Shown here piece by piece: positions 1-34,147 of a stretch of DNA of 34,147 nt. Positions within the stretch are counted from its first letter, which is position 1. Every line of letters starts with the position of its first letter. The notes under the pieces were generated by a model that saw only the letters and a program-made list of their open reading frames with translations, ran no database searches and had not been told where the DNA came from. Source of the stretch: Bryobacteraceae bacterium. Lineage in GTDB: Bacteria; Acidobacteriota; Terriglobia; Bryobacterales; Bryobacteraceae. The translations under genes were made by a program, and so were the position numbers. The stretch is taken from positions 69,671 through 103,817 of the forward strand of contig JANWXD010000007.1 of the NCBI GenBank assembly GCA_025055455.1. The letters are read 5' to 3'.

Positions 1-860
1 TCGCGCTGCTCCTCGGGGAAACCCTCTACGGCCTTCTTGCGGAGTTCCTCCACCAGTGAGTAGCTTTGGATCTTGGTATATTTCTCGGTGTTGAGGGCGT
101 CGGTGAGCGCCTCGCGCCACTGGGAGGCGATCTGCTCGTATAGCTCCTGGTTGATCACCGGCGGTGCGAACTGGCGTTTGGGTTTGCCCGCCATCGCCAC
201 CAACTCCCGAATGCCTGCCGCCACTTTGCGACAGCATTGGTGCCCGAACTCGATCGCAGCGATCACTTCCGCCTCCGAAGCCTGCACCGCCCCGGCCTCC
301 ACCATGACGATGCCCTCGTCGGTGGCGGCGACGGTGATGTTCAACTTGGCCTCACGGGCTTCGGAATAGGTCGGGTTCGCAACCAGCTTGCCGTTAACCA
401 AGCCCACCTGCACGCCGCCCAGGATGTGGGGAAACGGAATGTCGGAGATGGCCAGCGCCGCCGCCGCGCCCACGATGGCCAGGGGCGCCGGATCCAACTC
501 CGGATCCGCCGACAGCACGAAGCCGATGACTTGAGTCTCACAGGAATAGCCCTCCGGAAACAGGGGCCGGATGGGCCGGTCGATGAGCCGGGCCACGAGG
601 ATCTCGCGCTCCGTGGGCCGGCCTTCTCGCTTGATGAAGCCCCCGGGAAACCGCCCGGCGGCGTACGTGTATTCGCGGTAGTCCACGGTCAGCGGCAGGA
701 AACTGGCACCCGGTTTGGGCTCTTTGGCGGCGCACGCCGTCACCAGGACCACGGAATCTCCCGAGCGGACCACAACCGCGCCGCTGGCCTGCTTGGCGAC
801 CTTTCCGGTCTCGAGCTTGATCTTTCGCCCGCCCAGATCAATTTCAACCGTTTGTGTCAT
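1..860 (-). CDS. pnp: Polyribonucleotide nucleotidyltransferase (PNPase), N-terminal part, cut by the window edge
   Basis: PNPase degrades RNA 3' to 5' by phosphorolysis and can add tails; it acts in the cytoplasm, often in the degradosome. The 286 codons visible cover the first RNase PH-like domain and the start of the all-alpha linker. Family signatures include VDYREYTYAAGRFPGGFIKR, REGRPTEREIL and the arginine-rich LIDRPIRPLFP stretch that helps bind RNA and phosphate. The second PH domain, KH and S1 domains lie beyond position 1. The ATG at 858-860 follows GGAGAGGA at good spacing, and the protein begins MTQTVEIDLGG. It lies 226 bp downstream of rpsO on the same strand, the classic conserved rpsO-pnp pair, so co-transcription is likely. 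No stop or frameshift is seen. Confidence 0.96.
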   Translation of the reverse strand, partial: MTQTVEIDLGGRKIKLETGKVAKQASGAVVVRSGDSVVLVTACAAKEPKPGASFLPLTVDYREYTYAAGRFPGGFIKREGRPTEREILVARLIDRPIRPLFPEGYSCETQVIGFVLSADPELDPAPLAIVGAAAALAISDIPFPHILGGVQVGLVNGKLVANPTYSEAREAKLNITVAATDEGIVMVEAGAVQASEAEVIAAIEFGHQCCRKVAAGIRELVAMAGKPKRQFAPPVINQELYEQIASQWREALTDALNTEKYTKIQSYSLVEELRKKAVEGFPEEQR

Positions 861-1049
861 GGCGATTCCTCTCCAACCTCAGGCGTCTTAGGATCAGGCC
901 TGACAACGAGTAGGACCGTGGCGATGCACGGATCCGAGCTTGAGACTGGAGTTGACAGGGGTGGGATGGACGCCGGGGACGCCGTCTGGCGGACCCCGAA
1001 CCCGGTGCTGATCCAACCGTCCCAGCTACCCTTGTTCAAGGAACTGCAA

Positions 1050-1063
1050 CGGGCTCGCGCCCG
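1050..1063 (-). promoter_or_regulatory. Small GNRA hairpin in the rpsO-pnp spacer
   Basis: On the minus strand the spacer contains CGGGC-GCGA-GCCCG, a 5-bp GC stem capped by a GCGA tetraloop, just after the rpsO stop. In E. coli the rpsO-pnp spacer holds a terminator and an RNase III processing hairpin that governs pnp autoregulation. This hairpin has no T-run, so it is more likely a processing or stability element than a terminator. The remaining spacer to 861 shows no clear promoter. The role is inferred. Confidence 0.35.
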
Positions 1064-1086
1064 CTCCTACCCAGGAGCACGCCCCC

Positions 1087-1356
1087 CTAGTGGCGGAGAC
1101 CCAGTTGCTGAATCAAAGCTTGATACCGTTCCGGGCTGCGGCCCTTGAGGTAGTTCAGCAGCTTGCGGCGTCGCGATACCAGCGACAGCAGCCCCCGCCG
1201 AGAATGGTAGTCTTTCTTGTGAACCTTGAAATGCTCGGTGAGGTCGGCGATACGCTTGCTCAGGATCGCCACCTGCACCTCTGGCGAACCAGTGTCCTTT
1301 TTGTGGATGCGAAACTTGGCGATCAGTTGATTCTTGGCTTCGGGCGCCAGCGCCAT
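1087..1356 (-). CDS. rpsO: 30S ribosomal protein S15
   Basis: S15 is a primary binder of the central domain of 16S rRNA and contributes to a bridge to the 50S subunit. The 89-residue protein has the family length and the diagnostic stretch [20 protein letters not shown] followed by LLNYLK, ending in QLGLRH. A longer in-frame start exists at 1413, but the ATG at 1354-1356 gives MALAPEAK, the normal S15 N-terminus. It has AGAAGGAG upstream, at a rather long spacing of about 14 nt. The gene precedes pnp on the same strand. A perfect 20-bp palindrome lies in its leader at 1414-1433. Confidence 0.97.
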
Positions 1357-1413
1357 CCTAGAGTGGAATGCTCCTTCTGTTCTCGTCCTCTCGCTTCTGT
1401 TCAAAACTAGCAT

Positions 1414-1433
1414 AGCACACCGCGCGGTGTGCT
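1414..1433 (-). terminator. Perfect 20-bp palindrome between the pilZ gene and rpsO; possible terminator or leader element
   Basis: The sequence AGCACACCGCGCGGTGTGCT is a perfect palindrome and can form an 8-bp stem with a GCGC loop. On the minus strand it is followed within seven bases by TTTT. It could end the suf-rrf2-pilZ transcript, or sit in the rpsO leader as a protein- or RNA-based control site. The T-run is short and displaced, so intrinsic termination would be weak. A perfect palindrome could equally be a dimeric regulator's operator. Confidence 0.4.
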
Positions 1434-1458
1434 GGCCCGTGCCCGTCGTGTGCCACGT

Positions 1459-1812
1459 TCACCGCTCGCGGCCGTCCTCTAAGCTCTTCGTGGCGGAGGA
1501 CCGCACACTCTGCTCCAGGGCCCGCATCAGGGCCGCCAGTTCCTCCGACATCGAGAGCACGTGTTCGAGCTGGAAGCCCGCCGCATAGCCGTTTCCGTCC
1601 GGATTGCAGTAGCAGACTTCGCCGAGAAACATAGCGCCGGCGACGTCCACACGCACGGCGGCGCCGGCAGGCACAGCTTGGGGTAGCCAGACTCGCATCC
1701 CGCGGCCGGAGAGATTGATAATCCGCCCTTGGAGAGACACAGGGTTGTCGGTCAGCAGCGTGACGTCGGCGGGACCGGAAAGATCGTAGCGCGGCTCGCT
1801 GCGACGTTCCAT
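1459..1812 (-). CDS. PilZ domain protein (putative c-di-GMP receptor)
   Basis: This 117-residue protein consists of little more than one PilZ domain, which binds cyclic di-GMP and changes conformation. Both canonical parts are visible: the N-terminal RxxxR motif (RRSEPR, residues 3-8) and NxSxxG (NLSGRG, residues 33-38). There is no signal peptide, membrane segment or output domain, so it should act in the cytoplasm by contacting a partner. It is the last gene of the suf cluster, 24 bp after the Rrf2 gene, with only a weak Shine-Dalgarno, which suggests translation from the suf messenger. A PilZ gene here is unusual. A functional link to Fe-S biogenesis is only inference, and the gene may be a read-through passenger. 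Confidence 0.88.
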   Translation of the reverse strand: MERRSEPRYDLSGPADVTLLTDNPVSLQGRIINLSGRGMRVWLPQAVPAGAAVRVDVAGAMFLGEVCYCNPDGNGYAAGFQLEHVLSMSEELAALMRALEQSVRSSATKSLEDGRER

Positions 1813-1836
1813 CGCAGGAACCGATCGGCAGAAGCT

Positions 1837-2325
1837 TTAGAGAACTTCAGCCCGCTCCGGGGCGGAAGGACGGATGCGGACGAGGGAGGCTTCCGGCGGG
1901 CAGGCCGACTCTTCGGCTCGCAGCAGATCTCGCAACGTCGTCCGGCTCAGCACGCGATCCACCGCCGTCTGCACTGTGCTCCACAACGAGCGGATCGAAC
2001 AGTCGCTCGAATGCGTGCAACTGGCCTCTTGGCCGGCGTGCCGCTCGCAGAAATCCCCTTCAAATAGCCTTCCGCCCAGCTCCGCCAGGACGTCTCCGAT
2101 GATGATTTCCTCCGGCGGCCGGGCCAGCGTGTAGCCGCCCGCCTGCCCCCGAGCGCTCTTGAGAAACCCCGCGTTGCGCAGCATGCGCAACAGCTTGGCG
2201 GTGTAGGCCGTCGAAAGTCCCTCGGCCCGGCTGATCTCGGGAATCGTCACTCCCACACCCGGACCCCGGCGCCCGATTTGCAGCAGGCAGCGGAGCCCGT
2301 ACTCCTCGTGGGAAGTGAACTTCAT
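1837..2325 (-). CDS. Rrf2/IscR-family Fe-S-sensing transcriptional regulator of the suf operon
   Basis: Rrf2 proteins are dimeric winged-helix repressors, many of which sense Fe-S status through a cluster. The 162-residue protein opens MKFTSHEEYGLRCLLQI, with the HTH in residues 25-55 and the wing at GQAGGYTLARPPEEI. Cysteines C93, C103 and C109 (C-x9-C-x5-C) occupy the region where IscR holds its three cluster ligands, so an Fe-S ligand set is likely; a nearby conserved His (RHAG) might be the fourth ligand. It follows sufT by 10 bp with GAGGAGG before the ATG, so it is part of the operon it probably controls. The candidate operator is the dyad at 8031-8050. A paralogue lies at 10656-11138 with the same cysteine spacing. 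Confidence 0.93.
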   Translation of the reverse strand: MKFTSHEEYGLRCLLQIGRRGPGVGVTIPEISRAEGLSTAYTAKLLRMLRNAGFLKSARGQAGGYTLARPPEEIIIGDVLAELGGRLFEGDFCERHAGQEASCTHSSDCSIRSLWSTVQTAVDRVLSRTTLRDLLRAEESACPPEASLVRIRPSAPERAEVL

Positions 2326-2335
2326 GCCGCCCTCC

Positions 2336-2668
2336 TCACAGCAGCCCCAGTTGCAGTTTTACCAAATCCGACATTTTGTTCGGACTCCAGGGCGGATCGA
2401 AAGTCAACTCGACCCGAGCCTCGGTGACTCCCGGCACGGCAGCCACGCGCTGGCGCACCAGCTCGGGCAGGGAGCCGGCCACCGGACAGTTGGGCGCCGT
2501 TAGCGTCATCTTGACGTAGACCGAGTTATCGGCGTTGACCCGCACTTCGTAGACCAACCCCAGGTCGTAGATGTTGACCGGGATCTCCGGGTCGTAGCAC
2601 GTCCGCAGGGCCGCGATGACCTGCGCTTCCAACTCTGCCGTTCCACCCTTGTCGGCCGTCTCCGGCAT
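2336..2668 (-). CDS. sufT: SUF system maturation protein of the DUF59/MIP18 family (SufT-like)
   Basis: SufT-like proteins assist Fe-S cluster maturation or transfer to client proteins. The 110-residue protein carries the family signature CYDPEIPVNIYDLGLVYEV (near residues 24-42), then LTAPNCPVAGSLPELV with the conserved cysteine, and the C-terminal FDPPWSPNKMSD motif. The chosen ATG at 2666-2668 is six bases after the sufU stop; the same frame stays open far upstream but antisense-like. Its position between sufU and the Rrf2 gene matches many SUF clusters. The name follows usual practice for a DUF59 protein inside a suf operon; the exact biochemical role is not settled. Confidence 0.92.
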   Translation of the reverse strand: MPETADKGGTAELEAQVIAALRTCYDPEIPVNIYDLGLVYEVRVNADNSVYVKMTLTAPNCPVAGSLPELVRQRVAAVPGVTEARVELTFDPPWSPNKMSDLVKLQLGLL

Positions 2669-2673
2669 GGGGT

Positions 2674-3117
2674 TCACTCCGTGGAGACCGGCTGGCGCTC
2701 TCCCTTGAGCGCCGCGCGTAGCGTATGCCAGACCAGCGTGGCGCACTTGACGCGCATCGGATACTCGCGCACGCCGCGCAGCACCGCCAGCTTGCCCAGT
2801 TCCTTGTCCGGCGCCCCGGACCCGGTCACCAGCTTGTGGAAGCCCTCGAACAGCTCCTCGGCCTGCGCCGTGGTCTTGCCTTTCAGCGACTCCGTCAATA
2901 GCGACGCCGACGCCGTCGAGATGGCGCAGCCCGAGCCCTGAAAGGCCACGTCGCGGATCACGTCTCCCTCCAACTTGAGGTACAGCATCACCTTGTCGCC
3001 GCACAGGGGGTTGTATCCCTCGGCGGTGGCGGTGGCGTCCGCCATGACGCGAAAGTTGCGGGGCCGCCGGCTGTGGTCTACGATCACCTCCTGGTAGAGG
3101 TCGCGCAGCTCCTCCAT
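2674..3117 (-). CDS. sufU: SufU, IscU-like sulfur-transfer protein
   Basis: SufU is a zinc protein that accepts persulfide sulfur from SufS and passes it to the SufBCD scaffold. The 147-residue protein has the expected metal/sulfur ligands: C39 and D41 in NPLCGD, C64 in GSGCAIS and C125 in RVKCATL. The roughly 18-20-residue insert of SufU relative to IscU is present between the second and third cysteines. Its ATG (3115-3117) overlaps the sufS stop as TGATG, implying translational coupling. No sufE is present, as expected for a SufS-SufU system. Confidence 0.95.
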   Translation of the reverse strand: MEELRDLYQEVIVDHSRRPRNFRVMADATATAEGYNPLCGDKVMLYLKLEGDVIRDVAFQGSGCAISTASASLLTESLKGKTTAQAEELFEGFHKLVTGSGAPDKELGKLAVLRGVREYPMRVKCATLVWHTLRAALKGERQPVSTE

Positions 3118-4388
3118 CAGCCAAAGATCTCCCGAACCTTCTGTAAGCCCGTCACCAAGACGTCCACCTCTTCGCGAGTATTGTAAAACGCAAAGCTGGC
3201 CCGGGCGATCGCCGGCACGCCGAAGCGCTCCATCACCGGCTGCGCGCACACGTGACCGGCGCGCACCGCCACCCCCTGCCGGTCCAGGACCGTGGCAATA
3301 TCGTGCGGGTGGACTCCCTCCATGACGAACGACAGGACCGCCCCCTTCTCGCGCGCCGTGCCGATCAGCCGCACGCCAGGCACCGCGCCCACGCGCTCGG
3401 TGGCGTAGGCCAGCAACTCCTGTTCCCAAGCCGCTGCCTGCTCGAGGCCGATGCTGTCCAGATAGTCGATGGCGGCGCCCAGGCCGATGGCGCCGGCGAT
3501 GTTCGGAGTGCCCGCCTCGAACTTGTACGGCAGCTCGTTGAAGGTCGTCTTCTCGAAGCTCACCGTACGGATCATGTCGCCGCCGGACTGGTACGGCGGC
3601 ATTTGCTCGAGCCACGACGCCTTGCCGTACAAGACGCCGATTCCGCTCGGCCCGTACAGCTTGTGGCCGGAGAAGGCGTAAAAGTCACAGTCCAGATCCT
3701 GTACGTCGAGCCGGATGTGCGCCGCCGCCTGAGCGCCATCCACCAGTACGGGAATGCCCCGGGCGTGGGCCGCCTCGATGATCCGGCGCAGTGGGTTCAC
3801 GGTGCCCAGCGCGTTGGAGACGTGGGCTACGGCCACGATGCGCGTACAAGGCCTCAGGAGGCGCTCGAACTCTTCGAAAATGAGCTCGCCGCGGTCGTCG
3901 ATCGGCGCCACCCGTAGGCGCGCGCCCTTTTCCTCGCACAGCAACTGCCACGGCACGATGTTGGAGTGGTGCTCCATGTGTGTCAGGACCACTTCATCGC
4001 CGGGCCCCAGGCGCGGGCGGCCGAAACTGTGCGCCACCAAGTTGATCGCCTCGGTCGTACCTCGCACAAAGATGATCTCGCGTTCGGAGGCGGCGTTCAG
4101 AAACCGACGGACCTTCCCGCGGGCCTCCTCGTACGCCATGGTGGCCCGTTCGCTCAGCAGGTGCACGCCCCGGTGAACGTTGGAGCAGTCGGCGGTGTAG
4201 AAGCGGTCGATGGCGGCGATAACGGCGCGCGGCTTCTGCGTAGTCGCCGCGTTGTCCAAGTAGACGAGCGGCTTGCCGTGCACCGTTTGACGCAGCACCG
4301 GGAAGTCCTCCCGGATGCGCCACACGTCGAACTCGCCCCGCGCCTCACGGCCCGCCGCGGCGGCCACCTCTGTGCTTGTAGTGTTCAT
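3117..4388 (-). CDS. sufS: Cysteine desulfurase SufS (class II)
   Basis: SufS is a PLP enzyme that removes sulfur from cysteine as a persulfide for Fe-S assembly. The 423-residue protein contains LDNAATTQKP near residue 45, THMEHHSNIVPW around 136-147, the PLP lysine K243 in FSGHKLYGPSGIG, and the active-site cysteine C381 in RAGHVCAQPVM. The latter is in the class II (SufS/CsdA) context, with V where most homologues have H. The start at 4388 gives MNTTSTEV and forms an ATGA overlap with the sufD stop; the frame is open to 4871 but that part is sufD shadow. It transfers sulfur to SufU, encoded next. Confidence 0.97.
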   Translation of the reverse strand: MNTTSTEVAAAAGREARGEFDVWRIREDFPVLRQTVHGKPLVYLDNAATTQKPRAVIAAIDRFYTADCSNVHRGVHLLSERATMAYEEARGKVRRFLNAASEREIIFVRGTTEAINLVAHSFGRPRLGPGDEVVLTHMEHHSNIVPWQLLCEEKGARLRVAPIDDRGELIFEEFERLLRPCTRIVAVAHVSNALGTVNPLRRIIEAAHARGIPVLVDGAQAAAHIRLDVQDLDCDFYAFSGHKLYGPSGIGVLYGKASWLEQMPPYQSGGDMIRTVSFEKTTFNELPYKFEAGTPNIAGAIGLGAAIDYLDSIGLEQAAAWEQELLAYATERVGAVPGVRLIGTAREKGAVLSFVMEGVHPHDIATVLDRQGVAVRAGHVCAQPVMERFGVPAIARASFAFYNTREEVDVLVTGLQKVREIFG

Positions 4389-5701
4389 GCGCCCTCGCCT
4401 CGGTTGCCCGAAGGACGCAGCCTCCGGAAGAGTTCCCGTTCCAGCTGTTCCCGCACCGGCTCCACTTTCATGCGCCCGAGCACGTCCGCGGCAAAGGCAA
4501 AGGTGAGCAGTTCGCGCGCCGTGTCCCGCGGGATCCCTCGGGTGCGGAAATAGAAGATCGCCTCTTCGTCGAGCTGGCCCACGGTCGCCCCGTGCGTGCA
4601 CCGCACGTCGTCGGCGTAAATCTCCAGCTGCGGCTTGGTATTGATGGAGGCCTCGGGCGAAAGTAGCAGGTTCTTGTTGCTTTGAATGGCGTCGGTTTTC
4701 TGCGCTCCGGGCCGCACCATGATCTTGCCGTTGAAGACGCCGGTGGCCTTCCCATCCAGGACACCCTTGTAAAACTCCCGGCTGCTCGTATGCGGCTGGG
4801 CGTGGTCGAGGGCGGTGTGGTTGTCCACGAGCTGCTCGCCGCCCGCCACATAGAGTCCGTTGAGGATGCACTCAGCGCCTTCGCCATCCAACACGGAATT
4901 GACGTCATTGCGCGCCAAGCCGGCGCCAAACGCGACGTTGTGGGACAGGATGCTCGCTCCGCGGCCCTGGTGATACTGCACGGTCGCCACGTGATAGGCC
5001 GACAGCGCCTCCTGCTGGATCCGGTAGTGCTCGATGATGGCGTCCTGAGCGGCCGCAAGCTCGGTGACCGCGTTGGTGAAGAAGATGCCCTGACCCGCGC
5101 TGAGATAGAGCTCGATTACCGAGGCCTGGCTTTGCTCGCCGGCGGCGACCAGAACACGAGGATGGCAGGCGGACGGCTGGCCCGACGGCACGGCGAGATG
5201 GATGATCCAGAGGGGTTGCTCGACCACGGCGCCGCGGGCGATCTCGACGACGGCCCCGTCTTCGAACAGCGCTGTGTTGAGCGCCACGAACGGGTGCTGG
5301 TCGAAGCGCGCATAGCAGCCGAGCCGCTCTTCCACCACCGCGCGCAACGATAGGTCACGCAGGCTTCCGGCGCGGACGCCCGCCGGCCACGAGGCCGATG
5401 AGAGCCGCTCCTCGAAGCGCCCGTTGACGAACACCAGGCGGGCGACCGCGCTGTCCGGCAGCACACCGGCAGCCGGCTCGGCGGGCTCGGCCGTCCGGAA
5501 GGCGGTCCGCGCCAAGGGCGCGACGTTCGTGTATTTCCACTCCTCGTGTTTGGTCGTGGGAAAGCCGAGGCTTCGGAAGCGGTCCCACGCCTCGGCGCGG
5601 AGCTTCCTCAGGCGGGCCGGTTCCGTGTCGCGCCACCGCTGCTCGGCTTCGAGGAATGCATCGAGCCACAGGTCTTGGGCTTCCTTGACGCTCGCCGCCA
5701 T
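4385..5701 (-). CDS. sufD: Fe-S cluster assembly scaffold protein SufD
   Basis: SufD pairs with SufB and the SufC ATPases to form the SufBC2D scaffold where clusters are built. The 438-residue protein has the typical parallel beta-helix core and the C-terminal signature RCTHGATVGQLDEEAIFYFR, with GIPRDTARELLTFAFAADVL after it; the conserved His of this motif is present. A GTG at 5710 is in frame, but the ATG at 5699-5701 is preferred because GAGGAG lies eight bases before it and it begins MAASVKEAQ. It starts 14 bp after sufC and its last bases overlap sufS (ATGA). Confidence 0.96.
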   Translation of the reverse strand: MAASVKEAQDLWLDAFLEAEQRWRDTEPARLRKLRAEAWDRFRSLGFPTTKHEEWKYTNVAPLARTAFRTAEPAEPAAGVLPDSAVARLVFVNGRFEERLSSASWPAGVRAGSLRDLSLRAVVEERLGCYARFDQHPFVALNTALFEDGAVVEIARGAVVEQPLWIIHLAVPSGQPSACHPRVLVAAGEQSQASVIELYLSAGQGIFFTNAVTELAAAQDAIIEHYRIQQEALSAYHVATVQYHQGRGASILSHNVAFGAGLARNDVNSVLDGEGAECILNGLYVAGGEQLVDNHTALDHAQPHTSSREFYKGVLDGKATGVFNGKIMVRPGAQKTDAIQSNKNLLLSPEASINTKPQLEIYADDVRCTHGATVGQLDEEAIFYFRTRGIPRDTARELLTFAFAADVLGRMKVEPVREQLERELFRRLRPSGNRGEGA

Positions 5702-5715
5702 CGGACGCACTCCTC

Positions 5716-6486
5716 TCAGACGGCCACCAGCTCGCCGCGCTCCAGGGCCTCGTCGAGCCAGGCATAGCCGTGCTCTTCCAGCTTGAGCGCCAGCTCCTTG
5801 TCGCCGGACAGCACGATGCGTCCCTGGTACATCACGTGGACGAAGTCCGGGACGATATAGTTGAGCAGCCGCTGGTAGTGCGTCACGATGATCATGGCGC
5901 GCTCGGGGCTCCGCATGGCGTTCACCCCGGCCGCCACCGCCTTCAACGCGTCAATGTCCAGGCCGGAGTCGGTCTCGTCCAGGATGCACAGCTTCGGCTC
6001 GAGCACGGCCATCTGGAAGATCTCGTTTCGCTTCTTCTCGCCGCCGGAAAAGCCCTCGTTCACCGAGCGCGTCAGCATGGCGTCGTCGATGCCGAGCAAC
6101 TTGCGCTTCTCGTTGACGAGTTGCATGAAATCCATCGCGTCCAGTTCCTCGAGACCGCGCGCTTTGCGCAGCGTGTTCAGCGCGGCTCTGAGGAAGTACA
6201 TGTTGCTGACCCCCGGAATCTCCACCGGGTATTGAAACGCGAGGAAGACCCCCGCCGTGGCCCGCTCCTCCGGCGACATCTCGAGCAAGTTGCGGCCCTC
6301 GAAAACGACTTCACCTTCGGTGACCTCGTAAACGTCCCGGCCGGCCAGAATCTGCGCCAGCGTGCTTTTGCCGGAGCCGTTGGGGCCCATGATGGCGTGC
6401 ACTTCCCCAGCGTGGACCGCCAGGTCAATGCCCTTGAGGATCTCTTTGTCTCCGACCTTCGCTTTGAGATTTCGAACTTCCAGCAT
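5716..6486 (-). CDS. sufC: SufC, ABC-type ATPase of the Fe-S assembly scaffold
   Basis: SufC is a soluble ABC ATPase that drives conformational change in SufB-SufD. The 256-residue protein shows Walker A (GPNGSGKST, residues 34-42), a signature FSGGEKKRNEI, Walker B plus catalytic Glu (LCILDETDSGLD) and the switch His in IIVTHYQR. The Q-loop lies in AFQYPVEIPG, which is typical of SufC. There are no membrane segments and no partner permease, consistent with SufC rather than a transporter. The start at 6484-6486 is 37 bp after the sufB stop. Confidence 0.97.
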   Translation of the reverse strand: MLEVRNLKAKVGDKEILKGIDLAVHAGEVHAIMGPNGSGKSTLAQILAGRDVYEVTEGEVVFEGRNLLEMSPEERATAGVFLAFQYPVEIPGVSNMYFLRAALNTLRKARGLEELDAMDFMQLVNEKRKLLGIDDAMLTRSVNEGFSGGEKKRNEIFQMAVLEPKLCILDETDSGLDIDALKAVAAGVNAMRSPERAMIIVTHYQRLLNYIVPDFVHVMYQGRIVLSGDKELALKLEEHGYAWLDEALERGELVAV

Positions 6487-6523
6487 GGCCTTTGAGTTCC
6501 TTCTTGACGTGCTTTGTTGCGGT

Positions 6524-7969
<1,446 letters not shown>

Positions 7970-8018
7970 ATTCTCCTCGTTTCGGCGGGGAAGCCCCGCA
8001 ACCCCTGCCGACACCTCT

Positions 8019-8050
8019 ACCGTAGCCGAATCTATACTCTTAAGTCAAGA
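8019..8050 (-). promoter_or_regulatory. Candidate suf promoter with an Rrf2-type operator dyad
   Basis: On the minus strand TTGACT (8043-8048) serves as a -35 element with TACGGT (8019-8024) as a -10 after an 18-bp gap. The -35 is embedded in the 20-bp imperfect dyad TCTTGACTTAAGAGTATAGA (8031-8050), whose arms match at 6 of 8 positions around a 4-bp centre. The half-site TTGACT/AGT resembles sites of IscR-like regulators. A related dyad in the same phase overlaps the ferredoxin -35 at 11467-11486. Binding there would block RNA polymerase, so repression by a cluster-loaded or apo Rrf2 protein is the natural inference. Confidence 0.55.
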
Positions 8051-8113
8051 TTGATCCTTCCAACAGTGCGTTTTCCCGCGGGAACCGGGATCACGAGGGG
8101 TCGGACGGCGATC

Positions 8114-8458
8114 TCAGCGCGGCCAAAGTGCCCAAGCTACGGCCGCAAGGAGCACCAAACCGGCGCCCGTGGCCAGCCAAACGACGAACGCCGAGTGCCG
8201 GCAGCGGCCGGACGATGCCCGAGGCGGAGCGAATTGGCGGAGAGAATGGAAACGCAGGGCGCTGGGCTGTCCGCGCAACGCTTTGGCAATCTCTTGCCGG
8301 CCGCGACGGTCAGCAATCAAGATCGTCGCGTACTCCCAACCGGGATCGCTCAACCACGCTCGCAGGCGCCACGGAAGCTCTTCGAGTGAGTGGTAGACAC
8401 GGAGGGAATTCCCTTCCGGGATCAGGATCGCCGATTGCCTCAGGCTCTGAACGCGCAT
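8114..8458 (-). CDS. Hypothetical protein with a C-terminal membrane anchor
   Basis: I do not recognise this 114-residue protein. Residues 1-85 look soluble, with the stretch YHSLEELPWRLRAWLSDPGWEYATILIADRRGRQEI. A hydrophobic segment of about 20 residues (FVVWLATGAGLVLLAAVAWALW) sits at the very C-terminus, ending PR, as in a tail-anchored protein. It follows the LysR gene by 43 bp on the same strand with only a weak GAGACGAAG before the ATG. The opposite strand also has open frames here, but they lack a membrane pattern. It is probably real because the amphipathic and hydrophobic layout is coherent. Confidence 0.55.
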   Translation of the reverse strand: MRVQSLRQSAILIPEGNSLRVYHSLEELPWRLRAWLSDPGWEYATILIADRRGRQEIAKALRGQPSALRFHSLRQFAPPRASSGRCRHSAFVVWLATGAGLVLLAAVAWALWPR

Positions 8459-8501
8459 TCGGAATACTTCGTCTCTATGCCTCTGCGGTTCTTATTATGT
8501 C

Positions 8502-9437
8502 CTATCGCCCTGCCATACCGGGGACGGGGGCCGGCAGGGGCGCCCCGGACCGCTCCGTGGTCGCGTGGCGCAGTACCGCTTCGATGAATCCGAGCGCTGC
8601 TTTGGACAGGGCCTTGTCCTTGCGGTAGATCAGGCCGAGTTGACGGATCATAGGCTCGGGCGCCAGCGGCACGGTCACGAGCTTTTTCGCTTGCTCCTCG
8701 TCACGGCAGTGCGAGGCGGCCATGAACGACACGCCCAGTCCCGCAATGACGAACCGTTTGATCATCTCCGTGGAGTCCAACTCCATGGAAATCTGGAGAT
8801 CCTCTTCCACCAGCTCCAGCCAGGCGTTGAGGCGGGCGCGGGTCGTGCCGGACCTGGGCAGCAGCAGCGGGTGCCCCACCAGGTCCTGGGGGACCACGGC
8901 GCTTTTCCCGGCGAGGGGATGGTGGGTGGGAGCGATCAGGCGGATCTCATCGGCGTGGATTCGCACCACTTGTAGCCGCCTTTCTTGGACCGGAAGCTGC
9001 GTGATGCCGAAGTCGGCCTGGTTGTCCAAGACCGCCTCGACGATCTTGGCGCCGTACGAGCGGTCCACGTGGAGCTGCACGTTCGGGAACTGCCGTTTGT
9101 AATCCGAGAAGACCTCCGGTAGCACGTAGATGCAGGTGGCCTCGTTGGCCGCGATCACCAGTTCGCCCCGCGGCACCCGCTCGAGCTCGTTGATGGCGTC
9201 CTGGGCGCGCCGGCGGAGTTCCAGAATCTGCGCGGCATACTCGGCAAATATTTTGCCGGCGGGCGTGAGGGCGATCCGCGTGCCCAGGCGCTCGAACAGC
9301 GTCGTGTTGAGCTCCTGCTCGAGCTGACGCACTTGGGCGCTGATCGCCGGCTGGGTCCGGTACACCGTCTGAGCCGCCTTGGAAAAACTTTTCAGGCGGA
9401 CGATCTCGAGAAACGTATGGAGTTGGTCCAGGTCCAT
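8502..9437 (-). CDS. LysR-family transcriptional regulator
   Basis: This 311-residue protein is a LysR-type regulator: an N-terminal winged HTH (MDLDQLHTFLEIVRLKSFSK, with TQPAISAQVRQLEQELNTTLFER near residues 28-50) and a two-lobe effector-binding domain from about residue 90. Such proteins usually bind as tetramers and respond to a small metabolite or redox signal; the ligand cannot be deduced. It is not divergent from a target gene, unlike many LysR loci. It follows the radical SAM gene by 70 bp on the same strand, and a possible -10 (TAGAAT, minus strand of 9486-9491) lies in that gap, so it may be transcribed separately. Confidence 0.92.
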   Translation of the reverse strand: MDLDQLHTFLEIVRLKSFSKAAQTVYRTQPAISAQVRQLEQELNTTLFERLGTRIALTPAGKIFAEYAAQILELRRRAQDAINELERVPRGELVIAANEATCIYVLPEVFSDYKRQFPNVQLHVDRSYGAKIVEAVLDNQADFGITQLPVQERRLQVVRIHADEIRLIAPTHHPLAGKSAVVPQDLVGHPLLLPRSGTTRARLNAWLELVEEDLQISMELDSTEMIKRFVIAGLGVSFMAASHCRDEEQAKKLVTVPLAPEPMIRQLGLIYRKDKALSKAALGFIEAVLRHATTERSGAPLPAPVPGMAGR

Positions 9438-9507
9438 GTGGGAACCAGCCGGGGCGGCCTGCCTCCGGGGCCGAGTTTGTTCCCCATTCTAGCAGCCCGA
9501 GAGGACT

Positions 9508-10626
9508 TCACCAGCCGCGGACCACCGCCGGGATCCACGGACGATCCGTGCTCTGGCGCTTGAAATGCCGGCGCCAGCGGCCCGCGATCGGAGTCGAACA
9601 GGACGGGCAGGTGCCCTCCGGCGTAATGTGGTAATCCAGGATGCGGTAACCGTAGCGGTTCACCAGCAGCGTGCCGCACTGCGGGCAGCGCGTGTTTTCC
9701 CAATCGCCCACCTGTCCCGGCAAGTTACCGGCATACACGTAACGCAGCCCAGCCTCACGCCCGATCTTCGCCGCGCGGATCAGCGTCTCCGGCGGCGTGT
9801 TGTCCGGATCGAGCATCTTGTAATCCTTGTGAAAGGCCGTCACGTGCCAGGGGATGTCCGGCGAAATCCCTGCCAGAAACTCCGCAATCTGCCGGAGCTC
9901 CTGGTCGGAGTCGTTGAAGCCCGGGATCACTAGCGTCACCACTTCCAGCCAAAAGCCCATTTGGTGAATCAGGCGCAGTCCGTCCAGGATGGGTTGGAGG
10001 CGGCCGCCGAGCTGGCGGTAGTGGCGGTCGTCAAAACTCTTCAAGTCCACCTTGTACAGGTCGGTCCAGGGCCGGAGGTACTCGAGCACGCGCGGCGTGA
10101 CGTTGCCGTTGGAGACGAATCCGGTAATCAGGCCCGCCTTTTTGGCCTCTTGGAAGATGGCCACGGCCCACTCGGCCGTGATCAGCGGCTCGTTGTAGGT
10201 GCTGACGACGGCATCTGCCTCCAGTTCCACGGCCCAGCGGATCAGCTCCTCCGGGCGGACGCGGCGGATGGGGGCGACGGCGCGCGGGTCGCGGATCGCC
10301 TGTGACGTGACCCAATTCTGGCAGTAGGCGCAATGCAGGTCGCAGCCCAGCATGCCGAAGCTGAACGCCAGCGCTCCCGGCTGGACGTGGAAGAACGGTT
10401 TCTTTTCGATCGGGTCGCACTGCACGCTGGCGACATAGCCCCAGGGCACGTAGAGCGTGCCGTCGCAGTTGAAGCGCACCTTGCACACGCCGGGCTGCCC
10501 CTCCGGGATGGGACAACAGTGCCCGCACGCATAGCAGCGGATACGTTTGCGGTCGTCGACGACTTCCCACAGCTCCCGCGCGCCCTCGCGTACGTGCCGG
10601 GCGAGAACTTCGGCCAGCGCAGCCAT
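9508..10626 (-). CDS. amrS: Radical SAM enzyme of the AmmeMemoRadiSam type (AmrS-like)
   Basis: The 372-residue protein belongs to the radical SAM family related to pyruvate-formate-lyase activases that is usually encoded with or fused to AMMECR1 and MEMO proteins; its substrate is unknown. The [4Fe-4S]/SAM motif CDLHCAYC is at residues 95-102. An N-terminal cysteine cluster (CYACGHCC, residues 31-38, plus C48) and a C-terminal zinc-ribbon pair (CPQCG and CPSCS) could hold further metals. Typical blocks include STYNEPLITAEWA, GFVSNGNVTPRVLEYL and HVTAFHKDYKM. A strong AGGAGG precedes the ATG at 10624-10626. It is 29 bp downstream of an Rrf2 gene and in line with ferredoxin, suggesting Fe-S-responsive expression and ferredoxin as electron donor (inference). 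No AMMECR1 or MEMO gene is in the window. Confidence 0.92.
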   Translation of the reverse strand: MAALAEVLARHVREGARELWEVVDDRKRIRCYACGHCCPIPEGQPGVCKVRFNCDGTLYVPWGYVASVQCDPIEKKPFFHVQPGALAFSFGMLGCDLHCAYCQNWVTSQAIRDPRAVAPIRRVRPEELIRWAVELEADAVVSTYNEPLITAEWAVAIFQEAKKAGLITGFVSNGNVTPRVLEYLRPWTDLYKVDLKSFDDRHYRQLGGRLQPILDGLRLIHQMGFWLEVVTLVIPGFNDSDQELRQIAEFLAGISPDIPWHVTAFHKDYKMLDPDNTPPETLIRAAKIGREAGLRYVYAGNLPGQVGDWENTRCPQCGTLLVNRYGYRILDYHITPEGTCPSCSTPIAGRWRRHFKRQSTDRPWIPAVVRGW

Positions 10627-10655
10627 GGCGCCTGCCTCCTGTTCTCAGTATCGCG

Positions 10656-11138
10656 CTATCCCGGCAGGAACGCACGGGGGGCGGAGCTGACTCCCGCCAG
10701 GCGGGCCGCAATCTGCACAGTGGCCTGCCGCTCGTTTCCGAGAAGGTCTTTGATGGTCGTCGCGCTCAGCAGCGAGTCGAGCGCACCTTGCATGGCCGCA
10801 AGAAGCGCTCGCAGGGAACAATCCTCGGCGTGGACGCAGATCTCCGGCAGCCCAGCGTGCTTACGGCAAAAGTCGGCCGTCAGCAATCGCTCCCCCAGAG
10901 CTTGCAACACCTCGGCTGCCGTGATTCTCTCTGGCGGCCGCGCCAGCCGGTAGCCTCCCGCCGGCCCGCGGACGCTCTCCACCAGCCCTGCCAGCCGGAG
11001 CCGGCGCATCACTTTGGCGACGTTGGCCTCCGAGAGCCCTTCGGCCTCGCTGAGTTCCGGGATCGTTACGCTGCCGCCCGCGCGCGCCATACGCAGCAGG
11101 CACCGCAGACCGTATTCCTCGGGAGAGCTCAGCTTCAT
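10656..11138 (-). CDS. Second Rrf2-family regulator with three conserved cysteines
   Basis: This 160-residue protein is a paralogue of the suf-operon regulator. It begins MKLSSPEEYGLRCLLRMA, has the HTH at SVTIPELSEAEGLSEANVAK and the wing GPAGGYRLARPPERI. Cysteines C91, C101 and C107 repeat the C-x9-C-x5-C spacing of the first copy, with a matching KHAG histidine, so an Fe-S cluster is likely. It lies 18 bp after the ferredoxin stop and 29 bp before the radical SAM gene, forming an Fd-rrf2-amrS operon. The recognition helix differs somewhat from the first copy (SEANVAKVMRRL against STAYTAKLLRML), so DNA specificity may overlap but not be identical. Confidence 0.93.
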   Translation of the reverse strand: MKLSSPEEYGLRCLLRMARAGGSVTIPELSEAEGLSEANVAKVMRRLRLAGLVESVRGPAGGYRLARPPERITAAEVLQALGERLLTADFCRKHAGLPEICVHAEDCSLRALLAAMQGALDSLLSATTIKDLLGNERQATVQIAARLAGVSSAPRAFLPG

Positions 11139-11156
11139 GGCCGGGCCTCCGCGCCT

Positions 11157-11417
11157 CTACCGGCCGTAGTAGGCCGCGTTGCGAGCGGCAAAGTGCTGCC
11201 ATTTCTCGGGCAGGTCGTCCAGCGCGAAGATGGCCGACACCGGGCAGACCGGCACGCAGGCGCCGCAGTCGATGCACTCCACCGGGTCGATGTAGAGCAT
11301 CTCTTCCTGCTCGAAATTGGGCTCGTCCTTCTTGGGATGGATGCAGTCCACCGGGCAAGCGTCCACGCAGGCCGTGTCCTTGGTCCCGATGCAAGGTTCC
11401 GCAATCACGTATGCCAT
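11157..11417 (-). CDS. fdx: Ferredoxin of the Thermus/seven-iron type
   Basis: This small acidic 86-residue protein carries electrons through two Fe-S clusters. Its cysteines are C9, C17, C21 and C25, then C48, C51, C54 and C58. The second set is a normal CxxCxxCxxxCP [4Fe-4S] motif. The first set, with C-x7-C-x3-C-x3-CP, is the arrangement of Thermus-like seven-iron ferredoxins that hold one [3Fe-4S] and one [4Fe-4S] cluster. The IGTKDTACVDACPVDCI and PEKWQHFAARNAAYY tail also match that group. It is the first gene of the Fd-rrf2-amrS operon and has the best promoter in the window, directly overlapped by a candidate Rrf2 site. Confidence 0.95.
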   Translation of the reverse strand: MAYVIAEPCIGTKDTACVDACPVDCIHPKKDEPNFEQEEMLYIDPVECIDCGACVPVCPVSAIFALDDLPEKWQHFAARNAAYYGR

Positions 11418-11455
11418 GGCTTCTCCGATCGGTCTGGAAATGCCCAGTCAGCTTC

Positions 11456-11486
11456 AGGATAGGCAAACTGTACAAATTTGTCAAGA
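11456..11486 (-). promoter_or_regulatory. Ferredoxin promoter (near-consensus sigma-70) overlapped by a 20-bp dyad
   Basis: On the minus strand TTGACA (11479-11484) and TATCCT (11456-11461) are separated by exactly 17 bp, placing the start about 30 bases before the ferredoxin ATG. The 20-bp dyad TCTTGACAAATTTGTACAGT (11467-11486) covers the -35; its core ACAAATTTGT is a perfect palindrome. Thirteen of 20 positions equal the suf dyad, including TCTTGAC at the same phase to the -35. This supports a common regulator. Confidence 0.65.
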
Positions 11487-11567
11487 TCACGCCAAAAATT
11501 CAGGGCAGCCGCGGCCTCGGCCGAGCACCACAGCCAGCCCGGCACCCTCCGGCCCCTCAGGCGCGGA

Positions 11568-12611
11568 TCACCCTCCCAGAATGCGGTAGTGGAGAAAGTC
11601 CTTGGTGGCACCCCGGTTCAACTTGGAGTAAAGCTTGAAGTGATCGGTCCTACCCGGGGCGACGACCTCGCCGAAATGGATCAGCGCTCCGACCACGTCC
11701 TGAAGCGGATTTCCCAAGTCCACATCGACGTCGGCGAAAACGTGATCGGCGCCTCGGGCCTCGATGGGCACGGCGACCACCGCTTGAAGCGAAGGTCGGC
11801 CCTCCTGGCGGAAGCTGTAAAGCGCGAACCGCTCCCGATCCACCCCCGCCCGTTCGAGAACCCGAAAATGGATCGACGCGGCGGGCGCTCCCTCGGCGTA
11901 GAACGGTTTCTTCGGATCGCGGGCCAGCGCCACGAGGGTGTTGTAGAACTCGAAGTTGGCGCGCACCCCGATGCGGTCCACGTCCGCTAGAAAGACGCTC
12001 TGCACCGCGCGGATCAGTGGCTGCTTCGGCGTCGGCGCCGCCGTAGCGCGCAACTTCGCCAGCAGATTGAGCAGGCAGGCCTTGCGGCGCGGGCGCACCC
12101 GAGGCGCTTCTAGCCACTCTGCGCACGGGCGCCCGTCGAGAACGGAAGCAGGATCGAGCAGCACGCGCGCGATCTCCGGGTCAAACGAAGCCACCGGTCC
12201 GGTCAGTTCGACGCGCCGCGGATCCGGGCGCACGTGCACCGTGACCGTGGTCTCAGCGTTCGCCCGCACCTCGACATGAATGGGCATATCGCGCAGCTCG
12301 AGGTCTGCGATGCCCAGCCAGACCCTGAGCACGCCGCTCGGCAGCGCCTCCGGATCCTTGCCTTCCAATACCAAATCGCCGCCGTCGAGCCGCATGTTCG
12401 CCCGGAAGGTTCCGGCAGGCCAGCCGCGCAACTGCGCCACGCGCCGCAGGCGGTACTCCGTCACCGGGTTGGCGCCCCAGAAGTTGACCGTCACCCCGCG
12501 GGGCAGCGCGTCGGTCTCCCCCTCCAGTACTGCCCCCTCTTCGGCATCCAGTTTCACGATGCGGAGATGCTGTCCGTTCTCGAGCAACCGGAAACGTACC
12601 CTCTCGTTCAT
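11568..12611 (-). CDS. Protein of unknown function, 347 aa
   Basis: I do not recognise this family. There is no signal peptide or membrane helix, so it is probably cytoplasmic. The N-terminal half (to about residue 155) is rich in short beta-strand-like stretches, such as VTVNFWGANPVTEYRLRRVAQLRGW and IHVEVRANAETTVTVHVRPDPRRVEL. A basic helical segment follows (PRVRPRRKACLLNLLAKLRA, near 170-190) and then a mixed alpha/beta C-terminal region with FALYSFRQEGRPSLQAVVAVPIEARG. The start is supported by AGGAGG twelve bases before the ATG. It lies upstream of ferredoxin on the same strand, 150 bp away across a separate promoter, so it need not share its function. Composition matches its neighbours. 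Confidence 0.75.
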   Translation of the reverse strand: MNERVRFRLLENGQHLRIVKLDAEEGAVLEGETDALPRGVTVNFWGANPVTEYRLRRVAQLRGWPAGTFRANMRLDGGDLVLEGKDPEALPSGVLRVWLGIADLELRDMPIHVEVRANAETTVTVHVRPDPRRVELTGPVASFDPEIARVLLDPASVLDGRPCAEWLEAPRVRPRRKACLLNLLAKLRATAAPTPKQPLIRAVQSVFLADVDRIGVRANFEFYNTLVALARDPKKPFYAEGAPAASIHFRVLERAGVDRERFALYSFRQEGRPSLQAVVAVPIEARGADHVFADVDVDLGNPLQDVVGALIHFGEVVAPGRTDHFKLYSKLNRGATKDFLHYRILGG

Positions 12612-12679
12612 GTTCGAAACGCGCCTCCTGACGATGGAGCTGAGGATCCGCCGCAGCGCAGAGGCTCCGCTCCCGACCC

Positions 12680-12694
12680 GCGCTTGTCAAGCGC
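12680..12694 (-). promoter_or_regulatory. 15-bp palindrome overlapping a TTGACA box upstream of the 347-aa gene
   Basis: The minus strand reads GCGCTTGACAAGCGC, two perfect 7-bp arms around one central base, about 70-85 bases before the ATG at 12611. It contains TTGACA, a consensus -35, but I see no convincing -10 at 16-18 bp. It may be an operator combined with a promoter, or a simple hairpin. Confidence 0.3.
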
Positions 12695-12769
12695 CGTTGC
12701 TTCCAAGACCGAGTTGGCGCCCCACCAGGTTCAGTCTACCCCGCAAATTCGACGGGGCCGGCGGACGCT

Positions 12770-13594
12770 TCACTCCACGCGGAACGCCTCGCGGGTCTCG
12801 TAGGTCTGCGAGCCCACGGCGTCTTCGACGGTCACGGCCATCAGGTAGGTCCCGGCGGGCGTGCCGGGCTGGATCTGGAGGCTGACGAGCCCTGGAACGG
12901 AGCGCTTGGGGTAGAAGGGCGAGTCCTCCTCGACCGCCGCTTCCGGCTGGGTGTAGAGCAGCTTTCCTTCGGCGTTGAGGATGGAAATGCGGTACGCCAC
13001 CCGGATCTGGTTCTTGTCGCCGATCTTGAACCCGGTGATGTCAAAGCGCGCCCATAGAGTCTGACCCGGGTGGTACACCGCAGGCACCAGCGGTTCGGGC
13101 GCTCTTTCCTCGCGCAGGAAGCGGAAGTTGCGGATTACCAGCGTCGGGCTGGGCTCGACCCGCCTGCCTTCGACCGACAGCGGAACCTCCAGGGCGGCCT
13201 CCCGGCCCGTCAGCTCGTCTTTGACCCGAACGGCAATTCGGTAGGTTCCGGGCCATGCATGCGGCGGAATCACGAAAGACCACCGGACTTTGGGCAGCCA
13301 GTCTTTGTCTTGCGGCGCCAGCTCGGTGCGCACCTCGCCCCGCACGGTTTCCACCAGCCGCACATTCTCCGCATCGAGGGCGTCCATTTCGTAGCGCAGG
13401 TGCACGAGTTCGTCTTTGGACTTGCCGAATCCGCGCACCTGAAAACTGAAGAAAACAGTCTCGCCGGGGATGAAACGGTGGCCCGCTTCCATGCGGGGGC
13501 CGTCTTCGAACTGGTGGATCGTGCTGTTGACGATGGTCAGCTGCGGCGGCGCTTGGGCGACCGCCGCGGCAGCTAGCGTCAGCAAGACCAACAT
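12770..13594 (-). CDS. Secreted protein with two tandem beta-sandwich (Ig-like) domains
   Basis: The 274-residue protein starts with a short signal peptide (MLVLLTLAAAAVAQA). The rest seems to be an internal duplication. Domain 1 (about 20-145) has FIPGETVFFSFQVRGFG and AWPGTYRIAVRVKDELTG. Domain 2 (about 155-274) has YHPGQTLWARFDITGF and TPAGTYLMAVTVEDAVG. Both keep the PGxT...F.V/I.GF and P(A)GTY...V.V.D pattern of Ig-like or cadherin-like folds. The frame is open to 13714, but the ATG at 13592-13594 is chosen because it alone places the hydrophobic segment at the N-terminus. No catalytic motif is visible, so a binding or structural periplasmic role is likely. It is divergent from the oligogalacturonate-lyase-like gene. 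Confidence 0.75.
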   Translation of the reverse strand: MLVLLTLAAAAVAQAPPQLTIVNSTIHQFEDGPRMEAGHRFIPGETVFFSFQVRGFGKSKDELVHLRYEMDALDAENVRLVETVRGEVRTELAPQDKDWLPKVRWSFVIPPHAWPGTYRIAVRVKDELTGREAALEVPLSVEGRRVEPSPTLVIRNFRFLREERAPEPLVPAVYHPGQTLWARFDITGFKIGDKNQIRVAYRISILNAEGKLLYTQPEAAVEEDSPFYPKRSVPGLVSLQIQPGTPAGTYLMAVTVEDAVGSQTYETREAFRVE

Positions 13595-13722
13595 GAACGC
13601 TCTCAGCGGTGCGGATAATGTGCGAGCGGCCTCGGTGTGGAGGCGCGCGGCGGCTCTGCGCGCCCCCGCCGCCTGGTCGAACGCGCCACCATGAAGTATG
13701 GTAACAAAGCACACACGGAGCC

Positions 13723-14838
13723 ATGTCGTACGGTAAAGGGTCGCTTCACCCGCCCGAACACCGCCTCTTTCGAGACCGCCTCACGGGCGTGACGGTGCAC
13801 CAACTCACCGACCACCCGTCGATCAATCACCCGACGTATTTTCTCAACAGCTCGTTCACCGCCGACGGGACGGCGGTGATCTTCACCTCCTACCGCACCG
13901 GCGCGCCGCAGCTGTTCGAGGCCGGTTTCCCGGACGGCCCGATCCGCCAGCTGACCGACGGCGGGCCCATCCACCCGTTCTCGGCGGTGCTGCATCCGGA
14001 CGGGGAGCGAGTCTTTTTCGTGCGCGACGGGGAAATTTGGATGCTGGAACGAACGAGCTTGCAGGAGCGTTGCGTCGGATCGTTCCCCGGCGCGCAGCTC
14101 GGGGAGTGTTCGCTCGATGCCACTGGTGACTGGGTCACGGCGGCGATCCGCCAGGGGGAGATCCGCGGCCTGGTGGTGGGCCGGACGGACGGAACCGGTT
14201 GGCGAACGATTCCGTTTCCTCGCACAGTGATCCACCCGCAATTCCATCCTCTCGATCCCGAGTGGATCGAGTTCGCCGCGGACCCGGCGCCGCGCATGCA
14301 TCGCGTGCGGCGCGACGGCTCCGGGCTGGAGTGCCTCTACGAGCACGGCAACGACGAGTTCGTGGTCCACGAAACCTTTCTGGGGCGCACCGGGGACCTC
14401 GTCTACGTCGAGTGGCCCAAGGCCCTGTGGCGCATGGACTGGAGAACGCGCGAGCGGGCCCGCATCGCGGAGTTCAATGCTTGGCACATCACGCCGAACC
14501 GCGCGGGAACGCTCGTTTTGTGCGACACCAACCACCCGGACGAGGGCATCTTCCTGGTGGAGGTCGCCACCGGCGCCCGGCGGCGGGTGTGCCTGTCGGA
14601 GTCGAGTAACCGCGGCACACAGTGGACCAAATCGCGCTACGCGTTGGCGGAAGATTTCGCCGCGGCGCGCAGCGGGCCGGCAGAAGGCAAGTTGAGCTGG
14701 ATGGAGACCGACACCGATACGGTGTACGGACCGCAGTGGACGCATCCGCATCCGTCGTTTTCTCCGGACGAACGCTGCATCGTCTTCGCCAGCGACCGCA
14801 CCGGCCACACCCAGGTTTACGTCGCCGAGCTGGGGTAG
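13723..14838 (+). CDS. Oligogalacturonate lyase-like seven-bladed beta-propeller (PL22-type)
   Basis: PL22 enzymes cleave unsaturated pectin oligomers in the cytoplasm by Mn-dependent beta-elimination. The 371-residue protein has TolB/WD-like propeller repeats (for example SSFTADGTAVIFTSYRTG and HPSFSPDERCIVFASDRTG) and no signal peptide, as expected for the cytoplasmic enzyme. Near the end QWTHPH supplies Q338, H341 and H343, the Q-x2-H-x-H arrangement of the Mn site in characterised oligogalacturonate lyases; H271 in DTNHPDEG is a candidate for the third histidine. The start gives MSYGKGSLHPPEHRLFRD, with weak ribosome-binding features (CGGAG six bases before ATG). It is followed after three bases by an ABC exporter pair, so they probably share a transcript. 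Confidence 0.8.
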   Translation: MSYGKGSLHPPEHRLFRDRLTGVTVHQLTDHPSINHPTYFLNSSFTADGTAVIFTSYRTGAPQLFEAGFPDGPIRQLTDGGPIHPFSAVLHPDGERVFFVRDGEIWMLERTSLQERCVGSFPGAQLGECSLDATGDWVTAAIRQGEIRGLVVGRTDGTGWRTIPFPRTVIHPQFHPLDPEWIEFAADPAPRMHRVRRDGSGLECLYEHGNDEFVVHETFLGRTGDLVYVEWPKALWRMDWRTRERARIAEFNAWHITPNRAGTLVLCDTNHPDEGIFLVEVATGARRRVCLSESSNRGTQWTKSRYALAEDFAAARSGPAEGKLSWMETDTDTVYGPQWTHPHPSFSPDERCIVFASDRTGHTQVYVAELG

Positions 14839-14841
14839 CGG

Positions 14842-15600
14842 ATGGGAGACGAAACCCCCGCCATTCGGGTCGAAAACCTGCGCAAGGTGTATGGCGTGAA
14901 AGCGGCCGTGGACGGCCTCACGCTCACCGTGCCCCGCGGCTGCTTCTTCGGATTTCTCGGACCGAACGGGGCAGGGAAGACCACGACCATCCGGATGTTG
15001 ACCGGGCTGACGCGGCCCACTTCCGGATCCATCGAGCTGCTGGGCTTCCGCATGCCGGACCACGAGCTCGAGATCAAACGGCGGATCGGGCTGGTGCCGG
15101 ACGAATCGCTGCTCTTTGACCGGCTCACCGGCGCTGAGTTTTTGGAGTTCGCCGCCCGCATGTACGGACTGGCGCGCTCCGTGGCGCAGGAGCGGGCTCG
15201 GGAGCTGCTGGCCTTGTTCGAACTCGACAGCCAGCCGCGCAAGCTGATTGCGGAGTACTCCAAGGGCATGCGCAAGCGCTTGGCCATGGCGGCGGCGCTG
15301 ATCCACCGCCCGCAGTTGTTTCTGCTCGATGAGCCGTTCGAGGGCGTAGACGCCATCGGCGCCCGGCTGATGAAAGACCTGCTCGTCGACCAGGTGCGCC
15401 AAGGTGCGACGATCTTTCTCACTTCGCACGTGCTCGAGGTGGTGGAGCGGCTGTGCGAGCGCGTGGCCATCGTTCACCAGGGCAAGCTCGTGGCCGAACT
15501 GGCGACCCGCGAGCTGCGCGCCAGCGCGGCCACGCTCGAGGACGTCTTCGTGGAGCTGGTGGGCGGAGCGCGGGCCGTCGAGAAACTGGACTGGCTGTAA
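14842..15600 (+). CDS. ABC transporter ATP-binding protein (ABC-2 exporter type)
   Basis: This 252-residue ATPase energises the membrane protein encoded next. It has Walker A (GPNGAGKTTT), a Q-loop-proximal stretch RRIGLVPDESLLFDRLTG in which the usual Gln is not obvious, a degenerate signature YSKGMRKRL in place of LSGGQ, Walker B LFLLDEPFEG and the H-loop LTSHVLEVVERLCERV. The C-terminal TLEDVFVELVGG is typical of the CcmA/NatA-like group exporting drugs, lipids or unknown substrates. It starts three bases after the preceding stop, and its own stop precedes the permease ATG by four bases. Confidence 0.93.
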   Translation: MGDETPAIRVENLRKVYGVKAAVDGLTLTVPRGCFFGFLGPNGAGKTTTIRMLTGLTRPTSGSIELLGFRMPDHELEIKRRIGLVPDESLLFDRLTGAEFLEFAARMYGLARSVAQERARELLALFELDSQPRKLIAEYSKGMRKRLAMAAALIHRPQLFLLDEPFEGVDAIGARLMKDLLVDQVRQGATIFLTSHVLEVVERLCERVAIVHQGKLVAELATRELRASAATLEDVFVELVGGARAVEKLDWL

Positions 15601-15604
15601 CGGC

Positions 15605-17215
15605 ATGCCGGCACAGGCTTCGGCCATTCTCTGGGCGCAGTGGCGTTCGTTTTCGAACGCGCTCCGGCGAGGCGTTTCCGGCGCTTGGCTCGCGGCGCTC
15701 GTGGCGGTGGTGATTTGGTACGGGCTGTGGTGCGCCTTGGCTGGCGCTGTGTTCTGGCTGGCCTCGAGGCCTCAGGCGCGCGAGGTGGTGGAACGGGCGC
15801 TGCCGGGCGGGCTCCTGTTCGTCTTCGTGTACTGGCAAGCGGCGCCGTGGCTGGCCGCTTCGCTCGGCGCGGCAGTGGATCTTCGGCGCCTCCGGGTCTA
15901 TCCGATCGCGCGCCGCCAGCTCTTCGGCATCGAGGTGGCGCTGCGCCTGTCGACCTCCGTCGAGATGCTGCTCCTGCTGGCGGGCGCGGCGGCCGGCCTG
16001 GCGTGGAATCCGGCGGGGCACGGCCGTGCGGCGCCGGTGGCGCTGGCAGGGTACGCGACCTTGAACGTTTTCCTTGCCAGCGGCGTGCGGAGTCAGATCG
16101 AACGCTGGCTGGCGCGGACGCGGATCCGCGAAGTGATCGCGCTCGTGTTCATTTTGCTCGCAGCGTTGCCGCAGCTCTTGCTGGTCACGGGTGTGTCGGC
16201 GTCCTTGCGCCGCTGGCTCGTGGTGGAAGCCACAGGCGCGTGGCCCTGGGCTGTGGCGGCGCGACTGGCGTTGGGCGAAGGCCGGACGTGGGATTGGCCG
16301 CTGCTTGCCCTCTGGGTGGCCGGGGCCTGGTGGTTCGGGCGCTGGCAGTTCGAGCGAAGTCTCGAATCCGAGGCCGGGGCCGAGCCGGCGTCCCGAAGAG
16401 ACGCTTCGCGGGGTGCAGTGCCGCGCCTGTGGCGTTTGCCAGGCTGGCTCCTGCGGGATCCTCTAGCCGCGATTGTCGAAAAGGAGTTGCGGTCCCTGGC
16501 GCGCTCGCCGCGCTTTCGGCTGGTGTTCCTCATGGGCTTCACCTTCGGCGTGATCATTTTTCTGCCGTTGATCCTGCGCGCGAGCCGAGCTCCCGGAAGC
16601 GAACCGCTCGGGGCAGCCTATCTGGTGATGGTCGGTGCCTACGCGCTGCTTCTATTGGGGGACGTCGCTTTTTGGAACATCTTCGGATTCGACCGGGCCG
16701 CGGCGCAAGCTTACTTACTGACTCCGACGCCCGTTGCGAAAGTTTTTGTCGGCAAGAACGTGGCGACCGGCGTGTTTGTCGTGCTCGAGATGGCGGCGAT
16801 CACCGCCGTGTGGGCCGTGGCGCGCTTGCCGCTCGAGCTCGCCGCGGTGGCCGAAGCGTTCGCCGTCACCCTGGTGCTGGCGCTGTATTTCATGGCGGGC
16901 GGCAACCTGGCCTCGGCCTATTACCCGCGCGCCGTGCACCCGGAGAAATCCACGGGCGCCAGCTCGCCGCTGCGGGTCCGGCTGCTGCTGATATTTCTCT
17001 ATCCGATTGGCGCCCTTCCGGTGCTGCTGGCCTACGGCGCCCGGTACGCATTCGACAGCCAGGGGGCATTTTGGGCGGTGCTCGCCTTTGCGGCGGCGCT
17101 GGGCGCAGCAGCCTACTGGGCGGCCTTGGATTCCGCGGTGACGCGCCTCGAGCGGCACCGGGACGAATTCCTGGCCGCGCTGACGCAGACCGAGGGACCG
17201 ATCCGCGTGGGGTGA
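15605..17215 (+). CDS. ABC-2-like transporter membrane protein, 536 aa
   Basis: The protein is highly hydrophobic, with roughly a dozen candidate membrane segments, including LAALVAVVIWYGLWCALAGA near the N-terminus and VIALVFILLAALPQLLLVTG near residue 180. Others are YLVMVGAYALLLLGDVAFW and the C-terminal VLAFAAALGAAAYWAALD. A central soluble loop (about 235-300) carries the coupling-type motif DPLAAIVEKELRSLARSPRFR seen in ABC-2 permeases. The chosen ATG at 15605 follows the ATPase stop by four bases; the frame is open to 15404 only as shadow of the ATPase. Substrate unknown. It ends 13 bp before the REP hairpins flanking the RAYT gene. Confidence 0.88.
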   Translation: MPAQASAILWAQWRSFSNALRRGVSGAWLAALVAVVIWYGLWCALAGAVFWLASRPQAREVVERALPGGLLFVFVYWQAAPWLAASLGAAVDLRRLRVYPIARRQLFGIEVALRLSTSVEMLLLLAGAAAGLAWNPAGHGRAAPVALAGYATLNVFLASGVRSQIERWLARTRIREVIALVFILLAALPQLLLVTGVSASLRRWLVVEATGAWPWAVAARLALGEGRTWDWPLLALWVAGAWWFGRWQFERSLESEAGAEPASRRDASRGAVPRLWRLPGWLLRDPLAAIVEKELRSLARSPRFRLVFLMGFTFGVIIFLPLILRASRAPGSEPLGAAYLVMVGAYALLLLGDVAFWNIFGFDRAAAQAYLLTPTPVAKVFVGKNVATGVFVVLEMAAITAVWAVARLPLELAAVAEAFAVTLVLALYFMAGGNLASAYYPRAVHPEKSTGASSPLRVRLLLIFLYPIGALPVLLAYGARYAFDSQGAFWAVLAFAAALGAAAYWAALDSAVTRLERHRDEFLAALTQTEGPIRVG

Positions 17216-17228
17216 GCGCAGTGCACTG

Positions 17229-17268
17229 TGGGGCGGCCTTCAGGCCGCGCCGGGCTTCAGCCCGGCTC
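17229..17268 (+). repeat. Left REP-type double hairpin of the RAYT unit (inverted copy 1)
   Basis: Two hairpins stand side by side: GCGGCC-TTCA-GGCCGC and GCCGGGC-TTCA-GCCCGGC, preceded by TGGG. The 40 bases are repeated in inverted orientation at 17884-17923 with differences only in the first loop (TTCA against TAAC). The RAYT stop codon lies inside this first loop. Such palindromes are the presumed substrates of REP-associated tyrosine transposases. Confidence 0.85.
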
Positions 17269-17818
17269 TTACCGAAAACCTGCGCGAGGCGCTCGACCAA
17301 GGGTAATCCTCCGGGGCTCCCGCCAAGCCGGCCCGTACTGGATTCATCTCGATGTATGCCCGGATCCTTTCAAATTCCTCCTGATCCCGCACCCAGTGGT
17401 CGTAACTCTCCTCCTGCCAGAACGGTCGCCCCGTGAGTCCCAGGAGCTGATTCGCCCGCCGCGCTGTGCCGCCTTTGAGATGGCCCAGCAGCTTCGCCAG
17501 AGGCGCCTTCGGCGTGACGAGTATGTGCACGTGATTCGGCATGACCACGAAGGCGTGCAACGCGAACTGTTGCCAGCGGTCCTGAGCTTCGATGAGGGCG
17601 TCCACGACTAACGCAGCGATCTCGGAACGGGCCAGGTGGCGGGGACCCGTGCGGGCATCATCCAGCAGCCGGTCCATGGCGACGAAGGCTTGGCCACCAC
17701 TCAAGCGGCCTGCGGGGAAGCAACGGTGAGGAGGTAAGCTCCCATGCAGGCGCCAAGTCACGAACAGGGGTCGGCCAGTGGGTTGGCAGTGGGGCAAGCG
17801 ACGACGGTACCAGGACAC
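17240..17818 (-). mobile_element. REP-associated tyrosine transposase (RAYT, Y1/HUH family)
   Basis: This 192-residue HUH nuclease is the kind thought to process and spread REP palindromes through single-strand cleavage. The metal-binding HUH pair is in MPNHVHILV (near residue 95), and the catalytic tyrosine is probably the Y in RIRAYIEMNPVRAGL, followed by the family signature DYPWSSA. The start is GTG at 17816-17818 (MSWYRRRLPHC); no better start is visible. The final residues GLKPGAA are encoded by the left REP hairpins, and the TGA stop falls in a hairpin loop, so gene and repeat are physically fused. It sits alone between an exporter gene and ugd, and its codon and base use resembles its surroundings, so it is not a recent foreign insertion by composition. 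Confidence 0.92.
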
Positions 17819-17883
17819 GATAGCCAGGATAGCGTCTCAGCGCGCATTTGGGTACAACGGCCCAAACATTGCGTGGCGCTCGG

Positions 17884-17923
17884 GAGCCGGGCTGAAGCCC
17901 GGCGCGGCCGTTAGGCCGCCCCA
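17884..17923 (-). repeat. Right REP-type double hairpin of the RAYT unit (inverted copy 2)
   Basis: This is the reverse complement of the copy at 17229-17268, apart from the first loop. Again it forms GCCGGGC-TGAA-GCCCGGC next to a GCGGCC/GGCCGC stem. Together the two copies bracket a 695-bp unit with outward symmetry, as in a minimal mobile unit. It ends ten bases before the candidate -10 of ugd, so it may also insulate or influence that promoter. Confidence 0.85.
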
Positions 17924-17933
17924 CTCGTCCTGC

Positions 17934-17939
17934 TACGAT
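17934..17939 (+). promoter_or_regulatory. Candidate -10 (TACGAT) of ugd with an almost absent leader
   Basis: CTACGATA lies eight bases before the ugd ATG. If it is the -10, transcription would start at or within a few bases of the ATG, giving a leaderless messenger; indeed no Shine-Dalgarno is present. The same CTACGATA occurs at 23687-23694 and the related CTATGATA at 31655-31662, both also before genes. No -35 is evident because the upstream DNA is the REP hairpin. Confidence 0.4.
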
Positions 17940-17947
17940 AGCGTCCA

Positions 17948-19306
17948 ATGAAGACAGCGATTCTCGGCACGGGCTATGTGGGACTGACGACCGGCGTGTG
18001 CCTGGCCTACCTGGGCCACGAAGTCACCTGCGTGGACACGGAAGAGGAGAAGATCCTCGGGTTGCAACGGGGCGAATGTCCGATCTACGAGCCCTGGCTC
18101 CAAGAGCTGCTGGAACTGTCGCGGCCCCGGCTGCGGTTCACTACCCGCTGCGAAGAGGCAGTGCCTGGCGCGGCGGTGGTGATCATCGCCGTGGGCACGC
18201 CCCCGCGTGCCGACGGCGGACCGGATTTGAACTACGTCCGCCAAGCGGCGGAGGCCGTGGGGGCGAACTTGGAAGGGGAATTCACGGTCGTCGTCAACAA
18301 GTCCACGGTGCCGATCGGCAGCGGCAACTGGGTGGGGGCGTTGGTACGTGAAGCCTACGCCGCGCGCCGCGGGCGCAAGCCCCCGAACTGCTTCGCCGTC
18401 GCCTCCAATCCCGAATTTCTGCGCGAAGGATCCGCACTTTACGACACGCTCTACCCGGATCGGGTCGTGGTGGGCGCCGACGAAACCCGGGCGCTCGAGG
18501 TCCTCTATTCGCTCTACCGGCCGATCCTGGAGCAGAGCTTCACGCCGCCGACGTTTCTGCCGCGCCCGGAGGGCTTGGGCGCCGTGCCGCTGATCGCCAC
18601 CGACCTGGCCTCGGCCGAGCTCATCAAGTACGCCGCCAACGCGTTTCTGGCCCTCAAGATCAGCTTCATCAACGAAATCGCCCAGCTGGCCGAAAAAGTC
18701 GGCGCCGACATCACGCAGGTGGCCAAAGGCATCGGCCTGGACGCACGCATCGGCACGCGGTTTCTCCAGGCCGGGATCGGCTGGGGCGGATCGTGCTTCG
18801 GCAAGGACACGGCGGCCCTCATCGCCACTGCGCGCGAGTACAACCTCGCCATGCCGATCGTGGCGGCGGCGCGCGAGGTGAACTACCGGCAGCGCGAGCG
18901 TGTGGTCGAAAAGCTGCTGGCCGAGCTCAAAATTCTCAAAGGCCGCACCATAGCCCTCTTCGGGCTGGCGTTCAAACCCAACACGGATGACCTCAGGGAC
19001 GCGCCGGCGCTGGACATCGCGCGCCGGCTCGTAGAACGGGGCGCCGCGGTGCGCGCCCATGACCCGGTGGCGCTGGCCCGCGCCCGCCGCGAGTTTCCCG
19101 ACCTGGGCATCGTTTACTGCGACACGGCCCAAGAGGCGGCGGCGGAGGCCGACGCGGTGGTGCTGGTGACCGAGTGGCGCGACTACCGGAGCCTGGATTG
19201 GGACGAGATCGCCCGGGCCATGCGCACGCCCTTGGTGCTCGACGGCCGCCACTTTCTGGATCGCGCGCGCCTCGAGCAAGCCGGGCTGAGGTGCGTGGGG
19301 GTGTAA
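17948..19306 (+). CDS. ugd: UDP-glucose 6-dehydrogenase
   Basis: The enzyme oxidises UDP-glucose twice with NAD+ to UDP-glucuronate, a precursor for exopolysaccharides and lipid decorations. The 452-residue protein opens with the NAD fold MKTAILGTGYVGLTTGVCLA. It has VNKSTVPIGS, ASNPEFLREGSA, the conserved lysine K227 in ELIKYAANAFLALKISFINE, the catalytic cysteine C283 in GWGGSCFGKD and the C-terminal UDP-binding region ALFGLAFKPNTDDLRDAPAL. It is of the single-domain-set bacterial type. The start has no Shine-Dalgarno but a -10-like box just upstream. No glycosyltransferase or polysaccharide cluster is adjacent, so the product's use is not shown here. Confidence 0.96.
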   Translation: MKTAILGTGYVGLTTGVCLAYLGHEVTCVDTEEEKILGLQRGECPIYEPWLQELLELSRPRLRFTTRCEEAVPGAAVVIIAVGTPPRADGGPDLNYVRQAAEAVGANLEGEFTVVVNKSTVPIGSGNWVGALVREAYAARRGRKPPNCFAVASNPEFLREGSALYDTLYPDRVVVGADETRALEVLYSLYRPILEQSFTPPTFLPRPEGLGAVPLIATDLASAELIKYAANAFLALKISFINEIAQLAEKVGADITQVAKGIGLDARIGTRFLQAGIGWGGSCFGKDTAALIATAREYNLAMPIVAAAREVNYRQRERVVEKLLAELKILKGRTIALFGLAFKPNTDDLRDAPALDIARRLVERGAAVRAHDPVALARARREFPDLGIVYCDTAQEAAAEADAVVLVTEWRDYRSLDWDEIARAMRTPLVLDGRHFLDRARLEQAGLRCVGV

Positions 19307-19320
19307 GTAGGTGTAAGTAG
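19301..19320 (+). repeat. Tandem 10-bp duplication across the ugd stop codon
   Basis: GTGTAAGTAG occurs twice in direct succession; the first copy includes the ugd TAA. The second copy provides another in-frame-like TAAGTAG after the stop. It looks like a slip-strand duplication without functional consequence. Confidence 0.7.
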
Positions 19321-19352
19321 GAGCAGCCTGTTTTCGAGGTTATGACGAACTC

Positions 19353-20474
19353 ATGATGACAGGGCGTCACTTGGTGCGTTCGCTTACCTTCCTGTTGGCG
19401 GCCGAAGCCCTTTGGCCCCAAGCGCCGCCGCCGGTCGTCTCGCCCGAGGTGCATCCGGATCGGCGCGTGACGTTCCGCTTCCGTGCGCCGAATGCGAAGG
19501 AAGTCCTGCTGGCGCGCGAAGGCGCGCCACGCGTGGCCATGCAAAGAGACGAGCAGGGTATCTGGAGCGTCACAGTGGGCCCGCTCGAGCCCGACCTGTA
19601 CGGCTACTCGTTCGTCGTCGACGGTGTCGGCCTCGTCGATCCCTCGAACCCGCTGATGAAGCCCAATCTGCTGAACACGCAAAGCATGGTGCACGTACCC
19701 GGCCCGCCGTCGCTTCCCTGGGAGCTCAACGACGTGCCGCGAGGCACGGTGCACCGGCATTTCTACCGCTCGCAGGTTGTCGGAGACGACCGCGATTACT
19801 ATGTTTACACGCCCCCAGGATACGATCCTGCGGGCAAGGTGCGCTATCCGGTCCTGTATCTGCTGCACGGCTACAGCGACGATGCCCGAGCCTGGACGGA
19901 GGTGGGCCGCGCTCATGTGATTCTGGACAATCTGATCGCGCAGGGGAAAGCTCGGCCCATGGTGGTCGTGATGCCCCTGGGATATGGCGCGCCGGAGATC
20001 GTCTCCCGCAGCGGTCCCCCGCTGCGAAATCCGGAACTGCGCAAGCGCAACTACGACCGCTTCCGCGACGCGCTCCTCACGGAGATGATCCCTCAAGTGG
20101 AGCGCACCTACCGCGTCCTCACGGACCGGACCGCGCGCGCCATCGCCGGCCTTTCCATGGGCGGCGCCGAATCGCTGTACATCGGCTTGAACGCTCTGGA
20201 GCGGTTTGCCTGGATTGGGGCGTTCAGCACCGGCGGACTGGGCGAGGACTTCGCGGCCACGTTTCCGAACCTGGACGCCAAAGCCAACGCCCAACTGCGC
20301 CTGTTGTGGATCGGCTGCGGCACCGAGGATTTTCTCCTCGAACTCAACCGCAAATTCCGCCAGTGGCTCACCGCAAAAGGTGTCAAACACACCGCCGTCG
20401 AGACCCCAGGGGCGCACACTTGGATGGTGTGGCGGCGGTATCTGGCCGAGTTCGCACCGCTGCTGTTCCGATGA
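19353..20474 (+). CDS. Secreted CE1-type esterase with an N-terminal E-set domain (feruloyl/enterochelin-esterase-like)
   Basis: The 373-residue protein likely cleaves ester bonds on plant cell wall carbohydrates or similar substrates after export. A signal peptide-like start (RSLTFLLAAEALWPQA) precedes an N-terminal CBM48/E-set domain (about 30-115, TFRFRAPNAKEVLLAREG and YGYSFVVDGVGLVDPSNPL). An alpha/beta hydrolase esterase domain follows: YPVLYLLHGYSDDARAWTE with the oxyanion region, the nucleophile S268 in GLSMGG, probable acid D326 in CGTEDF and H355 in PGAHTW. All triad residues are present, as in XynZ-type feruloyl esterases. ATG codons at 19353 and 19356 are both possible; GAGG lies 15 bases upstream. 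It follows ugd by 46 bp and converges with the dehydratase gene. Confidence 0.87.
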   Translation: MMTGRHLVRSLTFLLAAEALWPQAPPPVVSPEVHPDRRVTFRFRAPNAKEVLLAREGAPRVAMQRDEQGIWSVTVGPLEPDLYGYSFVVDGVGLVDPSNPLMKPNLLNTQSMVHVPGPPSLPWELNDVPRGTVHRHFYRSQVVGDDRDYYVYTPPGYDPAGKVRYPVLYLLHGYSDDARAWTEVGRAHVILDNLIAQGKARPMVVVMPLGYGAPEIVSRSGPPLRNPELRKRNYDRFRDALLTEMIPQVERTYRVLTDRTARAIAGLSMGGAESLYIGLNALERFAWIGAFSTGGLGEDFAATFPNLDAKANAQLRLLWIGCGTEDFLLELNRKFRQWLTAKGVKHTAVETPGAHTWMVWRRYLAEFAPLLFR

Positions 20475-20493
20475 GCGCGGGGTAGGTGCCTGG

Positions 20494-20570
20494 GGCATGT
20501 GGCCTGTGGCTTGTGGGAGATGGCGCGCTTTAGCGCTTACACACGCCACGAGCCACGAGCCCGCGGCGGC
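20494..20570. repeat. Dispersed GTGGC-rich intergenic repeat, copy 1
   Basis: A 31-base stretch at 20494-20524 (core GTGGCCTGTGGCTTGTGG) is identical to 22417-22447. Downstream, ACGCCACGAGCCACGAGC can pair imperfectly with it. The copy lies between the convergent esterase and dehydratase genes and fills most of that 155-bp gap. No open frame of its own is supported. Confidence 0.7.
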
Positions 20571-20629
20571 CCGCCAGGGCCGGAGCGCCCAGACGCCACG
20601 AGGCCGCCGACCGCTGAGGGCGGCACGCG

Positions 20630-22333
20630 TTAAGACCGTCGCGCCCGCAAGAAATCGAAGTCGCAGCCCAGATTAGCTTGCATCACGTGTTCCAGAAACA
20701 GCCGTCCGTAGCCGCGATCATAGGCGGGCGGCGGAGGCGTAAATGCCGCCAGGCGTCGCCGGATCTCCTCGTCGGGCACGCAGAGCTCCAGCCGGCGGGC
20801 GGGCACGTCCAGAACAATCTCGTCTCCCGTACGGACTGCTGCCAGGGGGCCTCCCACCGCCGATTCCGGTGCCACGTGCACAACCACGGTCCCGAAGCTG
20901 GTGCCGCTCATGCGGGCGTCGGAGATGCGCACCAGGTCGCGCACGCCCCGGGCCAGGAGTTTTTTCGGGATCGGAATGTGGCCCCACTCGGGCATTCCGG
21001 GTCCGCCCTTCGGCCCGCAGTTTTTCATCACCAACACCGTGGTCTCGTCGACGGCCAGATCCTCGCGGTCGATCTCGGCCTGCATCTGTGGGTAGGTCTC
21101 GAAGACGTAGGCCCGCCCGCGGTGGCGCAACAGGTGTGGCGAGGCCGCCGTCTGCTTCAGGACAGCGCCGTCAGGCGCCAGGTTGCCATAAAGGATGGCC
21201 GTGCCGCCCTCCGCGTGGAGCGGCTGTGAAAGAGGGCGGATCACGTCAGGGTTCGAGCAGGCCGCTTGGCTGACGTTTTCTCGGACGCTCCGGCCGGTCA
21301 CCGTCAGGCAATCGCCGTCGAGCAGCGGCAGGATTTCCTTCATGAGCGCCGGCAAGCCGCCGGCATAGAAGAAATCCTCCATGAGATATTCGCCCGAGGG
21401 CTTGACGTTGGCCAGGAGCGGCGTGCGGCGCGAGATGCGGTCGAACTCCGCCAGCGACAGTTCGATGCCCAAGCGCCCAGCGATGGCCACGAGGTGGATA
21501 ACGGCGTTGGTCGAGCCGCCCAGCGCCATGTTGACCGTGATGGCGTTCCCGAAGGCCTCCCGCGTGAGGATGTGGGACGGACGCAGGTCCTCCCAGACCA
21601 TTTCGACGATGCGGCGGCCGCTGGCCTCGGCAGCAGCCAGGCGCCGGGAGTCCGCAGCGGGGATGTTGGCGCAGCCGGGCAGCGTCATGCCCAGCGCCTC
21701 GGCCAGGCTGGTCATGGTCGAAGCCGTGCCCATGACAGTACAGTGGCCGGCGCTGCGGGCGATGCAGCCTTCGATTTCGCACCACTCCGCCTCGGTGATG
21801 CGTCCGGCGCGGTAGTCGTCGTAAAGCTTGCGGCCGTCGGTGCCGGAGCCGAGCCTCCGCCCCCGCCACTGGCCGGCGAGCATCGGCCCGCCGGGCACCA
21901 GGATGGCGGGCACGTCCGCGCTGGCGGCACCCATCAACTGCGCGGGCGTCGTTTTGTCGCAACCGCACAGCAGCACGACGCCGTCGAGCGGGTAGGCGCG
22001 GATGCACTCCTCGACGTCCATGGCCATGAGATTCCGGTAAAGCATGCTGGTCGGCTTCAGGAACATCTCGCCGAGGGAAATGGTGGGGAACTCGAGGGCT
22101 ACTCCTCCCGCCGACCAGATGCCGCGTTTGACCGCCTCGGCCACTTGGCGCAGGTGCGCATTGCAGTTGTTCAGCTCGCTCCAAGAGTTGCAAATGCCGA
22201 TAATCGGTTTGCCTTCGAAAACGTCGGCTGCAAACCCCTCGCTACGCAGCCAGGCGCGGCGTGCAAAGCCGTAATAGCCAGGCTCGCGGAACCACTGGGA
22301 GCTGCGAAGTTCGCGTTTGACAGGTAACGACAT
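20630..22333 (-). CDS. IlvD/Edd-family dehydratase, probably a sugar-acid (L-arabonate-type) dehydratase
   Basis: IlvD/Edd enzymes dehydrate dihydroxy or sugar acids using an Fe-S cluster. The 567-residue protein has the cluster cysteines C57 (ELNNCNAH), C125 (CGCDKTTPA) and C198 (GHCTVMGTAST), the carbamylatable lysine K127 and the catalytic serine in ISDARMSGTSFG. The N-terminal FREPGYYGFARRAWLRSEGF, and cysteine spacing two residues off that of L-arabinonate dehydratase, favour a sugar-acid substrate over branched-chain amino acid synthesis; IlvD activity cannot be excluded. The start ATG at 22331-22333 lacks a clear Shine-Dalgarno; the frame is open to 22465 but those codons are the intergenic repeat. 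It follows the YmdB gene across a hairpin. It would depend on the SUF system for its cluster. Confidence 0.88.
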   Translation of the reverse strand: MSLPVKRELRSSQWFREPGYYGFARRAWLRSEGFAADVFEGKPIIGICNSWSELNNCNAHLRQVAEAVKRGIWSAGGVALEFPTISLGEMFLKPTSMLYRNLMAMDVEECIRAYPLDGVVLLCGCDKTTPAQLMGAASADVPAILVPGGPMLAGQWRGRRLGSGTDGRKLYDDYRAGRITEAEWCEIEGCIARSAGHCTVMGTASTMTSLAEALGMTLPGCANIPAADSRRLAAAEASGRRIVEMVWEDLRPSHILTREAFGNAITVNMALGGSTNAVIHLVAIAGRLGIELSLAEFDRISRRTPLLANVKPSGEYLMEDFFYAGGLPALMKEILPLLDGDCLTVTGRSVRENVSQAACSNPDVIRPLSQPLHAEGGTAILYGNLAPDGAVLKQTAASPHLLRHRGRAYVFETYPQMQAEIDREDLAVDETTVLVMKNCGPKGGPGMPEWGHIPIPKKLLARGVRDLVRISDARMSGTSFGTVVVHVAPESAVGGPLAAVRTGDEIVLDVPARRLELCVPDEEIRRRLAAFTPPPPAYDRGYGRLFLEHVMQANLGCDFDFLRARRS

Positions 22334-22416
22334 AAAGTACCAATGTAAGCTGCTTGGCGACGCGAGGATTTGGCCGGCGTCGTTGGAGTCGTCGGCGCCT
22401 GCGGCATGGGGCCTGT

Positions 22417-22472
22417 GGCATGTGGCCTGTGGCTTGTGGGAGATGGCAGCGGATCCACAAGCCACGGGCCAC
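22417..22472. repeat. Dispersed GTGGC-rich repeat, copy 2, forming an 18-bp hairpin
   Basis: The left arm GTGGCCTGTGGCTTGTGG (22422-22439) pairs with CCACAAGCCACGGGCCAC (22455-22472) over all 18 positions, one of them a G-T pair in RNA, with a 15-base loop. The first 31 bases equal copy 1 at 20494-20524. It sits six bases after the YmdB stop in the transcript, without a T-run, so it might stabilise or partly terminate the ymdB messenger. Confidence 0.75.
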
Positions 22473-22477
22473 GAGCG

Positions 22478-23257
22478 CTACTCTGTCACGCGATACGGCC
22501 GGATGGACACGGCTCGCCCCGTGACCTCGTCCGCTTCCACGATGACGGCGTGCAGCTCGACACAACCTTTGGCCGCCTCCATGCGCACCGGTAAGCCGGT
22601 CAGGAATCGCTGGAGCACGATCTTTTTTTCCACGCCGATGATGGAGTCGTAGGGACCGGTCATGCCCACGTCGGTCTGGTAGGCCGTGCCGCCCGGCAGG
22701 ATGCGCGCGTCCGCGGTCGGCACATGCGTGTGCGAGCCGATCACGGCGGTCACCCGCCCGTCCAGATACCAGCCCATGGCCATCTTCTCGCTGGTCATCT
22801 CGGCGTGGAAATCCACGAAGCGCACCTTCACGTCGGCCGGAAGGGCCGCCAGGATCTGGTCGGCTTTGCGGAACGGGCAATCGGTGGCGGGCATGTGTGT
22901 ACGGCCCTGGAGGTTGATGACGGCGCAGCGGGCGCCGTCGTGCGCTTCGGCGATGTAGACGCCGCTGCCGGGCAGACCCGCGGGATAGTTCGCCGGCCGC
23001 AGCAGGCGCGGCTGGACGCCGAGATAGTCGTAGATCTCCTTCTTGTCCCAGATGTGGTTGCCCGAGGTCAGCACGGCCAAGCCGAAGGAAAACAATTCCT
23101 CGGCGACGGGCGGCGTGATGCCGAACCCGCCGGCGGCATTCTCGACGTTGGCGATGGTGAGGTCGATGCGCTCTTCGGCCACGATGCGCGGCAAGTGCGC
23201 CGCCACGATCCGGCGGCCCGGCGAGGCGAAAATGTCGCCGACGAACAGGATGCGCAT
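22478..23257 (-). CDS. ymdB: YmdB-family metallophosphoesterase
   Basis: YmdB-type enzymes are cytoplasmic binuclear-metal phosphodiesterases acting on cyclic nucleotides such as 2',3'-cAMP. In Bacillus YmdB affects biofilm and motility decisions. The 259-residue protein has the metal-binding motifs GDIFASPGRR, ANVENAAGG (N and E), GNHIWDKKE, and H residues in VDFHAEMTSEK and GSHTHVPTAD, plus QTDVGMTGPYDSIIG. These match the TIGR00282 group throughout. The frame is open to 23320, but the ATG at 23255-23257 begins MRILFVGDIF, the conserved N-terminus. The Shine-Dalgarno is weak. It is followed by the repeat hairpin and the dehydratase gene. Confidence 0.92.
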   Translation of the reverse strand: MRILFVGDIFASPGRRIVAAHLPRIVAEERIDLTIANVENAAGGFGITPPVAEELFSFGLAVLTSGNHIWDKKEIYDYLGVQPRLLRPANYPAGLPGSGVYIAEAHDGARCAVINLQGRTHMPATDCPFRKADQILAALPADVKVRFVDFHAEMTSEKMAMGWYLDGRVTAVIGSHTHVPTADARILPGGTAYQTDVGMTGPYDSIIGVEKKIVLQRFLTGLPVRMEAAKGCVELHAVIVEADEVTGRAVSIRPYRVTE

Positions 23258-23725
23258 GGAGATTCCGACTAGGGCCGAAAACAGAAAAAGGAGCGCACCA
23301 CTCGGCCGTGCCGGTCTCACCAGATCGACCCCGTTGGACCACGGGTGGAGCCCCCCGCGCGCCTTTAGGCTCCTCCCATCGGAGCATGCTCACCGGCGCA
23401 ATATCCGAGTCGGGCCCCGCTGCAAGTTAGTGTTGGATCAATTATTGGAGATCCGGCACCTGCTTTGCAGGAACGCTCCTGGTCAATGATAGCAGAAGCG
23501 CGTCGGCCTTCACGGGGCGCCGCGCGCTCGGAGCTCGTGGCTCGTGGATGCGCTTCGGCTGAGCTCTCTCCACAAGCCCCGAGCCACAGTCCAGAGGGCG
23601 CGCTCGTAGCCTGTGGCTCATGGGTGCGCTCGACGTGCGGCAAGCGCCACAGGCGGGCCGGTGGGGGCACGCGCCGTGGCTTGTGCTACGATAACGACGA
23701 ATCCCTATCCCTGAGCTGGGCCCGT
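23258..23725. other. 468-bp divergent spacer with repeats and hairpins, no supported gene
   Basis: This spacer separates ymdB (minus) from the cytochrome gene (plus). It holds GGAGCC/GGCTCC (23350-23376) and CCTGC-TTT-GCAGG (23459-23471) hairpins. From about 23520 it is dense in GTGGCTCGTGG, CCACAAGCC and CTGTGGCTCATGG words, a degenerate third copy of the dispersed repeat. CTACGATA at 23687-23694 is a -10-like box for the downstream gene. Reading frames through the area translate to low-complexity R/A/G/S-rich sequence and are not believed. Confidence 0.6.
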
Positions 23726-26023
23726 ATGCCGCTGCGGCCAACGATCGCGCTCGCAGGCTTAGCAGGTTTGGCGCTGGCGCAGTCGCCTCCCTCGGTGGAT
23801 TTCCTCCGGGACGTGCAACCTGTGCTGACCTCGCGCTGCTTGGTGTGCCATTCCGGTGATCAGCCCCAAGCCGGATTGAGGCTCCACACCCGGGAGGAGA
23901 TGCTCCGGGGCGGCGTGAGCGGCCCGGCGATCGTGCCGGGCAATGGCCGCGCCAGCCTCCTGGTGCAGAAGATCTCCGGCCAGAAGGGGCTTCGCATGCC
24001 GCCCACCGGCCCGCCGCTTCCGGAAGAAACCATCGCGCTGATCCGAGCCTGGATCGACCAGGGCGCGCGCTGGGACGGCAAAGCGCTGCCCGCCGAGCGC
24101 GTCGCACCGCTTGCGCCGCGCAAACCGGAGGTGCCCGCCGGCGACGCGGCCAATCCCGTGGACCGCTTCGTCGGGGCCTACCTCTCTCGCAAACGGCTGC
24201 CGCGTCCGGCGCCGGTTTCGGACGCCCTCTTTGCCCGCCGCATCTGGTACGACATCATCGGGCTGCCGCCCTCTCCGGAGGAGCTGGCACAGTTCCTGGC
24301 CGACCGGCGGCCGGACAAACGCGAGCGCTGGGTGGACGAACTGCTCGCGCGCCGCCGCGCCTACGCCGAACACTGGATCACCTTCTGGAACGACTTGCTG
24401 CGCAATGACGAGGGTGTGGTCTACCACGGGGACCGGCGCTCCATCACCAACTGGCTTCTGGCGGCCCTCGAGCGCAACCTCTCCTACGACCAGATGGTGC
24501 GCACGCTGCTCGACCCGCCCGAAGGAAGCGGCGCCGAAGGATTTTTGATTGGCGTGACCTGGCGCGGGGTGGTGAGCGCCAGCCAGTCGCCGCCCATGCA
24601 GGCCGCACAGAACGCCGCGCAGGTCTTTCTCGGCGTGAACCTCAAGTGCGCCGCTTGCCACGACAGCTTCGTCAACCGGTGGAAGCTGCGGGACACCTAC
24701 GGGCTGGCGGCTATGTTTACCGCCGAAAAGCTCGAACTGGTGCGCTGCGACATGCCCACGGGCGAAGTGGCCGAACCGCGCTTTCCGTTCCCCGAACTCA
24801 AAGTCCGCTTCGGCGAGTCGTTGGCCTCGCGGCGGCGCGCCGCGGCGGAGTGGTTCACGCACCCGGACAACGGTCGCTTCGCGCGCACCATCGTCAACCG
24901 TTATTGGAAGCAACTGCTCGGCCGCGGGCTCGTCGAGCCCGTTGACGACATGGACGCCGAGCCCTGGGATGAAGACCTGCTCGACTGGCTAGCCTGGGAC
25001 TTCGCCGCCCACGGCTACGATTTACAGCACCTGATCCGGCGCATCACGACCTCGCAGGCCTACCAGATGCCGGCCGTTCGCGAGCAGGCGCCGCCCAAGA
25101 CGTACGTGTTCCGCGGACCCCGGCTGCGCCGCCTGACGGCGGAGCAATTTCAGGACACGATCTCGGTCGTGACGGGTCATTGGCGCGTCAACAACCCCCG
25201 TTCCGAAGTCTTTGCCCGCTACGTTCGTGAATGGCGGCTCAAGTCGGACCCGCTCAGCCGCGCGCTAGGTCGGCCGATTCGCGACCAAGTCTATACTGAG
25301 CGCAGTACCGAAGCGACAACGCTTCAAGCTCTGGAGCTGACCAACGGGCCTCTGCTCGCGAAAAGGCTCCGCCGCGGTGCGCAGGCCTTGCTCGGCGCGC
25401 TGGAGCCGCCGCCCGCCAACCGCTTCGACAGCAAAGTCGTGCGCAAAGGCAGCGTGGAGGTAGACGTGGACATCGCTGGAGCGCGCGAGCTGTACCTGGT
25501 GCTCGAGGATGTGGACACATACGACCCGGAGCGGGTCGTGGCGGGCTGGGTGCAGCCGGAGCTGATCGGACCGGAGGGTTCCGAGCCCCTGGCCGCTCCG
25601 AACGGCGTGATTCGGCTCGGCGAGCAAAAATTGCCGGCGCTGATCGCTCGGGTCCCCTCGACCCTGCACTTCAAATTTCCCGACAAGCCGTTCGTCCGTT
25701 TCCGCGCTCGCGTGGCGATCGACGATGGTTCGATCCGGAGCGACATCTCTCCGGCGGTGCGCTTCTTCGTGTTCACCGAAAAGCCTGACCCGGAGCAGCT
25801 CGTCAAGGTTTCGGGCGAGCCGCCCGCCGGGCCGCCGCGCAACACATGGACTTCCGCCGAGCTGACGGAGCGGTTGTATCTGCACTTGCTCGCGCGCACG
25901 CCGACCGGGGGTGAACGCGCGCTCGCCGTCAAGATGCTGGGAGGTCCAAAACCCACCGCCACAGGCGTGGAAGATTTGCTGTGGGCGCTGTTGATGAGCC
26001 CGGAATTTCAGTTCCTGCATTGA
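23726..26023 (+). CDS. Secreted cytochrome c/DUF1549-DUF1553 protein (Planctomycete-type PSCyt1)
   Basis: The 765-residue protein has a signal peptide (MPLRPTIALAGLAGLALAQ) and a Planctomycete cytochrome C-like domain with heme motif CLVCH (C38, C41, H42) followed by the hallmark RMPPTGPPLPEETIALIRAWIDQGARW. DUF1549 (about 145-330) carries a second CxxCH, CAACH at 308-312. A DUF1553 region (SRRRAAAEWFTHPDNGRFARTIVNRYWKQLLGRGLVEPVDDM to about residue 560) follows, and the C-terminal LHLLARTPTGGERA ends the family pattern. Such proteins are exported and paired with DUF1501 proteins; their reaction is unproven, but a redox step on polysaccharide or sulfated substrate is proposed. The start at 23726 is chosen for its signal peptide; the frame is open to 23465 through repeats. 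Confidence 0.9.
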   Translation: MPLRPTIALAGLAGLALAQSPPSVDFLRDVQPVLTSRCLVCHSGDQPQAGLRLHTREEMLRGGVSGPAIVPGNGRASLLVQKISGQKGLRMPPTGPPLPEETIALIRAWIDQGARWDGKALPAERVAPLAPRKPEVPAGDAANPVDRFVGAYLSRKRLPRPAPVSDALFARRIWYDIIGLPPSPEELAQFLADRRPDKRERWVDELLARRRAYAEHWITFWNDLLRNDEGVVYHGDRRSITNWLLAALERNLSYDQMVRTLLDPPEGSGAEGFLIGVTWRGVVSASQSPPMQAAQNAAQVFLGVNLKCAACHDSFVNRWKLRDTYGLAAMFTAEKLELVRCDMPTGEVAEPRFPFPELKVRFGESLASRRRAAAEWFTHPDNGRFARTIVNRYWKQLLGRGLVEPVDDMDAEPWDEDLLDWLAWDFAAHGYDLQHLIRRITTSQAYQMPAVREQAPPKTYVFRGPRLRRLTAEQFQDTISVVTGHWRVNNPRSEVFARYVREWRLKSDPLSRALGRPIRDQVYTERSTEATTLQALELTNGPLLAKRLRRGAQALLGALEPPPANRFDSKVVRKGSVEVDVDIAGARELYLVLEDVDTYDPERVVAGWVQPELIGPEGSEPLAAPNGVIRLGEQKLPALIARVPSTLHFKFPDKPFVRFRARVAIDDGSIRSDISPAVRFFVFTEKPDPEQLVKVSGEPPAGPPRNTWTSAELTERLYLHLLARTPTGGERALAVKMLGGPKPTATGVEDLLWALLMSPEFQFLH

Positions 26024-26033
26024 GGAGGGAGTC

Positions 26034-27479
26034 ATGACGGAGCCGGTCTTGAAGCGACGCTTGCTCGAGGGACTCACGCGGCGCGACTACATGCGACAGA
26101 CCGCCGCCGCCGCGCTCGCCGCGCTGACCGGGCCCGCCCCGCGACTTCTCGGCGAGGAGGCCCCGAAGCCGCCGGCCCGCGCGGATGCCATGATCCTTCT
26201 GTGGATGGCCGGCGGCATGGCGCAGACCGAGACGTTCGACCCGAAGCGTTACACCCCGTACGAACCGGGCTTGGAAAGCAAGCGGGTGCTGAGCACCTTC
26301 CCCTCGATTCCCACCGCCGTCGACGGCATCCGCATTTCCCAGGGCCTGGAGGAAATTGCCAAGGTGATGGACCGGGCCACGCTCATCCGATCCCATAGGG
26401 TGGGCGATCTCGGCTTCATTCTTCACGCCCGCCACCAGTACCACTGGCACACGGGTTACGAGCCGCCGCAGAGCGTCGCTGTGCCGCATATGGGCGCCTG
26501 GATCGCCAAGTTGTTGGGGCCGCGGCAGCCCGACATGCCGCCGTTTTTTGTCATCGGACAGAACATGGAGATCGGCGCGGAGAGCGATGCGCTGAAATCC
26601 TTCCACACGGCGGGGTTCCTCGGCACCGAGCACGGCCCGTTCCTGATCACCGATCCCCGGGACGCCGTCGCCAGCGTACAGCCGCCGGCGGGAATGGCTG
26701 GCGGGAGATTCGAGCGCCGGTATCGACTCTACCGCCGGTTGGTCGAGCAGAGCCCCGTCTGGCGTGAGGCGAGCGATTACCAACGCGAGGGACTCCTGCG
26801 CGCCATGGACAGAGCACACCGGCTGCTGACCTCGGGCGCTTCGAAGGCTTTTGACCTGACTCTGGAGCCGAAAGAATCCTACGAGGCGTATAACACGGGC
26901 CGGTTCGGCCTCGGTTGCCTGCTGGCCCGACGCTTGATCGAGCACGGCGCGCGGTTTGTCGAAGTCACCAGCGAGTACATCCCCTTCCGCTACTGGGACA
27001 CCCACGAGAACGGCCACGAGCGGGCCGCCGCCATGAAGCGCCTCATCGACCGACCGGTGGCGCGGCTGATCCGCGATCTCGAGGAGCGCGGCCTGCTGGA
27101 CCGCACCCTCGTCGTCATCGCCAGCGAATTCGGCCGCGACATGATGACCGAAGGCAAGCCGGGCCGGGAAGTGCAGGACCAGGTCAAGCAGCCCGAGGTC
27201 ATCACCTCGCCGGTGCACTACGGCATGCACCGGCACTTCACCGAGGCGTCGAGCGTCGTCGTCTTCGGAGGCGGCTTCAAGCGCGGCTTCCTCTACGGAG
27301 AGACCGCCGACGAGCGGCCTTGTAGCATCGTCAAAGATCCGGTGAGCATTTCGGACCTCCACGCCACCCTCTATTACGCGCTCGGCATTCCCCCGACCGC
27401 GGGCGCGGTCATCGAGCAGCGGCCTGTCTACGTGACCAAAGACGGCAAGGGCAAGGTGGTCGAAGCGCTGCTCGGTTGA
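26034..27479 (+). CDS. Secreted DUF1501 family protein with Tat-type leader
   Basis: The 481-residue protein begins with a twin-arginine leader (LTRRDYMRQTAAAALAALTG) and continues as a DUF1501 protein, related to the alkaline-phosphatase/sulfatase fold. Visible blocks are ADAMILLWMAGGMAQTETFDPK, the family's YEPGLESKRVLSTFPSIPT, LIEHGARFVEV, YWDTHENG with the metal-type D/H residues, LVVIASEFGRD and the C-terminal DLHATLYYALGIPP. It starts ten bases after the cytochrome gene with GGAGGGAG before the ATG, so the pair forms an operon, as in Planctomycetes and Acidobacteria. The function is unknown; sulfatase-like hydrolysis is one suggestion. Confidence 0.92.
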   Translation: MTEPVLKRRLLEGLTRRDYMRQTAAAALAALTGPAPRLLGEEAPKPPARADAMILLWMAGGMAQTETFDPKRYTPYEPGLESKRVLSTFPSIPTAVDGIRISQGLEEIAKVMDRATLIRSHRVGDLGFILHARHQYHWHTGYEPPQSVAVPHMGAWIAKLLGPRQPDMPPFFVIGQNMEIGAESDALKSFHTAGFLGTEHGPFLITDPRDAVASVQPPAGMAGGRFERRYRLYRRLVEQSPVWREASDYQREGLLRAMDRAHRLLTSGASKAFDLTLEPKESYEAYNTGRFGLGCLLARRLIEHGARFVEVTSEYIPFRYWDTHENGHERAAAMKRLIDRPVARLIRDLEERGLLDRTLVVIASEFGRDMMTEGKPGREVQDQVKQPEVITSPVHYGMHRHFTEASSVVVFGGGFKRGFLYGETADERPCSIVKDPVSISDLHATLYYALGIPPTAGAVIEQRPVYVTKDGKGKVVEALLG

Positions 27480-27492
27480 GCGACGACCTGAT

Positions 27493-28512
27493 TCAACCAA
27501 CCTCTTCCACCCGCACCGGACGGCCTTCTTGATGGCTTTTCCGCGCTGCGAGCGCCAACATCACGGCGGCGCGACCGTCCTCGCCGCTGACCGCAGGCGG
27601 CCTGTCTTCGAGCACCGATTCGACGAAGGCAGCCAGTTCCGCCACGAAGCTCTCCTGGTAACGGTCCATGAAAAAGCGCAGCGGCAGGTCGCGCCGCACC
27701 GACGTCCCGTCACTGATGACGGCGTCGTTGGGGAAGCGGTTCGCCGTGGCGACCGAACCTTTACTGCCCAAGACCTCCACGCGCTGGTCGTAGCCGTAGG
27801 CAGCCTGGCGGCTGTTGTCGATGCTGCCCAGGGTGCCGTTGCGGAAGCGCAGCAGGGTGACGGCCGTGTCCACGTCGCCGGCCTCCCCGATGGCGGGATC
27901 CACCAGCACGCCCGCTTGGGTGTAGACCTCCGCAATCTCCTCCCCCGTGAGGAACCGGGCCATGTCGAAGTCGTGGATCGTCATATCCAGGAACAGGCCG
28001 CCGGAACTTCGGATGTAGGAAACCGGCGGCGGCGCTGGGTCGCGGCTCGTGATGTGGATCTGCCGCAGGGCGCCGATCTCGCCGGAAACGACGGCGCGGC
28101 GCACGCGGGCGAAATTCGCGTCGAACCGGCGGTTGAAACCCACCTGAAACTTCACCCCGGCGTTCCGGACCGCCTCGAGCGCTGTGTCAATGCGCCTCAG
28201 ATCATGATCGATCGGCTTTTCGCAGAAGACGTGTTTTCCGGCCCGGGCGGCCGCGACGATGTAGTCGGCGTGTGTGTCGGTCGGCGAGCAGATGAGTACC
28301 GCCTCGATCGCAGCGTCCGAAAAGATCTCCTCCGGCTCGGCCGTTACTTGCGGGATCTCCCAGCGGCCGGCGACTTCTTCGGCGCTCGCGCGGGTCGTGT
28401 CACAGACGGCGCAGAGCTGCGCCTGCGGGAGGCGCAGGGACAGGTTTTCGGCGTGGACGCGGCCGATGCGACCGCAGCCGATCAAGCCCACACGGAGACG
28501 TCGCTGGCTCAT
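27493..28512 (-). CDS. iolG: Gfo/Idh/MocA oxidoreductase, probably inositol 2-dehydrogenase
   Basis: The enzyme oxidises myo-inositol (or a close sugar) at C2 with NAD+. The 339-residue protein has the dinucleotide motif GLIGCGRIG (9-17), the EKPID motif with K99, and the catalytic pair D176 and H180 in GGLFLDMTIHDFDMARF, which corresponds to the K/D/H triad of Bacillus IolG. The sequence is very close to IolG throughout (SPTDTHADYIVAAARAGKHVFCEKPI). GGAGGAGG precedes the ATG. It lies 18 bp downstream of an IolE-like gene, consistent with two steps of inositol catabolism. No other iol genes are in the window. Confidence 0.88.
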   Translation of the reverse strand: MSQRRLRVGLIGCGRIGRVHAENLSLRLPQAQLCAVCDTTRASAEEVAGRWEIPQVTAEPEEIFSDAAIEAVLICSPTDTHADYIVAAARAGKHVFCEKPIDHDLRRIDTALEAVRNAGVKFQVGFNRRFDANFARVRRAVVSGEIGALRQIHITSRDPAPPPVSYIRSSGGLFLDMTIHDFDMARFLTGEEIAEVYTQAGVLVDPAIGEAGDVDTAVTLLRFRNGTLGSIDNSRQAAYGYDQRVEVLGSKGSVATANRFPNDAVISDGTSVRRDLPLRFFMDRYQESFVAELAAFVESVLEDRPPAVSGEDGRAAVMLALAARKSHQEGRPVRVEEVG

Positions 28513-28530
28513 CGAACCCTCCTCCCGGAG

Positions 28531-29463
28531 TTACTCGATGTAATAATGTTCGATCGAACGCAAGTACTCGCGGTTGCGCTGGGCGCTTTCCCTGGGCGTG
28601 CCCATGCCGGGCAGCACGTCCTGCTCGACAACCACGTAGCCGTCGTAACCCCGGGACTTGAGCCAGCGGAGCACCGCGGGGAAGTCCACCGAGCCTTGCC
28701 CCAGCTCGCAGAACACGCCGTGCCGCACGGCTTCGAAGTAGTCCCATTCGTGCGCCCGGGCCCGCGCGGCCACTTCCGGGTGGCAGTCCTTGAAGTGCAC
28801 GTACCAGACGCGGTCGCCGAAGCGGTCGAGCCCGCCCAGGACGTCGCCGTGGCCGGAACCGTAGGCGTAGTGACCGGTATCAAAGACGAGGCCCACCAGC
28901 GCTGGATCGGTCAGCTCGAGCAGAGTCGCGATCTCCTCGGGGGTTTCCACGTAGCCCGCGCAATGGTGATGGAAGACGGTTTTTAGGCCCGTCTCTTCGC
29001 GCACGGCGCGGGCGATGTGCTCCACTCCCCCGGCGAAGGTGCGCCACTCGGAGGGACTCAGACCGTCGGCCGGCGCGATGCGCCCCGCCTTATGCGTTCG
29101 TTCCGGGACCGTGCCGTTGTTGTCGGCGAGCACTAGAAAGGGCCTCGGTTCACTCGCCACGGCCGCCAGCAAGCGCGCGGTTCGAAGGGCGACGGCGAGG
29201 CCCGGCTCGTGCGCTGCGCTGTCTTTGAAGGCGACCGGCACGAACGCGCCGAGCATGACGAGGCCGCGGCGTCTCAGCTCGTCCCGCAACTGGGCTGGAT
29301 CCGTGGGCATGTAGCCCCAGTCGCCCAACTCCGTGCCGGTGTAACCGGTCTCCGCCAGCTCGTCCAGCATCCGGCTATACGGGATCGGGGCCTGCTGTCG
29401 GGTTCGATCGAACTCGAGTGCGCCCCACGAGCAGGGAGCGTTGCCTACGCGAAGTGAGCGCAT
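28531..29463 (-). CDS. IolE-like sugar isomerase/dehydratase (AP-endonuclease-2 TIM barrel)
   Basis: IolE dehydrates 2-keto-myo-inositol, the product of IolG. The 310-residue protein has the IolE-like N-terminus [26 protein letters not shown], the metal-ligand segments [28 protein letters not shown] and [10 protein letters not shown], and the C-terminal [14 protein letters not shown]. The ligands match a xylose-isomerase-like barrel with a divalent metal. Xylose isomerase-like epimerases are related, so a different keto-inositol or sugar substrate is possible. The start at 29463 agrees with the conserved [10 protein letters not shown] context. It is transcribed before iolG and is preceded by a large inverted repeat at 29508-29549. 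Confidence 0.83.
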
Positions 29464-29507
29464 GAGCGAACCTGGCCACCGTGAGTGCCCGGTTCCACTG
29501 GAACGAG

Positions 29508-29549
29508 GCGCCTCAAGTCACGATTGTGGCACACTGACCATGAGGCGCC
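29508..29549. promoter_or_regulatory. Large inverted repeat upstream of the iolE-like gene and hicBA remnant
   Basis: GGCGCCTCAAGTCA (29508-29521) is matched inversely by TGACCATGAGGCGCC (29535-29549): a perfect 9-bp outer arm (GGCGCCTCA), one bulge, and an inner GTCA/TGAC, around a loop of about 13 bases. It lies 45 bp upstream of iolE (minus) and 56 bp before hicB (plus), so it may be an operator for either unit. On the minus strand a possible -10 CACAAT falls in the loop. Confidence 0.45.
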
Positions 29550-29604
29550 CAAGAAACGTCTGGCGCCATTCCGCAAACCGTCGCCGCTCGTTTTTGCTGG
29601 GAGT

Positions 29605-29874
29605 ATGCTGCGCTATCACGTGGCGTTCTACCTTCCGCGGGAGCGCGGCCGAATGGTGGTTGCAGAAGCCCTCGATTTCCCAGGCGCGATGAGTTAAGGC
29701 TTTGACCTGGCCGACGCACGGCTGATGATCGCTAGCGCCATCGAGGAACTGGCGCAGTGCTTACTGGACGAGGGCAAGCCCCTCCCGATGCCGGATCCGG
29801 ATGTTACGGCGCCCGATGCAGATCTGATCGAACTGATACCTGTGTTTGTCGCAGCGGGAACGCCCCGGACATGA
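29605..29874 (+). pseudogene. hicB: hicB antitoxin gene interrupted by a TAA codon
   Basis: Translated past its stop, this frame gives a HicB-type antitoxin. It has MLRYHVAFYLPRERGRMVVAEALDFPGAMS, then TAA at 29695-29697 (codon 31), then GFDLADARLMIASAIEELAQCLLDEGKPLPMPDPD to a TGA that overlaps the hicA ATG as ATGA. In homologues the stop position is normally glutamine before GFDLADA, so a single C-to-T change (CAA to TAA) explains it. Intact HicB binds and neutralises HicA and represses the operon. With the stop, a full antitoxin should not be made unless suppressed, or the C-terminal part restarts at an internal ATG such as 29731. Confidence 0.82.
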
Positions 29875-30061
29875 AGCGGCATGAACTGCTCAGCCATCTC
29901 CACCGACATGGTTGCCGGCTCGAGCGTGAGGGTCGCCGCCACTCAATCTATGGAGATCCGATCACACAGGCGAAAGCTTCCGTTCCACGCCACGCGGAGA
30001 TTGACAACCGCCTCGCGCAAACACTTGCCGACGCCAACTCGGGGTTCCGCCCATCAGCTGA
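29871..30061 (+). pseudogene. hicA: hicA toxin gene, apparently frameshifted near its 3' end
   Basis: HicA is a small mRNA interferase. From the ATG at 29871 the frame gives MKRHELLSHLHRHGCRLEREGRRHSIYG with the conserved catalytic histidine H24 (GRRHSIY), then VPRHAEIDNRLA, all typical. After that the frame diverges to low-complexity sequence running to 30161, while a different frame encodes the usual ending LGVPPIS with a TGA at 30059-30061. At least one, probably two, small indels lie near 30018-30038. A HicA fused to a foreign tail is possible but probably inactive. It overlaps the hicB remnant by four bases, so the whole module is likely dead. Confidence 0.65.
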
Positions 30062-30186
30062 GAAAGCCGCTCGGTCTGCCGGAGGTGTACGGTCGGCAAG
30101 TCGGGGCGGCACGCAGAAAAAGCAGAGAAAAGAAGTGGGACACTCAAGCTGTTGCGCGTAGTGATAAACCGCTTGCAGGGTACCCG

Positions 30187-30280
<94 letters not shown>

Positions 30281-30343
30281 GCGGCCGCCGTGCGTCGCAC
30301 CATGATGCTACCACACCCGCTGCGCGGCCTACAAACCACCGAT

Positions 30344-31648
30344 TCATAGGCCGGGCTCGATCGGCAGCGCCAATGGCGGCTCCAAAAGAAAATCGAGCCG
30401 CGACATCTCTTTCACGGCTTCCCGTATCGCCGCTTCCGTCGTCGGCTCCGCGGTGATGACGAACGGCAAGTCGGCCTTGTTGTCGCACGGCAGTTGCAGC
30501 ACCGCTTCCAGGCTGATCCGCTTCTCGGCGAGAATGCCGGCCAACGCGGCGATGATGCCCGGGCGGTCCACCACGCGGAACCGTAGATACCACGCCCGGC
30601 GCTGCCGGGTGACAGGAATCGGCCGATACTCGCCGAGCCGTTCATGCGCGAAGGGCGAGACGCGTTCCGGGCTGCCGCTGCGGATCTCGCGCGCCACGCG
30701 CATCAGGTCGCTCACCACAGCCACTCCGGTCGGCAGCGGGCCGGCCCCGCGCCCGTAGTAGAACGTGTCGGCGCCGTACCGCCCTTTGACCCAGATGGCG
30801 TTGTAGGCCCCGCGCACGCTGGCGAGAATCGCCGTTTGCGGGATCAAGGCGGGGCGCACCGAGAGAATCAGTCCCTCGGCCGTCTGCTGCGCGCTGGCTA
30901 CCAGCCGGATCGTATGTCCCAGCCGGTGCGCGTACTGGAAGTCAATTGCCGCGATGCGCCGGATCCCCTCCGTGTAAATATCCGAGGGCGTGATCTTTTC
31001 GCCGAACGCCAGCGCCGCCAGGATCGCTAACTTCGAGCGCGCGTCCCAGCCGTCCACATCGGCGCTCGGGTCGGCTTCGGCGTATCCCAGGCGTTGCGCT
31101 TCGGCCAGCACCGCATCGAACGAGCCGCCGCGCTCCTCCATCTCGGTAAGGATAAAGTTAGTCGTGCCGTTGAGGATCCCATACAAGCCCACGATGCGGT
31201 CTCCGGAAATGCCCTCGCGCAGCACCGCATGGATGGGGATGCCACCCGCCACGCTGGCCTCCATGGCGAGGTTGATGCCTGCCCGGATCGCCCGGGCCCA
31301 AATCTCCGCGCCGCACAGAGCCATCAACTCTTTGTTCGCCGTTACGACGGACTTGCGGTGAGCGATGGCGCCCTCGATGATCTCCGCCGCCACGGTGGTT
31401 CCGCCCACCAGCTCCGCGACGATATCCACGTCGGGATGGGAAACGACGTCGCGCCAGTCCGTGGTCTTGTACACCTCGCCGAGACTGTCGGGCAAGGCTT
31501 TGCTGGCGACGGTCCGGCTGCACACGACCGTCACGCGCAAGGGGAAGCCCAGCTTGAGCGCGATCTGCTCGGCGTTTTCCGCAAGAATCGTGAGCGTGCC
31601 CAGTCCGACGTTGCCCAGCCCCACGATTCCGACTCTGACTTCCTGCAT
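30344..31648 (-). CDS. hom: Homoserine dehydrogenase with C-terminal ACT domain
   Basis: The enzyme reduces aspartate semialdehyde to homoserine for threonine and methionine. The 434-residue protein has the NAD(P) fold (GIVGLGNVGLGTL, residues 7-19), VTANKELMA with K106, EASVAGGIPI, YGILNGTTNFILTEM and the catalytic lysine K206 in DGWDARSKLAILAALAF. An ACT domain (about 350-425, FRVVDRPGIIAALAGILAEKRISLEAV) implies feedback control, usually by threonine. It is the monofunctional type, without aspartokinase. The start at 31648 gives MQEVRVGIVG; no Shine-Dalgarno is seen, but a -10-like TATCAT lies nine bases upstream on its strand. Confidence 0.96.
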   Translation of the reverse strand: MQEVRVGIVGLGNVGLGTLTILAENAEQIALKLGFPLRVTVVCSRTVASKALPDSLGEVYKTTDWRDVVSHPDVDIVAELVGGTTVAAEIIEGAIAHRKSVVTANKELMALCGAEIWARAIRAGINLAMEASVAGGIPIHAVLREGISGDRIVGLYGILNGTTNFILTEMEERGGSFDAVLAEAQRLGYAEADPSADVDGWDARSKLAILAALAFGEKITPSDIYTEGIRRIAAIDFQYAHRLGHTIRLVASAQQTAEGLILSVRPALIPQTAILASVRGAYNAIWVKGRYGADTFYYGRGAGPLPTGVAVVSDLMRVAREIRSGSPERVSPFAHERLGEYRPIPVTRQRRAWYLRFRVVDRPGIIAALAGILAEKRISLEAVLQLPCDNKADLPFVITAEPTTEAAIREAVKEMSRLDFLLEPPLALPIEPGL

Positions 31649-31655
31649 CGTTGGC

Positions 31656-31662
31656 TATGATA
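31656..31662. promoter_or_regulatory. Bidirectional -10-like box in the 24-bp gap between hom and the 104-aa gene
   Basis: TATGATA reads as TATGAT on the plus strand and TATCAT on the minus strand. Both genes start within 8-12 bases of it, so each would have a very short or no leader. The -35 regions would fall inside the opposite gene's first codons, and I see only weak matches there. Divergent transcripts could not initiate together on one template. Confidence 0.4.
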
Positions 31663-31672
31663 CCAGTAGGCC

Positions 31673-31987
31673 ATGAAACGCCCGATCCGAATCGCACCAC
31701 TGGCTGCGATCGCGGGGCTGGCTTCTGCGCTCCTGTGGGCGCAGGTCAGGCCTACGGAGACAGAGGAACCGCGCCTGCCGAGCGGGACGTTGCAGCGCGA
31801 AGCCATCCTCAAGGCGGAATACGAAAGGACGCTCGAGGATGCCGCGCGGCTGGTGGACCTGGCCCAGGAACTCAAAGCGGAGCTCGAAAAGAACACGCGC
31901 CACGTGCTGTCCGTTTCTTCGCTGCGCAAGACCGAGGAGATCGAGAAGCTGGCCAAACGGATCCGGTCGCGACTGCGCAAGTTCTGA
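31673..31987 (+). CDS. Small secreted coiled-coil protein, 104 aa
   Basis: I do not recognise a family. A signal peptide-like segment (MKRPIRIAPLAAIAGLASALLWAQ) is followed by a charged, helix-rich region (about 40-104), with heptad-like leucines in AEYERTLEDAARLVDLAQELKAELEK and a strongly basic end LAKRIRSRLRKF. It is probably periplasmic and forms a coiled coil. It lies 16 bp upstream of the PDZ protein gene on the same strand and so is probably co-transcribed with it. Similar small helical secreted proteins occur in Acidobacteria genomes, but no function is assigned. Confidence 0.7.
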   Translation: MKRPIRIAPLAAIAGLASALLWAQVRPTETEEPRLPSGTLQREAILKAEYERTLEDAARLVDLAQELKAELEKNTRHVLSVSSLRKTEEIEKLAKRIRSRLRKF

Positions 31988-32003
31988 CTCTGACGGCACG
32001 GTC

Positions 32004-33260
32004 ATGCGCCGCCTTGCGATCCTACTCTGGGCCGCCGTGGGAATCCCGGCGCAGGAGCCGCTCCAATCCACAGCCTCGTTTCCCGGCGGCCGGCTGGTTT
32101 ACTTTCACCCCGCGCCTCCGCCCTCAACCGAGCCGCGGCCCGTGCTCGTCGTTTTGCCCCCGGTCTCCGAACTCTCCGCGGTGCCGGCGTATTGGAAGCA
32201 GTGGCAGGACCGGGTGGCGAACCGTTCCTGGCTGGTGGTCGTTCCGTGGGGAGAGTTCCAAGCCCCGGGCTTCTGGGGCGATCTAATCACGCGACTTGCC
32301 GGAACGCTGGTGGATGATCTTGCCCGTCGTCTGCCGGCGGACCGCGGCCGGTTGTATTTGGTTGGCGAGGGAGCCCTCGCGTCTCACGTGTTTTACCTCG
32401 CCTCGCGTGCGCCTCACTTGCTCGCCGCGGGTCTTGCCATCGGCGGCGATCCTAAACGCGCCATCGACAGCAACCGCCTGTTTGGAGCCAACACCACGCT
32501 GTGTCCGGTGCTATGGCTTCTCGAACCCAGCGCGTCGCCAGTTTTGGAGCGCTACGACAAGCGACTACGAGCTGCAGGCTACCGCTGCGAGGCGCGGTCG
32601 CAACAGGACCTGCCGCTCGAGAAGGCTCTCGACTGGCTCGCCGCGCAGAGTCGCGACCCTTTCCCCGCGGAGATCGATTGCGAGACGGGCAACCTCGAGT
32701 TCGCGCGTTGCCACTGGCTCGAGATCACGAAGTTCGATCCGGCGCAGCGCAATGACGTCCTCCGCTCGACGCGCGTTCTGCCCGGCGCGGGCGGCTATCT
32801 GGACCTCGGCGGCTTCGGCTTCGACCCGGCGGCGCCCGGGCCGGGCATCCTCGTCGTCTGGCTGCCGCCCGGTTATAAAGGACCTCTGAAGCGGAACGAC
32901 CGGATTGTGTCCGTCGGAGGCCGTGCAATCAAAGACGCCCAGGATTACCTCGCCCTTATGGACGAGGCCGAAGAGCGCCCGGCGGCGGTGATCGTCGAGC
33001 GCGGCAAGGAGCGGCTGCGGCTGGAGACGCGGATTCTGCTGGCGCGGCGCGAAGAGACCGCCACTGCGCGCGTTCAGGCGCGCTTTTTCTCCGATACGCG
33101 CGAAGTCCTCATCGTCAGCCGGGGAGTGGGCGAGCTACGGGTGCAACTTCCGGCCTTCTGGGCCCCCGCGCAGTTCAACTGGAACGGCAATGACCTCGGA
33201 CGCCTCGAGCAGCCTGGGTGCTGGCTGCTGTCGCCCGCGGCGGCCCGGCCCTGCGGATGA
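32004..33260 (+). CDS. Secreted hydrolase-fold protein with a C-terminal PDZ domain
   Basis: The 418-residue protein has a short signal peptide (MRRLAILLWAAVGIPAQ). Residues 25-215 resemble an alpha/beta hydrolase of the PHB-depolymerase/esterase kind (PVLVVLPPVSE, RSWLVVVPWGEF, RGRLYLVGEGALASHVFYLAS). However, the nucleophile elbow reads GEGAL (121-125) instead of GxSxG, so the catalytic serine is missing and the domain may be a pseudoenzyme. Residues 276-346 form a PDZ domain (GILVVWLPPGYKGPLKRNDRIVSVGGRAIKDAQDYLALM), which usually binds C-terminal peptides. The start at 32004 is chosen for the signal peptide; the frame is open from 31839. It ends 12 bp from the convergent DUF1080 gene. Confidence 0.72.
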   Translation: MRRLAILLWAAVGIPAQEPLQSTASFPGGRLVYFHPAPPPSTEPRPVLVVLPPVSELSAVPAYWKQWQDRVANRSWLVVVPWGEFQAPGFWGDLITRLAGTLVDDLARRLPADRGRLYLVGEGALASHVFYLASRAPHLLAAGLAIGGDPKRAIDSNRLFGANTTLCPVLWLLEPSASPVLERYDKRLRAAGYRCEARSQQDLPLEKALDWLAAQSRDPFPAEIDCETGNLEFARCHWLEITKFDPAQRNDVLRSTRVLPGAGGYLDLGGFGFDPAAPGPGILVVWLPPGYKGPLKRNDRIVSVGGRAIKDAQDYLALMDEAEERPAAVIVERGKERLRLETRILLARREETATARVQARFFSDTREVLIVSRGVGELRVQLPAFWAPAQFNWNGNDLGRLEQPGCWLLSPAAARPCG

Positions 33261-33272
33261 GCCGGACCCCGC

Positions 33273-34022
33273 TTACAACTTTTTCAAGTAGATATTCCGG
33301 AACTCGATCCGCATGGGTTTGCCGGCGTGCAGTTGCAGGCCGAGCAGCCCTTGCATGGAGCGGCCCTCGGCGTCGTCGTCGACCAGCAAGGCCATGACGC
33401 GACCGTTGACCACATGGATCAGCACCGTCCCCCGCGCGATGACGTGAAGCTGATTCCAGTCGCCAGGTCGGAGCAGGGCTTTGAGGGACTCGGGATCTCC
33501 CGGAGACCCGATCATCTTGCGCACTTTGCCGTCGGCGATGCGCACGAACTGCCCCCGCTCGGCCAGAAAACCGCGACCGCGCTCTTCGTAGACCATGCCC
33601 GTGAATCGGTTCTGGCCATCCATGTCGGCCTGATAGCCCTTCAGCGCCCACGGACCCAGATCGGACACTGTGGCGCTGCGGTATTGCACGCCGCTGTTGG
33701 CCGTGTCGCTCAGTTTGAACTCGAGCTTCAACTCGAAGTCGCCGACCGGGCCCCCTTTCCATATTAGAAAGGTGTTGCGTTCGACGACCTTTTCCGGCGT
33801 GCTCTCGGCGACGATCGCCCCGCCCTCGACCCGCCAAAACCGCGGATCGCCGTCCCAGCCCTCGAGACTTTTCCCGTCGAAGATCGAAACGAATCCCGCC
33901 AGATCGTCCGGCCCTGGCGGCACGCGGCCGCCCGGTTGCGCTGCTGCCGACGCTGCGGCGACGGCCCAGATGCCCAGCCCGCCGACCAGAGTACGAAGAG
34001 AAAACGTCCGATCGTTCTTCAT
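33273..34022 (-). CDS. Secreted DUF1080 protein (3-keto-disaccharide hydrolase-like)
   Basis: DUF1080 proteins have a concanavalin-like beta-jelly-roll, and some act on 3-keto-glycosides in the periplasm. The 249-residue protein has a signal peptide (LVGGLGIWAVAAASAAAQPG) and the family start FVSIFDGKSLEGWDGDPRFWRVEGGAIVAES. It continues FLIWKGGPVGDFELKLEFKLSDTANSGVQYRS and WNQLHVIARGTVLIHVVNGRVMALLVDDD, ending HAGKPMRIEFRNIYLKKL. All family blocks are present. The start at 34022 is the first Met before the signal peptide. DUF1080 genes are often linked with Gfo/Idh/MocA and sugar isomerase genes, such as the iol pair 4 kb away. Confidence 0.9.
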   Translation of the reverse strand: MKNDRTFSLRTLVGGLGIWAVAAASAAAQPGGRVPPGPDDLAGFVSIFDGKSLEGWDGDPRFWRVEGGAIVAESTPEKVVERNTFLIWKGGPVGDFELKLEFKLSDTANSGVQYRSATVSDLGPWALKGYQADMDGQNRFTGMVYEERGRGFLAERGQFVRIADGKVRKMIGSPGDPESLKALLRPGDWNQLHVIARGTVLIHVVNGRVMALLVDDDAEGRSMQGLLGLQLHAGKPMRIEFRNIYLKKL

Positions 34023-34090
34023 ATGTTGTCAATTTCTTGCGTCCGCTAGAACTTTCGCACGGCCCAGAGCCGCCGGCATTTTCTCTGCGC

Positions 34091-34147
34091 TCAGCGACCG
34101 ATCTCGGCCGGTATTGCCGTGGATGCGTTGATGAAATTCCCGAAGCA
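34091..34147 (-). other. Possible C-terminal end of another minus-strand gene at the window edge
   Basis: On the minus strand the last 57 bases read CFGNFINASTAIPAEIGR followed by TGA at 34091-34093. A FxNFINA pattern occurs near the C-terminus of some Gfo/Idh/MocA proteins, which often precede DUF1080 genes. With only 18 codons visible this cannot be confirmed and may be chance. Confidence 0.2.

Follow-up and report, generated by a model that had tools for sequence, protein, structure and literature searches.

A stretch of 34,147 nt from Bryobacteraceae bacterium GCA_025055455.1 (contig JANWXD010000007.1, 69,671-103,817), called the window in the following, contains a compact unit of 697 nt (17228..17924, no strand assigned) in which the gene of a REP-associated tyrosine transposase (RAYT) is enclosed by two inverted REPs. 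A RAYT with inverted cognate REPs is a known kind of element; unusual are the REP of two hairpins, the covarying stems in the relatives, and the signs of relocation in the Bryobacterales. We favor, with moderate confidence, the reading of the window unit as REPtron-type, consisting of a REP-associated tyrosine transposase and its two cognate inverted end REPs, a reading that includes the mechanism outlined below and an occasional transfer of whole units in the Bryobacterales. The host genome, labelled G000, is a draft of 3.95 Mb in 145 contigs with a completeness of 98.75%.

Anatomy of the REP-RAYT-REP unit

The unit has a permease-like gene on one side, whose stop ends at 17215, and a ugd-like gene on the other, which starts at 17948; the names of these and all other neighboring genes (peptidase, LarE, ppdK, mreB, efflux, RND) come from reading the ORF translations, without a family search. 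A repeat search and the letters place the left REP, which is downstream of the RAYT gene, at 17228..17268 on the plus strand, and the right REP, inverted and upstream of the gene, at 17884..17924 on the minus strand. The two arms found by the repeat search are 41 nt each, inverted, 93% complementary, alike at 38 of 41 positions and 615 nt apart. Each of them, read inwards, consists of GTGGG, hairpin 1, hairpin 2 and TC. The left foot GTGG (17228-17231) is followed by hairpin 1 (stem 17233-17238/17243-17248, loop 17239-17242) and hairpin 2 (stem 17249-17255/17260-17266, loop 17256-17259), and the right foot GTGG (17924-17921) by hairpin 1 (stem 17919-17914/17909-17904, loop 17913-17910) and hairpin 2 (stem 17903-17897/17892-17886). 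The stems are GCGGCC/GGCCGC in hairpin 1 and GCCGGGC/GCCCGGC in hairpin 2, and in the same inward direction the loops of hairpins 1 and 2 have the letters TTCA and TTCA in the left REP and TAAC and TTCA in the right one. The first-pass annotation had described near-identical inverted repeats of two adjacent hairpins around a transposase gene, with differences confined to one loop. Both statements stand, as the complementarity of the arms lies far above chance scores and all 3 left-right differences fall in the loop of hairpin 1; the repeat length had to be mended from 40 bp to 41 nt and the unit extended by one base at each end, which makes it run from 17228 to 17924. A chance repeat was considered and is ruled out by the flank alignment, in which the two flanks of the window unit reach an inverted local score of 33.5 and the window upstream flank scores at most 18.0 against the downstream flanks of the other 95 loci compared below, and by the frequency of a strict double hairpin in shuffled ends, which is 0.5% when the foot is kept.

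The RAYT gene (17240..17818, minus strand) encodes 192 aa from a GTG. Its product passes the Pfam model PF01797 (Y1_Tnp; E 3e-9, 37.5 bits at a cut-off of 23), which is its only Pfam domain, as well as the NCBI model NF047646 REP_Tyr_transpos for REP-associated tyrosine transposases (86.6 bits at a cut-off of 80), and it aligns to TnpA-REP 4er8_A with an E of 7.4e-6. The HUH motif is found at H96-V-H98 (PNHVH), and the alignment identifies Y155 (YIEMNPVRAG) as the catalytic tyrosine, with the protein ending 37 residues past it. The NPVRAG after this tyrosine matches the RAYT signature given in Nunvar 2010 (PMC2817692), a tyrosine and then NP(L/V)(R/K)xG. Quentin 2018 (PMC6006769) names W, Q, E/D, H and R as readers of the GTAG foot, and W134, Q135, D140, H141 and R144, which align with W, Q, E, H and R of 4er8_A, are candidates for this role, matched to the published residues by pattern and without residue numbers. 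With the IS200/IS605 elements the unit has in common the Y1 transposase family, hairpin ends and a weak NF033573 match of 28.4 bits. That it is a standard insertion sequence of this kind with subterminal hairpins is hardly credible, as the NF033573 match does not reach the 55 bits of its cut-off, whereas the match to the RAYT model exceeds the one set for that model and NPVRAG agrees with the RAYT signature, and as the end architecture differs, with inverted GTRG-footed repeats of which a solo copy occurs elsewhere.

The last 7 codons of the gene, GLKPGAA, together with the TGA lie wholly within the left REP (17240..17263, minus strand). The minus frame ends as ...VRAGLKPGAA*, whereby it crosses hairpin 2 as G-L-K-P-G, adds A-A, and reaches the TGA (17242-17240) in the loop of hairpin 1; letters and ORF thus confirm that the final codons are built from the left repeat and that the stop lies in a hairpin loop, as had been proposed. 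A REP can therefore comprise two hairpins and at the same time form the 3' end of a coding region, in which case the letters available to the protein tail are constrained by the palindrome. The further claim that the repeat dictates the end of the protein is true for the window unit, and in the clade this is one of several outcomes. Because the REP starts directly after the conserved core of the protein, at about codon 180, the tail and often the stop are read from the REP or the DNA just outside. Stop positions were surveyed in the 55 units that have inverted ends with GTRG at both (see below), and in 19 of them the stop falls within the terminal 44 nt, 8 with a distance of 12-13 nt to the outer end, like the window unit, 7 with one of 32-33 nt (5 in hairpin 2) and 4 elsewhere. 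The frame runs through the REP and stops at most 23 nt outside in flanking DNA in 15 further units, and the stop is earlier or farther out in the remaining 21, the feet having been chosen by a nearest-GTRG rule that is wrong for a few units (L044, L121, L135, L140) and shifts their stop offsets. These varied stop places cause the letters and the length of the tail to vary. One could keep the preferred explanation and yet assume that the REP-coded C-terminus is selected for protein function, rather than a by-product of compactness; GLKP-type tails do recur (window, L034, L044, L046), but we give this assumption little credit in view of the units whose stop falls in hairpin 2 or in flanking DNA, or whose frame crosses the entire REP. 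An overlap of end repeats with the 3' end of such genes is mentioned in a legend of Di Nocera 2013 (PMC3733652), which also describes GTAG REPs that supply the stop codon to flanking ORFs. At L124 (G029:C394), the RAYT frame leaves the REP into a simple repeat, which results in a tail of TNTG/STG units.

Related units and the covariation of their stems

Relatives of the RAYT were found in 78 of 121 genomes, own included, and 36 of the 56 named contigs with a relative of the protein are titled as Acidobacteriota, 21 of these as of the Bryobacter or Solibacter type. From 126 loci taken (L026-L151), 11 duplicates and 19 partial or short-flanked loci were dropped, which leaves 96; 19 of these are less than 45% identical to the window protein and come mostly from other phyla. 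At 55 of the 96 loci, own included, the ends are inverted and both have a GTRG foot, by the criterion of an inverted-end score of at least 19 and a GTRG at each end; 7 of these 55 units are below 45% identity. The other 41, which include L027, L028 and L052, fail this criterion; of these, L027 is situated where its contig begins, and a double hairpin can be read by eye at its downstream end. A double hairpin of 7 bp and 8 bp is found at both ends of 30 of the 55 units and at one end at least of 37, with perfect Watson-Crick stems at both ends in 24 of the 55, as compared to 0.5% of shuffled ends, and several more distant relatives carry a single hairpin. When up to 3 mismatches are allowed, the letters of the window REP are matched in 6 of 121 genomes, G000 among them, and every match outside G000 has at least 2 mismatches. 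Judged from these sequences, the relatives share the architecture of the REP and not its letters. A solo REP at L024:1501-1534 and neighboring positions (G017:C262) combines the hairpin 2 of the window (GCCGGGCTTCAGCCCGGC) with a hairpin 1 of another type, and hairpins may thus be exchanged as modules.

Covariation was scored on 49 double-hairpin ends, which had been picked for pairing and aligned by structure. Standard pairs occupy 98.4% of the cells, compared to 66.4% in shuffled and at most 39.6% in slid controls; two-sided changes are seen in 229 cells as against 60.3 when shuffled, and the covariation score is 0.851 as against 0.223. Two further measures, the number of pairs with a two-sided change (13 vs 12.0 shuffled) and of further pair types (33 vs 31.4), show no excess. 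The suggestion that selection acts on the stems is hence borne out by three of the five measures and not by the other two, and on this evidence the stems appear to be under selection. Left-right differences within 9 units occur at 12 of 63 loop, 8 of 263 stem and 3 of 47 other positions, counts that are biased because only perfect stems of equal geometry were admitted; the 8 stem differences make up 4 compensated pairs.

The type of the REP was compared with a careful RAYT tree of 77 rows, from which the REP-coded tail had been removed (24 of 74 branches starred), and in which 34 rows were labelled with end types assigned by our own rule. On this tree the REP type requires 12 changes, close to the minimum of 10; the shuffled mean is 22.8, and 0 of 200 shuffles were as low. 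The clustering is carried by GGACC, which forms one clade (100/95), and by GCA/CTC and GCCA. The window type TTCA is not a clade; its 4 rows require 3 changes, and 61 of 500 shuffles needed no more. The GGTT type is likewise ungrouped (as low in 59 of 500). A quick tree that retained some REP-coded tail columns gave 11 changes and had 6 of 74 branches starred. The match of REP type to RAYT phylogeny is thus partly shown, namely for three of five types and not for that of the window; a coevolution of RAYT and REP was already reported for Stenotrophomonas in Nunvar 2010 (PMC2817692).

REPs outside the unit and known systems

In G000, a pattern that spans both hairpins was matched, at 3 mismatches or fewer, at 3 places, the flanking pair and one site on contig C52, and the reversed control gave 0. 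The C52 copy is a solo REP that is identical to the left repeat over 41 of 41 nt; the identity ends at the repeat, and the sequence right outside differs. It lies in the spacer of convergent peptidase-like and LarE-like genes, with its foot 2 nt from the stop of the latter, so that the count of double hairpins that had been proposed as a check yields a solo copy in a spacer, and the repeats are not restricted to the unit. A single-hairpin match on contig C51 was rejected, as it reads as coding (DTPGFSPAE, by eye) and comes without the second hairpin. The pattern search returned no REP doublet without the gene in G000, the single solo REP being found instead.

The position of this solo copy beside a stop codon in a convergent spacer, and of the flanking repeats at the gene ends with the left one between convergent genes, would also suit ordinary transcription terminators or mRNA-stabilising repeats that flank a transposase gene by accident. 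We think that this is very unlikely, as a stem followed by a T-run does not occur in 16900-18100, the foot is kept, and the stems are alike left and right within a unit but different between units.

REPs are much more abundant in several relatives. Cognate REPs are many in G035 and G124 (L029-type) and in G064 (L115-type), and in G064 there are 110 match rows for the L115-type, with many places matched by both ends. The covariance model R1 matched in at least 37 of 93 genomes, with at least 68 matches in one; it scored the best 69 or 150 candidates per genome, so its zeros mean little, and since it missed three known G000 copies its counts are lower bounds. Inverted doublets of about 100-155 nt with the feet outside occur in relatives, and the five that were viewed look like REPINs by their sequence. 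G047 and G033 have at least 66 and at least 27 double-hairpin matches, respectively, but no match to the window RAYT; their REPs are possibly orphans or tied to another RAYT.

With the REPtron (Nunvar 2010, PMC2817692; Quentin 2018, PMC6006769) the window unit shares a Y1 HUH protein that passes the RAYT model, two inverted palindromic REPs with a GT[AG]G foot at the gene ends, one of them very near the stop, and a cognate REP elsewhere in the host genome (one solo, 41 nt identical). It differs in that its REP combines a hairpin of about 7 bp with an adjacent one of about 8 bp, in its very low copy number in the window genome (3 found), and in the signs of relocation among its relatives, which those papers report not to have found. 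According to Nunvar 2010, REPs usually exceed 100 copies (abstract) and are highly overrepresented (Discussion). The copy number of 3 in G000 is far below such a REP population, and by this scarcity, two of the three places being the flanking pair, the host departs from the REPtron type; a high REP abundance is a REPtron criterion on which not every paper insists. Quentin 2018 mentions REPs of the form hairpin-bulge-hairpin for subclass 2.2 and, for Solibacter usitatus, about 600 structures that belong to another class.

The TIRtron or TIRYT of Di Nocera 2013 (PMC3733652) is similar in having Acidobacteria among its hosts and inverted terminal repeats, of which, according to a legend, some are "double palindromic" and some overlap the 3' end of the gene. 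Compared by the text description of the TIRs, the window REPs are different in having a GTRG foot, and the window protein of 192 aa is without the C-terminal HTH extension of subclass 2.1. The motif GGGGWSAS, which characterizes the majority of TIRs and not all, is absent from both strands of the window 41-mers (by eye). The REPINs of Bertels and Rainey 2011 (PMC3116915) resemble the inverted REP doublets with outer feet in the relatives; in contrast to them, the REPs here are double hairpins, and no doublet was found in G000. A description of such units in Bryobacterales was not found by full-text searches of the literature, in which the papers listed were screened by title and start of the abstract and few subscription journals were covered.

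Probable relocation of units in relatives

The likely mechanism, which we infer, is modelled on what has been published about TnpA-REP in E. coli and Stenotrophomonas, and this holds for binding, cleavage and transposition as well as for any mobility of the window copy. Each REP is a GTRG foot and then two adjacent hairpins, of which the foot and the first hairpin would be bound by the HUH protein on single-stranded DNA, and Y155 would cut beside the REP. Strand transfer would copy single REPs and inverted, REPIN-like REP doublets, and in the Bryobacterales it may occasionally copy the whole REP-gene-REP unit.

In the literature, RAYTs are portrayed as host-like genes present in single copy, which mobilise REPs and are not mobilised themselves (PMC8266576, PMC6006769, PMC3116915, PMC2817692); Nunvar 2010 (PMC2817692), in which REP-rayt-REP units were defined, reports no signs of IS-like mobility, and a 2021 paper (PMC8266576) reports no evidence of tnpA-REP mobility. 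In agreement with these accounts, the RAYT could be a settled host gene with the same anatomy and the same mobilisation of REPs that never moves as a unit, the scattered sites being due to other horizontal transfer, old insertions or rearrangement. The one Y1 gene in G000, the one location kept in three genera, and the REP copies that far exceed the RAYTs in several relatives would be compatible with such a gene. We nevertheless rate it as rather unlikely, based on the following observations.

Neighbors are shared on both sides in 8 of 4560 locus pairs (two of which are also cross-matching), and any flank similarity is seen in 23 of 4560. Unit boundaries were compared among 33 units that carry a double hairpin at one or both ends, which gave 353 alignable pairs. 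The similarity stops within 5 nt of both feet in 35 pairs, which speaks against a settled gene, and in 10 it continues beyond a foot for over 15 nt; most of the others end inside the unit and are uninformative either way. In all, 318 pairs miss this limit of 5 nt at one foot or both. Further evidence against a settled gene comes from G036, which has two units that are 92% alike on two contigs at different sites and were not found there in comparable congeners; this is the sole dispersed near-identical pair among the 96 loci. The first unit follows about 220 nt after a ppdK-like gene, and the congeners G122 and G123 are similar up to the end of this gene, with no such unit after it. The second lies between mreB-like and efflux-like genes, and G121 keeps both genes in this order on a single contig, with no such unit between them; the spacer has diverged and hence does not qualify as a clean empty site. 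In G122 the genes are split between contigs, and in G123 only the mreB-like gene is among the matches listed; short RAYT-like stretches (65-71% identity) occur elsewhere in G121, G122 and G123 among the best 40 candidates per genome. The two G036 units also agree over 17 nt beyond one of the feet and over about 43 nt beyond the second, and what was copied hence exceeded the interval between the feet. The source of this common flank was not found in the congener stretches; an exception in the flank search is L117 downstream against L273, which scores 14 as compared to at most 12 in 20 shuffles. At L274:7997-8712 (G036:C223), a partial second ppdK-like copy lies a few kb beyond the RAYT unit, a local rearrangement around the insertion.

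Other genomes offer comparable situations. For the G035 unit L029, the congener G124 has both flanks on different contigs and many L029-type REPs, and no RAYT match is among the matches listed for it. G020 contains a tandem RAYT pair, L143/L144 (G020:C159:30610-32217), 94% alike over 643 nt. Short palindromic repeats are located around and between these two genes. One spacer between two RND-type exporter genes carries RAYTs in three genera, which belong to two lineages and two end types: L036 (G045:C749) to the GCCA clade (99/96), L122 (G048:C290) and L124 (G029:C394) to the CTC-loop clade (98/88). Two RAYT lineages in the same spacer are at odds with a settled gene; from their sequences they would fit separate insertions or replacement, and the spacer is possibly an insertion hot spot or a place of replacement. 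Taken together, it is likely that units in the Bryobacterales clade do relocate, although rarely, and the clade looks more IS-like than the published RAYTs. As units stand at many unrelated sites between covarying ends, unit transposition is directly testable in this clade.

The window copy itself was described in the first-pass annotation as a compact self-mobilising REP unit. The REP-RAYT-REP unit is there, its own movement did not find support: the window RAYT is the only Y1_Tnp match in G000, near-identical unit copies at different sites were not found in that genome (the dispersed pair being in G036 and the tandem pair in G020), and with one RAYT and three REPs found there is no sign of activity. 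The comparison of the site between exporter and ugd in relatives, also proposed there, was carried out over the 879-3394 nt that follow the exporter in 40 of the 69 relatives with an exporter match. The adjacency of exporter and ugd was seen in 0 of these 40, so they provide no clean empty site for the window unit; 39 of 40 are without a RAYT match there. The one match after the exporter (L182 in G020) belongs to another supported part (97/94) of the RAYT tree than the window protein, so the place of the RAYT is not fixed among the relatives. Mobility of the window copy, a single copy with no clean empty site, is therefore unproven, and "self-mobilising" would apply to it by extension from its relatives.

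Bertels and Rainey 2011 (PMC3116915), who describe RAYTs as single copy, suggested that REPINs come from an ancestral autonomous element. A tentative extension of our reading, which we regard as possible but doubtful, is that the Bryobacterales hold this postulated autonomous ancestor stage of RAYTs and REPINs, a unit that still transposes foot to foot, with a frame that ends in the end repeat or borrows the stop of the target, and that the window copy would be a recent or nearly silent founder with a single daughter REP. As to possible targets, conserved letters outside the feet are not evident in 66 contexts, in which G is scarce at -1 (6 of 66) and position -5 leans to G or C (52 of 66).
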